Of a stretch of DNA of 64,000 bases, positions 1 to 64,000 are shown in pieces; within the stretch, counting starts at the first letter, position 1; each line of letters starts with the position of its first letter. The notes below the pieces were generated by a model. It ran no database searches, was not told where the DNA came from, and saw nothing but the letters and a program-made list of their open reading frames with translations. Location: assembly GCA_007133065.1 (NCBI GenBank), contig SLNJ01000022.1, forward strand, positions 1-64,000, given 5' to 3'. This stretch comes from Opitutales bacterium. GTDB lineage: Bacteria > Verrucomicrobiota > Verrucomicrobiia > Opitutales > Oceanipulchritudinaceae. The position numbers were made by a program, and so were the translations under genes.

Positions 1-413
1 ACCAACCTGCGATCCGCCGCCGCGCGGTACGCCGCCTTGACCTGGCCGAGGATCTCCGTCTCGCCCACGATCTGCGAATTCAACCCGGCGCAGACCTCGA
101 ACAGATGCCGAATCACTTCCTCCCCGGTCCGCACGATGAACGCGTTCTCCCAGTTCTCCGAGGAAATGCCGGACTCCCGCCGAAAAAATACCTTGAGCGC
201 ATCCGTACACGCCACCTGGTCCCCAACCCCGTACACCTCCGTGCGATTGCAGGTGCTGAGAACCAGGGTCTCCGCGGTCGCGCCCCGATCCCGAAGGAAG
301 CCATAGAGCCGCTCTTTACCCGCATCATCGAGGGCGATCCGTTCGCGCACGTCGAGCGGCGCGGTATGATGACTGACGCCCGCCACGAATACCTGCTCTC
401 TCGCCTCAAGCAT
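1..413 (-). CDS. hemA: glutamyl-tRNA reductase, N-terminal part (runs off window)
   Basis: Reduces glutamyl-tRNA to glutamate-1-semialdehyde, the first committed step of tetrapyrrole synthesis by the C5 pathway. The 137 visible residues carry the family signatures in order: GVSHHTAPLDVRERIA near residue 12, LSTCNRTEVY with the catalytic Cys at about residue 55, and SQIVGETEILGQVK near residue 115. The NADPH-binding and dimerisation domains lie beyond the left edge. The ATG overlaps the TGA of the upstream CcsA/HemX-like gene by one base, suggesting translational coupling. A GTG directly before the ATG is an alternative start. Truncation is only due to the window edge. Confidence 0.95.
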   Translation of the reverse strand, partial: MLEAREQVFVAGVSHHTAPLDVRERIALDDAGKERLYGFLRDRGATAETLVLSTCNRTEVYGVGDQVACTDALKVFFRRESGISSENWENAFIVRTGEEVIRHLFEVCAGLNSQIVGETEILGQVKAAYRAAADRRL

Positions 414-1270
414 CACAGATCCGACATCACATCTCCCGCCGCCCGATCCACCGAACCGTCCCAGCGGTTCCACTCGACCGGCAGCAGTGTCACGAGCGCA
501 AAGAGAAACAGTCCCACACAGGACCAGGCAAATCGCCGGGTATGCAGTTTGTGTTTTAGCCGCAGGATCAGCACCCCCGCGTACCCGACCCACAGCCCGA
601 TCGCGAACACAAGTTTGAGCGCCGCAACATCCTCGAGTCGCGCGGCCCAGTACACCCAACCAATCGCCACCGCCACGGTGTAGATCAGCACACAACTCAA
701 CAGGAGCCGAAGGTTCATCTGCTCCAGTTCGCGAATCGACGGCAAAAACCCGAACACCACCTGCCCGCGCTTCTGGCGCAGGCTCGCGTGCTGAATCAGG
801 TACATCGCGCTGCACACCGCCAGCAAGGCGAACGCCCCGTATGAGAATGTCGCGAGAGCAGCGTGCGCCTCCAGCCATGGATTCCCCCCGAGAATCTCCC
901 GTGGCTCCACGCGGTCCCACGCAGGCACTGTGAACGAAATCGCACTCAGAACGATCGCCAGACCGACGGAGAAAAAGCCCATCAGGCTCATCCGGAAAAT
1001 CGGCCCGGTCAGAAGATAGAGAATGATCAGCGACCAGGTGATGAACTGCAGAACCTCAAACGGATTTCCGACCGGACACGCCCGTGTCTCCAATCCGCGC
1101 GCATACAACCCGAGACTCTGAATCAGCAGTCCCGCCAGAACCAGCAGCACGAGCACGCCGTGCGAGTATCGCCGGCGGTGCAGCAACGCCTGAAGCGCGT
1201 ACGCGAACGCAACCACATAAAGCAGCATCGCCAGACCGGCCAGCAGACGTAGTTCCAGAATTCCCTCCAT
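413..1270 (-). CDS. CcsA/HemX-like cytochrome c assembly membrane protein
   Basis: A 285-residue integral membrane protein with about eight hydrophobic segments. The block around HAALATFSYGAFALL resembles the core of the cytochrome c assembly family (CcsA/CcmC/HemX). In B. subtilis and many others a HemX protein sits directly beside hemA and affects glutamyl-tRNA reductase level; here the stop codon overlaps the hemA start, the same arrangement. The tryptophan-rich WWD haem-handling motif of true CcsA is not evident, so HemX-type is more likely than a cytochrome c synthetase subunit. Exact role is inferred from the neighbour. Confidence 0.8.
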   Translation of the reverse strand: MEGILELRLLAGLAMLLYVVAFAYALQALLHRRRYSHGVLVLLVLAGLLIQSLGLYARGLETRACPVGNPFEVLQFITWSLIILYLLTGPIFRMSLMGFFSVGLAIVLSAISFTVPAWDRVEPREILGGNPWLEAHAALATFSYGAFALLAVCSAMYLIQHASLRQKRGQVVFGFLPSIRELEQMNLRLLLSCVLIYTVAVAIGWVYWAARLEDVAALKLVFAIGLWVGYAGVLILRLKHKLHTRRFAWSCVGLFLFALVTLLPVEWNRWDGSVDRAAGDVMSDL

Positions 1271-1523
1271 GATTACCCGAAGTGCTACAGAAGTCCGATA
1301 CTTCGCCAGCTTTTTCCGGCCCCGTCAAGCACGGCGCCCCGTGACATGCAGGGGTCCGGGAGCGGCGAGCGGCGGAGGCGCCTTCGGCGGCGTTGTTGGG
1401 ATTTGGTTGTTCGGAGCTGCGGGACGCAGGCGTTTCCCCGCTTTCGTTGCGCGCGCTGCGGCTGAGTCCGAAGGCTGCAATTCGCCATTGCCAACCCGCC
1501 AGAAGCGCGTATCGTCACCTCTA

Positions 1524-3651
<2,128 letters not shown>

Positions 3652-3673
3652 ACCCTGATCGGCTTAACATTCG

Positions 3674-5431
3674 ATGAAGAATAGAAAACAACGCCGCAGG
3701 AATATCATCGCCGTTACTGTATTCGCCCTCTTCCTCGCGAGTCTCTATTTCATTCTGAGCGGCGGCTTGGCCGATATGCGACGCGGCATGGGTCCGCCTG
3801 TCATCCTCGAAATCGATCTGGAAGGGGGATTCCCGGAAATCGCGGAGGACTCACCGCTTCATCTGCTCCGCCGGCCTCCGGTTACCCTGCGCGACCTCGT
3901 CGATTCGATCGATCATGCCGCCCGGGATCCGAACGTCGCCGCGCTCATCGCGCGGGTCGGCAACTCGCCGAACGGTCTTGCTCGGATTCAGGAGATCCGG
4001 GATGCGCTCCTCCGCTTCCGGGAAAGCGGCAAACCGGCGATCGCATGGTCGATGACGTTCGGTGAACTGGAGCCCGGCAACGCATCCTACTACCTTGCCA
4101 CCGCGTTCGATGAAATCCACCTGCAACCGAGCGGCGAAGTGGCGTTCACGGGACTGCGGGCCGAGATTCCATTCGCCGGCGAATTGGTGAACAAACTCGG
4201 CATAGAGGTCGAGGGCGACACGCGTGAGGAATACAAGTCCGTTTTCTACCTCTACACCGAATCCGAATTGCCGGACTTCCAGCGTGACGCCGAACAACAA
4301 CTCCTCGACAACATCTTCGGACAACTCGTCCGGAGCGTTGCCGTGGGACGCGACACGGATGAGGCAACGGTGCGGGAATGGGTGGCCCGCGCCCCTCTCC
4401 TCGCCCCCGCCGCCTTTGAACACGGTCTCGTTGACTCCCTCCGGCACCGGGACCAGGTTTATCGGGAGCTGCGTGGACGCTTCCCCGTCCAGCCCGAGAT
4501 CGTCGGCCTCTCCACCTATGCGAAGGACCACCTCACGCGCCCCGACACCGGTCCCGTCGTCGCTCTCATCACCGGTGACGGCGCCGTGCTGCGCGGACGC
4601 AGCAATCGGAATTTCATCACCGGTTCCCGCGTCATGGGTGCGGACAGTATCGTCGATGCATTCGAGCGCGCCATCGACGACTCCGACGTGCGCGTCATTG
4701 TCTACCGCATCACGTCGCCGGGAGGCTCGGTCGTAGCCTCGGAGGCAATCTGGCGCATGGTCCAGCGCGCGAGGGAGGCGGGGAAACCTGTCGTCGTTTC
4801 GATGGGCGATGTCGCCGCGTCGGGCGGGTACTACATCGCCATGGGAGCCGACCGGATCGTTGCTCAACCCGGCACCGTGACCGGATCCATTGGCGTCGTC
4901 CTCTCCAGGTTCCTCACCGAGGATATGTGGAGCAAACTCGGAATCACCTGGGATGCGGTCCAGTCCGGTCCGAACGCCGACTGGTTTTCGTCGCTCAGCT
5001 CGCACTCCCCGGAACAATGGGCGCAGTTTCAGGAACGGCTGGATTTCTACTACGACGTCTTTGTCGAACGAACGGCGGAGGGCCGCGGTCTCTCTTTGGA
5101 CGAGGCCCGTTCGGCCGCAAAGGGACGGGTTTGGAGCGGCGAACAGGCGCTGGAGCTCGGCCTGGTCGACGCGCTCGGCGGGCTCGATATCGCACTCGAC
5201 CTCGCCCGCGATCTCGCGGAGGTGGAACCCGACGCACCGGTCCGGGTCGTCCCCTACCCCCGCCCCCGCACCCTCATTCAACGCCTCCTAGGAAGAGATG
5301 CCACCGGAGCTTCAACGGTACCAGTCGAACTCATACGAATTCTCCGCAGCCTCTACGGTCTCGCCGGTCAGGCCGGCCTGGTCGAACGTCCCGCAGGATA
5401 TACCTACGACAACCCCGAGCGGAACTGGTAA
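3674..5431 (+). CDS. sppA: signal peptide peptidase SppA, long (67K) type
   Basis: Membrane-anchored serine protease that degrades cleaved signal peptides. The 585 residues fit the tandem-domain E. coli type (618 aa). A single N-terminal membrane segment spans about residues 11-30. The first domain carries YKS with the probable general-base Lys188; the second carries DVAASGGYYIAMGAD with nucleophile Ser383, followed by TGSIGVV. This is the Ser/Lys dyad split across the two domains known for E. coli SppA. It follows thiC by 22 bases, so it may be co-transcribed, though the functions are unrelated. No good ribosome-binding site precedes the ATG. Confidence 0.94.
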   Translation: MKNRKQRRRNIIAVTVFALFLASLYFILSGGLADMRRGMGPPVILEIDLEGGFPEIAEDSPLHLLRRPPVTLRDLVDSIDHAARDPNVAALIARVGNSPNGLARIQEIRDALLRFRESGKPAIAWSMTFGELEPGNASYYLATAFDEIHLQPSGEVAFTGLRAEIPFAGELVNKLGIEVEGDTREEYKSVFYLYTESELPDFQRDAEQQLLDNIFGQLVRSVAVGRDTDEATVREWVARAPLLAPAAFEHGLVDSLRHRDQVYRELRGRFPVQPEIVGLSTYAKDHLTRPDTGPVVALITGDGAVLRGRSNRNFITGSRVMGADSIVDAFERAIDDSDVRVIVYRITSPGGSVVASEAIWRMVQRAREAGKPVVVSMGDVAASGGYYIAMGADRIVAQPGTVTGSIGVVLSRFLTEDMWSKLGITWDAVQSGPNADWFSSLSSHSPEQWAQFQERLDFYYDVFVERTAEGRGLSLDEARSAAKGRVWSGEQALELGLVDALGGLDIALDLARDLAEVEPDAPVRVVPYPRPRTLIQRLLGRDATGASTVPVELIRILRSLYGLAGQAGLVERPAGYTYDNPERNW

Positions 5432-5472
5432 CGCCCCCGTTCGAGGCCGGACGGGACGCCCTCTATCGAAAA

Positions 5473-5575
5473 GCTGAAAGCCTGCCGGCAGTTCGAATCC
5501 CCCTCCGGTTTCCCATCCTCTCTCCGAGCCGGAGGCGTCGCAACCTGTAGCCTTTCAGCCTTTCAGCCTTTCAGC
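5473..5575. repeat. TTTCAGC octamer array with inverted partner
   Basis: Three perfect tandem octamers CTTTCAGC (5552-5575) lie just before the alaS stop codon. The reverse complement GCTGAAAG occurs at 5473-5480, so the RNA could form a stem with any of the three units. The array sits between the convergent genes sppA and alaS and belongs to the same octamer family found at 39.4 and 42.5 kb. A transcription-end role is possible but unproven; there is no uridine tract. Confidence 0.7.
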
Positions 5576-5576
5576 A

Positions 5577-8273
5577 CTACCGATCCACGAGTACGCGCTT
5601 CTGCCAGGCGGCCAGAACCTCGGCGAGGTCCTCCGTATTCCTGCCGCCACCCATGGCGAAATCGGGTTTGCCGCCGCCCTTGCCATCCAGTTTCGCGGCC
5701 AGGTCACGAACGATTGCTCCCGCCTCGTAGCCGGCCTCCACGGCCTCGGGCGAGCAGAACGCGACGACCGTCGCCTTGCCGTTGAGGGAAGCACCGAGCA
5801 CGACGACCGAGGGACCTATCTCTCCGGCCAGCCGAGCACCGGTCTGACGCAGAGCATTCGGGTTCTCGGCCTCCACCACCCGTGCCAGGAACCGGACCCC
5901 CCCCCGATCCTGCGCCTCCTCTGCAAGGCGGCCCGCGGTCGCCTGGGACTGTCGCTGGCGAATGCGCCGGAGCTCGGCATCCAGTTCGTTGCGTTGACTG
6001 ATCAGGGCGGAAACGCGGCTCTCCAGCTCGGAGGGCCGACACGAAAGCAGCGCGCACACCGACGCGATTTGAGCGTCTTGTTCAAGGCTAACTTCAAGCG
6101 CACGATCGCCGGTGATTGCCTCGACCCGGCGCACACCGGCGGCGATCGCGCTCTCGGAGACCACGCGCACCAACCCGATCTCGCCCGTGGAACGCACGTG
6201 CGTTCCGCCGCACAGCTCCACGGACCATCCACCGATGTCCACGACGCGTACGATGTCCCCGTACTTCTCTCCAAAGAATGCCAGGCATTGCTCCGGCTTC
6301 TCGTCGTACGGCGTTTCGTACCAACGGACCTTCGAGTTCTCCAGGATCCGGCGGTTCGCCAGGCGCTCGATCTCATGAAGACGCTCCTGGGGAATCTGTT
6401 CGAAATGACTGAAGTCAAAACGCAAGCGATCCGGTGCAACCAGCGAGCCGGCCTGGTGCACATGCTCTCCGAGGATCGCGCGCAGCGCCCAGTGGAGGAT
6501 ATGCGTTGCGCTGTGATGTCGCTCGATCCCGCTGCGTCGCTCCCGGTCGACAGTCAGCAAAATCGACGCCTCGCGCGCGGCTGCGGCGCGGAGCAGTTCC
6601 ACATCCCGCTCCTCCGGGATCCGGTGCAGATGGCGTCCGGAGGAATCAACAACCGTATCCGTAATCGCAATACGGGAACCCGTGATATCCGCGAACCCGG
6701 AATCCCCGACCTGCCCCCCTTTTTCGCCGTAGAAGGGCGTCTCGGGAACCACCAGGAAGTGGGTGCCGTCCACCTCGACGAGATCCGACACAACCGTGGG
6801 GTAGGCCTCGAGGTTCTCCCGCTCGTATCCGACAAACCGTGTGGCGCCGGCCTCTGTGCCGCTCCCGGCAACCGTGACGGCCGTCGACTTGCGGGCGGAC
6901 CGCGCCCGCGCCCGCTGTTTCTCCATCTCGCGAGCGAAGCCGTCGGTGTCGACCGACATCCGCCGCTCCCGCGCCACCAGCTGCGTCAGATCCAGCGGAA
7001 AACCATAGGTGTCGTAGAGCGCAAACGCATCCTCGCCCGGGATCGTCCCCCCGGACTTCCCCTCGGTCCACTTGTTGATCAGCTGCATGCCGCGATCGAT
7101 CGTACGATCGAACGCGGCCTCCTCCGCGCCGATCACTTTGCGGATTACCGCATCCTGACGCCGGAGTTCCGGGAATACATCGCCGAGCGATGCCATGACC
7201 GGGTCGACGAGGCTGGTGAAGAATCCGGGGTTGAGGTCGAGCCGCCGGCCGAACATCACCGCCCTGCGGAGGATGCGGCGAAGGACATAGTTGCGTCCCT
7301 CATTCCCCGGAAGGATTCCGTCGGCGATCGCGCAGGAGAGCGTTCGGATGTGATCGGCCAGCACGCGAAACGCCACGTCCTTCATCTCCTCCGGAGTCGG
7401 ATGATCGCGGTCCCTCGGAAGCGTGCGCCCGTATCGGTGTCCGGAGAGGTCGGTCAAAGCTTCGAAGATTTCGCCGAAGACGTCGGCGTTGTAGTTGCTG
7501 GGAACCTCCCCGAACTCGGTCAGGTTCCGGGTCGTCGCGAAGATTCCGGCGATGCGTTCGAATCCCATTCCGGTGTCCACGTACTTGCTCTTCAACGGTT
7601 CGTAGGTGCCGCCGGGAAGCGCATTGAACTGTATGAACACATTGTTCCATAGCTCCATGCAATACGCGGAATCCCCGTCGACAAGCCGCCCCTTCGTGTC
7701 CCCGAGCTCCGTCAGGTCCATATGAATCTCCGAACACGGTCCGCACGGGCCGGTGTCACCCATCGCCCAGAAACAGTCGCGGGAGTGCTTCAGGTGAACC
7801 TCCGGGTCGAGTCCTGAACGCTTAAAGATCGCGGTCCAGATCTCGAAGGCTTCCTGGTCGAACTCTGAAGGGTCGCCTTCTGCCGGCGCGTATACGGTGG
7901 CGTACAGGCGTTCGGCCGGCAGCTTCCAGACTTCCGTGAGCAGCTCCCACGACCACTCGAGCGCCTCCTTCTTGAAATAATCGCCGAACGACCAGTTTCC
8001 CAGCATCTCGAAGAAGGTGTGGTGATAGGTATCGAAGCCGACATCCTCCAAATCGTTGTGTTTGCCTCCGGCGCGAATGCACTTCTGCGTATCGGCCGCC
8101 CGGGAATACGGCGCTTCCCGCTCGCCGAGAAAATACGGCACGAACTGATTCATCCCCGCGTTCGTAAACAGGAGATTCGGCGCCGCCGGCATCAGTGAAG
8201 CTGACGGCACGATCTCGTGATCGCGCTCCCGGAAAAAATCAAGGAAGGATTCTCGTATCTCTTTGGAGGTCAT
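5577..8273 (-). CDS. alaS: alanine-tRNA ligase
   Basis: Charges tRNA-Ala. The 898-residue protein has the class II catalytic core at its N-terminus (FFRERDHEIVPSASL, then FEMLGNWSFGDYFK), the editing domain with the zinc-type HSATHILH motif and CGGTHVRSTGEIG, and the C-Ala domain with a short coiled coil. It ends in GGGKPDFAMGGG, the usual AlaS tail. I start at the ATG giving MTSKEIRESFLDFF; seven more codons from a TTG are possible but do not match the family. No clear ribosome-binding site is seen. Confidence 0.97.
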   Translation of the reverse strand: MTSKEIRESFLDFFRERDHEIVPSASLMPAAPNLLFTNAGMNQFVPYFLGEREAPYSRAADTQKCIRAGGKHNDLEDVGFDTYHHTFFEMLGNWSFGDYFKKEALEWSWELLTEVWKLPAERLYATVYAPAEGDPSEFDQEAFEIWTAIFKRSGLDPEVHLKHSRDCFWAMGDTGPCGPCSEIHMDLTELGDTKGRLVDGDSAYCMELWNNVFIQFNALPGGTYEPLKSKYVDTGMGFERIAGIFATTRNLTEFGEVPSNYNADVFGEIFEALTDLSGHRYGRTLPRDRDHPTPEEMKDVAFRVLADHIRTLSCAIADGILPGNEGRNYVLRRILRRAVMFGRRLDLNPGFFTSLVDPVMASLGDVFPELRRQDAVIRKVIGAEEAAFDRTIDRGMQLINKWTEGKSGGTIPGEDAFALYDTYGFPLDLTQLVARERRMSVDTDGFAREMEKQRARARSARKSTAVTVAGSGTEAGATRFVGYERENLEAYPTVVSDLVEVDGTHFLVVPETPFYGEKGGQVGDSGFADITGSRIAITDTVVDSSGRHLHRIPEERDVELLRAAAAREASILLTVDRERRSGIERHHSATHILHWALRAILGEHVHQAGSLVAPDRLRFDFSHFEQIPQERLHEIERLANRRILENSKVRWYETPYDEKPEQCLAFFGEKYGDIVRVVDIGGWSVELCGGTHVRSTGEIGLVRVVSESAIAAGVRRVEAITGDRALEVSLEQDAQIASVCALLSCRPSELESRVSALISQRNELDAELRRIRQRQSQATAGRLAEEAQDRGGVRFLARVVEAENPNALRQTGARLAGEIGPSVVVLGASLNGKATVVAFCSPEAVEAGYEAGAIVRDLAAKLDGKGGGKPDFAMGGGRNTEDLAEVLAAWQKRVLVDR

Positions 8274-8372
8274 TTCAAAAACTGCTTGATTCAAATATTA
8301 CACGATCGGCACTTCAGGGTTCCAGCGGTCCGCCGGGCGGGATACAGACCCTTGGCACCGCGCCCGAACGGA

Positions 8373-9491
8373 TCAGCCGGCGGCCGCACCGATCAACCGA
8401 TCGCGAATCGCCTCGCCCATCTCACGGCACCCCACGGCGCTCCCGCCGAATGCGATGTCCGCCGTCCGGGTACCCGCTTCCACCACCGCGCGCACCGCTG
8501 CTTCAATCTCATCCGCGGCATCTGTCAACCCGAAGCTGTAGCGCAGCATCATGGCGGCGCTCAGGATCTGGGCGCACGGGTTGGCGAGATCGCGCCCGGC
8601 AATATCGGGCGCCGTGCCGCCGGCCGGCTCGTAGAGCCCGAACGGGCATTCGAAGCGGTTGTTTCCCGCGCCCAGGCTCGCGCTCGAGAGCATTCCCAGC
8701 GATCCGCAGATCACCGCCATCTCATCGGAGAGGATGTCCCCGAACATATTCTCGGTGAAGAGCACGTCGAACTGGTTCGGGTCGCGCGCCAGCTGCATCG
8801 CCGCGTTGTCGACATACATGTGGGAAAGTTCAAGCCCGGGATACTCGGCGGCGAAGAACTCGGTTACCGTCTTGCGCCAGAGCACGGAGGTCTCCAGGAC
8901 GTTGGCCTTGTCCACCGAGCAGACCCGTCCGCCGCGATCGCCTGCGGCGAGCGCGGCGATCCGCGCGATGCGCTCGATCTCGCTCTTGCGGTAGATCATG
9001 GTGTCCCGGGCCTCGATATCGCCATCCTCCAGCGTGCGCGTCTCCTTCGGCTCCCCAAAGTAGATTCCGCCCGTCAGTTCGCGGATACAGACGATGTCGA
9101 TGCCGTCGGGGATACGCTCCGCCTTGAGCGGAGAGGCGTCGAGCAACTGGGGGTAAAGCAGTCCCGGCCGGATGTTTGCAAAAAGCTTGAAATGCTTGCG
9201 CAACGGCAGAAGCGCCGCCCGCTCGGGTTGCTCCTTCGGTGGCAGATGCTCCCAGCGCGGCCCGCCGACCGATCCGAACAGGATCGCGTCCGCCGCTCCG
9301 CACGCCCCGAGGGTCGCCTCCGGCAATGCGAAGCCATGCTCGTCGATGGCCGCCCCGCCGACCGCGCACGAGGTGGTGTCAAATCGATAGCCATGGCGCT
9401 CCGAGCTCGCGGCGAGCACCTCGAGTGCCACCGCCATCACTTCGGGACCAATCCCGTCACCGGGAAGAACGGCAATGTTGAGCGATTTCAT
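8373..9491 (-). CDS. leuB: 3-isopropylmalate dehydrogenase
   Basis: Third step of leucine synthesis, oxidising 3-isopropylmalate with NAD. The 372-residue product starts with [18 protein letters not shown], the hallmark of the isocitrate/isopropylmalate dehydrogenase family, and has the metal-binding [10 protein letters not shown] and the following [12 protein letters not shown]. Length matches the family. The frame is open 50 codons upstream, but only this ATG gives a proper family N-terminus. No other leu genes are visible, so the pathway is scattered on the chromosome. Confidence 0.96.
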
Positions 9492-9571
9492 AGTGTCAGT
9501 TGTCAAAGGCCGATCCGGACATTTTGGCCCGGCCCGGCGCAAAACCTTCCACCGTAACGCCTCCGTTTCAA

Positions 9572-9961
9572 ATGAAAAGCGGAAAAGCGCGGAAGCGCGA
9601 CCCCTCCGGTATGTTCCCTCACGCCAAGGAATTGGGAGCAACGGTTCGCTACGAGGCTCAGCGAGACACGCTGATTGTCTTCGAGAACAGTCTTGCCGAT
9701 GGATTGACCAATGTTGGAATGCCGGCGTTTTTCAGAGTCGACCCAGAGGAACTCATGGCCCGCAGCGGCCACTATCAACCGATCCTGAAGTTCGAACTCG
9801 TGGACAAGAAGAAGCGGCTCTTCGATCCGCAGCGTATGAGCTACCGCGACTCGGCGGAGCACTGGAACTGCATCGGTGAGGCCACGCCGCTGCGGAAATG
9901 CCTGCAACTCACGGTGCCCCATATCGGCAAGGATTCGTTCTTTGAATTGGACGGGGATTGA
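9572..9961 (+). CDS. hypothetical protein, 129 aa
   Basis: Not recognised. A soluble-looking protein with a basic N-terminus ([11 protein letters not shown]), no signal peptide or membrane segment, and a mixed alpha/beta composition with blocks such as [13 protein letters not shown] and [15 protein letters not shown]. It sits alone on the plus strand between leuB and the toxin-antitoxin pair, both on the minus strand. The start at the ATG of MKSGKA is a choice; the frame is open 24 codons further up. It could be a lineage-specific conserved protein. Coding is supported mainly by length and sensible composition. Confidence 0.6.
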
Positions 9962-10026
9962 AGGTGGCGCAAGCGTCCCGCTTGAATTGCGCCTTCAACC
10001 TTCATCCTGTTCCGCGTCCACTCCCC

Positions 10027-10380
10027 TCACTTGGCGTATGGAAGAATATCCAGGAAGCGCGTGAGCGCTGCCTCCAGGCGTATCAACAAGGCCGGTGTGA
10101 CTTGTCCGATAACCTGTCGGATCCGTTCGCGTTTGATGGCTACGATTTTGTCGACCATTACCTGTGAATCCCGCTTCAATCCGTTTGAGGCGTCCGGGCG
10201 GATGTCGATACGAAAGAGCGGAGCGGGAACGATGTGGGTCGTGATAGGCAATACGACCACCGACGCGTGGGTCTCGTTGTAGACGTCGGCTTGCAGAACC
10301 ACCGCCGGTCGCGGTTTGCCGTAATCGCCGGCAACGACGCACAGCACGATATCTCCCCGCCTGAGCGCGTTCACTTCCAC
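10027..10380 (-). CDS. MazF/PemK-type endoribonuclease toxin
   Basis: Toxin of a type II toxin-antitoxin pair, predicted to cleave mRNA. The 117 residues match the PemK/MazF fold: RRGDIVLC at the start, GKPRPAVVLQ, VVVLPITT, then GLKRDSQVMVDKI and RIRQVIGQ. The length is typical. Its start overlaps the end of the antitoxin gene by 10 bases, the usual antitoxin-first order. Likely autoregulated with its partner. Its cleavage specificity cannot be read from the sequence. Confidence 0.9.
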   Translation of the reverse strand: MEVNALRRGDIVLCVVAGDYGKPRPAVVLQADVYNETHASVVVLPITTHIVPAPLFRIDIRPDASNGLKRDSQVMVDKIVAIKRERIRQVIGQVTPALLIRLEAALTRFLDILPYAK

Positions 10381-10616
10381 TGATCGAGATCGGCCGCCTC
10401 GCTCCAGTCACCGGACTCGGCGGCAGACGAAGTGGATGCGACTTGGGACTGACGGCGCGCTTGGGATTCATACTCCGGGTCGTCGAGTTCGAGGTAACGC
10501 CGGAGCGCTTCGTTGATAATCCAGTTCTTACCCTTTCCTGTCGCACGCGCCCGCCGCTCCAGATGCTCGCGCAACCGCCGGGTCATCCGGATGCTTGTTG
10601 TAACCGAGTCAGTCAT
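10371..10616 (-). CDS. ribbon-helix-helix antitoxin
   Basis: DNA-binding antitoxin partner of the MazF-like toxin. Residues 4-45 have the ribbon-helix-helix pattern (TTSIRMTRRLREHLERRA, then NWIINEALRRYLEL). The C-terminal tail is acidic and disordered (SGDWSEAADLDQW), the part that normally wraps the toxin. I start at MTDSVTTSIRM; ATGs 2 and 9 codons upstream are possible. The pair is probably repressed by its own product at the upstream promoter. Confidence 0.86.
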   Translation of the reverse strand: MTDSVTTSIRMTRRLREHLERRARATGKGKNWIINEALRRYLELDDPEYESQARRQSQVASTSSAAESGDWSEAADLDQWK

Positions 10617-10954
10617 GGCCATAAAACCGTAGTTGTACCACATCCTATTGCAATCAAATTCGTCACCTGTCGATTGCGATTAGGAATAGCACAAAATCGC
10701 CCTCCTCCCCACTTTCCCTTTCACTCTCACTTTCACTCTACAACCCAGTCCACCCCCCGGGGCGGCCCGGGGCGGCCGGGGAACACCGGTTTTTGTTGCT
10801 AATGACCTGGCAGGGACCGAACATGCCAGTGATTATGTGGTCGTGATGCGCAGGGACGAATGCGCCGGTCGCCGATGTGCCGGCGCGCAGCGGGCACCCA
10901 CGGTCCCGCCCTTCCCCTGAGCCGCCCAATTTCCATCCCGCAGCCCTCAACGAA
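10617..10954. other. gene-free stretch with pyrimidine tract and GC-rich decamer repeats
   Basis: Divergent spacer between the antitoxin and the helicase. About 10701-10740 is a cytosine/thymine-rich tract that repeats TTTCACTCT twice. About 10759-10778 has two tandem decamers GGGGCGGCCC / GGGGCGGCCG inside a strongly self-complementary stretch. The helicase frame is open from 10877, but I see no family match before the chosen ATG. No RNA gene recognised. Confidence 0.6.
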
Positions 10955-13414
10955 ATGGAGGAACTACAGGTTCAGATGGTCTTACCCGACCTTTGGCAAC
11001 AGGAGGCCATCCGCGCCCTCCAGGCCGGAAGGGATGTCGTGGTGGACGCACCGACCGGAGCCGGCAAGACGTACATTTTTGAGCTCCTGGTCGAGACTGG
11101 AGGACTCAAGGGACAGGCCATTTACACCGTCCCCACGCGCGCCCTCGCGAATGACAAACTTCTCGAGTGGCGGCGCCGTGGATGGAATACCGGGATCATC
11201 ACCGGCGATATCGCCGAGAACCTCAACGCTCCGGTGGTCGTCGCCACGCTCGAAACGCAGAAGCACCGATTCGTTCGCGGAGAAGGGCCCGCCTTGCTCG
11301 TCGTCGACGAGTACCAGATGCTCGGCGATGAGACCCGCGGCGTGAACTACGAACTCTCCATCGCCCTCGCCCCGGCCGAAACCCAGCTCCTTCTGCTGAG
11401 CGGGTCCGTCGGCAACCCCGGGCACGTTGCACAGTGGCTTCGCCGAATCGGCCGCAACACCGCGCTGGTGCAGCATGCCGACCGCCCGGTTCCGCTCGAC
11501 GAAGTCGCCCTGGAGAACCTCCCGGACACGATCCCTTCCGGGGTCAAGGGGTTCTGGCCGCGTCTGGTTGCCCGCGCTCTAAAAGCCGGGATGGGACCGC
11601 TTCTTGCGTTCGCGCCGCGCCGCAAGTCGGCGGAGGGACTCGCCCGGCAGCTGGCGTCCGCCCTCCCCGAAGAAGACCCCCTGGATCTTACGGCGCAGCA
11701 AAAACGCCTCGCCGGCGAAACCCTCAGCCGCCTCCTGCGCGGTCGCATCGCGTTCCACCACAGCGGGCTCGATTACCGCCAGCGCGCCGGACTCATCGAA
11801 CCGCTCGCCAAGGCCGGCCAGCTTCGGGTCGTCGTGGCAACCATGGGACTCGCAGCCGGGATCAATTTCTCCCTGCGCTCCGTCCTCGTAACCGATCGCG
11901 AGTACCGCGCAGCCGATCGATACCACCTCGTCCGTCCCGACGAACTCCTCCAGATGTTCGGACGCGCCGGGCGGCGCGGTCTCGACAAGAAGGGGTACAT
12001 CCTCGTCGCCCCGGGGAAACCGAGACTGCACGAAGCGCGTCCACTCACCCTCAAACGCACCGAGCGCGTCGACTGGCCGACAATGATCGAGGTTATGCAC
12101 CAGGCCTGCCGGGAGAACGACAAGCCCCGGGAGGCGGCGCGCCGTGTCGCCGAACGCCTGTACAGCCCCGACCATATCCCGCTCGGGTTCAAGGCCTTCC
12201 AGCCCGAAAGCCGACCGGCTTCGGAAACCGAGATGAAGGAACAGAGTTTTGTCGAGATGCTGAACTTCCTGGACGCCTGGGAGCGACGGCGTGCTCCGGT
12301 GCCCCAACCGCTCGAAACGGTCTGGATACGCGCCAACGATCGATGGATCCCCGCGCTGAGCAGCCCCTCCCTCGTCGGCCGGCTCGGCGAGGGGGCCGGG
12401 GCTCTCTGCCAGGTCGGGGCGATCGGCAGTGCCCCGCGCTACGGTCGCATCGTTCACCTCGCGCGGATTGGGACGCGGCCGGACGAAGGCGAACTCGTCC
12501 TCAATCGCTGGCTGATTCGCCGGCTTCGTAAGCTCGAGGGAGCGTTTCGCAGAGTTCAGCGTTCCGGATGGACACTCGAGCGCCTCGAAGAGAAGATTCT
12601 GCCAGTCCTTCCCCGGATTACCGGCGGCGGAGCCTCCGCCGGGATCGAGGAAAAAAAAGGCATGATCAGCGCACGCCTCGATTACGGTCAGGCTCAAGTC
12701 TACGCCCGGATAGACAGCGAAGGGCAAGCCCTGTTCGATCCGCCCAGACGCCGGACACGGACACGGTTCGAACTGAGCTTTAAGAGCGACGGGGAGGAGC
12801 TGGCGGCGCGCGGAGGCGTTCAGGCCACACCGGCCGAAGCATGGTTCCAGCTCGGGCTGATCGACGATCGGCTTCATCCGACCCGCCGAGGCGTGATTTT
12901 CAGCTTTTTCAACCACGGCGAGGGCCTCGCGATCGCCGCCGCACTGGAGGAGTCCTCCTATCCGATCTCCGAACTGGTATTCGATCTTGCCAACCTAAGG
13001 GCCGGACACCGATTTGAAATCCATGAGTCCTACAGCGGCCGCCTTGGAGCAACCTGTCGCGCGCGTTTCCGCGGACTCACCTACCACGGCTACCTTTTCA
13101 AGGGCGTTCCTCCGCAATACGGCGACGGCGCGGCCGAACTCCTGGCCGAATGGAATGTCAACCCCGCGGAGCGGCGCAACCTGCTCGGCGAGGAACTGCT
13201 CTCCGGCGACGTGGAACGTGCGGCCCTCGAATGGCGCAGCTTGTTGATGCATATTGCAAACGCACCCGATTATCCGTGGAATCGATGGCAGGAATTGCGT
13301 GCTCGCTCCGCGCAACTCCTCGACGGCCTGCCGCCGCGGCGGGAGTGGGACGACTTCCCCCCGCTTACCGCTGAGCAGAACCGCCGCCACAAGAGCTTCC
13401 TGCGTTTCGATTGA
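10955..13414 (+). CDS. Ski2-like superfamily 2 helicase with DEYQ box
   Basis: An 819-residue ATP-dependent nucleic-acid helicase, substrate unknown. Motifs: Walker A APTGAGKT (32-39), Ib-like TPTRALA region (59-65, here VPTRALAND), motif II DEYQ (118-121), motif III LSGSV, and motif VI QMFGRAGRRG (333-342), whose GRAGRRG form is that of Ski2/Mtr4/Hel308-type enzymes. Motif II departs from the usual DExH. The C-terminal ~400 residues contain no domain I can name. It is followed after 4 bases by waaA, so the two are probably co-transcribed. A role in RNA processing or DNA repair would be a guess. Confidence 0.88.
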   Translation: MEELQVQMVLPDLWQQEAIRALQAGRDVVVDAPTGAGKTYIFELLVETGGLKGQAIYTVPTRALANDKLLEWRRRGWNTGIITGDIAENLNAPVVVATLETQKHRFVRGEGPALLVVDEYQMLGDETRGVNYELSIALAPAETQLLLLSGSVGNPGHVAQWLRRIGRNTALVQHADRPVPLDEVALENLPDTIPSGVKGFWPRLVARALKAGMGPLLAFAPRRKSAEGLARQLASALPEEDPLDLTAQQKRLAGETLSRLLRGRIAFHHSGLDYRQRAGLIEPLAKAGQLRVVVATMGLAAGINFSLRSVLVTDREYRAADRYHLVRPDELLQMFGRAGRRGLDKKGYILVAPGKPRLHEARPLTLKRTERVDWPTMIEVMHQACRENDKPREAARRVAERLYSPDHIPLGFKAFQPESRPASETEMKEQSFVEMLNFLDAWERRRAPVPQPLETVWIRANDRWIPALSSPSLVGRLGEGAGALCQVGAIGSAPRYGRIVHLARIGTRPDEGELVLNRWLIRRLRKLEGAFRRVQRSGWTLERLEEKILPVLPRITGGGASAGIEEKKGMISARLDYGQAQVYARIDSEGQALFDPPRRRTRTRFELSFKSDGEELAARGGVQATPAEAWFQLGLIDDRLHPTRRGVIFSFFNHGEGLAIAAALEESSYPISELVFDLANLRAGHRFEIHESYSGRLGATCRARFRGLTYHGYLFKGVPPQYGDGAAELLAEWNVNPAERRNLLGEELLSGDVERAALEWRSLLMHIANAPDYPWNRWQELRARSAQLLDGLPPRREWDDFPPLTAEQNRRHKSFLRFD

Positions 13415-13418
13415 CCCG

Positions 13419-14726
13419 ATGATCTGGCTGTACCGCATTCTCTTTCCGTTCGTGTTTTTGGGCCTCCTGCCCGGTTTTCTACGGCGCATGCACAAGCGCG
13501 GCGGATACCGTAGCAGCACCGTGCAGCGCCTCGGGTTCAGAGTCGACGCTCCTGCGAAGCCACCGGGATATGCCCGAATCTGGGCCCACGCCGTAAGTGT
13601 CGGCGAACTCGGTGCCATGGAACCGCTCCTGCGCGCTCTGGCCAGGAATGATGCCCTCGAAATCGTCCTTACCACCACAACGAGCACCGGGTACGCGCTC
13701 GCACGCACCCGCATGAGCGAGTTGTGCTCCTGGATCGGCTGGTTTCCTCTCGACTTCGCACCCTGCAACACGGCCTTCTGGAACCGGCTGCAACCGGACC
13801 TCGCCCTGCTCATGGAAGGCGAACTCTGGCCGGAACACCTCTACCAGGCGGAGCGCCGCGGCGTGCCCGTCTTCCTCGTCAACGCCCGCCTGTCCGACCG
13901 CTCGTATCGGCGGTATGCACGCTTTGGACGAATCGCCCGAACGTTGGTGTTCAACCGGATCCACCGGATCCTTGCCGCCAGCACACAGGACGCCGAGCGC
14001 TGGCGCACCCTCGCCGAACCGGAACGGGTGATTGAGACCGGCAATCTGAAACTCGATCTCCCCGGCGCCAACCCCTCAACCACGCCATCGGAACGCCATG
14101 AACTGCTTCAGGAGTTCGGATTCCAACCAGCGTCCCCCGAACCAATCGTGCTCTTCGGCAGCTCCACCTGGGAGGGCGAGGAAGCACTCCTGCTCGATCT
14201 CCTGCGCCGGGCTCGCGAAGCCGGCCTCCCCGTATACCTGGTGCTCGTCCCAAGACACGCGGAACGCCGGGACAGCCTGCGCCGGTTGATGATGGAGCAT
14301 TCCTTTCCATACCACTTCCGCACCGATCGGAAACGCGCCGATCACGGCAACGTAGTCTACGTTGCCGACACCACCGGCGAATTGCTCCGCCTCCTCCAGA
14401 GCGCCGACGTCGTCTTCGTCGGGAAAAGTCTGCCGCCACACGAAGGGGGACAGAATCCGATCGAGGCTGTCTCCTTGCTCAAGCCGGTCGTCTGCGGCCC
14501 GCGGATGAGCAATTTCCGTGACATCGCCGCCAGTTTGGCCGCAAGCGGCGCCGTGCGGGTCGCCGATAGTGAACGCGAGGTCGCCGACACCCTCCTCGAG
14601 CTTCTCCGCGACCCCGTCCGACGCCGGACTTGCGCCGAGCGCGCAGCCGCCTGGATCCAACAGCAGCGCGGCGCGCTTCAAGCAACGTTGCGCGAGATCG
14701 AGGGCGCCATTCCGGCTCGGGAGTGA
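13419..14726 (+). CDS. waaA: 3-deoxy-D-manno-octulosonic acid (Kdo) transferase
   Basis: Transfers Kdo from CMP-Kdo to lipid A precursor at the inner membrane. The 435-residue GT30-type protein has an N-terminal membrane anchor (about residues 3-20), WAHAVSVGELGA with the presumed catalytic base Glu63, LLMEGELWPE, NARLSDRS, and a C-terminal GT-B half with VFVGKSL and GGQNPIEA. It lies 4 bases after the helicase stop; kdsB, which makes its donor, is 10 kb away on the other strand. One copy only, so whether it adds one or more Kdo units is open. Confidence 0.95.
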   Translation: MIWLYRILFPFVFLGLLPGFLRRMHKRGGYRSSTVQRLGFRVDAPAKPPGYARIWAHAVSVGELGAMEPLLRALARNDALEIVLTTTTSTGYALARTRMSELCSWIGWFPLDFAPCNTAFWNRLQPDLALLMEGELWPEHLYQAERRGVPVFLVNARLSDRSYRRYARFGRIARTLVFNRIHRILAASTQDAERWRTLAEPERVIETGNLKLDLPGANPSTTPSERHELLQEFGFQPASPEPIVLFGSSTWEGEEALLLDLLRRAREAGLPVYLVLVPRHAERRDSLRRLMMEHSFPYHFRTDRKRADHGNVVYVADTTGELLRLLQSADVVFVGKSLPPHEGGQNPIEAVSLLKPVVCGPRMSNFRDIAASLAASGAVRVADSEREVADTLLELLRDPVRRRTCAERAAAWIQQQRGALQATLREIEGAIPARE

Positions 14727-14751
14727 AATACGGGCATGCGCGGGCACCGCT

Positions 14752-14778
14752 GATCCGCGGGTATGACCGACGCGGATC
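14752..14778. terminator. candidate bidirectional hairpin between waaA and recJ
   Basis: GATCCGCG and CGCGGATC form an 8-bp perfect stem with an 11-base loop, in the 107-base gap between two convergent genes. There is no uridine run on either strand, so an intrinsic terminator is only one reading. Confidence 0.35.
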
Positions 14779-14833
14779 CTGACTCTAAAAGCACGTGGGG
14801 TCGTTCATCGAACGTTCGAGTCCGCATGTCCGA

Positions 14834-16570
14834 TCAGACGGGGGCAGCCGGGCGCCAATCCACCAGAGAGACCTGCGGTGTGCTGCGGCCGTTCCAATGA
14901 TTCCAGGCGAAGCGGAGTGCGAGGTCGACCGGTGTGAACGCGGGAATGGGACGATCGGCCTGTTTCCACGCCACGCCCTGAATTCGCGTCCCCGGGGCGG
15001 TCTCGATCTGGAAGCGATAGTGCCCCTTTCCAAAGGCGACCGGCTCACGGTCCAGGACGACCTTACGTACGCCGAAGACCGGCTCCGGATTTCCCTGCCC
15101 GAACGGGGCGAGCCGCTCGAGTTCAGCGAGCAGGCGCTCGGTGAGGGCGGCGGGATCGCTCCAACACGCAATTTCAATCTCCGGACCGGCGATTTCACCG
15201 GAAACGATGCTCAGGATGCTGCTGCAGAATGCGTCGCGCAACGCATCAAGGTTCTCGGGACGCGCGGAGACCCCGACTGCCGCGGGGTGCCCCCCCCAGT
15301 GTTCAAGCAGCCACGCACACGGCGTCAGCGCCTCCACCAGATCAATCCCTGCAACGCTGCGGCCGCTTCCCTTGGCGAGGTCGCTTTCGGCGCCGAGCAC
15401 GAGGCACGGGCGATGATACTTCTTCGAGATTCGGCTCGCGACGATTCCGACGACTCCCGGATGCCAATCCGGATGGTAGAGCACGATGCCCGGCGCATTA
15501 TTCTGGGTTTCTGCAACCATCCGCTCGGCCTCGCGCACGATCTCTCGCTCGATGTCCTGCCGTTCGCGGTTGAATTCGTCGAGGGTGCGCGCAATGTTCA
15601 GGCAGTTCTGCCAATCGTTGGAGAGTAAGAGGTCGATGGGGAGCGCCGCATCAGCCAAGCGGCCGCTCGCGTTGATGCGAGGGCCGAGACGGAACGAGAT
15701 GTCAAAAGGGGAAACCACGTTGCCCAGTCGCATACCGCAGACCGAGAAAAGCGCATTCAACCCGGTGCGTTGTGTTTCCCGGAGGTGAGCGAGACCGCTT
15801 TTCGCAAGGATTCGGTTCTCGCCTGTGAGCGGCACGAGGTCGGCGAGGGTACCGAGTGCGGCGAGGTCGAGGTAATCCTTCAGGCGAATCTGGAGGGCCA
15901 GATCGTCACCCTCGCTCCGGAGGTCCTTCAGAAGCGCGTGGACGAATTTAAACACCAGACCGACGGTGCAGAGGTTGGCCCATGGTTCTGAGGGCGAATC
16001 GAATACATGCGGGTTGACGAGGATTGTATCCGCGGGAACCTTCTCTTTGGAGGTGTGGTGGTCGATGATCACGATATCGACGCCCTTCTGTCGCAGCCAG
16101 GCGACCTCCTCGAGGCTGTTCGTTCCGCAGTCGACGGCGATCACGAGTTGCGGCCGGGTGCTTTCCTGGAACGAGCGATCCAGCGCTCCCATCGAGAGCC
16201 CATATCCCTCTTCGAGGCGCTTCGGAACAACAAAGCGCGGCGTGACCCCGAAGATCTTCAGGATGTCCACGAGGAACGCAGTGCTCGTCACCCCGTCCAC
16301 GTCGTAATCCCCGAATACAAGGATATCCTCCGCACGCGACATCGCCGCGCGGACGCGAGTGACGGCGCGGTCCATGTTCGTGATCCGGAATGGATCGTCG
16401 AGGCTCTGCAGGCGGGGATCGAGGAATGCGCGACCCTCTTCAGGGTCGGTGTATCCGAGGCGCCGCATCAGGATCGCCGCTTCCCGGCTGAGCCCGAGTT
16501 CGCTCTCCAGCACGGCCGTTCTATCCGGGTCGCACGGATTGGATTTCCACTGCAGGGCCGAGGTGATCAC
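14834..16570 (-). CDS. recJ: single-stranded-DNA exonuclease RecJ
   Basis: 5'-3' single-strand exonuclease of recombination and repair. The 578 residues carry the DHH-family motifs: DYDVDGVTST, DCGTNS, IIDHHTS, then DHHA1-region GPRINASGRL and KGSGRSVAGI, and an OB-like C-terminal part. I use the GTG whose GTGA overlaps the secDF stop, a classic coupling arrangement; an ATG 18 codons upstream inside secDF would give an unmatched extension. Being at the end of the yajC-secDF operon is an unusual address for recJ but often seen in secDF-containing bacteria. Confidence 0.94.
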   Translation of the reverse strand: MITSALQWKSNPCDPDRTAVLESELGLSREAAILMRRLGYTDPEEGRAFLDPRLQSLDDPFRITNMDRAVTRVRAAMSRAEDILVFGDYDVDGVTSTAFLVDILKIFGVTPRFVVPKRLEEGYGLSMGALDRSFQESTRPQLVIAVDCGTNSLEEVAWLRQKGVDIVIIDHHTSKEKVPADTILVNPHVFDSPSEPWANLCTVGLVFKFVHALLKDLRSEGDDLALQIRLKDYLDLAALGTLADLVPLTGENRILAKSGLAHLRETQRTGLNALFSVCGMRLGNVVSPFDISFRLGPRINASGRLADAALPIDLLLSNDWQNCLNIARTLDEFNRERQDIEREIVREAERMVAETQNNAPGIVLYHPDWHPGVVGIVASRISKKYHRPCLVLGAESDLAKGSGRSVAGIDLVEALTPCAWLLEHWGGHPAAVGVSARPENLDALRDAFCSSILSIVSGEIAGPEIEIACWSDPAALTERLLAELERLAPFGQGNPEPVFGVRKVVLDREPVAFGKGHYRFQIETAPGTRIQGVAWKQADRPIPAFTPVDLALRFAWNHWNGRSTPQVSLVDWRPAAPV

Positions 16571-19161
16571 CCGGCCGCCGGCTTCGGAGTGGGCGTTTTC
16601 TTGGTGGAACTCTGGCTCGACCATTCGTAGGAGGGCAGCAGGTGCCGTTCCTCCACCTTGCGGCGATCTCCCTTGTGGTACCAGAAGAAGACCGGGCTGG
16701 CGATGAATATCGAGGAGAAGGTCCCGGTCAGAATACCGATGATAAAGACAAGGGAGAAATCGGTGATGATCCCGGCTCCGAAGATGAAGAGCGAGAAGGT
16801 GGCGAGCAGGGTCGTCGTACTGGTGAGAATGGTACGGGATAACGTCCTGTTGATCGCGAGATGGACCACCGACTTCAGGTCCATGCCTGGATTGAGGTCC
16901 AGCTCCTCCCGTATTCGGTCGAAGACTACAATCGTGTCGTTAATCGAGTACCCCACGACCATCAAAATCGCCGCGATCATCGGTGCGGAGAACTGGCCGG
17001 ATCCGATCCCGAAGAATTCGCCGAGCGCGATAAACAGGCCGATGGTCATGAGAACGTCGTGAATCGTGGCGACAACCCCTCCAAAGCCATATCCCCATTC
17101 GAAGCGGATTGCGATGTAGAGGAGCATGGCCATCAAAGCGACGACAACCGACGCCACGGCGCTGCGCCGAACGGCGGCGCCAACCGCCGCCCCGATTCGA
17201 GTCTCTCCGGTCAGATCCAACCCGGCGTTTGGATAGGCTGCGTTCAGCAGATCATAGAATTCACTGCCTCGATCCGGCGGGGTCTGGATCTTGATCGTCT
17301 CGCGTTCGGCGCCGATGATGGATTGGTAGATGGCGTTGACTTCCCCAAAGTCGTTCGCTTCGGCCACTCCGGCGATTTCAAGGGGGGAGATGCGTTCGTC
17401 GTAAGCGACGGTAATCTCGTCGCCGCCCGTGAAATCAATGCCGAACGCGCGGTCAAAATGGAAGAAGAACGCGACGATTCCAATGGCAACGACGACCCAC
17501 GATGCGGTAAAAGCCCTCCGAGCGTAATTGAGGAAGGGGATGTTGCGCTCTTTCCAGACCTGGCCGGTGAAGAGGTTGCGTATGATTCCGCGGCGGATGA
17601 ACAGCTCGAGCATCCATCGGTTCACGATGAGCGAGCAGAACATGGTGCTTAGAATCCCGACAGCGAGTGTTACGCCGAATCCCTTGACCGGTCCGGTTCC
17701 GAGCCAGACCAGAATCAGTGCGGTGATCAGCGTGGTGACGTTCGCGTCGACGATTGTGGAGAACGCCTTGTTGTAGCCGGATTCGAGGGCGGTTGGAAGT
17801 GTTTTGCCGAGCTTCCGTTCCTCGCGTATTCGCTCGAAGATGAGAATATTGGCATCCACGGCCATACCGATTGTGAGCACCAGGGCTGCCACGCCCGGGA
17901 GGGTGATGGTAGCGCCGAAACTGCTCAGCGTGCCGACCACGATCGTCAGGTTGAGGATGACGGTAAACATCGCGACAAAGCCCCCGAGACGGTAGTAAAT
18001 GAGCATGAAGACCACCACCAATGAGGCGCCCAGGAGCGCTGCGTTGATCGATGCAGAGCGCGCGTCGGCGGCGAGGGTCGGCCCAACCTCGCTCAATTGG
18101 ACCGGTTCGAGACCGACCTGGAGCGGGTTGTTGAGAACGTTCGCGAGTTCCATGGCCTCGCGCTGGGAAAAGCGTCCGGTGATCTCGGCGCCGCCGCGGA
18201 TCTCGCGCCGCACGGTGGGAGCGGAGTAAAGCTCACCGTCCAGGATAATGGCCAGCTGTCCGATGGTGCCGGTGCGTTCGTTCTCCTCCGCGATTTCGCG
18301 GGTGTGGCGGGCAAACTGTCGTTCTCCTTCGCGTGTAAAACTGAGAACAACCTTGTGACCGCCGAATTCCCCGGGCACGGCGCGGGCTTCCGTGATGATT
18401 TCCCCCGTCATCATGGGAACGCGGCGGACGAAAACGGGGGATTCAATGATATCGCCGGTCTCGGGATCCTCGAACTCCTGAACCATCCGCCGGTAGCCGA
18501 TCGGGGTTTCCTCCGCAGTGCGCGGATCGGCGGTGCGGTGGAGCAGGCTGAATTCGAGCAGGGCGGGCGCGCCGATCACATCCACGATATCCGGATTGTC
18601 GCGGGTGGTGATCCCCGGCATCTGGACCTCGATCTGCGATTCGCCGCGCGAGCGGATGATCGGTTCGGCGACCCCGAGCCCATCGACGCGGCCGGCGATC
18701 ACCTCGATTGCCTGTTCGAGCAATGCTTCACGCTCCCAGTCGTGGCCCGCAACCGCTTCCTCATCGAGCTGGAATGTGACGCTTACTCCCCCGCGCAGGT
18801 CGAGCCCAAGACGTACCTCCCCCTGGCTGCGCCGGAGCAACTCATCCATGAGAATCTCATTGCGGCGGTTGATATTGCGTTGGTCGCGCAAGTCAATGTG
18901 CGGGAAGTAGCGGGCAAGGTCGAGCCGCTCCTCTTCGGCCATCCGCCGCAGCGCCATGTAGACAGAGGGGTAATCGTCCGGGTTCTCTTCGACACGCTCG
19001 TGTGCGCGCTCGAGGATCTCCTCGAATTCATCGGCCTGCGCGGAAACCTCCGCCAGGACATACTCCTCGAATGGCGTGTCCTGCCACGGGATCAGGTTCA
19101 GGGCGGCCCACGCGACCACGGCGGCCGAGAGGACGGCTTTCCAGGCAATACTTCCGTTCAT
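16567..19161 (-). CDS. secDF: protein translocase SecD-SecF fusion
   Basis: Proton-driven helper of the Sec translocon that pulls exported proteins across the inner membrane. At 864 residues both subunits are in one chain. The SecD half has an N-terminal membrane segment, GLDLRGGVSV, a periplasmic P1 domain and a six-helix bundle (about 370-545) with the VALVLTIGMAVDANILIFER stretch. The SecF half starts near residue 565, with GIDFTGG at about 600 and the matching SINDTIVVFDRIREE. The yajC gene lies 26 bases upstream and recJ overlaps the 3' end. Confidence 0.96.
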   Translation of the reverse strand: MNGSIAWKAVLSAAVVAWAALNLIPWQDTPFEEYVLAEVSAQADEFEEILERAHERVEENPDDYPSVYMALRRMAEEERLDLARYFPHIDLRDQRNINRRNEILMDELLRRSQGEVRLGLDLRGGVSVTFQLDEEAVAGHDWEREALLEQAIEVIAGRVDGLGVAEPIIRSRGESQIEVQMPGITTRDNPDIVDVIGAPALLEFSLLHRTADPRTAEETPIGYRRMVQEFEDPETGDIIESPVFVRRVPMMTGEIITEARAVPGEFGGHKVVLSFTREGERQFARHTREIAEENERTGTIGQLAIILDGELYSAPTVRREIRGGAEITGRFSQREAMELANVLNNPLQVGLEPVQLSEVGPTLAADARSASINAALLGASLVVVFMLIYYRLGGFVAMFTVILNLTIVVGTLSSFGATITLPGVAALVLTIGMAVDANILIFERIREERKLGKTLPTALESGYNKAFSTIVDANVTTLITALILVWLGTGPVKGFGVTLAVGILSTMFCSLIVNRWMLELFIRRGIIRNLFTGQVWKERNIPFLNYARRAFTASWVVVAIGIVAFFFHFDRAFGIDFTGGDEITVAYDERISPLEIAGVAEANDFGEVNAIYQSIIGAERETIKIQTPPDRGSEFYDLLNAAYPNAGLDLTGETRIGAAVGAAVRRSAVASVVVALMAMLLYIAIRFEWGYGFGGVVATIHDVLMTIGLFIALGEFFGIGSGQFSAPMIAAILMVVGYSINDTIVVFDRIREELDLNPGMDLKSVVHLAINRTLSRTILTSTTTLLATFSLFIFGAGIITDFSLVFIIGILTGTFSSIFIASPVFFWYHKGDRRKVEERHLLPSYEWSSQSSTKKTPTPKPAAG

Positions 19162-19187
19162 GAGGGTCCTAAATTATTCTAAGTAAA

Positions 19188-19529
19188 TCACTTGGATCCA
19201 GCAGTCTCCGCGGCCCCGGAACGGGCCTGAACGAAGGTCTTGCCCAGCTCGACACGGGTGTTGTCGGCGATTTTGATGACAAAGCGATCATCCTTTACGT
19301 TGGTGATCACGCCGTAGAGGCCCCCGGTGGTGATGATTTCATCGCCGCTCTTGAGCTCCGAGATGAGTTTCTGATGCTGTTTTTGACGCTTGCGCTGCGG
19401 AGCGATGATCAGGAACCACATCCCGGCGAAGAGTAACCCGAGGATGATGAACTGGATGGTCGGATCGCCTCCCCCGGACGGAGCGTCCGCCTGCGCTAAG
19501 GAGATTGTGCTGGTCAGGATATTGAACAT
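19188..19529 (-). CDS. yajC: preprotein translocase accessory protein YajC
   Basis: A 113-residue single-pass membrane protein that associates with SecDF. Hydrophobic helix at about residues 25-43 (FIILGLLFAGMWFLIIAP) followed by the conserved QRKRQKQHQKL and GDEIITTGGLYGVI segment of the YajC family. The preceding residues include an Ala-rich stretch that could be a signal-like region. I chose the ATG of MFNILTS; the frame is open 27 codons further up without match. First gene of the yajC-secDF-recJ run. Confidence 0.93.
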   Translation of the reverse strand: MFNILTSTISLAQADAPSGGGDPTIQFIILGLLFAGMWFLIIAPQRKRQKQHQKLISELKSGDEIITTGGLYGVITNVKDDRFVIKIADNTRVELGKTFVQARSGAAETAGSK

Positions 19530-19639
19530 AAAGTCACAAGATTTGAGTGATGCAAAAGGGGAAAATCTGATGCAACGGGAGCAAAATGCAAGTCCTTTCC
19601 GGGGTTGCAAAATTTGCGAGGAGGTATATCAGGTATTGC

Positions 19640-21109
19640 ATGGCAAAGGATTGGCTGGAAGGGATTGCTGAGGAGTACGATGTCGTCATCGTCGGCTCCG
19701 GGCTGGGCGGGTTGACCGCCGCGAATGTTCTAGCAAAACAGGGACATTCGGTGCTCCTTCTCGAGCATCACTACCAGTTCGGGGGCCTTGCGACGTGGTT
19801 TCGCCGCCCTGGCGGGCATATATTCGACATTTCGCTCCACGGCTTTCCCGTCGGCATGGTCAAGAGCTGCCGCAAGTATTGGACCCGGGAGATCGCGGAT
19901 TCGATCATTCAACTGAAGGATATCCGCTTTATCAACCCGCAATTTGACGTTCAAACGACATTCGACCGGGAGGATTTCACCAGGATCCTGACGGAGCGAT
20001 TCGGCGTGGAGCGGGAACGCGTCGACGCCTTCTTCGAGCGTCTTCGGGCGATGAATTTCTATGATGACAACCGCCAGACCACCGGGGAGCTGTTCGATGA
20101 TTTCTTCCCGGGCCGGCCGGATGTGCACCGCCTCCTGCTGGAGCCGATTGCGTATGCGAACGGGTCGTCGTTGGACGATCCGGCGATAACCTACGGGATC
20201 GTCTTTTCAAATTTCATGAGCAAGGGCGTCTTCACCTTTCAAGGGGGCACGGACGTTTTGATTCGCAAGATGCAGCGGGAACTGCAGCGGAACGGCGTCG
20301 ACCTGCGAAAGTGCGCCCTCGTGGAGAAGATCCATACCGAGTGGGAGGGTTCAGGACGTCGCGTCACCGGTGTCACCGCCCAGTCGCTGAACTCGGGGGA
20401 GCGTCCACCCCCGCGGCGGATCCGGTGCCGCGCGGTCCTCTCCAATGCCAACGTCCTGAACACGATCCGCCACCTGGTGGGCGAGGAAGCATTCTCCCCG
20501 GAGTTTCGTGCAGCGGCACGAACGGTGCGCGTCAACAGTTCCTCGTGTCAGGTCTACATGGGCATCCGCAAGGGCGAGAGCATCCCGAATGTCGGTGACC
20601 TCATCTTCACCTCGGAGGCGGAACACCTGAGCATGGAGGAGTTGACGAGCCGTCACACCACCTCGCGCACCTTCTCGTTTTACTATCCGGAGACCCGGCC
20701 CCATCTCGATCCACCTCGGTACGCCGTCGTCGCTTCACTCAACAGCCGGTGGAGTGAGTGGGAAAAGCTTGATGAGGCCACTTACCTGGCCGAGAAACAG
20801 CGGCTCTGCGGGGAGGCCGTCAGCTGTCTCGAAGGATTGATCCCGGGCGTCCGCGACAAGATCGACCACCTGGAGGCGGCGACGCCGCGGACGGTACAGC
20901 ATTTCACCCGGCATATCGGCGGCACCAGTTTCGGGACGAAGTTCGAAGGACTGAGAGTCTCGATGGATCTGCCGGACCAGGTGCGGGGACTCTTTCACGC
21001 CGGAAGCGTCGGCATTATCATGAGCGGATGGCTCGGGACCATCAATTACGGGGTCATCGTAGCGAACAAAGTAGACAAGCTGCTGCACGCCGAATCCGTG
21101 ACGGTGTGA
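19640..21109 (+). CDS. CrtI/carotenoid-isomerase-like FAD oxidoreductase
   Basis: A 489-residue flavoprotein of the phytoene desaturase / carotenoid isomerase / retinol saturase family. The N-terminal dinucleotide fold is clear: [16 protein letters not shown] followed by [11 protein letters not shown]. The C-terminal FAD motif [15 protein letters not shown] completes it. No carotenoid genes (crtB, crtE) are nearby, so the substrate is unknown; other members act on polyprenyl or retinoid compounds. It is transcribed alone, divergent from yajC and convergent with lolD. Confidence 0.85.
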
Positions 21110-21170
21110 GAGCGGGGGAAAAAGGGAACGGGTTACAGGGTCGCCAGTTGCTGATCGCCGCGCAGCCCCG

Positions 21171-21858
<688 letters not shown>

Positions 21859-21866
<8 letters not shown>

Positions 21867-23088
21867 GGCGCAACGCCTCCGCCGGTTTGAGCCGGGCTGC
21901 CCGGAATGCGGGCAGGAATCCCGCCGCGGTCGAGAGCAACAGCGCTGCCGCGATGATGATCACGAAATCGCGCGGATTGTAGTGCGCGGGCAGGTGAGCG
22001 AACTGGTAGAACTGGATCAGCACGTCGCGGCTCCCGGTAACCGTCGCGAAAGCCGAAACAATCTCATCGCGGTAGCGCAGCGCGAGCAGGGCCAATCCGG
22101 TTCCCGCGATACTTCCGCAGACGCCGATGAAGAACCCCTGAAAACAATAGCTTGCTGCCAGGTTCCGCGCGCCGCCTCCCATGGCCCCGATCAAACCAAT
22201 CTCCCGCGTTTTTCGAAGAACCGTAAGCAGCATCGAAATCGCGATGGCAAAGGCGGCCACCAGCACGATAAAGAGCAACAAAAAGAACATCACACTTTTC
22301 TCGAGTTGGAGGACCCAGAGGAAATCCTCGTACATCTGCGTCCAGGTCACCGCGCGGTACGGCGGACCGAGTTCCTCGTTCAGACGCTGAGCGACCTGAA
22401 ATTCATCGACTCCTGGGTTCACGCGCACCGCGATGCCATGTGCCCCGCCCTCCATCGCGTAGAGATCCTGCATAAGCCGCAGCGTCGCGACCATCGTGGT
22501 GCTATCGAACTGATTCCACCCGGTTTCGTAGATACCGGCAACCCGCAGTTCACGCGGCAGCAGCACCTCGTCCTCCTTGAGTTGATCCAGCATCAGCGGC
22601 GTGTACACATCGACCGTGGCACCGACATCAGCCCGCAGCTGCCGCGCAAGCACGCTGCTCAGGAGAATACTGTCGTCGTGCAGGTCGTCGAGACTCCCCC
22701 GGATCATGAAATCGTCGAGCGGGATGACCTTCCCTTCCGACCACGGTTCGATCCCACGAATGTAGGGAAACGCGGGTTGTTGACGATGCTGAAGCATGAC
22801 CACGCCCTGCGCGAAGGGAGCGGCGGCGCGGATCGCCGGATCCTCGCGCAGACGCTCAACCGTCTCACGGTAACGGTAGTCCACCCCTCCGGTCTCCACG
22901 CGGAGATGCCCGTTCGTGTCGACAATCAACTCGCGATAGGTCTGCCCGAACCCCCCCATCACACTCTGCACAATGATGAGGATCATCACCCCGAGCGTTA
23001 CTCCGAGCACGGAAAGCAGGAAGAACGGCGAGACCAGGCGCCCGCGCGGAAAGATCTGCCGAAGCGCGAGATAGATATACCAGGGCAT
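21859..23088 (-). CDS. lolC: lipoprotein-releasing ABC transporter permease LolC/LolE
   Basis: A 409-residue membrane subunit: one N-terminal helix (about 18-42, FFLLSVLGVTLGVMILII), a large periplasmic domain (about 45-265), then three C-terminal helices (FLLLFIVLVAAFAIAISML and two more), the four-helix layout of LolC/LolE. EIGLIGAMGG is the coupling-helix region typical for the family. Only one permease gene is present with lolD, implying a homodimeric LolF-type arrangement or a second copy elsewhere. It follows lysS by 12 bases. Confidence 0.92.
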
Positions 23089-23100
23089 CTCTCCGGGACT

Positions 23101-24585
23101 CTATTTCGCCGATTCGGGTTCCCTGTGGTCGGGGCGCAGCGATGGGAACAGGATGACATCACGGATCGCCGGGACCCCGGTCAGCAGGATGATAAGGCGG
23201 TCGATCCCGACCCCCATCCCACCGGCCGGGGGCATGCCGTGTTCAAGGGCGAGCAGAAAATCCTCGTCCAAACGCTGAATCTCCTCCCCCACCTGAGCCA
23301 GCAGCACCTCCCGCTGCACCTCGGGATCGTTCTGTTCACTGTAGGCGGGCGCGATCTCCTGTCCGTTGATACACAGCTCAAACACGTCGACCGTGGTCGG
23401 ATCGTCGTCGGAGATCTTGGCGAGCGGCACCAGCTCCTTCGGCAGATGTGTAACGAACGTCGGTTGAATCAAACGTGGCTCGATCCGCTTCTCAAAAACA
23501 TGATTCCCGATCTCAAACGCCTCCGCGTCGGCGGGCGCCTCAATCCCCGACGCGGCGCACCACGCGAGCATCTCCTCGCGCGACCGCGCAAACCAATCGG
23601 CGTCGGAGGTCGCTTCGACGACCAGATCCTTGTATCGGACCTCACGCCACTCCCCGCCCAGTTCAATCTCCTCGCCGTCGTGCCTGCGAATCCGGGTCGT
23701 TCCCAGAACCTCCCGGCAGATCGCCTCGAACATCCCGCGCACGAGTTCCATCATCCCACGGTAATCGCTGTAACTCTGATACACTTCCAGCATGGTGAAC
23801 TCGGGATTGTGCCGGCGGGAGAGACCCTCGTTCCGGAAAATACGCCCGAGTTCATAGACGCGATCGAACCCGCCGACGAGCAACCGCTTCAACGGCAGCT
23901 CCAGTGCGATCCTCAGGAAGAAGTCGCAGTCGAGCGCATTGGAACGGGTTACGAACGGGCGCGCCGCCGCGCCGCCCGCATCGGCCTGCAGCACGGGTGT
24001 CTCAACCTCGAGGAATTCGCGATCGTCGAGGAATTTCCGAATGCAGGACACGACTCGGCTGCGCGTAACAAAGCGACTCCGGGCGTCGGCGTTGCAGATT
24101 AAATCAAGATAGCGCTGACGGTAGATCTGCTCGCTGTCGGTCAGCCCGTGCCACTTCTCCGGAAGCGGACGCAACGCCTTGCTCACCAACACATAGGATT
24201 CCACCCGGACCGTGATCTCACCCGTTCGGGTCTTGAACAGCGTGCCCTCGGCGCCGATGTGGTCCCCGAGGTCGAGTTTCTTGAACGCGTCGAACGCCAC
24301 CTCGCCGACGACATCGCGCTTGAAATACAACTGGATCTGTCCATCCCGATCCAGGATCTTCGCAAACGCCGCCTTCCCCATCAGGCGCAGCACGACAATC
24401 CGCCCGGCCACCGCCACCGCGGGCCCTGCTTCATCCTCCTCACAGAACGCCGCCAATGCTTGCGCGGAGGTATGGGACTGACGGCAGTTCGTTCGAAAAG
24501 GATCCGTCCCCGCCTCCTTCAGCTCCCGCAGCTTGCCCTGGCGGACCGCGCGAAGATCGGATGTCTCAATCGGTGCATCACTCAT
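23101..24585 (-). CDS. lysS: lysine-tRNA ligase, class II
   Basis: Charges tRNA-Lys. The 494-residue enzyme has the N-terminal OB-fold anticodon-binding domain (about 55-150), motif 2 (FRNEGLSRRHNPEFTMLE), and motif 3 (GMGVGIDRLIILL). Size is normal. I start at MSDAPIETS; 17 upstream in-frame codons do not match. Part of the run kdsB-lysS-lolC-lolD with short spacers; a lysS-lol pairing is common in Gram-negative genomes. Confidence 0.97.
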   Translation of the reverse strand: MSDAPIETSDLRAVRQGKLRELKEAGTDPFRTNCRQSHTSAQALAAFCEEDEAGPAVAVAGRIVVLRLMGKAAFAKILDRDGQIQLYFKRDVVGEVAFDAFKKLDLGDHIGAEGTLFKTRTGEITVRVESYVLVSKALRPLPEKWHGLTDSEQIYRQRYLDLICNADARSRFVTRSRVVSCIRKFLDDREFLEVETPVLQADAGGAAARPFVTRSNALDCDFFLRIALELPLKRLLVGGFDRVYELGRIFRNEGLSRRHNPEFTMLEVYQSYSDYRGMMELVRGMFEAICREVLGTTRIRRHDGEEIELGGEWREVRYKDLVVEATSDADWFARSREEMLAWCAASGIEAPADAEAFEIGNHVFEKRIEPRLIQPTFVTHLPKELVPLAKISDDDPTTVDVFELCINGQEIAPAYSEQNDPEVQREVLLAQVGEEIQRLDEDFLLALEHGMPPAGGMGVGIDRLIILLTGVPAIRDVILFPSLRPDHREPESAK

Positions 24586-24632
24586 AATGAAACGCGCCAC
24601 TCTGGCGACCGCACCCGGGTTTGGCAAGGGTT

Positions 24633-25376
24633 TCACGCGAGGCGCGAAACCAACCGCTCCGCATCCTCCGGAACATCGATCCCCATCGTCGGCTCATCGC
24701 ACCGGCCCACCGCGATACGGTGCCCGTTCTCCAAAGCCCGCAGCTGTTCCAGTTTCTCCAAATCCTCCAGCGGACCCCGCGGCAGTTCCGGGTAGGCAGC
24801 CAAAAACTCCCGGCGGTAGCCGTACAGGCCCAGGTGCACGAGACATGGGTTGGTTCGCACCCAGGCGTCGTCCACCTCCACCCCGCGGTCGCGGCTGAAC
24901 GGAATCGGGCTGCGGGAGAAATACAGCGCATACCCGCCGCGGTCGCAAACGACCTTTACGCGGTTCGGATTGCGGTACTCCTCAGCCGTTTGACACGGCG
25001 TGGCCAGGGTGCTCATGGCGGCGTCGGATTCAGACAGCAGTCCCGCCAAGCGCTCGATGTGTGACCTGCGCACAAGCGGTTCGTCGGCCTGGACGTTGAT
25101 TACCAGATCCGCACCGATACGCTCGTTCGCAGCGCCGATCCGATCGGTCCCACTGGGAAGATCGGGATCCGTCATGACCGTCTGAAACCCGGCGCTATTG
25201 AGCACCTCCGCCAATTCCGAGTCCGCGACCGCGAAAAAAAGCGGCATCTCCGGCGCCTCCCCCGCAACCCGCTCGGCCGTCCACAGGATCAAGGGCTTGC
25301 CGCGCACCGGATGCAGGAGTTTCCGCGGGAAGCGCGTCGACGCCAGCCGCGCGGGAATAACGATCGCCATCTCCAT
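24633..25376 (-). CDS. kdsB: CMP-Kdo synthetase (3-deoxy-manno-octulosonate cytidylyltransferase)
   Basis: Activates Kdo with CTP for LPS assembly, supplying WaaA. The 247-residue protein has the nucleotide-binding start IPARLASTRFPRKLL, then PSGTDRIG, VINVQADEP and the late metal-binding GIDVPEDAE. Length and motif order fit KdsB. Start ATG at MEMAIV; a second ATG two codons later is equally possible. First gene of a four-gene minus-strand run ending with lolD. Confidence 0.95.
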   Translation of the reverse strand: MEMAIVIPARLASTRFPRKLLHPVRGKPLILWTAERVAGEAPEMPLFFAVADSELAEVLNSAGFQTVMTDPDLPSGTDRIGAANERIGADLVINVQADEPLVRRSHIERLAGLLSESDAAMSTLATPCQTAEEYRNPNRVKVVCDRGGYALYFSRSPIPFSRDRGVEVDDAWVRTNPCLVHLGLYGYRREFLAAYPELPRGPLEDLEKLEQLRALENGHRIAVGRCDEPTMGIDVPEDAERLVSRLA

Positions 25377-25532
25377 GAAAACAGATACGACAGCTCAGGG
25401 ACCGCCCTTCAAGCCCGAATGTGACAGATACGCCGAGCGGGAGGACTATCGAAATGCCGAGCGACACCGTGTCCGGTCCGGGAAACAGAAGGCGCGGAGC
25501 GCGAGCTGCGGGGCGGCTACGCCGCCCCGGAA

Positions 25533-26456
25533 TCAATCCACCGCTCCAGATCCCTCCGTCGTATGCTCCAGAATCCTCCTCAGATTCCCCCCTCCCATCA
25601 TCCGCAGATCCACGTCGGTGAGACCCGACTCGCGAAACTCTTCGACGATTCCCGTGAAGTCCGCCTGCTTCTGACGCTTGGGATAGATTCGGAGCGGGTA
25701 GTCGGATCCGAAGAGCAGGCGTTCCGGACCGACGAGATCGCGGACAACACCCCACACGCGCGAGTCGTACATCAACGGGCTCGCCGCACTGTCGAAATAC
25801 ACGTTCGCCAACGACGCGCGCACGTGCGGATTGAGTGCGTAAAACGGCAACCCGCCGCCCCAGTGTGCGAAGATAAATATTGTGTCCGGATTCGAGGCGG
25901 CCAACTCGACGAGTTCCATAAACGGCGTATCCACGCGCCCCGCATGCCGGCGACCCGCCCCCTCGGTCACGTGCAATACGATCGGCAGATGCCGTTCCGC
26001 CGCATAGCCGCACAGCTCCGCGAAAAGCATGTCGTCCAGCGAGTACCCCTGGACACCGGGCAGGAGTTCCCCGACTCCCCGACACCCGTTGCGGACCGCC
26101 TCGTCCAGATCGTCCAACGCCCGGGGATTGTCACGCAGCTGAAGCGCCGCAAATGGGATGAAACGCGAGGGATCCTGCGCGGCGATCTCGCAGAGAAATC
26201 GATTGTGCTCGCGACAGGTCTCCGCCCGCTCCCAGTACCACCCAAGCAGGATCGCAGTCGAGACTCCTGCGCGGTCCATATCCTCGGCCATGCGTCCGGA
26301 ATCCGGAAAATCCTGCAGAGATCGGCGTCGCTCCGGAGCAGCCAGAGCAGTCCAATGCTCCTCCCCGCGGTCGGCGCCCCACCCGCGCGGGTCCGCCCCG
26401 GCTGCAGGAGGGAACAGATGCGTGTGCGCATCCCATACAGAAACCGGTTTCTCCAT
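25533..26456 (-). CDS. amidohydrolase-family metal-dependent hydrolase
   Basis: A 307-residue TIM-barrel protein of the amidohydrolase-2 group. Visible metal-site residues: DAHTHLF at the N-terminus, LHVTEGAG and FAHWGGG in the middle, and FGSDYPLR with the catalytic Asp near residue 258. Such proteins hydrolyse or decarboxylate small organic acids; substrate cannot be told from sequence. It stands 156 bases upstream of kdsB, likely its own unit. Start chosen at MEKPVSVWDAH. Confidence 0.85.
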   Translation of the reverse strand: MEKPVSVWDAHTHLFPPAAGADPRGWGADRGEEHWTALAAPERRRSLQDFPDSGRMAEDMDRAGVSTAILLGWYWERAETCREHNRFLCEIAAQDPSRFIPFAALQLRDNPRALDDLDEAVRNGCRGVGELLPGVQGYSLDDMLFAELCGYAAERHLPIVLHVTEGAGRRHAGRVDTPFMELVELAASNPDTIFIFAHWGGGLPFYALNPHVRASLANVYFDSAASPLMYDSRVWGVVRDLVGPERLLFGSDYPLRIYPKRQKQADFTGIVEEFRESGLTDVDLRMMGGGNLRRILEHTTEGSGAVD

Positions 26457-26557
26457 CGAACGGAAGCTAGCCCGCCAAACCCCGGCAATCCAGCTCAAAT
26501 CCGCGGCCTCGAATGCAGCTGGACAAGTGAGCCGAGGGCTCGTGAGAATAACCGTGC

Positions 26558-27508
26558 ATGGAGCATTTTCCCCTCATCCTCAGCGCACTGGCACCGGTAT
26601 TCCTGATCATGGCGATCGGATTCGTCGTGCGGCGACGGGGGATTCTAGCTGCAGCGGCAGACAACAGCCTGCTCCGACTGGTCGTCTACCTCTTTTACCC
26701 GGCGCTCATCTTCAAATTCGTGCTGGGGAATCCGGCGCTGGAAACGCCGGGTAATCTGCTCGTGCCGCCCCTCGTCGGGTTTCTCACGGTGGTCATCGGG
26801 TTTGGCGTCGCCTATCTCGCCGCACCGCTCTTTCGGATCAGCAAGCCTGTCCCCCGCAGAACGTTCGCGTTCGGCACCGGACTGTACAACTACGGGTACA
26901 TCCCGATCCCGCTGATCGCGATGCTCTGGGACAGCCGTGAGATCACGGGAATCCTGCTCGTGCACAACGTCGGAGTGGAGATCGCATTCTGGACCGCCGG
27001 AATCATTCTCGTATCGGGAACCTTCGACCGGCGGGCATGGCGCCGGATCCTGAATCCACCGGTCATCGCGCTGCTCGTCGCGCTCACCGCGAATTACCTT
27101 GGACTCGCACGCATCCTTCCCGCGTTTGCATTTACGACGATCGACATGGTCGCGGCGTGCGCCATTCCCGTGGGCGTCCTCCTCGCCGGCGCCACGATCG
27201 CGGATCTTTTCGGAAACGAATCGCTGCGGCGCGGATGGAACATCTTCGCCGGGTCGATCGCACTCCGCCTGGGAATGCTTCCGCTCCTCTTCATTCTGAC
27301 CGCCGTATTGCTGCCGTTTTCGCCCGAACTGAAAAAGATCATCATCATCCAGGCGGCGATGCCGGCCGGAATCTTTCCAATCGTCATCGCCGCGCACTAC
27401 GGAGGCGATCCGCGCGTGGCGTTCCGCGTCGTTCTCGGCACGACGGTGGTCGCCCTGATCACGATTCCATTCTGGATCTCGCTCGGCCTGCAGCTTAGCG
27501 GGCTGTGA
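26558..27508 (+). CDS. AEC-family (auxin efflux carrier-like) transporter
   Basis: A 316-residue membrane protein with about ten hydrophobic helices in two halves. The pattern LAPVFLIMAIGFVVRRRG at the start, YLFYPALIFKFV and the C-terminal AAMPAGIFPIVIAAHYGGD are typical of the AEC permease family (malonate/malate or related organic acid transport). Transcribed alone, convergent with gspF. Substrate unknown. Confidence 0.88.
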   Translation: MEHFPLILSALAPVFLIMAIGFVVRRRGILAAAADNSLLRLVVYLFYPALIFKFVLGNPALETPGNLLVPPLVGFLTVVIGFGVAYLAAPLFRISKPVPRRTFAFGTGLYNYGYIPIPLIAMLWDSREITGILLVHNVGVEIAFWTAGIILVSGTFDRRAWRRILNPPVIALLVALTANYLGLARILPAFAFTTIDMVAACAIPVGVLLAGATIADLFGNESLRRGWNIFAGSIALRLGMLPLLFILTAVLLPFSPELKKIIIIQAAMPAGIFPIVIAAHYGGDPRVAFRVVLGTTVVALITIPFWISLGLQLSGL

Positions 27509-27602
27509 GTGCTGTTTCGCCCGGCGGCGAGTGCCCACGAGCCATTGCCTTCTGCCCGGCGTTTCCTCTACCATCCGAAGGCCGTCTCCCGGCCCCTGCC
27601 GC

Positions 27603-28868
27603 CTACGCGGCGAGGGCGTTGGAGATCTGGAAGACGCTGAGAAGGATCGACATTGCGATCAGCCCGACCAGGAGGAAAGCGAAGATGAGAGCGCCGGTGG
27701 AAATGGTCATGGTGAGGGCTCCCAGGGACTGCTGCAACTCCGCGCGGTAGATCCGGTTGATGTCGCGCAGACTGTTTACGAGATTCCCCGTGTTCTCGCC
27801 GACCGTGAGGATGTCCATCGCGAGATCCGGCATATAACGGACACGTTTGATCGCCGTCGCCATATTGACCCCTTCCTGGATCTGTTTGCGGGCGTTCGCG
27901 AACTTGCCGCGCAGGACGGTATTGTTGATCGTGCGCTCGACGAGCCGGAGGGTCTCGGTCGTGTTGACCCCGCTTCCCATGAGCGTGGCCATAAGGTTCG
28001 AGGTCTGGACCAGGTTGGAGTAGAGATAGATCGTGCCGAGGAACGGCAGGTTCAGCATCCATTGATCGGTCTTCGCCCGTCCCTGGGGCTTCTTGCGCCA
28101 CTGCATCAGCGCCCACCACCCGATAAACAGGGCTCCAACCATGAAGGGACCGTATTTGAGCGCAGCGTCGGAGGCGTTGACGAGAAGGCTCGTGAACCAT
28201 GCCAGATCGCCTCCAAGCGTCTCGAGCATCCCGCGGATACGCGGAAGCAGGAAGAAGAGAAAGAGCGCCACGACACCGAACGCGATGAAGCAGACGAATA
28301 CTGGATATGCCAGACTGCTGAGGATCTTCTTTTTCAGCTCGGCCGACTCCTCCATGTATGCGACCACCCGCTCGAGGATGGGGACGAGATTACCGCTCGC
28401 CTCTCCCGCCTCGACCAGGTGGATGGTCGATTCATTGAACTGCCCGGGGATATCACGCATCGCGCCGGCGAGGGTGCTCCCTTCACTGAGTTTTCTCCAG
28501 AGGACCTGTGAAAGATCCCGCAACACCGGATCGGAAAGGCGCAGGCTGAGCAATCGCAATGCATCGCCCAGTGGAAGTCCGGCGGAGAGCAGGACGAGCA
28601 GTTTCTGTAGGAAACTCAGTGCTTGTGCCGACTTCGATTGGCGCTTGCGCAGCCGCAGGAGACTCTTCTTCGGCTTCTCGTCGCTTTCGGAAGCCGGGCC
28701 GGCCTCCGGATGGACCGTCGCTTCATCGCCGGCCAAGGGGTTGACCGCAATCGCTTTGATCCCAAGTGCGGAGAGTTTGCGGACCGCGGACCGGCGTTCC
28801 GCCGCGTCCATCTCTCCGCTGACCGTCTTCCCGGCGGAATCGATTCCTTTGTAGGCAAAAAGTGGCAT
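27603..28868 (-). CDS. gspF: type II secretion inner-membrane protein GspF
   Basis: Inner-membrane platform protein of the type II secretion machine. The 421 residues have the N-terminal MPLFAYKGID start, two T2SSF domains each followed by membrane helices (about 215-240 and 390-415), and the LLSAGLPLGDALRLL and GSGVNTTETLRLV repeats that mark the two cytoplasmic halves. Thirteen bases after gspE. Last gene of the cluster on the minus strand. Confidence 0.95.
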   Translation of the reverse strand: MPLFAYKGIDSAGKTVSGEMDAAERRSAVRKLSALGIKAIAVNPLAGDEATVHPEAGPASESDEKPKKSLLRLRKRQSKSAQALSFLQKLLVLLSAGLPLGDALRLLSLRLSDPVLRDLSQVLWRKLSEGSTLAGAMRDIPGQFNESTIHLVEAGEASGNLVPILERVVAYMEESAELKKKILSSLAYPVFVCFIAFGVVALFLFFLLPRIRGMLETLGGDLAWFTSLLVNASDAALKYGPFMVGALFIGWWALMQWRKKPQGRAKTDQWMLNLPFLGTIYLYSNLVQTSNLMATLMGSGVNTTETLRLVERTINNTVLRGKFANARKQIQEGVNMATAIKRVRYMPDLAMDILTVGENTGNLVNSLRDINRIYRAELQQSLGALTMTISTGALIFAFLLVGLIAMSILLSVFQISNALAA

Positions 28869-28881
28869 TACAGTGCGGCGG

Positions 28882-30693
28882 TCAGAGAGCGGTATCCGTG
28901 GCCTCCTCCATCAACTTGGAGAAGTGCATGACCTCGGAGAGAGTCGTCACCCCGCGATTGACCTGATCCCAACCCGATTGCTGCAACGTAATCATGCCGT
29001 TGCGGAGGGCTACTTCGCGAATCTGGCGGGCGGAATTCTTCTTCACAATCATCTCGTGAACATCCTCATCGACGCGAAGGATTTCAAACAACCCAACGCG
29101 GCCGCGGTATCCGAGCCCGCGACAGTCGTCGCAGCCGACGGCTTCCAGGATCGTGCCCGCATTGAGCTCCGATTCAGTAGGAGGGCTGCCGAAGAGGATG
29201 GTCAACTGCTCGCGCAGCCGCCGGGAATCGATCGCAGCCGGACGGGCGCACTTGGGACAGAGCCGTCGTACGAGACGCTGTGCCAGAATCAACTCCACGG
29301 CGGAAGCCACAAGGAAGGGCTCGATCTCCATATCGATGAGCCGGGTCAGCGCTCCCGGAGCATCGTTGGTGTGCAGGGTGCTGAGCACAAGGTGACCGGT
29401 GAGCGAGGCGCGAATGGCGATATCGGCGGTATCGCGGTCCCGGATCTCTCCGACCATGATGACATCGGGATCCTGCCGCAGGATATGGCGCAAGGCCGCG
29501 GCAAAGGTGTACCCAATATCGGTGTGCACCTGGGTCTGATTGACGCCCGGCACCTCGTATTCAACCGGATCCTCCACCGTGATGATCCGCCGGCCGGGGC
29601 TGTTGATGTGGCGAATGAAGGATGTGAGCGACGTCGACTTCCCCGAACCGGTTGGTCCGGTCACGAGCACGATGCCGTGTGGCAACTCGAGTACGCGCTT
29701 GATCTTCGCCTGGTCGGGCTTCGCCATCCCCAACTGGTCGAAGGTAAGGATCTGATTCTTCTGGTTCAGAAGACGCAACGAAATACTCTCTCCGTACATC
29801 GTGGGCATGCTCGAGATGCGGATGTCCAATTCGGTCTTGCCCGCCCGGTAGTTGATCCGTCCGTCCTGCGGACGCCGCTTCTCGGAGATATTCAGCTTCG
29901 CCATGATCTTCAGGCGCGAAATGATTGCCCCCTGATACCGTATCAGATTGTCCGGTACCCGAATGGGGACGAGCTCTCCGTCGATGCGGTAACGGATCTG
30001 AAGACTCTCCTTCAGCGGCTCGAAATGGATGTCTGTCGCGCGATCCTCGACGGCCTTGGAGATCACCTCGTTGACGAATCGGATGAGCGCGGCGTTCTCG
30101 TCCTCCGCCTCCTCAACCTCCCGGCCGGTGTCTTCCGTGGCGATGTCCGATTCGCTCAACGAATCCGCTCCGACGCCAAAATTCTGGGTGATTGTGTTCG
30201 TGATCAGCTTCGCCGGACCGAGGTACCACTCCGGGAAACGACCGCTGACCGCGAAAACCCAGTCATCCATCCCCGCTTCCGGCGGCCAGAGTGTCACGAG
30301 CGGAAGCGGTTCGCCGCCGGCCGGATCCCCATTCCCGTTGGGCCCGGCCGCCGGTTCGTCGACGCGGACCGGCTCCCGACCGGCGGATTCAGGCGGGATC
30401 TCGCCCTCTTCGCCCGGCGGATCGATGCGCTTGAACGGCAGACATTGGTACTGGTGGACCAGTCGAAGCGGAAGAATCCGCGCCGCACCCTCGACCAGCT
30501 CAAAATCCTCGACCATGGGAATGCCGGCGAGTCGGCTGATCTCCTCGAGGGTCTGCAGCTCCGACTCCCGTCGAAACTGCGCCAGCAGCGGCAGGCGGTT
30601 CTGACGGGGCGCCTCTTCCAGCATGATACGCTGATCCTCGTCCAGGTTGCGGACCAGTCGTTCCAGAGGGGTCTCGAGCAGGGGTTCAGACAT
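28882..30693 (-). CDS. gspE: type II secretion ATPase GspE
   Basis: Cytoplasmic ATPase that drives pseudopilus assembly. The 603-residue protein has an N-terminal GspE/PulE domain, Walker A GPTGSGKS (346-353), Asp box [11 protein letters not shown], Walker [11 protein letters not shown], His box [12 protein letters not shown] and the C-terminal zinc site CPKC plus CDDC. Between about residues 91 and 130 the N-terminal domain is interrupted by a Pro/Gly/Glu-rich linker, not usual in the family. It follows the PilP-like gene by 42 bases. Confidence 0.95.
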
Positions 30694-30735
30694 GGCTCAT
30701 CAATTCAATCGTGATATTCATCGTGCAGCTACGGC

Positions 30736-31437
30736 TCAGCGCGGCGGCCTTCTAAGGTTCTCGGGTAACTCGGGCGGCGGTCCCGGGGGACCCTCGGGCG
30801 GCGGTCCCGGGGGACCCTCCGTCGGGGGATCCATGTCGGGCGGCGGCGGGGGGACAAAATCCGGGGGCGGGGTCGGTGGACGCTGCCCTTCCGGGGTGCG
30901 CTCCCACCGCTCGCGAGCCGCCCGGATCGCTTCGCGGGAAGGCGGTGCGACAACCCGTCGCCGGGGCGGCCGCCGTTCACGCTCTTCGGTTTCCTCTTCT
31001 TCTTCAACCTCGATCGGCATCGACTTCCACTCCGGACGGTGCATAGCCACCTGCAGTTCCTCGCCCTCGAACTGCAACCGCACGGTATCGGTGCGCTGGT
31101 CGTAATCGAGAACATGGAAGGCCGCGCCGGCGTCATCCATCGCGACCCAACTCCCCTTGTTCTCGCGCTTGTCGAATATATTGAAGTGGAAGTTTCCCCC
31201 GAGCGAGTACACCCCCCTAAGCTCAATCTGCGGACTCTGCTGTTGACGGGAGGACCGGGCGGTGCGAGTCGGACGGTCTTCCGGCGCCTCGAAGTCGGCC
31301 GGAATGAACGGCGAGTTGCTCACCAATGTCGGCGGTTCGGCGCCCGCCGTCCCGGCGATTCCAAGCGTGCACGCGGCGAGGAGCACGGCGGCCGCGCCGG
31401 TCAGACAATAACCTCTGTTGCTCTGGATCCGGGACAT
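30736..31437 (-). CDS. exported proline-rich protein, possible GspC/PilP-like T2SS component
   Basis: Between gspD and gspE. Residues 1-33 form a signal sequence; LAAC at 20-23 is also a plausible lipobox, so it may be a lipoprotein as PilP is. Residues 70-135 (IELRGVYSLGGNFHFNIFD and a following beta-rich stretch) resemble the small beta domain of GspC/PilP. An acidic-basic region follows, and the last 45 residues are proline-rich, including PPDFVPPPPP (191-200), identical to a segment near the N-terminus of GspD. The function is inferred from position and the weak domain resemblance; it has no inner-membrane helix of the GspC kind. Confidence 0.6.
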   Translation of the reverse strand: MSRIQSNRGYCLTGAAAVLLAACTLGIAGTAGAEPPTLVSNSPFIPADFEAPEDRPTRTARSSRQQQSPQIELRGVYSLGGNFHFNIFDKRENKGSWVAMDDAGAAFHVLDYDQRTDTVRLQFEGEELQVAMHRPEWKSMPIEVEEEEETEERERRPPRRRVVAPPSREAIRAARERWERTPEGQRPPTPPPDFVPPPPPDMDPPTEGPPGPPPEGPPGPPPELPENLRRPPR

Positions 31438-31445
31438 GGCTCAAT

Positions 31446-33830
31446 TCAGAGGCGCCCCCCGCGCCGCGGTGGCCGGGGTCGCTCCTCCAGGTCCTCCTCC
31501 TCATCGAATGGGGGGATTTCGACGCGGTTCGTCTCGAGGAACTGCTCGATCAGGTCGCCGCCTTGAATGTTGTTCAACTGCTGCAGCGCATCCAGGTGCG
31601 CGCGGTCCGTGGTCTCGAGGATAACCGGCCGGATGAAAATCAGCAGCTCCGTCCTGCGATGCTCGTCGGTCTGCGGACGGAAAAACCGGCCGAGGACCGG
31701 GATGTCGCCCAGGAGAAAGACCTTCCCCTCCTGGCGCTCCCGCGTTACCGACTGTAGGCCGCCGAGAACGATGAGTTCCCCGTTGGCGACGCTGACGTAC
31801 GAGTTCGCATGGCGTTGGGTTACGACGGGGACCGAGGTATCCGCGATCGCCACCCGTTCGGCGGTCACATCGTCGACTTGCTGATCGATCTCGAGTTGGA
31901 TCACCCCGTTCGCACCGATCAGCGGACGAACCTTCAGGTTGATACCGATGTCTTCGCGCTGAATCTGCGTCCGGGAGGCCACGCCGGTGGAGACTCCATC
32001 CGTGATCGTGGATGTGGGGAACGGGCGCCGCTCGCCCACCGAAATCTCCGCTTCACGCGCGTGTGTCGTGACAACCGTCGGAGCCGAAAGCACCCGCAGG
32101 TTGTCGTTGGTGCGCGCCTCGCGCAGGATCACCTCCATCGTGAAATCGGCCAGACCCCCGCCAAACGTGAGCGCATCGCCGAACTCCAGGTGGTCGTCAC
32201 GAAATTGTGGGAGCACCCGGTGCAAACGGTCGCTGGAACCGGCTCCCTGGTCGCCGTCGCCGCCGCCGCCCCCGATTTGCCGTCCCAGCGCATATCGCAC
32301 CACGTCGATCCCCCGTGCCTCCCGCTCGCGCAGCGTGATCTCCGTGATCAGCACCTCGATCCGGACCTGCGCCAGGATGATATCGATTTTGTCGATGAGG
32401 TTCTCGATATGGCGCAAGTCGCTCGATGTACCGTGCGCAATGATCGTGTTGGCGCGCTCGTCCGGAACCAGCGTCAGGTGCTTGCTGAACTGCAGCGCGC
32501 GGCCCTCGGCATCGCCGACCGGCATGCCGGAATCGGCTTGTGTGACCCCGCGGGACCTCGGGTCGGCACGGTCCTCGGAATCGTCGGCCTCCGGACGCGG
32601 TCGCTGCGCTGTCCGCCGCGGGCTGCCCCCGTCCTCTTCGCGCGCACGTTCCTGGCCTGTGACGACCTCCTGGATCAACGCCGACACCTCGCGTGCCTCG
32701 GCGTGTTTAATATCGAAGATACGGGTCTCGGTCAGCGGCGCCACATCCACGTCAAACTTGGCGATCAAATCCTCGATCAGAGGGACGCTCGAAGGATGCG
32801 CGAGAACAATCAACTGGTTGGTTCGCTCCTCGGAATCGAAGAATGCATTGCCTTCGAGCTGCGGCTTCAAGCTCCCATCCTTCAGCGCCTGCAGCCGTTG
32901 ATGAAGATCCGCGACATTGATATTCTCCAGCTCATAGAACTTCAGCTCATGCCGCATCCGCGCAGGACGGTCCATCTTCTCGAGCATGGTCTCCACGTAC
33001 TGCAGATTGATCAATGCATCGGTCACCTTGAGTTGCCCGCTCTTCGGGAATGAGACCGGGGCGCCCTGAGTCATGAGCGGCTGGAGGAGCGATACCGCTT
33101 CCTCATTACTCAGCACGTCGAGATCAAAGAATTTCGAGTATACTTGCTGGCTCGGAGCGAGATTGAGCGTGCTCGTGTGCAGGATCTGCGGCACCTGGGT
33201 ATCGATCGCCCCCTTCGGCACCGCCTTGAGGAACCGCTCCCCGACCACCGTGATCGCGATCCCGTTCAGGCTGAGCAAACTCTCGATTGCCAGGATCGCC
33301 TCGCCGCGCGTCATGGCGTCCTGACTGAAAAAGGTGATGCGCACCGACGGAAGGTTCTGCTGCCGCAGGATCGGCTTACGGGTCAGATTCTCCAGCATCT
33401 CGATGACCTCGTTCGTGCCGAGTTCAGGAAGACGAATCAACCCCACCTCCTGGTTCATATCCGGATCGACAAACGCACGAACCGAGTCGCTGTACAGTTG
33501 CGCGCGGCGATCGGCCCCCAGCAGCCGCTGCATCGCGGAATCGGGTTCGACGCCGGCCTGCGGTTCGGCGGCGGGGCGGTCCCGCCGCACCGGAGTACGG
33601 CGCGCGGGCCGAGCCTCCCCGGACTCCTCGCGCAACCCGGGCGGAAGACTGGGTGGCGATCCGGTCGGGGGAGGCGGCGGAACAAAATCCGGAGGCCCGG
33701 CTGAGCGGCCCTCTTCCTCGTCGGCGGTTGCGGCAAGGGATGGAAATGCGAGCGCCCCAAGCACTCCCGCGAGCAGGATTATCCCGCGGATGCGCCCGAA
33801 ACAATGCGAGCCGAGATGCGGTTTCAACAT
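31446..33830 (-). CDS. gspD: type II secretion secretin GspD
   Basis: Outer-membrane channel of the secretion system. The 794-residue precursor has a signal peptide (ends near SLAATA), a proline-rich segment with PPDFVPPPPP (46-55), N-domains (about 100-430) separated by a charged, disordered insert (about 395-450), and the C-terminal secretin domain with VPVVTQRHANSYVSVANGE, VLGGL and LGDIPVLGRFF. The chosen ATG precedes a normal signal peptide; a TTG 7 codons earlier is the alternative. Eight bases separate it from the PilP-like gene. Confidence 0.94.
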   Translation of the reverse strand: MLKPHLGSHCFGRIRGIILLAGVLGALAFPSLAATADEEEGRSAGPPDFVPPPPPTGSPPSLPPGLREESGEARPARRTPVRRDRPAAEPQAGVEPDSAMQRLLGADRRAQLYSDSVRAFVDPDMNQEVGLIRLPELGTNEVIEMLENLTRKPILRQQNLPSVRITFFSQDAMTRGEAILAIESLLSLNGIAITVVGERFLKAVPKGAIDTQVPQILHTSTLNLAPSQQVYSKFFDLDVLSNEEAVSLLQPLMTQGAPVSFPKSGQLKVTDALINLQYVETMLEKMDRPARMRHELKFYELENINVADLHQRLQALKDGSLKPQLEGNAFFDSEERTNQLIVLAHPSSVPLIEDLIAKFDVDVAPLTETRIFDIKHAEAREVSALIQEVVTGQERAREEDGGSPRRTAQRPRPEADDSEDRADPRSRGVTQADSGMPVGDAEGRALQFSKHLTLVPDERANTIIAHGTSSDLRHIENLIDKIDIILAQVRIEVLITEITLREREARGIDVVRYALGRQIGGGGGDGDQGAGSSDRLHRVLPQFRDDHLEFGDALTFGGGLADFTMEVILREARTNDNLRVLSAPTVVTTHAREAEISVGERRPFPTSTITDGVSTGVASRTQIQREDIGINLKVRPLIGANGVIQLEIDQQVDDVTAERVAIADTSVPVVTQRHANSYVSVANGELIVLGGLQSVTRERQEGKVFLLGDIPVLGRFFRPQTDEHRRTELLIFIRPVILETTDRAHLDALQQLNNIQGGDLIEQFLETNRVEIPPFDEEEDLEERPRPPRRGGRL

Positions 33831-33855
33831 AGGTGCGTGTCTGGTGAACAACCCA

Positions 33856-34395
33856 TCAGAATTGCTCGGGTTTCAGTTCGAATGAAAATATCTGAAAAAC
33901 TGCGTCGAGCTGGCGCGGGTCGCGACTCGGCGCGTTGATTTGAAAGCCTTCGAGGCCGAGATAGGGAAACTCCTGTTTGACCGCGGCGTCGAAGGCGATG
34001 AGGTCGTCGATTTTCGCCCGTCGAACCTGGATCCGCACCGAATGAATGCTGAATATGTCACTCTCCTGTGTGCTGGGCGAGGAAATGTCGAAGCTGAGGC
34101 TGGTCTCCCGAGCGATCGAGTCGAGCCGACCCGAGAGTTGGGTGCTGTTGTACGTTCGGGCCGGATCGAGCCGTTCAAGCGCCGACCAGAGGCGCTCGTC
34201 GATGTGTTCCTTTTCTTCAAACCAGTGCGCCTGACGTTCAAGGTCGACCCCAACCCGGTGAAAGCGCTCGCGCTCATCCTGATAGTGATTGATCAGTCCC
34301 CCGGCCCACAAAAGCAGTCCAACCCAAAGGAAAGCCAGGAGCAAGAATCGCTCCCGCAGCGAAAGTCCGTTGAAGAGTGCCTTGATCAGGTTCAT
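33856..34395 (-). CDS. gspM: GspM-like / PilO-like inner-membrane assembly protein
   Basis: A 179-residue bitopic protein: short cytoplasmic start with SLRERFLLL, a membrane helix at about 16-33, a coiled-coil linker (about 35-75) and a small alpha/beta periplasmic domain. The SLRER-before-helix layout and partner gene gspL, whose stop overlaps this start by 4 bases (ATGA), identify the GspL-GspM pair. Sequence similarity itself is weak, as is usual for GspM. Confidence 0.82.
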   Translation of the reverse strand: MNLIKALFNGLSLRERFLLLAFLWVGLLLWAGGLINHYQDERERFHRVGVDLERQAHWFEEKEHIDERLWSALERLDPARTYNSTQLSGRLDSIARETSLSFDISSPSTQESDIFSIHSVRIQVRRAKIDDLIAFDAAVKQEFPYLGLEGFQINAPSRDPRQLDAVFQIFSFELKPEQF

Positions 34396-35630
34396 GACGG
34401 TGGATCCTCCTCGTCATCGCCGCGGCCGGCGGCGGCCGCCCTCCCTCCGGCGGGCGGCCAGTCCAGGTGCGGAAGATCGTCAAATGTGAAGACAATACTG
34501 AACGGCGCCACGTTGGCGCGCGAGCGGATACTCCTGACCTCGACGTCGCTGACCGAACCCAGCGCTCGAATCCGGTCGGCGTAACGGTTGACCTCATCCA
34601 CGCTGTTGCCCTGCCCTTCGACTTCCAGTTGATTCCAGTTGCGCGCCTGCGTTCGCGAAAAATAAATCGTGGGCGGACGCTCGCGATTCAGAACCTCGAG
34701 CATCGCGAATGGCTTAAGCTCCTGCTGTGCGAAGCTTTCGATGCGCGTAAGCAGGGTGTGATTCTCCTCGATCCGCGTGACCGGATCCATCTGCCGCTCA
34801 TAACGGGCCAAGCGGTTCTCGTTCCACTGACGGAATCCAAAGAGTCCGCCCTGGAGGATCAAAAGGATGCCGGTGAAGCATGCCGCGGCGACCATCCCGC
34901 TCCATATCCGACGAGCCTGCAGCCGCTGCCTGCGCTGCCGACGACCGAAATCTGCATCGCGCAGATCGGCCTGCCAGACCGTCGTGCTGGTGTACGAGAG
35001 ATGGTGGCGGCTTACCGTCTGCTCCCCTCCGCCGACCCACCGATGCTCGAAGCAGAGCGCGTCGCCCTCCACCTGCCGACCGGTGCCAATCCACAACCCG
35101 TCCTCGATCGCATCACCCTCCGCTGCGAGCTGTTCGAGCATGTTCGCCCGCATCTGCAGAAAATCACCGTCGGAGGGATCCTCCACCTGCAGCCGCCTCG
35201 AAACAATGCGCTCCGGAACCGGATTGTCCGACTCGAAGCAGATCGCACTCAGCGTGTCGACCTCGGCCAAGAACGTGATCGTCCGCTTCTTGTACCGGTT
35301 TCCAAACCGGGTGATAAAGGACGGAAAAACCTGAAAGTGCGATCCGATCTCCTCAAACCCCTCGCGGCGCAATCGTACGTGTGGAACCGCGTAAGCATAG
35401 ATATGCCGCTGACCCGGTTCGTGAAGAAATCCCCACGCCAGCTGCTCGAGAGGGAACGGCGAGACCCCTTCCAGCGAGAGTTCGGCGAACGCGGCGAGGT
35501 CCGATTCGGAGAGATCCTCCGGAAGCTCGAAGCGCTGCCCGTAGAAGCAATCGCCCGGAACCAACAGGACCGTCGTCGGCGGAGTTCTCTGCCTTAGTTG
35601 TTCCAAGAGGTTGTGCACGACAGTTTTCAT
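34392..35630 (-). CDS. gspL: GspL-like inner-membrane assembly protein
   Basis: A 412-residue protein: an N-terminal actin-like cytoplasmic half (about 1-240), one membrane helix (about 262-283, MVAAACFTGILLILQGGLFG) and a C-terminal ferredoxin-like periplasmic part. This corresponds to GspL (or a PilM-PilN fusion) that links the ATPase GspE to GspM. The tail ends in a Pro/Gly/acidic stretch. Assignment rests on topology and on the gspM overlap; sequence identity to characterised GspL is low. Confidence 0.8.
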   Translation of the reverse strand: MKTVVHNLLEQLRQRTPPTTVLLVPGDCFYGQRFELPEDLSESDLAAFAELSLEGVSPFPLEQLAWGFLHEPGQRHIYAYAVPHVRLRREGFEEIGSHFQVFPSFITRFGNRYKKRTITFLAEVDTLSAICFESDNPVPERIVSRRLQVEDPSDGDFLQMRANMLEQLAAEGDAIEDGLWIGTGRQVEGDALCFEHRWVGGGEQTVSRHHLSYTSTTVWQADLRDADFGRRQRRQRLQARRIWSGMVAAACFTGILLILQGGLFGFRQWNENRLARYERQMDPVTRIEENHTLLTRIESFAQQELKPFAMLEVLNRERPPTIYFSRTQARNWNQLEVEGQGNSVDEVNRYADRIRALGSVSDVEVRSIRSRANVAPFSIVFTFDDLPHLDWPPAGGRAAAAGRGDDEEDPPS

Positions 35631-35671
35631 TCAAGGTGTCGGTTTCTCATCACTCTTCGCCAATAGTCCAC

Positions 35672-36787
35672 CTAATTCTTCTCATTCTCCGAGAGCATCA
35701 CGATCCAGAAAGGATACCCGAGCGCCGTTCCGGCGTCGACATCACGCGCCGTGGCACCCTGGGTACCGGTAGGACTCCCGGAACCGCTCTCGCGTTCCGC
35801 TGAATCCCGATCGGCCGATGGATCGGCGCCGCGGTACGTGACAATCGCGGTCAACAGGAACGCGTTTCCACCGCGCCGGGCTTCGACGGAGACCTTCAAC
35901 GTCGTGCTCTCGTACGCCGCGATGTCGCCGGTAACCCCGAACGCGTTGGCATCGCTTCGAATCAAACCCCGGCCCGCCACCGTATCGGGATCCGCATCGA
36001 GCCCGCCGGTCCGGAAGTCGAGGATTCCCATCGCATCGATGCCGTAATGCTGCTGCAATACGTTCAACACAATCGGCGGCGCCATGTTGATGTTGATCTG
36101 ACCGGTGTGATACAGGGAGACGGCGCGCTGAAACTGGCGCAACTGAGGCGTCGGGTTGCCGGCCTCATCGAAAAAGTGCTCCTGCACGACGTAGATCAGC
36201 CGCAGCTCGTCCCAGCTGCGAATGCGCCGGTTTGGGGGATAGTAGGGAGGATCCTCCCTGTCGTAGTCGTCGCCGTCAAAACCATGCAGCCGCGCCAGAT
36301 CGTCGTCATCCATCCAGTCGAGGAGCGGGTCGGTAAGGTGCTCCGCCTCCTGGAGTGAGAACCCCATCTCGGTGAACAGAGCGATCAGAATGCTCGGATC
36401 CGTGTCCGCATCCAACGGAATCTTTCCGCTCTCGTCCTCGAAATCGACCGTCACTCGAACCCCGTCGGAGGCCTCAAACCCGGACTGACCGAGCGGATCG
36501 GACCAGCCCTGAGCCGGCGCCCAGAGGCCGCCGTCGATCTCGTACACCTCGCTGAGCACCGCCAGGGTGCTGTCCAGCGCCGAGTACGCGTCGACGCGCA
36601 GGTCGGCGCGGCTGTAATAGACTCCGAAGTATTTGATCTTCGATACGGCCTCGTCGATGAACGCGACCAGCACGAATCCCAAGAGCACGACGAACCCGAG
36701 CACCGCCACCAGGATCGCACCGCGACGGCGCAACCGGAAGGCGGAACCGCGAACCGCGGCGAATCGTTGCCTAAAAGAGGGGTACAT
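35672..36787 (-). CDS. gspK: type II secretion minor pseudopilin GspK
   Basis: Tip pseudopilin of the secretion pseudopilus. The 371-residue protein has a basic leader (AFRLRRRG), then the pseudopilin helix GAILVAVLGFVVLLGFVLV lacking Glu at +5, the known oddity of GspK. The large globular part has acidic DDDDLARLHGFDGDDYD and the GQININMAPPIVLNVL motif typical for the family. The ATG overlaps the end of gspJ by 17 bases; a GTG ten codons up is possible. Confidence 0.92.
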   Translation of the reverse strand: MYPSFRQRFAAVRGSAFRLRRRGAILVAVLGFVVLLGFVLVAFIDEAVSKIKYFGVYYSRADLRVDAYSALDSTLAVLSEVYEIDGGLWAPAQGWSDPLGQSGFEASDGVRVTVDFEDESGKIPLDADTDPSILIALFTEMGFSLQEAEHLTDPLLDWMDDDDLARLHGFDGDDYDREDPPYYPPNRRIRSWDELRLIYVVQEHFFDEAGNPTPQLRQFQRAVSLYHTGQININMAPPIVLNVLQQHYGIDAMGILDFRTGGLDADPDTVAGRGLIRSDANAFGVTGDIAAYESTTLKVSVEARRGGNAFLLTAIVTYRGADPSADRDSAERESGSGSPTGTQGATARDVDAGTALGYPFWIVMLSENEKN

Positions 36788-37556
36788 TCTGTCTGCGTTT
36801 TGGAATATACACGGCACGGACGATTTCCTCCTCCTCGTACGTAAAGGTCAACTGAAGGGCGTCCGGCATCAGATACTGGCCGTCGGTGTCCTCTTCGGGG
36901 CGTTCGAATAATTCCCAGCGATCGTCCTCTCGTTCATAGTAGGCATACTCGACCCGGGTGATGAATGGAGACAACAGCGTGCTGTTCACATCACGAAGCG
37001 TCTCCACGCGCTGGAGCCGCGAGTACCAGAGAACCGCCATCCCGGCGCCCCGGTCATAGTAGAGATATCCGTTGACCGCGGGCATCACGCCGGATTCTCC
37101 GACGAGAAGCGCCGGCGCCTCGTGCAGGCTGAAACTCAGCATCGGCGGATCGAAATCGCTGTATCCGGGGGGACGCGCCCATGATACCGCGTCCTCCCGC
37201 TCCGGTCGACCGCTCCGGCGACGCAGGCTCTCGTCTGGCTGTTCCTCCCCCGCGCCCCCGGGACGGGCCCGCGCCGCCTCCCGCCCGACGCTCCGGACGA
37301 ATGCATTGTTCAGAAAAAGCGTAACCCCGTCGGCGTGCTGCTGAAAGAACTCGTCATCCCCCTGCTCGAGCCAGATGTGAGTCAGGTTGACCACGTACAT
37401 CGTCGCAAAGACCATCACCGCGCCCCCGAGCGCCAACGCGAGCAGCATCTCCACCAGGGTGAACCCGCACACCCGTCGGAGCCCGGCGCGGAGCACCCCC
37501 TTGGGATTCCGCTCAGCCGATCCCCGGACAACCCGGAGGTTGTGCGTGCCGTTCAT
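36771..37556 (-). CDS. gspJ: type II secretion minor pseudopilin GspJ
   Basis: A 261-residue prepilin with leader ending in RRVCG before FTLVEMLLALALG, with Glu at +5 and the following membrane helix. The leader, about 31 residues, is longer than usual. Globular part ends with a beta-rich stretch (LQLTFTYEEEEIVRAVYIPK). Located between gspI (4-base overlap) and gspK (17-base overlap), the position and size of GspJ. The middle contains an Arg/Glu/Pro-rich loop (about residues 95-125). Confidence 0.86.
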   Translation of the reverse strand: MNGTHNLRVVRGSAERNPKGVLRAGLRRVCGFTLVEMLLALALGGAVMVFATMYVVNLTHIWLEQGDDEFFQQHADGVTLFLNNAFVRSVGREAARARPGGAGEEQPDESLRRRSGRPEREDAVSWARPPGYSDFDPPMLSFSLHEAPALLVGESGVMPAVNGYLYYDRGAGMAVLWYSRLQRVETLRDVNSTLLSPFITRVEYAYYEREDDRWELFERPEEDTDGQYLMPDALQLTFTYEEEEIVRAVYIPKRRQNVPLF

Positions 37557-38053
37557 TGGATGTACACACCCTCCCGCCGCTCAAGGAGCCGGTCCTGCGC
37601 CTCCGCTTTCGTCCGCGAACGGTCCAGCGGATCCGACCAGGTCGGTCGCAGCAGATGCAGCGTGTCCTCGAATTCATGACTCTCCGCAGTCCGGGGATCC
37701 GTTACCTCGATCTGCAGCCACACACGAAAGAGATCCATGGTGGCGGTCTCCTCGATTCGGCACTGCCAGTACGCGTCGCCGAATGCGAGCGTGTTGATCG
37801 AGCCGCCACGTTCCAGCTCGGCGCGATCCGGTTCCTGGATGATCTGACTCCGTACAAACCGCAGCACCGGATTCAAATCTGTTTCCTGACGCGTCAGATC
37901 CAGACTGTGCAGTGTATTCACGAACGCCTGCGTCAACACCGTGATCGCCAGCGTGAACAGCGCCAGCGCCAACAATACCTCGATCAGACTGAACCCCCGG
38001 TTCCCGTGCGGGACGCGCCCGAAAATCAACTTGCTCCCGCGCCCCGCGCTCAT
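37553..38053 (-). CDS. gspI: type II secretion minor pseudopilin GspI
   Basis: A 166-residue prepilin: leader ending NRG then FSLIEVLLALALF with Glu at +5. Short globular domain follows, as for GspI, which nucleates the tip complex with GspJ and GspK. ATGA overlaps with gspH upstream and gspJ downstream indicate tight coupling. Confidence 0.88.
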   Translation of the reverse strand: MSAGRGSKLIFGRVPHGNRGFSLIEVLLALALFTLAITVLTQAFVNTLHSLDLTRQETDLNPVLRFVRSQIIQEPDRAELERGGSINTLAFGDAYWQCRIEETATMDLFRVWLQIEVTDPRTAESHEFEDTLHLLRPTWSDPLDRSRTKAEAQDRLLERREGVYIQ

Positions 38054-38577
38054 CGGCCGCCCTCCGTATCAAGCTCCGCGTCGGAGAAGGGATCGTACCG
38101 ATGTGTGCTCGTCTCGGACCCCACTCCCAGACGCACCGCGAACGGGTGCGACGTGCGGTCCGGGTGAAACACAACCGAATCGACCGAAGCGTACCGTGGA
38201 TTGCGAACCCGCACCGTGGTCCCCTCCTCGGGCAACACCCGTTGAAACGCCACGTGAAGGCCATCGCCCTCCCGGTCGCTCGGGAATTCCGCAACCACCT
38301 CGCCCTGACCATCGCGCACCACGAACCCGGCAGCCGACGCGTCCCAATGCAACGATACCGGTTCCTTCAAATTCGCCGCCTGATAACGGGCTTCGCGCAC
38401 CGCCAGGCGCAACAGATCTGGAAGCGGACGCTCCCCGACGCCCGCGAACAACGCCTCGGTCCGTACCACCACCAGCGTCGCCAGCAATCCGATCAGACCC
38501 AACACCAGCAGAACCTCGATAAGCGAAAATCCGCCAGAAGGCCTCCGCGCCGAATATTTCCAACAATACGTGCTCAT
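38050..38577 (-). CDS. gspH: GspH-like type II secretion pseudopilin
   Basis: A 175-residue prepilin with leader ending PSGG and helix FSLIEVLLVLGLIG, Glu at +5, then a GspH-like beta-rich domain. First gene of the cluster. It could be taken for the major pseudopilin GspG, but its size and sequence after the helix lack the conserved GspG calcium loop region, so I call it GspH. The ATG giving MSTYCWKYS has AGGA 4 bases upstream; a GTG 9 codons earlier is the alternative. Confidence 0.82.
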   Translation of the reverse strand: MSTYCWKYSARRPSGGFSLIEVLLVLGLIGLLATLVVVRTEALFAGVGERPLPDLLRLAVREARYQAANLKEPVSLHWDASAAGFVVRDGQGEVVAEFPSDREGDGLHVAFQRVLPEEGTTVRVRNPRYASVDSVVFHPDRTSHPFAVRLGVGSETSTHRYDPFSDAELDTEGGR

Positions 38578-38754
38578 TCCTATCCGTGTAGCCCTATAGA
38601 ACACCCGCTCCGACAGTAAGTTGCAGAAAGATCACAAAGCCCAAGCCAATTTTAGCAATTTTTCTCACAAACATGTTGACAATGTAAGGATGAACATATG
38701 TATATCCTCATTGTTCTATTCAACAACCACTCCAACCATCAACCCGGAGACATC

Positions 38755-39123
38755 ATGAACATCGCACACCTGAGCGGCAATCTCGCCACCGATATCGAAC
38801 TCCTGCGCTTCGATGACAAATCCCTCTGCAAATTCACCCTTGCGGTCAATTACGCCGACCGGGCGACTTTCCTCCCCGTCGAGGTCTGGAACCGCGAGCA
38901 CCTTCCGGATTATCTGGAGAAGGGCTCACGTGCCCTCGTTTCAGGGTACCTCAAGCAGGAGCACTGGGACACGGACAAAGGAGAGCGTCGCAGCCGCATC
39001 GCACTCGTCGCACACCAGGTCGAGTTTCTCGACAAACGCAATGGCTCCGGCAAATCACGCGAACCCAAATCCAGCCAACCCAACAATCGCCCTCCCAACG
39101 CACGCCGGCACCAAGCCTCCTGA
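38755..39123 (+). CDS. ssb: short single-stranded DNA-binding protein
   Basis: A 122-residue OB-fold SSB: MNIAHLSGNLATDIELLRF, FTLAVNY, PVEVWNREHLPDYLEKGSRALVSG, and RIALVAHQVEFLD. GGAG sits about 7 bases before the ATG. The tail after residue ~98 is Asn/Ser/Lys/Arg-rich and ends RRHQAS; the acidic DDDIPF-type tip that recruits partner proteins is missing. So it is probably a secondary SSB, not the main replication SSB. It diverges from the T2SS operon; TTGACA at 38676 with TATATC 19 bases further is a weak promoter candidate. Confidence 0.88.
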   Translation: MNIAHLSGNLATDIELLRFDDKSLCKFTLAVNYADRATFLPVEVWNREHLPDYLEKGSRALVSGYLKQEHWDTDKGERRSRIALVAHQVEFLDKRNGSGKSREPKSSQPNNRPPNARRHQAS

Positions 39124-39513
39124 GAGGGGGTGCCGGTTCACGCTGCGTGTGAGTTGCGGGCGCGGCCTACGACTCGGAGTGGGGCGCTGCTGCCGGGCGG
39201 GAGCGTCGGCTGCCAGCCGGTTGAATTCGGTATTATTGGTGAATTTCACCGACCGGCAAGCTGCCGGCGCTCCGACATTGCTCCAAATCCCATCGGGTTA
39301 TCCGCGCCATTGAGGTAAGGGGACGGGAGACGGAAGACGTAGGACGTTGTTGAGTCCTGATTGCAGACAGTCGGCGTCCCCGTTTCAGAATTTCAGCTTT
39401 TCAGCCTTTCAGCTTTTTGAGTTGCCGTCTAACCGTCCGACCGTCCGACCGCCTCCTACCCCCTGCGAAAAATTCCTTGTCCATGGACGCGGGGCGGGAC
39501 ATAGTCCGCGATC
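39124..39513. other. gene-free spacer between ssb and lptD
   Basis: No convincing gene. The first ~180 bases are GC-rich and resemble low-complexity spacer; the later part holds a dispersed repeat described separately. A stretch of repeated CCGTCCGAC follows just before lptD. Confidence 0.7.
39319..39424. repeat. dispersed ~106-bp repeat, copy with four TTTCAGC octamers
   Basis: Octamers GTTTCAGA, ATTTCAGC, TTTTCAGC, CTTTCAGC run head to tail at 39382-39413. The flanks also match the copy at 42.5 kb: both start with GGGGACGG, share CCTGAT and CCCGTTTCAGAATTTCAGC, and end in TTGAGTTG. Same orientation as that copy. It lies upstream of lptD. Confidence 0.75.
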
Positions 39514-41643
39514 GTGCCGAAACCGTTCCGCCAGATTCGCTCGGCTTACCCCTGCGTTCTGCTCCTGCTCCCCGGGATGCTTGTTGGGCAGCCGCAGATC
39601 ACCTCGGACGAAAACTACTACGACCCGGACGCCCGGCAGATGGTATTTGTCGGAGACACCGTCCTCCTGTACGACGACGTCCGCCTTCAGGCCGAGGAAA
39701 TTCGCTACGACCGCAACACTGAGACCGCGACCGCCACCGGGAACGTTCGCGTGACGCACGAGGGGTTCCGCCTGGTCGCCGAACGCCTGGTCTACGATTT
39801 CCGCCGGCGCCACTTCGACGCCGAGAACTTCCGTCTCGGTTCGCCGCCGGTCTTCGCAGAGGGGCGCCGCATCTCCGGCACGATCGACGAAATTATGCTG
39901 GAGGAAGCGGCCATCTTTCCCGGCGAACCCTTTCCGCACTCCCCGCACATCACGGCTGAGACGGTTCGGGTGGTCGACGGCGAGCGCTTCGAGCTGGGCG
40001 GGCCACACTTCCTGCCTGGGACGGGGCGAGGGGTGAGACGCGGCTTCGCGCTGCCGCTCCCCGACTTCAGCAGCCCGGCTGGGGATCCCGGGATCCGGTT
40101 TCGCGGCGAAATCGGGTTTCGCAACAACCTCGGCGCTTATTTTCAGACCGACACGCTTCTCCCGGTAACCGATGGACTGCGCGCCGGCGGCGCGTTCGAC
40201 GCATACAGCGAGCGCGGGGTCCTCGCCGGCCCCTCCCTCCAATGGTTCGCCGAAACCCCGGATCATACTCGCACCACGACCATCGACAGCGGGTATATCC
40301 AGGACGGCGGAGGCCGCGGCACCGGTCGGCTCGGCGGACCGATTGGACGGGACCGCGCCTTCCTCTCACTCCGCCACCTCCAGCGCTACCGGGGGGAGCT
40401 CGCCCTCACCGCCAAGGTCGACTGGCTCGGCGATTCCGAGGTTCTGCGCGACTTCCGCGATCCGTGGTTTCGCGCGGACCAGCAGCCGGACAACTTCGTC
40501 GAAGCCTCCCACCTGTGGAGCGACACGCTGCTCAGCTTCTTCATCCGGTTCGACCCGAACGCCTTCCACTCCACCCTGGAGCGGCTCCCGGAGGTGCGGG
40601 TCGACCACCTTGGCACCGAGATACCGGGCACGGGGATCCGGCAGCAGTTCAGCCTGAGCTGGGCCCGCATGCGCGAGACGATCCGCGAGCCGCTTCCCGA
40701 AATGGAGATCTTCCGGCACGATGTGGACCGGTTCGACGCCTGGTACGCCGTGCGCCGGCCGATCGCCCTCGCTCGGTGGGCGAGCCTTACCCCGGTCGCC
40801 GGCGCACGCGCCACACGCTGGGCAAACGCCACGGGGATCGAAGACGCCTACACCCGCGAAATGGCGATGCTCGGCGCCGACCTCGAAATCCACGCCCATG
40901 CCGCATGGGAGGTCCGCAGCCGCTCCTGGCAAATCGACGGCCTGCGCCACCTCGTAAAACCGGTCGCCCAGTACCGCTGGCTCCCCGGCGGCCGCGGTGA
41001 CCCCGGCCGCGTGTTCGCGCTCGATCGCGCCTCCGCCGCCCCCTACCCCGCCCGCCTCGATTTCGCCTCCATGCGCGACATCGACCAGCTCGACGACCGC
41101 CACCTGCTTCGATTCGGCGTGGAGAACCTCCTTCAGACCCGCGCCGACGATTACGGCGCCCGCACCCTGCTCGAGGCCAACCTCCACCAGGAGCTCTACT
41201 TTAGCCGATCCGGTCCCACCGCCGGCGCAGGCGATCGCGACTGGTACGCCACCTACGCCCACGTCGCCATACACCCGGCCGCCTGGCTCGAGATCGAGTG
41301 GGAACAGAAGATGATCACCGAGTCCCTCCGCCGCGATGCCGACCGCGTCCGGGTCACCATCATCGACGGCGATGTCTGGCGCGCCTCCCTCTTCTCCGAG
41401 TTTCTCAAGAACTCCTACGAGCAGTACGGCGCCTCCGGATCCCTCCGGCTCACCGAGACCATCCAGGTCCTCGGTGAAATCCGTTTCGACGCCCGGATCT
41501 CCCGTCTCACCGAACAACGCTACGCCCTCCGCCACCAGATCAACCGCCACTGGGAAGTCGAATTCCAAGCCTCCGCCATCCGAGGCAGCACAAGAGAAGA
41601 CGACCTCCGCATCAGCGTCGGCCTGCGGTTCCTGGAGTTCTGA
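39514..41643 (+). CDS. lptD: LPS-assembly protein LptD
   Basis: Outer-membrane barrel that inserts LPS into the outer leaflet. The 709-residue precursor, starting at a GTG, has a signal peptide (CVLLLLPGMLVG), an OstA-type periplasmic domain (about 30-110, with YDDVRLQAEEIRYDRNTETATATG), and a C-terminal beta-barrel rich in alternating strands ending in aromatic RFLEF. I see no cysteine after the signal peptide, so the disulfide switch of E. coli LptD is absent. No LptE is adjacent. The next gene, on the same strand, is the caspase-like protein. Confidence 0.9.
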   Translation: MPKPFRQIRSAYPCVLLLLPGMLVGQPQITSDENYYDPDARQMVFVGDTVLLYDDVRLQAEEIRYDRNTETATATGNVRVTHEGFRLVAERLVYDFRRRHFDAENFRLGSPPVFAEGRRISGTIDEIMLEEAAIFPGEPFPHSPHITAETVRVVDGERFELGGPHFLPGTGRGVRRGFALPLPDFSSPAGDPGIRFRGEIGFRNNLGAYFQTDTLLPVTDGLRAGGAFDAYSERGVLAGPSLQWFAETPDHTRTTTIDSGYIQDGGGRGTGRLGGPIGRDRAFLSLRHLQRYRGELALTAKVDWLGDSEVLRDFRDPWFRADQQPDNFVEASHLWSDTLLSFFIRFDPNAFHSTLERLPEVRVDHLGTEIPGTGIRQQFSLSWARMRETIREPLPEMEIFRHDVDRFDAWYAVRRPIALARWASLTPVAGARATRWANATGIEDAYTREMAMLGADLEIHAHAAWEVRSRSWQIDGLRHLVKPVAQYRWLPGGRGDPGRVFALDRASAAPYPARLDFASMRDIDQLDDRHLLRFGVENLLQTRADDYGARTLLEANLHQELYFSRSGPTAGAGDRDWYATYAHVAIHPAAWLEIEWEQKMITESLRRDADRVRVTIIDGDVWRASLFSEFLKNSYEQYGASGSLRLTETIQVLGEIRFDARISRLTEQRYALRHQINRHWEVEFQASAIRGSTREDDLRISVGLRFLEF

Positions 41644-41882
41644 TTCGCGCGGACCCGGGTCATTTTTCACCCTGACGAGTTCTCTGAAAATCGCTTTCGT
41701 ACTCCGATAGCGTTTCAGCTTTTCGATCGAGGGGATGGCGCCGCCGTTGCGGGACGTCTGCGGCGCCGTTGCACGCGCGTCCCGCGCCTCTGCCGAAGGC
41801 GAAAAATACAGCGTCGACAGATCTCTTTCCGCTCCCTTTTATCTGCCTTGAATGCACGCCCTCCGCCTTCCGCCTTCCCCGC

Positions 41883-42461
41883 ATGGCCCGTAAAGCGATA
41901 TTCTGCCTGGAAGGTCTCTGGAACGAGAACCTTCGCGACCGGATGACGGTCCGGTATATGCTGGAGCTGGTGGAACGGCGCAACCGGGTGCCGTTCATCC
42001 ACCGGACGACGGGTACGGTGCCCGAGCTGGAGTTCTACCTGAGCAAGTGGACCCAATCCCGGTATGACAACTATCGAATCCTCTATTTCGCCTACCACGG
42101 GAAGCCCGGTCAAATTCAATTCGGCAAGGAGGGGTACACGCTCGATCAGTTAAGCCGGGTTCTCTGGGGCCAGTGCGGCAACTCAATTATCATCTTTTCC
42201 TCCTGCAGCACCCTCGATATCGATCTGCGGCGGATCAAACGATTCATCCGCGAGTCCAACGCCCTCGCGGTCTGCGGCTACCGGGTCGACGTCGACTGGA
42301 TGAAATCGTACGCCTTCGAACTTCTTCTCATGAGCGCCATGCAGGACAACGAGTTCTCCGGCCGCGGCATCCAGGCCATCAAGAACCGCATCCACCGTGA
42401 GATCGGAACCCTCGCCCGGGAACTCAAGTTCCACATGGTAACCAAGCGGGAGTTGATTTAG
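41883..42461 (+). CDS. predicted caspase-like (His-Cys) protein, possibly DUF6642
   Basis: A 192-residue soluble protein with no known role. Two hydrophobic strands end in likely catalytic residues: ILYFAYHG with His72 and IIIFSSCST with Cys108, 36 residues apart, the strand-HG / strand-C layout of the caspase/CHAT (clan CD) fold. It begins FCLEGLWNENL, which I recall from a family labelled DUF6642, but cannot confirm. No signal peptide and no adaptor or effector domain attached. It is 240 bases downstream of lptD and alone. Proteolytic activity is inferred. Confidence 0.65.
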   Translation: MARKAIFCLEGLWNENLRDRMTVRYMLELVERRNRVPFIHRTTGTVPELEFYLSKWTQSRYDNYRILYFAYHGKPGQIQFGKEGYTLDQLSRVLWGQCGNSIIIFSSCSTLDIDLRRIKRFIRESNALAVCGYRVDVDWMKSYAFELLLMSAMQDNEFSGRGIQAIKNRIHREIGTLARELKFHMVTKRELI

Positions 42462-42560
42462 GGGACGGCCGATGGCGCAGTTCGTTAGTGTCGAGGCCTG
42501 ATCAGTCAGCGTCACCCGTTTCAGAATTTCAGCGTTTCAGCCTTTCAGCTTCTTGAGTTG
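42461..42560. repeat. dispersed ~100-bp repeat, second copy with TTTCAGC octamers
   Basis: Octamers GTTTCAGA, ATTTCAGC, GTTTCAGC, CTTTCAGC at 42518-42549, in the same frame and order as the copy at 39.4 kb, with shared flanking GGGGACGG, GCCTGAT, CAGTC, CCCGTTTCAGAATTTCAGC and TTGAGTTG. It begins at the stop codon of the caspase-like gene. The stretch on to 42716 shows no gene. Confidence 0.75.
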
Positions 42561-42716
42561 CTCCGCTTCCATGCCCTCCAGACGGGCACGAATGGTACCC
42601 CGTCGCGGCGATTTACTATGGCATATCGTGTTATCCAGCTCACCTGCGACGGGTGGCCACCGTGGGAGCGACGGGTGGCCGCCGTGGAACGGGCAAGCCA
42701 GCGGCCACTGCCGCCC

Positions 42717-43502
42717 TCAGCCCTCGCGCTCGGTGCGTTCCTCTTCCGGAATCGCCTCGAGATAGACTTCCTCGAACAGATCGTCCTGGCGAACCTTGAT
42801 CCTCTCGATTCGGGTGAGCTCGAGGACGGCTAGGAAGGTGGCGACGAGGGTGGCGAGCGAGTATTTCTCGCCCTCGAAGATCTCGGAGAACGTGAAACGG
42901 GGTTTGTGCCGAAGGCAGTCGATGAGAAACTCCATGCGGCCGGCGATCGTGACGGTTTCGCCGTGGAGCTCCCCGACGGTCATTTTCTCGGCGAGGCGGC
43001 GCAGCACCTGGTTGAACGTGTTCCAGACGTCGATGCGATCGACCGGCTTCAGCGGGTGGGGAGCGAGATCGGCGGTCGACTCCGCGACCTGCCGGGGGAG
43101 CAGATCCTGCGCGTCGCGGATGAGCCGCTCGACCCCGGCAGCGGCCTCCTTGAATTTCTTATACTCGATAAGCTGCTGCACCAATTCCCACCGGGGGTCG
43201 ACCTCCTCGTCGCCCTTCTCCTCCTCGGGCGGTTGCTCGTCCTGGGGGAGGAGCATGCGGCTCTTGATGTGCATGAGCGTGGCGGCCATGACGAAGAACT
43301 CGCCTGCGATCTCCAGGTTGAGCTTCTCCATCCCGTAGAGCACCGCGAGGTACTGATCGGTCACGGTATCGATCGGGATATCGTAGATCTCGATTTCGTG
43401 CTTGCGGATCAGAAACAGGAGCAAATCAAGGGGCCCCTCGAATACGGGCAACCGGATCGGATAATCAACCGCCGGAACAGTGCTGTCTTGAAGATCGGGC
43501 AT
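42717..43502 (-). CDS. scpA: segregation and condensation protein A
   Basis: Kleisin subunit that joins the SMC heads. The 261-residue protein shows the strongly conserved FEGPLDLLLFLIRKHEIEIYDI at residues 21-42, AGEFFVMAATLMHIKSRMLLP, and a C-terminal winged-helix part with TFLAVLEL. An acidic linker (EEEKGDEEVD) is in the middle. scpB, the usual neighbour, is not adjacent. Confidence 0.93.
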   Translation of the reverse strand: MPDLQDSTVPAVDYPIRLPVFEGPLDLLLFLIRKHEIEIYDIPIDTVTDQYLAVLYGMEKLNLEIAGEFFVMAATLMHIKSRMLLPQDEQPPEEEKGDEEVDPRWELVQQLIEYKKFKEAAAGVERLIRDAQDLLPRQVAESTADLAPHPLKPVDRIDVWNTFNQVLRRLAEKMTVGELHGETVTIAGRMEFLIDCLRHKPRFTFSEIFEGEKYSLATLVATFLAVLELTRIERIKVRQDDLFEEVYLEAIPEEERTEREG

Positions 43503-43639
43503 GACGTCGAGTCTCGTGGTAGATGGTTTTCGTGCTTCGCACGAGGTCTTTTTCAGAGCATTTCAGGGTTTATACGGTTTTTCTGCAATACCCTGAAACA
43601 CCGGCTCTTCTCGAGTTTTCGCGGCAGAGCGCGTTATTT

Positions 43640-44665
43640 CTACCGTTCTTGCGCGCCTTTTCCGGCAAGAAATCTCTGCGGGTAAATCGTTCGATACGGT
43701 TCCCCAAAGAGGCGTCGGTGGACAAGATTGTTGCGGTAGAGCTCCCAGTCCCACCGGCCGATTCGCCGGAGGAACAGGGTGACGAATGAGGAGGTAATGA
43801 CGATGAACGTGGAGTAGAGAATAGGAAGCCACAGGATCTGACTCTGTAAGGGGTCGCGAAAACTGAGCAGGATGACCGCAAAGGCGAGCGGCCCGTTCTG
43901 AATTCCGGTTTCCAGCGATATCGCACGTTTGTAACGCGGCGGAAGGCGCGAGAGCGTCGCCATTCCGTACCCAAAACAGAATCCGAGTAATCCGACACAC
44001 ACGGCAGCCGCGTACAGCTGCCATGGAGTCTGGAGAAAAAGGCCCGTGTGACGTGTGAACACCGAACACACGAGGAAGAGGATGACGATGATCGCCATGA
44101 AGCCTGCCGTATCCTCGGCCGCCTTGGCCCAACCCGGAGACTTCCACAGCAACAGCATCCCTCCGGCTACGGGGACCAGCACCAGCAGGAGCGAGACGAT
44201 GATGTTACGATACGGAATAACGAACCCGTCGTCCGATCCCGCCGCGCGCATTTCAGCGTCGATCTGCGCCGCGAAACCCGAGGCGTAGAGCTCAAGCAGG
44301 AGGGGCATCATCACCAGGGCGAGAACGGTGGAGGCCGCTGTCATCGAAACACTGAGCGCCACGGACCCGCGCGCGAAATACGCAAACATGTTGGAGGTCG
44401 TACCACCGGGAAGGCATCCGACGATGATCAACGCAATCGCAAACGGTGGAGCGAGTTGCAGCAGATGTGCGAGCGTGAACGCGACCAGCGGCATGACTCC
44501 GAACTGGGAAAGGAACCCAATCAGCATCCCGCGGGGACGCCGTAAGGCGCTGCGAAAGTCGCCCGGCTTGAGGGTCGCGCCCATCCCGAACATAATGATC
44601 AGAATCATGAGCCCCAGAAACGCCTGTTCAAACGGATTCAGCAACTGTTGGTCGATCTCAATCAT
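43640..44665 (-). CDS. BASS-family sodium-dependent transporter
   Basis: A 341-residue membrane protein with about nine helices, matching the bile acid:sodium symporter family: LKPGDFRSALRRPRG, GFLSQFGVMPLVAF, and GCLPGGTTSNMFAYFARG, the sodium-site segment of the family. Substrate could be a bile acid, a 2-oxoacid or another organic anion. Its ATG overlaps the stop of the acyl-CoA ligase by 4 bases, so the pair is coupled and may handle one organic acid. Confidence 0.88.
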   Translation of the reverse strand: MIEIDQQLLNPFEQAFLGLMILIIMFGMGATLKPGDFRSALRRPRGMLIGFLSQFGVMPLVAFTLAHLLQLAPPFAIALIIVGCLPGGTTSNMFAYFARGSVALSVSMTAASTVLALVMMPLLLELYASGFAAQIDAEMRAAGSDDGFVIPYRNIIVSLLLVLVPVAGGMLLLWKSPGWAKAAEDTAGFMAIIVILFLVCSVFTRHTGLFLQTPWQLYAAAVCVGLLGFCFGYGMATLSRLPPRYKRAISLETGIQNGPLAFAVILLSFRDPLQSQILWLPILYSTFIVITSSFVTLFLRRIGRWDWELYRNNLVHRRLFGEPYRTIYPQRFLAGKGAQER

Positions 44666-46602
44666 CGGAAAACGGGGGTGCGGCGGGCGCCGTAGAGATC
44701 CTCGATCTCCTCGCGAAAATCTTCGCTGACGACGTGGCGCTTCAGTTTGAACAGGTTGGTCAACTCGCGTCCCACTTCAAACGGTTTCGGAAGCAACCGG
44801 AACGCACCGATTCGCTCATAGGCCTTAAAGCCGGTGCCGGGCGAAACAAGGGCGCGAAGCTCATCGCCCATCAACCTGCGCGCCTCGGGCATCTTCGCAA
44901 GGGTTTCCAAGGAGTCAGCCTGGACGCCACGCGCGACAAACCCTTCGACGCTCGGAACAATCAATGCTCCGAGGTACCTGCGATCCTGACCGACCAGCAT
45001 GCATTGCTCGATCAAATCCGATTGCCCCAGGCAAATCTCAATCGGAGCCGGATCGATATTTTCGCCGTTGGCGAGCACGATGGTCTCCTTGCATCGGCCC
45101 ATGATTCTCAGACAATCATTGAACGTGACCATTCCGATATCGCCGGTGTGAAACCAGCCGTCCCGGATCGCCGCGTCGGTCGCGCCCGACTGGCGGTAGT
45201 ACCCGGACATCACTTGCGGACCGCACACCGCAATCTCTCCCTTCAGGCCGCGACCGCCATCCCGGCGCGATGGATCGGGATAGAGGGTTCTGCCGCTCTC
45301 CAGGCAGACAATACGCACCTGCGTCCCCGGGATCACCGGCCCCACCGTACCGATGACCAGACGCTTCGGCGTGCGGACGGCAACGACCGGCGCGGTTTCC
45401 GTCAACCCGTAACCTTCAAGAACGGGGATTCCAAGAAAGTTGAAAAACTCGTCCACCTCGCGGGACAGAGCCCCGCCCCCGCTCACGGAACCTTTGAACG
45501 CCCCCCCGACAACGAGGCGCAACCGCTCAAGAACCGCCGCGTTGAAAAATCCGTAGGGGGCCAGCAATACCAGCCAGCGCAACCCGTGCAGCGCGGTGAG
45601 CACCGCCTTCCGCGAAAGCGAACGCCCCTCGGTGTCCAGCTCCCTGTCCGTCAGGTAGAACACCGATCCCTTGTAAAGGCGGCTCAAAGAGTAAGCCGCG
45701 TGAAATAGCGCCCGGCGCACGGGATGCTGTGTCTTGACCCGCTTGAGAATCCGCTGGTGTATTCCCTCCCACATGCGAGGGGCCGATCCCATGAACGTCG
45801 GCTCCACATCCGACATGTCTTCGCTCAGGCTCCGGACGCTTGAATAATATGTACAGCATCCCCGGCTGATCGCCAGCATTTCGAAAACCCGTTCGAAAAT
45901 GTGCCACACCGGAAGGATTGAAACGATCCGGTCCGTACACGTCACCGGCAGTGGAATGCTCTCAAGCTGCGAGATCATGTTCGTATGCGTGAGCATAACC
46001 CCCTTGGGTTCGCCGGTAGTGCCGGAGGTATAGATCAATGTGAACAGATCATCGGGCCGGACGGCCTCAATCCGCCCCTCAGCCCGGCGATCGCCTTCCG
46101 CGCGCAGTTCGCGCCCGAGCTGAATGACAGATTCCAGACGGCGGACACCTTTAGCCGGAGTCTGGGACGCGTCCATCAGGACGATCTCACGTAGCCCCGG
46201 GACCTCCGCTCGCAGGCGCAGAACCCGCTCCTGCATATGCACGGTCTCGACGAAGACAACCGCAACCTTTGCGTGATTCAGGATATACCGGATCTCCCCG
46301 TCGGTGACGTCGCGTCCGCGCGGCACATTCACTGCCCCGCAAAGCTGAATCGCATAATCCGTAACAATCCACTCCAGGCGATTGTCCGCCAGCACGCCCA
46401 CGTGCTCGCGCGCGCGAACCCCCAGATCGATCAATGCCGTCGCAACCGCAATCCCTGTCTGATAGAGCTCCCGAAAACTCGTCGGACGCCATTGCTTTCT
46501 CCGAATTCGCGTGGCAAACGCGGGCATTTCTCCGTAAACCGCAGCTGCCTCGCGGTACATCGCGGCCAGGTGGGGTGCGGTGATTCGAAAGATATCCCTC
46601 AC
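44662..46602 (-). CDS. long-chain acyl-CoA ligase (AMP-forming)
   Basis: A 646-residue adenylate-forming enzyme. Visible: AMP-binding loop YTSGTTGEPKGVMLTHTN, then GYGLTETAPV, DGWFHTGDIG, and the late GRCKETIVLANGENIDP motif. Size and motifs match bacterial long-chain acyl-CoA synthetases (FAA1/FadD15 type), activating fatty acids with ATP and CoA. Coupled to the downstream BASS transporter; together they may import and activate an acid. Its start region holds no obvious ribosome-binding site. Confidence 0.9.
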   Translation of the reverse strand: MRDIFRITAPHLAAMYREAAAVYGEMPAFATRIRRKQWRPTSFRELYQTGIAVATALIDLGVRAREHVGVLADNRLEWIVTDYAIQLCGAVNVPRGRDVTDGEIRYILNHAKVAVVFVETVHMQERVLRLRAEVPGLREIVLMDASQTPAKGVRRLESVIQLGRELRAEGDRRAEGRIEAVRPDDLFTLIYTSGTTGEPKGVMLTHTNMISQLESIPLPVTCTDRIVSILPVWHIFERVFEMLAISRGCCTYYSSVRSLSEDMSDVEPTFMGSAPRMWEGIHQRILKRVKTQHPVRRALFHAAYSLSRLYKGSVFYLTDRELDTEGRSLSRKAVLTALHGLRWLVLLAPYGFFNAAVLERLRLVVGGAFKGSVSGGGALSREVDEFFNFLGIPVLEGYGLTETAPVVAVRTPKRLVIGTVGPVIPGTQVRIVCLESGRTLYPDPSRRDGGRGLKGEIAVCGPQVMSGYYRQSGATDAAIRDGWFHTGDIGMVTFNDCLRIMGRCKETIVLANGENIDPAPIEICLGQSDLIEQCMLVGQDRRYLGALIVPSVEGFVARGVQADSLETLAKMPEARRLMGDELRALVSPGTGFKAYERIGAFRLLPKPFEVGRELTNLFKLKRHVVSEDFREEIEDLYGARRTPVFR

Positions 46603-46917
46603 GACGGATCAATGAACAACGGGTTGCCCCGAGCATTCGTGCGACCCATCACGGCCGCCCTGAACGAGCCGTCCGTACGGAATCATGATATGACTTGCGT
46701 GCGCCATTATGACCGTCCTACGACGCAACCGATTCCGCCGCAAGCCCGGAAATCCGGCGCAGGATGTGGAGGGTGTAATAAAAAGTGGTGGGGAATCGGA
46801 AAAACGGTTGGAAACGCTTGGATGTCTACACGATTCCCCAACTTCAACGACACCCGGACTCGGCTAAGGATTTCGACGCAAGCCGTCGGTTCCGGTAGCG
46901 GTAGCGAAAAGACGCCG
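46603..46917. other. gene-free spacer with inverted repeats
   Basis: No gene seen. An inverted repeat (GTGGGGAATCG at 46788-46798 and CGATTCCCCA at 46831-46840) is separated by 32 bases. It lies upstream of the acyl-CoA ligase and could be an operator or remnant. Confidence 0.5.
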
Positions 46918-46923
46918 CTACCG
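46899..46923 (-). terminator. hairpin overlapping the Rrf2-gene stop
   Basis: CGGTAGCG and CGCTACCG make an 8-bp stem with a 9-base loop, spanning the stop codon of the Rrf2-type gene. No uridine tract follows, so termination is uncertain. Confidence 0.3.
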
Positions 46924-47394
46924 TCCGCGCACCTTCCGGCCTGCGCTCTCGGTTCCTTCACCGGACAAAAGCTGCGTCGCCCATCCGGTTCCTTCGAACT
47001 CCTTCACCTGGTCGAGCGTCGTGCTGGCCAACGTCGTCCGGATCTGTTCGCGCGTCCGCTTCCAGAACTCGTGCGTCGGACAACTCCGCTCATCGGAGCA
47101 CTCCTCCAGCCCGAGCAGGCACCGCCCGAGCCACTCGGGCCCATCAATCGCGTCGCTGATCTCCAACAGCGTTATCGAGTCGGGTTCGCGGGCGAGCACC
47201 ACGCCCCCTTTGACACCGCGCTTGGTGCGCAGGAGGCCTGAACGACCCAGCTTGTGCACCGTTTTCGAAAGGTAGGCGGGAGTCACGCCCGTCTCCTCGG
47301 CAACCTTCTTGACCTGCCCCGGTGTCCCATCCGGACCCTCCAAGCGGCTCATCGCGAGAATCGCGTAACCGGTCGTCTGTGATACACTGAACAC
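46918..47394 (-). CDS. Rrf2-family transcriptional regulator with Fe-S-type cysteines
   Basis: A 158-residue winged-helix regulator: MFSVSQTTGYAILAM, PAYLSKTVHKLGRSGLL and the wing RGVKGGVVLAR of the Rrf2/IscR/NsrR family. Three cysteines in CLLGLEECSDERSC (CX6CX5C) match the loop that holds an iron-sulfur cluster in NsrR/RsrR-type members. It therefore probably senses nitric oxide, redox state or Fe-S supply. Targets unknown; it diverges from queC. The tail is basic (RKVRGR). Confidence 0.88.
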   Translation of the reverse strand: MFSVSQTTGYAILAMSRLEGPDGTPGQVKKVAEETGVTPAYLSKTVHKLGRSGLLRTKRGVKGGVVLAREPDSITLLEISDAIDGPEWLGRCLLGLEECSDERSCPTHEFWKRTREQIRTTLASTTLDQVKEFEGTGWATQLLSGEGTESAGRKVRGR

Positions 47395-47535
47395 ACCTGC
47401 ATCATTTCAGTTCGCTGATGCGTGGCGAGAAAAAACGCACGAGGTCAACCATTGCACCGTTCATCCGCCATCCCTCCCGCTTCCCTCCGAATAGGACTTG
47501 ATGCCCGCTCGGCGGTATGGGAGACTTGCCGGTTC

Positions 47536-48249
47536 ATGAAAGCGGTCCTCGTATACTCCGGCGGTCTCGACTCCACCGTGCTGCTCTACCGGATGCTCGG
47601 CGAAGGACACGTTGTCCTCGCGCTCTCCGTCGACTACGGTCAACGCCACCGCAGGGAGCTCGATTGCGCACGCGCGATCGCCCTTGAGTGCGGAGCCCGG
47701 CACGAAGTCGCCGATCTTTCGGCGCTCGCGAGGCTGCTTCCCGGCAACAGTCTCACCGATCGGGCGGTCGCTGTCCCCCATGGACCCTACACCGAGGCGA
47801 CGATGAAATCCACCATCGTCCCGAACCGGAACATGATCCTGCTTTCCGTCGCCGCCGCCTGGGCGATCGCCGAGCGGGCCGACTGCGTCGCCTACGCCGC
47901 GCACGGCGGCGACCATGCCGTCTACCCGGATTGCCGCGAAGGATTTGCGCGGGCGCTCGACGGTGCGATTCGGCTGGCCGACTGGCACAGCGTCTCGCTC
48001 CACCGTCCCTTCGTAGGGCTCGAGAAATCCGATCTGGTGCGGATGGGAGCTGAATGGCGCGTTCCGTTCGAACGAACGTGGTCCTGCTACGAGGGCGGCG
48101 CGCACCACTGCGGCCGCTGCGGAACCTGTGTGGAACGCCGGGAAGCATTCCTTCGGGCGAATGTGTCCGATCCCACGGTGTACGCCCCGGACGCGCCATC
48201 GCCCGCGCTCGAACAGAACGCCGACCATGGGAAGGAGTCCCCATGCTGA
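47536..48249 (+). CDS. queC: 7-cyano-7-deazaguanine synthase QueC
   Basis: Makes preQ0 from carboxy-deazaguanine with ATP and ammonia, last step of the three-gene set here. The 237-residue protein has the PP-loop YSGGLDST at residues 7-14, [12 protein letters not shown], and the zinc site [15 protein letters not shown] (CX7CX2CX2C). Start at [10 protein letters not shown]; the frame is open further up without match. The 3' end overlaps queD by 7 bases. Confidence 0.96.
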
Positions 48250-48683
48250 CTTGCTCAAAATCCTACATCGATATCCCGTTCGCCCACCGGCAGCACCGCC
48301 ACACGGGACACTGCTCGTTCATCCACGGACACAATTGGAGCATCAGGCTGACCTTTGCATGCCGTGAACGCGATGCGAACGGATTTGTTGTCGACTTCGG
48401 AGATCTGCGTTACATCAGGGATTGGATCGATGCGCACCTCGATCACGCCTGCCTCTTCAATGAGGACGATCCAGAGCGGGAAACCCTTGTCCGAACCCTT
48501 CCCGGAGCATGGAAAGCCTACACGCTCCCGTGCTGCTCCGCCGAAGGAATCGCCGAACACTTGTACTCCATATTCGATCCAATGGTGCAACAGCATACGG
48601 CGGGACGGGCTTACGTGCAATCGATCGAAGTCCGCGAGGATAGCCGAAACGCAGCACGATACCAACCGGATCGCAAGGACTAA
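48243..48683 (+). CDS. queD: 6-carboxy-5,6,7,8-tetrahydropterin synthase QueD
   Basis: Converts dihydroneopterin triphosphate to carboxy-tetrahydropterin. The 146-residue protein shows zinc ligands and active-site Cys in [11 protein letters not shown] (Cys, three residues, HGH) and [10 protein letters not shown], then LDHACLF with the third conserved His. Overlaps queC, and queE follows after 4 bases, so the three are one operon. Length is at the long end due to an extended C-terminal part. Confidence 0.95.
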
Positions 48684-48687
48684 CGCA

Positions 48688-49380
48688 ATGCCCGACGCAT
48701 TGAAGATTCCAGTCCACGAGTGCTTTCACACCTGGCAAGGCGAAGGCGTGCACCTCGGCCGCGCCGCGTATTTCATTCGGACATACGGCTGCCCCATACA
48801 CTGCCCCTGGTGCGATTCGGCGGGCACGTGGCATCCGGACTACACCCCGGATTCGATCGTCCGCATTCCTGTGACCAAACTGGCGGAACAGGCAGCGGCC
48901 TCCCGGCCCGAGTTCGTGGTCGTAACGGGCGGCGAACCGGCGGTCCACGATCTCGCTCCACTCACCGACGCACTCCGTCGGAGCGGCTTGCGCATACATC
49001 TGGAGACCAGCGGCGCATTCGCGATTCGCGGAGCATTTGACTGGATCACGGTCAGTCCAAAGCGATGGAAGCTGCCTCTCGCGGAGGCCCTCGCCGCCGC
49101 GGACGAGCTCAAGATTATTGTGGACGAACCCGGCGCCATCGCCTTCTGGCACGATCAGTTGCGGCCTTACCTCCACCCGGATCGTCCCGTCTGGCTGCAC
49201 CCCGAATGGTCGCGTCGCGAGGATCCGGTCATTCTCCACGCCATATCCGACTGGATCAAATCGCGTCGGGCTCCCTACCGCGCCGGCTGGCAGCTCCACA
49301 AAGTCTATCACGTCGACGCCCTCGATCCCCACTCACGCGCCAATGTGCCCCTTGGCGGCAATCCCGAGCTGGGATACTAA
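48688..49380 (+). CDS. queE: 7-carboxy-7-deazaguanine synthase QueE
   Basis: Radical-SAM enzyme forming the deazaguanine ring between QueD and QueC steps. In 230 residues it has TWQGEGVHLGRAAYFIR, the cluster motif CPIHCPWC (CX3CX2C), TGGEPAVHD and LETSG. AAGGA precedes the ATG at good distance. With queC and queD this gives a full route from GTP derivatives to preQ0, used for queuosine in tRNA or for DNA modification. Confidence 0.96.
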   Translation: MPDALKIPVHECFHTWQGEGVHLGRAAYFIRTYGCPIHCPWCDSAGTWHPDYTPDSIVRIPVTKLAEQAAASRPEFVVVTGGEPAVHDLAPLTDALRRSGLRIHLETSGAFAIRGAFDWITVSPKRWKLPLAEALAAADELKIIVDEPGAIAFWHDQLRPYLHPDRPVWLHPEWSRREDPVILHAISDWIKSRRAPYRAGWQLHKVYHVDALDPHSRANVPLGGNPELGY

Positions 49381-49541
49381 CGACGGCGACTTGCAGTTGC
49401 GTCGAGCGCCGGCCAAACCGGCTGTGAAATCGCACGAATGCACGTGGCCCCTCCCGGACTTCGATCCGCGTCCACCCCCGCCTATCCGCGGATTGGCCGA
49501 CTGCCACTTCAAAATGCCGGAGCTGACTCCGAGCCCATGTC

Positions 49542-49967
49542 TCACCTCAACAGCGCGGTCCGCCATGCGTCGGGCAGCGGCAGCGTTCGAACCGTCTCCT
49601 TGGCACGGTCGATCTCCGCATAGGCGATCACCCACTCGGCCTCGGCCACGGTGGTTCCGGCGCGTTGGAACTCCCCCTGAAGCCGAACCCGCTGCGATTC
49701 GACAGCGCTGACCACAAGCACAAGTTCAAACGCCTCCGGATAGCGAAGCGGCATGCGAAACCGACACTGGACGTCCACCCGCGGCCATCCCCGTAATACC
49801 CCGCCTGCCCGTTCCTCCGTGACCGGAATCCCCAGCCCGCCGAGGAGCTCCGCCTCACCGTCCTCGATGTACCGGAGGTAATTGCTGTAATGAACGATTC
49901 CCGCCATATCCGTATCGGAAAAGGCGACCCGCCTCGCATATGTCCAACTCGCCCCCATCGGATTCAC
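49542..49967 (-). CDS. 4-hydroxybenzoyl-CoA-type acyl-CoA thioesterase
   Basis: A 141-residue hot-dog-fold thioesterase. FSDTDMAGIVHYSNYLRY carries the active-site Asp and the conserved VHYSNYLRY motif of the YbgC/4HBT family. Hydrolyses acyl-CoA or acyl-ACP; substrate unknown. Its GTG start forms a GTGA overlap with the gpsA stop; an ATG three codons in (MGASWTY) is possible too. Confidence 0.88.
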   Translation of the reverse strand: MNPMGASWTYARRVAFSDTDMAGIVHYSNYLRYIEDGEAELLGGLGIPVTEERAGGVLRGWPRVDVQCRFRMPLRYPEAFELVLVVSAVESQRVRLQGEFQRAGTTVAEAEWVIAYAEIDRAKETVRTLPLPDAWRTALLR

Positions 49968-50968
49968 ACGCGTTCGGGTTTCAGATCCCGGCTCATCAAT
50001 GCCTCCAGGGCCTCGGCAGCGGATTTTTCCTCGTAGAGGATCGCGTGAATCTGCTGGAGGATCGGTGCATCGAGTCCCTGCTCGCGACAGATCCGGTCAA
50101 ACGTGGCGCAGGTGCGGTAGCCCTCGACCGTCATCCTGCGTTCATTCAGCAGTTCATCGACGCTGACACCCTGTGCGAAAAACTCGCCGAAGCGGCGGTT
50201 GCGACTCTCGGCCCCGTTGCACGTCAGCACCAGATCCCCGAACCCGCTCAATCCATAGAAGGTCTCGCGCCGTCCCCCGAGCGCGACACCCAGTCGAACC
50301 AGTTCGTGCAGCGATCGCGTGAGCAAAGCCGCCTTGGCGTTGTCCCGGAACCCGAGCCCGTCGCAGATTCCCGCGGCGATTGCGTACACATTCTTGAGAC
50401 AGCTGCCCAATTCCACCCCGGTGAGATCCTCGCTCGTATACACGCGCAGGCTTCCCCCGCTCAACTCCGCCTGCAGCATTTCCGCCAGCTCCGGATCGGC
50501 ATCGAGAGCGAGAACCAACGCGCTCGGCTGGCCATCGGCAACCTGCGAGGCAAATGTGGGGCCGCTCAGAACGCCGTGTGGATAGCCGGGCAGCTCCTCG
50601 GCCAGCACCTCCGCCGGTCGATGCCCGGTCGACTCCTCCAGACCCTTGCAGAGGGAGATGAACGATTGGAGTCGCACCGCGTCGGCAAGCGCCGGGCGGA
50701 GTTCCCGGCAAAGGCTGCGGAGGAATTTGGAAGGAGAGGCGATGATGCACAGATCCGCCTCCATGAGCGACGGTTTGTACTCCAACCCGATCTGAACCGA
50801 ATTCGGAAGCCGGTACCCGGGGAAGAATGCGGCGTTTTCCCGTGTCGATGCCATTTCGAGCGCTTCCTCGGTCGTACGCGGCATCAGCGTAACCGTGTGA
50901 TCGAGGCGCGCCAGATGCAGGGCCATCGCGGTACCCCATGCTCCGGCCGGAAGTATCGTTACATTCAT
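49964..50968 (-). CDS. gpsA: glycerol-3-phosphate dehydrogenase (NAD(P)+)
   Basis: Reduces dihydroxyacetone phosphate to sn-glycerol-3-phosphate for phospholipids. The 334 residues begin MNVTILPAGAWGTAMA and include FPGYRLP, SGPTFASQVADG, the catalytic Lys in LGSCLKNVYAIA, and the C-terminal GLSGFGDLVLTCNG. The nucleotide loop reads PAGAWG where GxGxxG is normal: the first Gly is Pro. Only 9 bases separate it from panB, and the thioesterase overlaps its end. Confidence 0.93.
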   Translation of the reverse strand: MNVTILPAGAWGTAMALHLARLDHTVTLMPRTTEEALEMASTRENAAFFPGYRLPNSVQIGLEYKPSLMEADLCIIASPSKFLRSLCRELRPALADAVRLQSFISLCKGLEESTGHRPAEVLAEELPGYPHGVLSGPTFASQVADGQPSALVLALDADPELAEMLQAELSGGSLRVYTSEDLTGVELGSCLKNVYAIAAGICDGLGFRDNAKAALLTRSLHELVRLGVALGGRRETFYGLSGFGDLVLTCNGAESRNRRFGEFFAQGVSVDELLNERRMTVEGYRTCATFDRICREQGLDAPILQQIHAILYEEKSAAEALEALMSRDLKPERV

Positions 50969-50977
50969 GGACCCGTA

Positions 50978-51772
50978 TTACACCGACTTGCCGGCCGATG
51001 GAAACTTCTTTTCGCGCACATCGCGCGCGTACGCCGCGAATCCCTTCCGCGCCTCCCCTGCAAGATCCCCGTACTGTTTCACGAACCCGGGCACTTTCTT
51101 CACGCTGTATCCCAGCAGATCGTTGCAAACGAGAATCTGTCCGTCGCAATCGGGTCCGCAGCCGATTCCAATCATCGGCACCTCCAGCTCGCCGGTCAGC
51201 GCAGCAGCACACCCGGAATCGAGCATCTCGGCGACGATCGCAAAAGCCCCGGCATCCTGTAGCGCCCGGACGTCCGCCAGGAGATGCTCGCGCTCCGCAG
51301 GCGTCCGGCCGAATCTGCGGTAGCCTCCGAGTGCATAGTAGCGTTGGGGCAACAGCCCGATGTGCCCGAGCACCGGAATTCCCGCGCGCACGAGCCGAGC
51401 CACCACCGGCGCCATCGCTTCCCCCCCTTCGATCTTCACCGCTTCCGCCCCGCCCTCACGCATCAGACGCGCACAGGTATCGAGCACCCGGTCGAACTCA
51501 TGACACCCGGCGGCAAACGGCACGTCCGCCACCAACAGGGCGGCCGGACGCGCCCGTGCCACCGCCGCAGTATGATGCACCATCATATCCACCGTCACGG
51601 GCACCGTGGTCTCAAACCCGAGCATGGTCGTCCCGACGGAGTCTCCGACCAGAATCAGATCCACCTCAGCTTCATCAGCCAATACCGCGGTGACCGCGTC
51701 ATATGCGGTGACACAGACGATCGGGCGCTTCCCCTTCAGCCCGCGGATGCTTTGTGTAGTCCATTTCGACAT
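50978..51772 (-). CDS. panB: 3-methyl-2-oxobutanoate hydroxymethyltransferase
   Basis: First step of pantothenate synthesis, adding a hydroxymethyl group to ketoisovalerate. The 264-residue product has TAYDAVTAVLADEA, LVGDSVGTTMLGF with metal-binding Asp, VADVPF, and VKIEGGE, then GHIGLLPQ. Start at MSKWTTQSIRG; ATGs 4 and 12 codons upstream are in frame. Diverges from the TetR-type gene. Confidence 0.95.
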   Translation of the reverse strand: MSKWTTQSIRGLKGKRPIVCVTAYDAVTAVLADEAEVDLILVGDSVGTTMLGFETTVPVTVDMMVHHTAAVARARPAALLVADVPFAAGCHEFDRVLDTCARLMREGGAEAVKIEGGEAMAPVVARLVRAGIPVLGHIGLLPQRYYALGGYRRFGRTPAEREHLLADVRALQDAGAFAIVAEMLDSGCAAALTGELEVPMIGIGCGPDCDGQILVCNDLLGYSVKKVPGFVKQYGDLAGEARKGFAAYARDVREKKFPSAGKSV

Positions 51773-51881
51773 GGTTCCGGGCATAGCGCCCCAATGCACA
51801 TTCCACAATGAAATTTACCGATTCATTCCCGGCCTCGGAATACCTTGCCGCTCCGCCTCCGGCCTGCAAAAGTTTCCTGTC

Positions 51882-52508
51882 ATGCCGCACAACCGCCGCC
51901 GCACCGAAGCGCAGTTTCTCGATGCCGCCAGAACGCATTTGGAGTCGAGTGGATTCGCCGGCCTTGGCGTCAATGCGATCGCCGAAGCAGCCGGATTTGA
52001 CAAGGTATTGATATATCGATACTTCAAAAATATAAACGGCCTGCTCGAGCGGCTGGCTGAGGAGCAGGGATTCTTCCCCCGGAGCGATGAAATCATCGCA
52101 TCCCTTCCCGCGGCGACCGGTGAACCCCGGCCGCTCGCCGAAGCCGTCGGCACGCTCCTGGAGGCGGCGCTCGCGCGGGCGCTCGCCGAACCGCTTGCCG
52201 CCGCCCTGGTACGATGGGAAGGCGCTACGCCGGATAATCCCTTGATTCACGCATGGCGCGCCGCCCGCGCCCGATGCGGCGGCGAGCTCCGCGCCTGCTG
52301 CCAACCCGTCGCCGGAGAATCGCTGCCGGCGACCGCGTGGTTCGAAGCCGCGCTCGCCGCAGCCCTCCGGGCAGCGGTCATCGATGGATCGCAGGACCCC
52401 GCCGCCGGACTCACCGCCTCCATGCAGACCCCCCAAGTCCGCCTCCGCGGCCCCCGCCGCGAAGCCCCCGCAACCGACTCCGACGAACTCCCGGTCGAGC
52501 TGCTCTGA
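51882..52508 (+). CDS. TetR-family transcriptional regulator
   Basis: A 208-residue repressor-type protein. The N-terminal helix-turn-helix is FAGLGVNAIAEAAGFDKVLIYRYFKNINGLLERL (about residues 25-58, quoted in part), strongly TetR-like. The C-terminal ligand domain is Ala/Arg-rich with no recognisable specificity. Encoded divergently from panB over a 109-base gap, so it may control panB-gpsA or itself. Ligand unknown. Confidence 0.86.
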   Translation: MPHNRRRTEAQFLDAARTHLESSGFAGLGVNAIAEAAGFDKVLIYRYFKNINGLLERLAEEQGFFPRSDEIIASLPAATGEPRPLAEAVGTLLEAALARALAEPLAAALVRWEGATPDNPLIHAWRAARARCGGELRACCQPVAGESLPATAWFEAALAAALRAAVIDGSQDPAAGLTASMQTPQVRLRGPRREAPATDSDELPVELL

Positions 52509-52545
52509 AGCGGGTTCGCCGCCATGAGCGAAAACACCACACCGG

Positions 52546-53910
52546 TCACCGGCATGCTCCGCCCGTGCCGAACTCCTGTTCGACGGCAACGCGCAATCTC
52601 CCCATCGTATCGACGACGAGTTCGGACCTGGGGGCTTCGACGAGGAGCCGCAGTTTCGGTTCGGTCCCGGAGTAGCGCACGAGGAGCCGCCCCTGACCGT
52701 CGAGCGAGCCCTCCAGCGTCCGGATTTCGTCCCGCAACGCGGGCAACTCGTCGATCGGCACTTTTCGGCCGACGTCAATACTCTCCTGCATTTGTGGGTA
52801 CAATCTGATGCGCCTACGCAGCGCGGAGAGAGGTTTCCCGGTCCTGATCAGAAGCTCCAGCATGCGCAGGGAGGCCAGCAACCCGTCGCCGGTGGAAGTC
52901 AAGTCTCCCGGAATAATGTGTCCGCTCGACTCGCCCCCGAATTTGAATCCGCGGCGAAGCATCTCGTGCTGGACGCAGCGATCACCCACGCCGACGCGCA
53001 CCACGCTAATACCAGCCTTTTGCAGCGACGCATCGAGCCCCAGATTGCTCATCACGGTAAAGACGGCGGTTCGATCAGGAAGGCGTCCCTGTTCGTCAGC
53101 ATCAAGTGCCAGCAAACCGAGGGCCTCGTCCCCGTCGAGCAAGCTTCCGGTTTCATCACAGAAACGCACCCGGTCGCCGTCGCCGTCGTGGATGATTCCG
53201 ATCCGGGCGCCGACTTTCGTTGTCAACCTGCAGACTCGCTCGGGGAACTCGCTGCCGACGCGGTCGTTGATCAACCCCGGCGGCGCGTCGCCGCCGAGAC
53301 TCGCGAGCTGCGCGCCGGCGCGGCGCAGCACCGCGGGATTGACCCGCACCGCCGGGCCGTTCGCCCCGTCGAACGCCAGCGTCCAGCCAGCCAGCGCGCC
53401 CGCCGGAAGGACCCGTTCCGCGGATTCCCGGTACGATTCCAGCGCATCGACCTGGCGAAATGCAGCCGGACGCATCGGATCCCGGGACGCGGCAAGGGCC
53501 TGTTCGATCCGCGCTTCGAGCTTCACCTCCTCCGCATCATTGAGTTTGACGCCGCTCCTCCCGAACAATTTGACCCCGTTGTCCGCAGCCGGATTGTGCG
53601 ACGCGGTCACCGCGATGCCTCCGCTCGCCCCGAAATGCCGAATCGCGTGCACGATCGCGGGCGTGGGGATCACGTCCGCGTCAAGGACCTCCACCCGGTG
53701 GTACGCGAGTCCGGCCAGCAGGGATGCCCGCACCTCCGGACCGGATTCACGCGTGTCACGCCCGATCACAACCCGCACCGGGTCCGAGTCGGCGCGCTCG
53801 ACCAGGCAGGCTCCCCATGCAAATCCGAGAGCGCGGAGGAACTCCGGCTGCAGCAGCGGACCGCCGACGCGGTCGCGGATTCCATCGGTGCCGAAATAGC
53901 GGCGTTTCAT
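52546..53910 (-). CDS. glmM: phosphoglucosamine mutase
   Basis: Converts glucosamine-6-phosphate to glucosamine-1-phosphate for peptidoglycan and LPS. The 454-residue protein has RRYFGTDGIRD at its start, the phosphoserine loop TASHNPAADNGVK, the metal loop DGDGDR and the late substrate-binding RYSGTEPKLR. Start at MKRRYFGTDG; thirty open codons upstream lie inside trpD. Its ATG overlaps the trpD stop by 4 bases. Confidence 0.95.
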   Translation of the reverse strand: MKRRYFGTDGIRDRVGGPLLQPEFLRALGFAWGACLVERADSDPVRVVIGRDTRESGPEVRASLLAGLAYHRVEVLDADVIPTPAIVHAIRHFGASGGIAVTASHNPAADNGVKLFGRSGVKLNDAEEVKLEARIEQALAASRDPMRPAAFRQVDALESYRESAERVLPAGALAGWTLAFDGANGPAVRVNPAVLRRAGAQLASLGGDAPPGLINDRVGSEFPERVCRLTTKVGARIGIIHDGDGDRVRFCDETGSLLDGDEALGLLALDADEQGRLPDRTAVFTVMSNLGLDASLQKAGISVVRVGVGDRCVQHEMLRRGFKFGGESSGHIIPGDLTSTGDGLLASLRMLELLIRTGKPLSALRRRIRLYPQMQESIDVGRKVPIDELPALRDEIRTLEGSLDGQGRLLVRYSGTEPKLRLLVEAPRSELVVDTMGRLRVAVEQEFGTGGACR

Positions 53911-54968
53911 GCGGCTGGATGCCGTTCGTAAAACGCACGCGACCGAGCGAGCCAGTCCCGTACGGCACCTCCGCGCAAGAGCTCCCGCGCGTGCTCGCAC
54001 CCGGCCTCCAGGCTCGCCACGGCGTCCGCGGCAAAGAACCCGGCTCCTGCGTTCAAGCAGACCGTATCCTCCAGCCCGCGGTGCGCCCGCCCGTCCATCA
54101 GTTCCTCAAACAGGCTCCGGTTCTGTTCGGGAGTCCCCCCTTTCAGAACTTCCGGCTCGCACGGATTCAGTCCCAGCATTCCGGGAGCAACCGTCTTGTT
54201 GAAACCGCGCAGCGATCCGAAACCATGCATCACGTTCTCGCCGGCGGCGGTCAACTCATCGAGGCCCGAGGCACCCTCCGACAAACGGCCGTGCACCACG
54301 ATTCCCCGATCGAGCCCGAGTTCGTCGAGCGCACCGGCAAGCGGTGCCACCCATGCCTCATCAAAGACCCCGAGCACCTGGCGCATCGGACGCGCCGGAT
54401 TGATCAACGGACCCAATATGTTGAAGATCGTCCGAACACCCTGCTTCGCAAGGGCCTGCCGCACCGGCATGATCTCCTTGAACGCCGGATGAAAAGCGGG
54501 AGCGAAAAAGAAACAGAAATTCAGCTCGGCGACCGACGCGCGCAGGACATCCGGCTCCGCCTCAATCCCGATCCCAAGCGCAGCCAGAAACTCAGCACTG
54601 CCGCTCTTCGAGGTGATCGCGCGGTTGCCGTGCTTGAGCACCGGAACACCACCCGCCGCAACGATGATCGCCGCGGTTGACGAGATGTTGTAGGTCCCGA
54701 AGCGGTCGCCTCCCGTTCCCACGATATCGATAGCGCCGGACGCGTAATCGGAGAGCCCCGGATCGCGGGCCAGTTCCCGGAAGACGCGGGCGAACGCAGT
54801 CACCTCCACAACCGACTCCCCTTTCGACGCCAGGGCGCTCAGGAACGCCGTCTTATCCTCAACCGAGTCCGCGGTTCCGGCAAGGCCGCGCGCGGCCGCC
54901 TCGGCCTGCAGTGCGTCAAGCGATTGCCCCTCACGCAACCGGGCGGTCAATCTTGTCAATGGCTCCAT
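53907..54968 (-). CDS. trpD: anthranilate phosphoribosyltransferase
   Basis: Second step of tryptophan synthesis. The 353 residues show DIVGTGGDRFGTYNISSTAA with the PRPP/anthranilate loop, KHGNRAITSKSGSAEFLAALG, and RTIFNILGPLINPA. Length and motifs are standard. No other trp genes are adjacent; it is translationally coupled to glmM, an odd functional pairing. Confidence 0.95.
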   Translation of the reverse strand: MEPLTRLTARLREGQSLDALQAEAAARGLAGTADSVEDKTAFLSALASKGESVVEVTAFARVFRELARDPGLSDYASGAIDIVGTGGDRFGTYNISSTAAIIVAAGGVPVLKHGNRAITSKSGSAEFLAALGIGIEAEPDVLRASVAELNFCFFFAPAFHPAFKEIMPVRQALAKQGVRTIFNILGPLINPARPMRQVLGVFDEAWVAPLAGALDELGLDRGIVVHGRLSEGASGLDELTAAGENVMHGFGSLRGFNKTVAPGMLGLNPCEPEVLKGGTPEQNRSLFEELMDGRAHRGLEDTVCLNAGAGFFAADAVASLEAGCEHARELLRGGAVRDWLARSRAFYERHPAA

Positions 54969-55061
54969 GTGCTCCGAACGTTACTCGCATTGCTTGCCGA
55001 CCGGCTCCCTTTCGATCGATTCGCTCATTGAACGCTTCAGCGTTGGAGAAGCAAGAACGAA

Positions 55062-55583
55062 TCAATTGCGCGCGGGTTTTTCGGAATCGCCGTTGGACCC
55101 GCCATCGAGCCGATGGAGTTCGTCGCGGACGCGGGCTGCGGTTTCAAAGTCCTCCGCCTTGACCGCATCCTCCATCTGACGGTTCAAATCGCGTACGCGG
55201 GCACGCAACGCCTCCTTCTCGAACGGCTTCGGAATTTTCCCCCGGTGCTTGGTGTCCTTGTGGAGTTGCGGGAGCAGCTTCTCGACGAATTCGCCGAACA
55301 CCTCGTAGCACTGAGCACAGCCGAAGCGATTGTACTTCTGAAACTGCCTCTCGCTCATCCCACAGGTCGGGCAGCGGATGCCCGAGTCCTCCTCGGGAGC
55401 CGCGCGCGGCATATCCAGGATCTGGTTCAGAAGCTCGAACTGGTCCGGGTCCTGGAGCTTTTGCGCATGTGGACACTCCTCGCACAAGTCCACTTTCACC
55501 ACCTGATTCCCCACGATCTGGGTCAGGTGAATGGTGCACTTTTTCTCACAGTTCTCACATCCGGGTGGTCGTTTTTCGCTCAT
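55062..55583 (-). CDS. McsA-like UVR-domain protein with zinc-binding CxxC pairs
   Basis: A 173-residue protein with CENCEKKC, CEEC, CPTC and CAQC pairs in the first 100 residues and a C-terminal UVR motif (LNRQMEDAVKAEDFETAARVRDEL). This is the architecture of McsA, the activator of protein-arginine kinase McsB in Firmicutes. No mcsB, ctsR or clpC is adjacent. It may act in stress response or with a distant kinase; function inferred. Its C-terminal ~10 residues are Ser/Asp/Lys-rich. Confidence 0.84.
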   Translation of the reverse strand: MSEKRPPGCENCEKKCTIHLTQIVGNQVVKVDLCEECPHAQKLQDPDQFELLNQILDMPRAAPEEDSGIRCPTCGMSERQFQKYNRFGCAQCYEVFGEFVEKLLPQLHKDTKHRGKIPKPFEKEALRARVRDLNRQMEDAVKAEDFETAARVRDELHRLDGGSNGDSEKPARN

Positions 55584-55697
55584 GAATCAAATAAATCTGG
55601 AATTGGGTCCTGGGATCTTCAGAAAGTCAACACACCGTAGGGGGGGCGCTCTGCGGTTCAAGCCTGTTCCTCTTTCTCCAACCAGGAGTTCGAGCGC

Positions 55698-56162
55698 TCA
55701 CGCCCGGGCGCGGGCGGCCTCCTCATGGGCGTCCCCGCCTTCGGTGGCATTGTTTAGATAGAGCCGCGCGAAACCCTGAATGCGTTCGGCGACCCGCGTA
55801 AGCCCGTTGCGCCGATTTGGACTCAGATGCTGGGTGATGCCCACCTCCTTCAGGAACCCGGGATCGACGCGTAACACCTCCTCTGGCGAATGCCCGCTGT
55901 AGAGATCGCAGAGCAACGCCGCGATCCCTTTTGTTATCGAGGAATCCGAATCGGCGCGATAGTGACACAGACCATCGTGGAACTCCGGCACCACCCACAA
56001 CTGGGACATACATCCGTCGATCCGGAAGGTGTCGTTCTTGAACTTCTCTTCCAGCAACGGATGCTCCTTACCGCGATCGATCACATAGGAAAAACGCTCG
56101 TACGGGTCGTCGATATAGCGCAATTCCTCCAGTATCTGCTCTCTCTTCTCTTCAATGGACAT
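55698..56162 (-). CDS. sufE: cysteine desulfuration protein SufE
   Basis: Sulfur acceptor for SufS in iron-sulfur assembly. The 154 residues fit SufE: catalytic Cys51 in DGCMSQLWVV (the equivalent is Cys51 in E. coli SufE), the following SDSSITKGIAALLCDLYSG, and a C-terminal helical part. An Ala/Glu-rich tail of ~12 residues is additional. No other suf gene is near. Start at MSIEEKREQ. Confidence 0.93.
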   Translation of the reverse strand: MSIEEKREQILEELRYIDDPYERFSYVIDRGKEHPLLEEKFKNDTFRIDGCMSQLWVVPEFHDGLCHYRADSDSSITKGIAALLCDLYSGHSPEEVLRVDPGFLKEVGITQHLSPNRRNGLTRVAERIQGFARLYLNNATEGGDAHEEAARARA

Positions 56163-56543
56163 ATCTGATACCCTCCACAATACGAACTTCCGGGAATTGT
56201 GCAATGCCAATGGAAAATCGAGGTCTCACGCCCGAATGGCGCTCGGTTAAGGCATCCTTTCATGATCGGGATCGAAATCGAAATCGGGTCTCCAAATCGA
56301 AACACTCGTTTGCTAGTCAAGCACTTCGATACCGATTTCGATTTCGATAGGGATACCGATTTCGCGCTTAACCGAGCACCATTAGCCTCACGCCCCGGGT
56401 GAATTCCCAATTTCGCCCTTGTCCCTTCGAACGGGACATCCCCGGCACCGCTGATCTTTTCCGGAGAGATGCCGAGTCCTGATAAGACGCCAGCCGAATT
56501 CAAAATCGCTAGTTCGATTCCGATCGGGGCCGCGATCCCGACC
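56163..56543. other. gene-free spacer holding a MITE-like element
   Basis: No gene between sufE and gltA. The left part carries the mobile-like repeat listed separately. The right part, 56430-56543, is rich in CGAT/ATCG words and holds CCGATT-CTC-AATCGG hairpin beside the gltA stop. Confidence 0.6.
56234..56386. mobile_element. MITE-like element, copy 1
   Basis: About 153 bp with 17-bp terminal inverted repeats differing at one base (AATGGCGCTCGGTTAAG at 56235-56251 against its partner at 56367-56383). A direct repeat CTCACGCCC flanks it (56225-56233 and 56387-56395), like a target-site duplication. The interior has stretches of ATCGAAATCG and the signature GGGTCTCCAAATCG. No open frame of its own, so any transposase would be supplied elsewhere. 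A second, inverted copy is at 60.9 kb. Confidence 0.72.
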
Positions 56544-57833
56544 TCACCGATTCTCAATCGGGATGTAGTCGCGCTCCGATTTACCCATATAGATCTGACG
56601 GGGGCGATGGATTTTGCCCTTTGGTGCCTCCGCGATCTCCTTCCAGTTGGCGATCCAACCCGGCATGCGTCCGATCGCGAACATGACAGTGAACATCTCC
56701 ATGGGAATCCCGATCGCCTTCAGAATAATCCCGCTGTAGAAATCGACGTTGGGATACAACTTGCGTGAAATGAAGTAATCATCGTTCAACGCGGCCTCCT
56801 CAAGACGGCGTGCGATGTCGAGTAATGGATCCTTTTTCCCAAGGCTGGCGAGCACTTTATCCGTCATATTGCCGAGTATCTTTGCCCGGGGATCGTAGTT
56901 CTTGTAGACCCGGTGCCCGAATCCCATCATCAGCGACTTTCCGCTTTTCGCCATCTCGATGAACCGGGTGCCGTCATCCCCGGAGTCGCGAATCTCCTCC
57001 AGCATCTGGATCACCGCCGTGTTCGCACCGCCGTGCAGCGGTCCCCACAGCGCGGAGACCCCGGCGGAGACCGAGGCGAAGAGGTTGGCTCCGCCGCTGG
57101 CGACCATGCGCACCGTCGAGGTGCTGCAATTTTGTTCGTGATCGGCGTGGAGCAGGAAGAACAGATCGAGCGCATGACCGAGCCCGTGAATATCGGTAAA
57201 CTCGTTGTACGGCTCGGAAAACATCATGTGCAGGAAATTCTCGGAATAGCGCAGGTCCTTCCGCGGATAGATATAGGGGAGACCGCGGTCGTTGCGGTAT
57301 GCCATGGCCGCGAGCGTACGCACCTTGGAGACAAGCACCGCCGCGGCTTCGTCGAAACGCTCCAGGTCCGTTTCGCGGTTGTTCGTGGCCATTTCGGGAT
57401 AGTAACAGCCCAAAGCGTTCAGCATCGAAGAGAGAATCGCCATCGGATGCGACCGTGGTGGAAACCCGAGATAGTGGTGTTTCAGATCCTCGTGAACGTG
57501 CGCACCGCGCCGCACCTTCTCCCGGAATTCATCGAAATCCGCCTTTCGCGGCAGTTCGCCATAGATAAGCAGCCAAACCATCTCCATGAACGAGGAGCTC
57601 TCCGAAAGCTGCTCGATCGAATATCCGCGGTGGCGCAGAATACCCTTCTCACCGTCAACATACGTAATGTCACTGGTACACGACCCGGTGTTGGCGTACC
57701 CGTCATCGTACGAAATATATCCCGAGTCAGAACGAAGCTTCCTGATGTCGATCGCCTTCTCGTTTTCCGTACCGACGATGACCGGATATTCATACGAGCG
57801 ATCGCCGATTTGGATGGTAGCCGTTTTTTCCAT
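56544..57833 (-). CDS. gltA: citrate synthase, hexameric (GltA) type
   Basis: Condenses acetyl-CoA and oxaloacetate, entry to the citrate cycle. The 429-residue protein matches the E. coli-type length. It has [36 protein letters not shown] and [14 protein letters not shown] with catalytic His residues, and [19 protein letters not shown] with the catalytic Asp. Start at [11 protein letters not shown]. It diverges from the EEP-family gene. Confidence 0.97.
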
Positions 57834-57963
57834 GATGCTATCTTGGAGAATCGCTACGCCAGCTTGCAAGTCAAAGAACCGCGAATTTTTACTTGGATAC
57901 GACCGCCCATCTGCTCGACAATCGCGCGAAATCCGTCATGTTGGATTTTACGCCCCCCCGCGC

Positions 57964-58803
57964 ATGGCACAATCGCAATCCATCCGACTTCTCACCTTTA
58001 ACATCGCGCACGGACGCGGACTCTCACCATATCAGGGATTGCGATCCTTTGCCCAGTTGCAGCAGAACCTGATCCGGATAGCGCGTTTTCTCGATCGACA
58101 GCATATCGACATCGCCGCGCTCCAGGAGGTTGACGAGGATTCGCACTGGAACCGGCGCATCAACATGCTCGAGACCCTGCGCGACCAGACAGCCCTGAAC
58201 CATGCGGTGATGGGTCTCACCAATCAGCGTCCCGGACCCCGCCCACTTAACTACGGCAACGGATTGCTCTCGCGCTACCCCGTCAGAAATTGGAACAGCC
58301 AACGCTTCCACGCCTGCTCCCTCGGCGGGAAAGGGTTCCTCTTCGCCGAGGTCGAAACCGGGGCCCTATCGCTCGGCGTCGTCAACCTGCACCTCGACTT
58401 CCGCTCTCGTAAACGCCGGATCCTCCAGGTGGATCAGTTGATCGAGTTTCTCGAACAAGTGTCGAACGAACAGGCCGGCCCGGGCATCCCCCCCCTGATC
58501 TGCGGCGACTTCAACGCCGGCGTGCGCCGAAGCAGCGATGCGCTCCGGAAGCTGTTCGACTACCTGACCCAAAACGCGAACTACCAGCTCCTCCCCGTGA
58601 ATCAGCGCACGTTCCCCTCCCCCCTGCCAAGCCGGGGCATCGACTTCGTGCTGCTCCCGCCGACATGCCACGTGATCCGCTGCGACGTCGCGTCGGTCTA
58701 CCTCTCCGACCACCGCCCCGTACTCGTCGAGTTCCGCGTGCCGGTTACGTCCGCAGCGAATCCACCGGATCCCCGTGCTTGCGCAGCGCCGAACGGACCA
58801 TGA
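57964..58803 (+). CDS. endonuclease/exonuclease/phosphatase (EEP) family hydrolase
   Basis: A 279-residue protein with the EEP fold signatures: LLTFNIAHGRG, DIAALQEVDEDS with the metal Glu, GNGLLSRYP, VNLHLDF, ICGDFNA and the terminal SDHRPV with catalytic Asp-His. Could act on phosphodiesters, lipid headgroups or DNA; no signal peptide seen. Its last ~20 codons are antisense to the end of the site-2 protease gene, a tail-to-tail overlap of 59 bases; the extra C-terminal tail (AANPPDPRACAAPNGP) comes from that overlap. Confidence 0.87.
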   Translation: MAQSQSIRLLTFNIAHGRGLSPYQGLRSFAQLQQNLIRIARFLDRQHIDIAALQEVDEDSHWNRRINMLETLRDQTALNHAVMGLTNQRPGPRPLNYGNGLLSRYPVRNWNSQRFHACSLGGKGFLFAEVETGALSLGVVNLHLDFRSRKRRILQVDQLIEFLEQVSNEQAGPGIPPLICGDFNAGVRRSSDALRKLFDYLTQNANYQLLPVNQRTFPSPLPSRGIDFVLLPPTCHVIRCDVASVYLSDHRPVLVEFRVPVTSAANPPDPRACAAPNGP

Positions 58804-59854
58804 CCATCTCACCGATGTTCTCCAAGGTCAGGATGCCGGCAAGTCGGCCGTCTTCGAGGACCGGGATTGATGAGTACTCGCTCGATCGCAGACGGTCGTA
58901 AATCGCCTCGAGACGGTCGTCGGACTCGAGGAACCGGGGCTCCGGCGTCATCACCTCAACGACGGGCACATCGCGCCCGCGCTCCGAGAGCACCTTCACG
59001 ATCTGGTTGCGCGTGAGGAGACCGACCACGTCGTCGCCGCGCAGGATCGGGAAATCCTGCTGCGGGCCTGCAAGCAGCAAGGCAACCGCCCGGTCGAGCG
59101 TGTCATCGTGATCGAGCGCGAAAAACCGGGTTATCATCGCATCCCGCACCCGGAGTCCCCGCAAGGCAACGCGCGACTCCGTCGCATCGGCTTCGGCGCC
59201 GGCACCCAGGAATATGAACACAGCGATCAGGATCAGAAACGGATTCGGAATGATGAGACCGAGGAATGCAAAGAAAACGGCCATTACCTGCCCCACTCCC
59301 GCGGCAATGCGCGTGGCCCGAACATAGTCCAGCTTCATCCCCAGGAGCGCCCGCAAGACCCGGCCCCCGTCCATCGGGAACGCCGGAAGCAGGTTGAACA
59401 TGAACAGCAACACATTCACCATCGTCAGCTTGAACAGCAGATGCCCGCCCGCTGTAGCGAGTTCCTCCACTTCCGGAATCCCCGACGTCAACACGAGCAG
59501 CAGCGCCCCTATCCCCGCGATAACAAGGTTCACAGCGGGACCCGCCATCGCAACAACAAACTCCTCCCGGGGATCCTCCGGCATTCGTTCCAGACGCGCC
59601 ACCCCGCCGATCGGCAACAGCGTGATGTCCCGGGTTCCGATCCCGTACCGCCTTGCGCTCAAGGCGTGACCCAGCTCGTGCAGAACGACACACGCAAAGA
59701 TCAGAAGCACCAGAAATACACCCTCAAGGGCGCCTCCCCATCCCACGCCGTACCGCAGGTGCACGAACAGCACCCACAGGATGATCAGCGAAAATGTCCA
59801 GTGCAGGTACACTCCGATGCCGAAGGCACGACCGATGCGCAACGATCCTTTCAT
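58745..59854 (-). CDS. site-2 protease (M50) with tandem CBS domains
   Basis: Intramembrane zinc metalloprotease. The 369-residue protein has about six membrane helices, VVLHELGHALSARRYG with the zinc-binding HExxH (HELGH), and FPMDGGRVLRA as the NPDG-type third ligand. Residues ~245-360 are two CBS repeats (VRDAMITRFF and MTPEPRFL starts), which in relatives bind adenine nucleotides and could control the protease. Start MKGSLRIGRAFGIGVYLHW. The signalling substrate is unknown. Confidence 0.9.
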   Translation of the reverse strand: MKGSLRIGRAFGIGVYLHWTFSLIILWVLFVHLRYGVGWGGALEGVFLVLLIFACVVLHELGHALSARRYGIGTRDITLLPIGGVARLERMPEDPREEFVVAMAGPAVNLVIAGIGALLLVLTSGIPEVEELATAGGHLLFKLTMVNVLLFMFNLLPAFPMDGGRVLRALLGMKLDYVRATRIAAGVGQVMAVFFAFLGLIIPNPFLILIAVFIFLGAGAEADATESRVALRGLRVRDAMITRFFALDHDDTLDRAVALLLAGPQQDFPILRGDDVVGLLTRNQIVKVLSERGRDVPVVEVMTPEPRFLESDDRLEAIYDRLRSSEYSSIPVLEDGRLAGILTLENIGEMVMVRSALRKHGDPVDSLRT

Positions 59855-59964
59855 AGTCCGGTGAAACCCAAGCAAATCGCCCAGACGGTGACCAGAAGAT
59901 TCTGCCGGCGTTCGCCGCTTGACAGCTCGCCGCGAATTTCCATGCTTTCGCCTTTCCACAAAGG

Positions 59965-60040
59965 GCCCCTCTAGCTCAATTGGTAGAGCAGAAGACTCTT
60001 AATCTTTTGGTTCTGGGTTCGAGTCCCAGGGGGGGTACCA
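59965..60040 (+). tRNA. tRNA-Lys (anticodon CUU)
   Basis: A 76-base cloverleaf: acceptor GCCCCTC pairs with GGGGGGT (G1-U72 and U6-G67 wobble), D-arm GCTC/GAGC, anticodon stem GAAGA/TCTTT with loop CTCTTAA reading CTT, T-arm CTGGG TTCGAGT CCCAG, discriminator A and an encoded CCA. Decodes AAG. It lies 110 bases from the divergently read site-2 protease gene. Confidence 0.96.
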
Positions 60041-60112
60041 CGCCGAGATCACAGACGGAGCACAGGCGGCAGAAGGCGGAACACTGCCGCCCTCCGGCAG
60101 CATCACATCCGC

Positions 60113-60505
60113 TCACCTAAGGACTTTGTAGAGGTCGAGAAGGAGCTGCCGCAGTTCAGGGTTCCGCCGGGCGCCGCCGGCGAAGAACTCGAGTGCGGTT
60201 GCGAGGTCTTTATCCGCCGGGTAATTCGCAGCGGACTCCTCGGTCCACGGTGTCTCGTCGAAGCGGATTTCGAGATTCGGGTAGAGCTGGGACGGGCACT
60301 CGTCGCGCAGGTGTGCGGCGACGAGGGCAAAAGCCTCCTCCTCGGGAAATGCCTGGATGAGCTTGGCGAGACTCCCTGGTTTGATGCCCCGGTTTCCGCT
60401 CCGATAGCTTGAGAGCATCTGCTGTGAAATCTGCGCCTGTTGGGAGATCTGGATCAGCGACTTTCCCTCGGTGAGTCGGGCAAGAGCATTGGAAAAGTGC
60501 GACAT
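60113..60505 (-). CDS. XRE-type helix-turn-helix regulator
   Basis: A 130-residue DNA-binding protein. Residues 1-55 form a five-helix XRE domain: LTEGKSLIQISQQAQISQQMLSSYRSG then LAKLIQAFP (given in parts). The C-terminal half is acidic and lacks a known domain; it ends with a leucine-rich helix (LRQLLLDLYKVL). The ATG at MSHFSNAL fits the domain start; one 14 codons up is possible. AT-rich upstream DNA suggests its promoter is at 60550-60590. Confidence 0.8.
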   Translation of the reverse strand: MSHFSNALARLTEGKSLIQISQQAQISQQMLSSYRSGNRGIKPGSLAKLIQAFPEEEAFALVAAHLRDECPSQLYPNLEIRFDETPWTEESAANYPADKDLATALEFFAGGARRNPELRQLLLDLYKVLR

Positions 60506-60587
60506 GGTCCGCAACTGAATGAGGAATCGCCGGGAGGGCAATTTCATTCTTGCGATTCACTTTTTGTTAACTACCACAAATTGATAA

Positions 60588-60779
60588 ATGAATGCTATGC
60601 GCTGTATTCTCGAACTGGAGCTCCAGCTGGTACGGCAGGTGCAGCATGGCCGGAGTCGGAGACTCATCGCAGCCGCCCGGATACGCGAAGCGCAACTGCT
60701 GGCCGAGTTACAGCGACAGAACCAGGCGTCAGAGGACGGAAGGCGGAGCGCGACGAAGGATGGAGGGGGGAAGCCATGA
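60588..60779 (+). CDS. possible small protein, 63 aa
   Basis: Not recognised. Divergent from the XRE gene across 80 bases. It would be a charged, largely helical peptide (LELELQLVRQVQHGRSRRLIAA in part) with a Gly/Lys tail. No good ribosome-binding site. Support is only the open frame, sensible helical composition and position opposite a regulator. Confidence 0.3.
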   Translation: MNAMRCILELELQLVRQVQHGRSRRLIAAARIREAQLLAELQRQNQASEDGRRSATKDGGGKP

Positions 60780-61335
60780 GCGTCACGTCCTGACTGGATG
60801 TTAGAAGTCGACACGGTTATTGGACCCTCGCCCCGGTTCGGAATATGATCCGTGATCCGCCTGCAATCCGTTGACGTCTCGTGGTAACGGCGCTCGGTCA
60901 AGCCCTCTCATCCGGATCGTGATCGGCATCGAAGTATTTGCGCATCAAATTATTGATTCGATTTGGAGACCCGATTGCGATCCCGCTCCCGGTCATGAAA
61001 GGGTGTCTTATATGAAAGCCATGCACGTCTCGTGTGATGTCGGACCACACGCCGGAACGGATGATCGAACAGGAGGGCCCAGCACGCTCGAAGCGCTTCA
61101 AAAAACGGCGCGATGAGAAACAATCGAACCGCCTGCGGCCCTCCGCCTCCGTCCCGCTCACGCAAGGCCCGAAACACGGCTCACGCGTCGCGCGAAACAG
61201 GATTCGCACAACGTGAAACCAAGCGCGCACACCAGCGCGAACGCGATCTGCGTTTCTCATAAAAGTTTTTGTTGACTGAAAGGTCTTCTATTAGCAAAGT
61301 TACTGGAAACATCAGCGCGAACTCAGGGAAAAATT
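60780..61335. other. gene-poor stretch upstream of the oxidoreductase operon
   Basis: No convincing gene in about 550 bases. Contains MITE-like copy 2 and, at 61255-61335, an AT-rich leader. AGGGA six bases before the ATG of the next gene is its ribosome-binding site. Confidence 0.6.
60884..61024. mobile_element. MITE-like element, copy 2 (inverted relative to copy 1)
   Basis: About 141 bp homologous to the element at 56.2 kb when reversed. Intact end GCTCGGTCAAG at 60892-60902; the other end is decayed but keeps CTTA and GCCAT. The interior shares CATCGAAGT, GATTCGATTTGGAGACCCGAT and GGTCATGAAAGG with copy 1 (shown in pieces). A perfect 10-bp direct repeat ACGTCTCGTG flanks it (60874-60883 and 61025-61034). 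Confidence 0.72.
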
Positions 61336-62409
61336 ATGCAGAAAGGCGAATCAAAGCAGGCTGGATCCGAAGGAGAAATCGGGCGAGGCGATGCAAACGG
61401 AACTGGAAATCCACGCGAGGACGGCTACGTCCCGGATCGATTCTTCGAGATCCGTTTTGAATCGATCGGCGGGCTCGGCGCCCATGCGGCCGGCCAGATT
61501 CTGGCGACCTCCGCAGTGCTCGGACTGAGAATGAATGGAGCGCATTTTTCATCCTACGGTTCGGAAAAGAAAGGGTCCGTGGTACGCTCATTCGTACGGG
61601 TGGGGCCCAGTGAGCTGCCGGTTCGCACGAGCGCGCCGGTTGAAACGCCGGACGCGATCGTCGTCTTCCACAAGGCGTTGCTCAAGTCACCGGTCGCGTT
61701 CGCCGGGTTGAAACCGGATGGCACGATTATTTACACGTCGCCGCCTGGCGAGCCGGTTCCGCCGGCGATCGCCGGGTTGCCGGCAACCGTGCGGGTGGCG
61801 CGGGTTGACGCGCTGCAAATCGCCGGGGACGAACGCTCGCGCCCCAACGCAGTATTGCTTGGCGCTCTGTGCGCGCTCTTTCCTTTCCTGGAAACCGAGG
61901 TGGTACTCGATTATCTCGGGAAAGAATTTGAGAAGAAACACCCGGCCGCAGTGCAGTCGAATGAAAAGGCCTTTCGGCGCGGAGCGGCTGAGCTGGAACT
62001 TGTCTCGATTGACGGAGGTGGAGAGGAAAGCATCCCTTCAACTCGCTTTGAACCACTCTGGGGATACGAGACGGCGCCGATCGGCGGAGTTCTCCCACGC
62101 CCCGGAAACAGCGCCTGGAACGACCTTTCGACCGCGCGCATGGGATGGATCCCGGTGTTCGACGAGGAGCGCTGCATCCACTGCGCCCTGTGCGACCTGG
62201 TCTGTCCCGATTACTGTTTCGTCTGGAAAGCCGATCGCGACACGGGAGTTCCGACGGAGACCCGGCTCATGGGCATTGATTACCGTTACTGCAAGGGCTG
62301 CATGCGGTGTATCGAATCATGCCCGACGGGGGCGCTTACCCGGGAGACAGAAAAATCCGGGATGGCCGACGCGCTCCGGGTTCCCCTCTTCCCCGAAATC
62401 ATCGCTTAG
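61336..62409 (+). CDS. 2-oxoacid:ferredoxin oxidoreductase, gamma-delta fusion subunit
   Basis: A 357-residue chain joining the gamma subunit (about residues 35-215: FESIGGLGAHAAGQILA, SSYGSEKKGS) with the ferredoxin-like delta subunit (about 270-345). Two 4Fe-4S sites are clear: CIHCALCDLVCPDYC and CKGCMRCIESCP. With the following alpha-beta chain it would oxidise pyruvate or another 2-oxoacid to acyl-CoA, reducing ferredoxin. AGGGA precedes the ATG by six bases. The first ~30 residues are hydrophilic and likely disordered. Confidence 0.9.
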   Translation: MQKGESKQAGSEGEIGRGDANGTGNPREDGYVPDRFFEIRFESIGGLGAHAAGQILATSAVLGLRMNGAHFSSYGSEKKGSVVRSFVRVGPSELPVRTSAPVETPDAIVVFHKALLKSPVAFAGLKPDGTIIYTSPPGEPVPPAIAGLPATVRVARVDALQIAGDERSRPNAVLLGALCALFPFLETEVVLDYLGKEFEKKHPAAVQSNEKAFRRGAAELELVSIDGGGEESIPSTRFEPLWGYETAPIGGVLPRPGNSAWNDLSTARMGWIPVFDEERCIHCALCDLVCPDYCFVWKADRDTGVPTETRLMGIDYRYCKGCMRCIESCPTGALTRETEKSGMADALRVPLFPEIIA

Positions 62410-62420
62410 GAGATCACTTT

Positions 62421-64000
62421 ATGAGTACTGTTTCAACCAACGGAAGGACCACCTCGGACACGGGCGTCGTTGACGCCAAATCAACCGCGGATCAGGTTCT
62501 CGATTTTCGGAGCGGAAACGAAGCGGCGGCGCTCGCCGCGCGGGATATCGGGTTCCATGTCATGGGGTACTACCCGATCACCCCGTCCACCGAAGTCGCT
62601 GAAAACCTCGCCCAGATGAAGGCGAACGGCGAACACGACATCGTGATGATCCCGGCGGACGGTGAACACGGCGCCGCGGGTATCTGTTACGGGGCGGCGC
62701 TCGGCGGTGGACGTGTCCTGAACGTCACATCAGCGCAGGGCCTGCTCTACGCCCTCGAGCAGCTACCCGTCCAGTCCGGAACCCGCGCGCCCATGGTGAT
62801 GAATCTCGCCACGCGGGCAATCTCCGGACCGCTGAACATCCGCGGAGACCACACCGACCTGAGCTACGCGATCAACGTCGGCTGGATCGTTCTGCTCGCC
62901 CGGGATGCCCAGGCGGTGTACGATATGAACTTCATGGCCGTGAAGATCGGTGAGCATTCGAAAGTCCGCCTTCCGGTGATGGTCGCCTACGACGGGTTTT
63001 TCACGAGCCACCAGAAACGCAGGGTTCAAATTTTCAAGGATCGCGCAGCGGTGCGCGATTTCCTGGGCGAACCGATCACGCCTCACAGCGCCCTCGATCC
63101 AGAACGGCCGGTCACGTTCGGGCCGTATATGAACGATCCCGACCTGATCAACAACAAGGTGCAGCTCTCCCACGCGATGGAGGAGGCGCGGAGCGTCATC
63201 CCGGAGGTCTTCCGCGAATTCGGCGCCTTGAGCGGCCGCCACTACCCGGTCGTCGATTGCCACCGGATGGAGGATGCGGAGGTGGCGGTGGCGCTGCTCA
63301 ACTCCGCGGCCGAAACCGCCAAGGAAACCGCCGACAACCTTCGCGAAGAGGGTCTCAAGGTCGGAGTGATCTCGCCGAATGTCCTGCGTCCGTTCCCGGG
63401 TGATGAACTCCGGGAGGCCCTGACCGATGTGCGCGCCGCCATCGTCGGCGAACGCGCCGACTGCTTCGGCGCCGAGGGTGGACCGCTCTCCCTGGAAATG
63501 CGCGCGGCCGTGCAGGCGGATCCAGACAATACAACGCGGATTGCAACCCGTATTTACGGGCTCGGAGGCAAGGATTTCTACGCGTCGGACGCGCAGCACT
63601 TCTTCGAGGAGGCCTTGACCGCTGCCGGAGAAGGCGCCTTTCGCACCGCCTTCGCATATCACGGTGCAGTCCCCGGCCGGCCGGACCGCGAGCCGCCGCC
63701 CGGCCTCCCGCCGTTGCGCAGCGAAGAGGTCAGCCGCGGGATGGCAACGGTCCGGGAGGATCCGGAAACGGGACGACTCGATGTGGAGCTTCAGCCGATC
63801 TGGGCCACAACCGCCGTGCCGAACCGGATGGCCCCGGGACACGGAGCTTGTCCGGGCTGCGGTATTCTACCGGTGCTGCATCAGATCTACCGGGTGTTGG
63901 AAGGCGACGTTGTCGTGCTCTTCCAGACAGGCTGTGCGATGGTGGTCACCACCGGATTTCCGTACAGCGCCCACCGGATCACCTACATCCACAACCTGTT
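62421..64000 (+). CDS. 2-oxoacid:ferredoxin oxidoreductase, alpha-beta fusion subunit (runs off window)
   Basis: 526 codons are visible from the ATG preceded by AGGAG. The alpha part (about residues 30-430) has GYYPITPSTEVAE, the GEHGAAGICYGAALGG thiamine-subunit partner stretch, SAQGLLYALEQLP and DGFFTSH, resembling the pyruvate enzyme. A Pro-rich linker near residue 420-440 is followed by the start of beta with GHGACPGCGILP, whose CxxC binds the proximal 4Fe-4S cluster, and FQTGCAMV. The rest of beta lies beyond the right edge. Substrate not settled; pyruvate is the first guess. Confidence 0.9.
   Translation, partial: MSTVSTNGRTTSDTGVVDAKSTADQVLDFRSGNEAAALAARDIGFHVMGYYPITPSTEVAENLAQMKANGEHDIVMIPADGEHGAAGICYGAALGGGRVLNVTSAQGLLYALEQLPVQSGTRAPMVMNLATRAISGPLNIRGDHTDLSYAINVGWIVLLARDAQAVYDMNFMAVKIGEHSKVRLPVMVAYDGFFTSHQKRRVQIFKDRAAVRDFLGEPITPHSALDPERPVTFGPYMNDPDLINNKVQLSHAMEEARSVIPEVFREFGALSGRHYPVVDCHRMEDAEVAVALLNSAAETAKETADNLREEGLKVGVISPNVLRPFPGDELREALTDVRAAIVGERADCFGAEGGPLSLEMRAAVQADPDNTTRIATRIYGLGGKDFYASDAQHFFEEALTAAGEGAFRTAFAYHGAVPGRPDREPPPGLPPLRSEEVSRGMATVREDPETGRLDVELQPIWATTAVPNRMAPGHGACPGCGILPVLHQIYRVLEGDVVVLFQTGCAMVVTTGFPYSAHRITYIHNL

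Follow-up and report, generated by a model that had tools for sequence, protein, structure and literature searches.

A MITE family of probable IS4-subgroup affiliation with a copy between gltA and sufE in an Opitutales draft genome

The element between gltA and sufE

The window analyzed here is a 64,000-nt stretch of contig SLNJ01000022.1, part of a draft MAG of 162 contigs (G000). It carries a citrate synthase gene (gltA) and a gene for a SufE-type protein (sufE), between which we found a 151-bp non-coding element (56234-56384) with the properties of a miniature inverted-repeat transposable element (MITE; Table 1). Elsewhere in the window, a TPP riboswitch is located at 1522-1635 (Rfam RF00059, 66.7 bits).

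Table 1. Features of the window discussed in the text (positions are those of the 64,000-nt window)
Feature	Position	Strand	Remarks
SufE-type protein gene; MITE upstream of its start	55698..56210	-	PF02657, E 2e-37
Left copy of 11-bp target-site duplication, GTCTCACGCCC	56223..56233		11-bp register common to 36 copies
Whole MITE, 151 bp, non-coding	56234..56384		
Left terminal inverted repeat, 18 bp, GAATGGCGCTCGGTTAAG, outer base variable	56234..56251	+	Fits -AATR--------WTW
Inner hairpin, left arm, CGATNN-type hexamers	56265..56287	+	
Inner hairpin, right arm	56327..56360	-	
Right terminal inverted repeat, TAATGGTGCTCGGTTAAG on minus strand	56367..56384	-	
Right copy of 11-bp target-site duplication, GCCTCACGCCC	56385..56395		Register analysis
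Citrate synthase gene, gltA; MITE downstream of its stop	56544..57869	-	PF00285, E 5e-128
Second, older MITE copy, right TIR decayed	60885..61024		79% identity

The terminal inverted repeats (TIRs) of the element are 18 bp in length, N-AATGGCGCTCGGTTAAG, and their outermost base is not conserved (G...A in this copy). Inside that base, the 17-nt arms at 56235-56251 and 56367-56383 are complementary at 16 of 17 positions, in agreement with the first-pass annotation, which had recorded inverted ends over 17 bases with one mismatch. That annotation had also placed the element at 56234-56386 (153 bp), and while the start is unchanged, the end now falls at 56384. When the whole 64-kb window was scanned exhaustively, only two 17-nt inverted repeats (at most one mismatch, arms within ~200 bp) came up, the ends of the MITE and its inner hairpin, and as both lie within the one element the pattern is not attributable to chance. 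The core arms of the inner hairpin (56271-56287 and 56332-56348) are 17 nt long and 100% complementary. The interior, correctly described at first as non-coding, is thus more than the mere recurrence of short words that had been noted in it, being a second inverted repeat made of CGATNN hexamers.

This inner repeat allows the entire MITE to fold as one long hairpin. Its predicted fold as RNA has an energy of -67.2 kcal/mol (z = -7.6), and the hairpins predicted for other copies have z values from -3.4 to -10. No Rfam family matched at 56234-56384. As gltA and sufE are both on the minus strand, transcription through the MITE between them would produce a long hairpin, and we consider the odds of an effect on the transcripts of either gene to be low. 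None of the 16 other family genomes has the MITE beside gltA, which argues against its being a conserved RNA of the locus.

Target-site duplications, copies and an empty site

The sequence CTCACGCCC is present on both sides of the element, as had been observed previously, when it was interpreted as a 9-bp duplication situated within three bases of the ends. To define the duplication we compared the left and right flanks of 36 copies from six genomes in many registers. A single diagonal agrees, that of 11 bp abutting an 18-bp TIR, with a flank identity of 76% vs. 21-39% off the diagonal, and on it the outer TIR base is mostly C...G. Matches between the flanks totaled 301, vs. 153 ± 10 when flanks were randomly re-paired (maximum 200 in 20,000 permutations). 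The 9-bp reading was consequently replaced by one of 11 bp, the shorter repeat being the ungapped core of the longer. The two flanks of the window MITE, GTCTCACGCCC and GCCTCACGCCC, are identical at 10 of 11 positions and directly abut the TIRs. The one mismatch, together with the unpaired outer TIR bases, indicates that this copy is not recent. Over all 36 copies, the 11-bp flanks are identical in 12 and match at 9 or more positions in 24, and a minority of copies have no duplication (e.g., L004, L005, L029, and L086).

Within its own genome the MITE sequence gave 31 matches, and a search with the TIR pattern (at most three mismatches) gave 57 matches, whereas the reversed control gave 7. Both ends are present in about 13 copies, including the second copy in the window, which is flanked by ACGTCTCGTGG (60874-60884) and ACGTCTCGTGT (61025-61035), a duplication of 10/11; roughly another dozen either have a single end or are truncated where a contig stops. 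Many copies are situated at contig ends, as expected since repeats break assembly. The copies occur at unrelated loci and differ from one another in their number of hexamers.

Beyond this genome, the TIR (at most one mismatch) was identified in 23 of 273 genomes, representing 16 of the 88 genera of the order. Three genomes of one genus in the same family (G001, G009, and G013) have 101-bp MITEs with the same ends and a different interior, and in G039, a member of another bacterial family, the interior of a MITE (L194) is also a hairpin of CGATNN hexamers. At one locus (L196 15-331, contig C71 of G115) two different MITEs of the same TIR class lie side by side, with the flank AGATTAGTCC present after each. 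The multi-copy matches with flanking duplications that had been proposed as a check on the element are therefore present both in its own genome and in relatives.

An allele lacking the element, another of the proposed checks, was identified for a sister copy. The flanks of 20 copies were joined with one duplication kept and searched within the family. On contig C54 of G001 an element lies between two copies of CGGATTAACGC, and contig C443 of G013 spans the corresponding junction with one CGGATTAACGC and no element, at 85% identity. As judged from this alignment, the G001 copy is a precise insertion with duplication, in a genus related to that of the window. Two other G013 contigs, C475 and C204, also cover a junction, but their alignments are blurred at the insertion point and we did not use them as proof. 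For the copy in the window, no orthologous site lacking the element was identified among the 16 other family genomes, in which sufE was not within the gltA flanks retrieved.

Autonomous elements and classification

Full-length insertion sequences with nearly the same ends were identified in other genomes of the order. In a Puniceicoccales MAG (G014, contig C385), identical inverted 17-nt ends, AATGGCACTCGGTTAAG, delimit an element of 1595 bp with a gene of 491 aa between them, and in the Opitutales MAG CSSed165cm_93 (G039, contig C62) the same ends are likewise 1595 bp apart and enclose a 491-aa transposase; the latter element has CCTCTAACGT on both flanks. The two transposases are 75% identical at the protein level. 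That of G014 scores 210 bits against the NCBIfam model for the IS4 family (NF033592, cut-off 115) and also matches PF01609, and it has DGT at residue 154 and ADR at residue 229 in addition to a Y-(2)-R-(3)-E-(6)-K motif (residue 340); a PDB search with the transposase gave no match. The autonomous ends differ by one base from the 17-nt TIR of the MITE (ACTCGGTTAAG vs. GCTCGGTTAAG, i.e., AATGGCA vs. AATGGCG). The expectation that a full-length IS with GCTCGGTTAAG ends would be found was hence borne out except for this base. By eye, the interior of the MITE has no similarity to the autonomous elements beyond the TIRs. IS4-type transposases on contigs C537 of G013 and C175 of G016 have no matching TIR pair alongside.

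A 1619-bp relative of the autonomous element is present in the Verrucomicrobia MAG UWPOB_VERRUCO4, which counts with G014 and G039 among the related genomes that have an IS of matching ends (one base apart) and an IS4-type transposase. The same MAG has an internally shortened autonomous element of 887 bp (L205, 1705-2591), in which the TIRs are intact and a duplication flanks the ends, and it is possible that this represents an intermediate between IS and MITE.

Members of the IS4 subgroup have ends of the form -AATR--------WTW, lengths of 1400-1650 bp and duplications of 10-13 bp (De Palmenaer et al., 2008, PMC2266710). Both ends of the window MITE and the ends of the autonomous elements fit this signature, the unspecified leading base of which corresponds to the variable outer base of the MITE TIR, and the 11-bp duplication falls inside the range for the subgroup. 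With its end signature, its duplication length and an autonomous partner of ~1.6 kb encoding DDE and YREK motifs, the element thus resembles the IS4 subgroup; unlike the published members, it is 151 bp long and without a transposase gene, having the ends alone in common with them. Prokaryotic MITEs that are linked to ISs through their inverted repeats alone are well described (PMC3852290), and the elements here are similarly small, multi-copy and non-coding, with only the TIRs matching an autonomous IS. However, the 237-bp IS4-labeled MITE of H. walsbyi in that study has duplications of 5 bp, as opposed to 11 bp, and belongs to another host group. A repeat-built interior is also known for the MITE BrickBuilt of Porphyromonas gingivalis (PMC4596501), although its repeat is a 23-nt tandem minisatellite and the interior of the window MITE consists of CGATNN hexamers in inverted arrangement. 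No paper joining "Opitutales" and "miniature inverted-repeat" was present in the literature searched. Our verdict is that these elements are, with respect to that literature, a new family of IS4-subgroup MITEs, and as such an ordinary, known kind of mobile element. The element, which the first-pass annotation did not recognize as belonging to a named family, is now assigned to the IS4 family and, within it, to the IS4 subgroup.

No IS4-subgroup transposase of the G014/G039 kind was identified in the draft assembly that contains the window. Its sole PF01609 transposase, on contig C5, has no MITE-type TIRs nearby. An IS-like family whose ends, AATGGCGCTAAGTTAAG, fit the signature is present at the ends of five contigs (C11, C85, C87, C123, and C131; L072-L076, AATGGCGCTAAGTTAAGGCGG...), and its interior is missing from the assembly, likely as a consequence of the IS having been collapsed into a contig that was not binned. 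The TIR of this family differs from that of the MITE at two positions, and we consequently regard the family as a candidate rather than a proven helper.

Movement of the element and alternative explanations

Based on the dispersal of the copies, their TIRs and 11-bp duplications, the empty site of a sister copy and the related autonomous elements with near-identical TIRs, we consider the window element to be an IS4-subgroup MITE moved in trans by an IS4-subgroup transposase (probability roughly 95%), in keeping with its original description as a transposase-mobilized, non-autonomous element. The 18-bp TIRs would be the only parts of the MITE relevant to transposition. The DDE/YREK transposase of a full-length element of ~1.6 kb would recognize them in trans, excise the MITE and insert it at a target with an 11-bp stagger, giving rise to the 11-bp duplication, and the window copy would have entered between gltA and sufE by the same route. 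That the transposase acts on the TIRs in trans is most likely, given what is known of the family and the duplications observed.

It could be argued from the lack of a helper in the genome's own assembly, and from a TIR that is one base removed from those of the autonomous elements and two from that of the contig-end IS family, that the MITE is moved by a transposase of some other family whose ends are similar by chance. We think this very unlikely, since the ends, the duplication length, the size of the autonomous elements and the transposase family each independently fit the IS4 subgroup. The single long hairpin and the location between two genes of the same strand might instead suggest a REP/BIME-type palindrome that a RAYT (Y1 transposase) has spread, or else a structured RNA or terminator conserved at gltA-sufE. 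REPs would not be expected to have target duplications or an empty site, yet 11-bp duplications accompany most copies, and a structured RNA of the locus is at odds with the lack of an Rfam match, the absence of the element beside gltA in the 16 other family genomes and the copies at unrelated loci; either origin is improbable in the extreme.

An IS4-subgroup MITE origin would be compatible with the element having later been co-opted, in its place between gltA and sufE, as a terminator or as a hairpin for transcript processing. This could be argued from the strong hairpin predicted on the strand of both genes (z = -7.6) and from the co-directional genes on either side. Such a role is unlikely, as there is no conservation at the gltA-sufE position and a hairpin follows automatically from an architecture of TIRs plus palindrome, with copies elsewhere folding equally well or better. 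We are also doubtful, if slightly less so, that the interior array of CGATNN hexamers is a selected module (e.g., a protein-binding or hairpin-processing site) rather than neutral filler; if it were, the module would help the MITE to persist or to act on neighboring transcripts.

The hairpin beside gltA and sufE is best regarded as a mobile insertion and not as a conserved regulatory RNA. More broadly, these elements provide Opitutales-type bacteria with a defined MITE family for which there is a duplication length, an end signature and a probable helper IS, and they offer an explanation for many of the contig breaks in this MAG.
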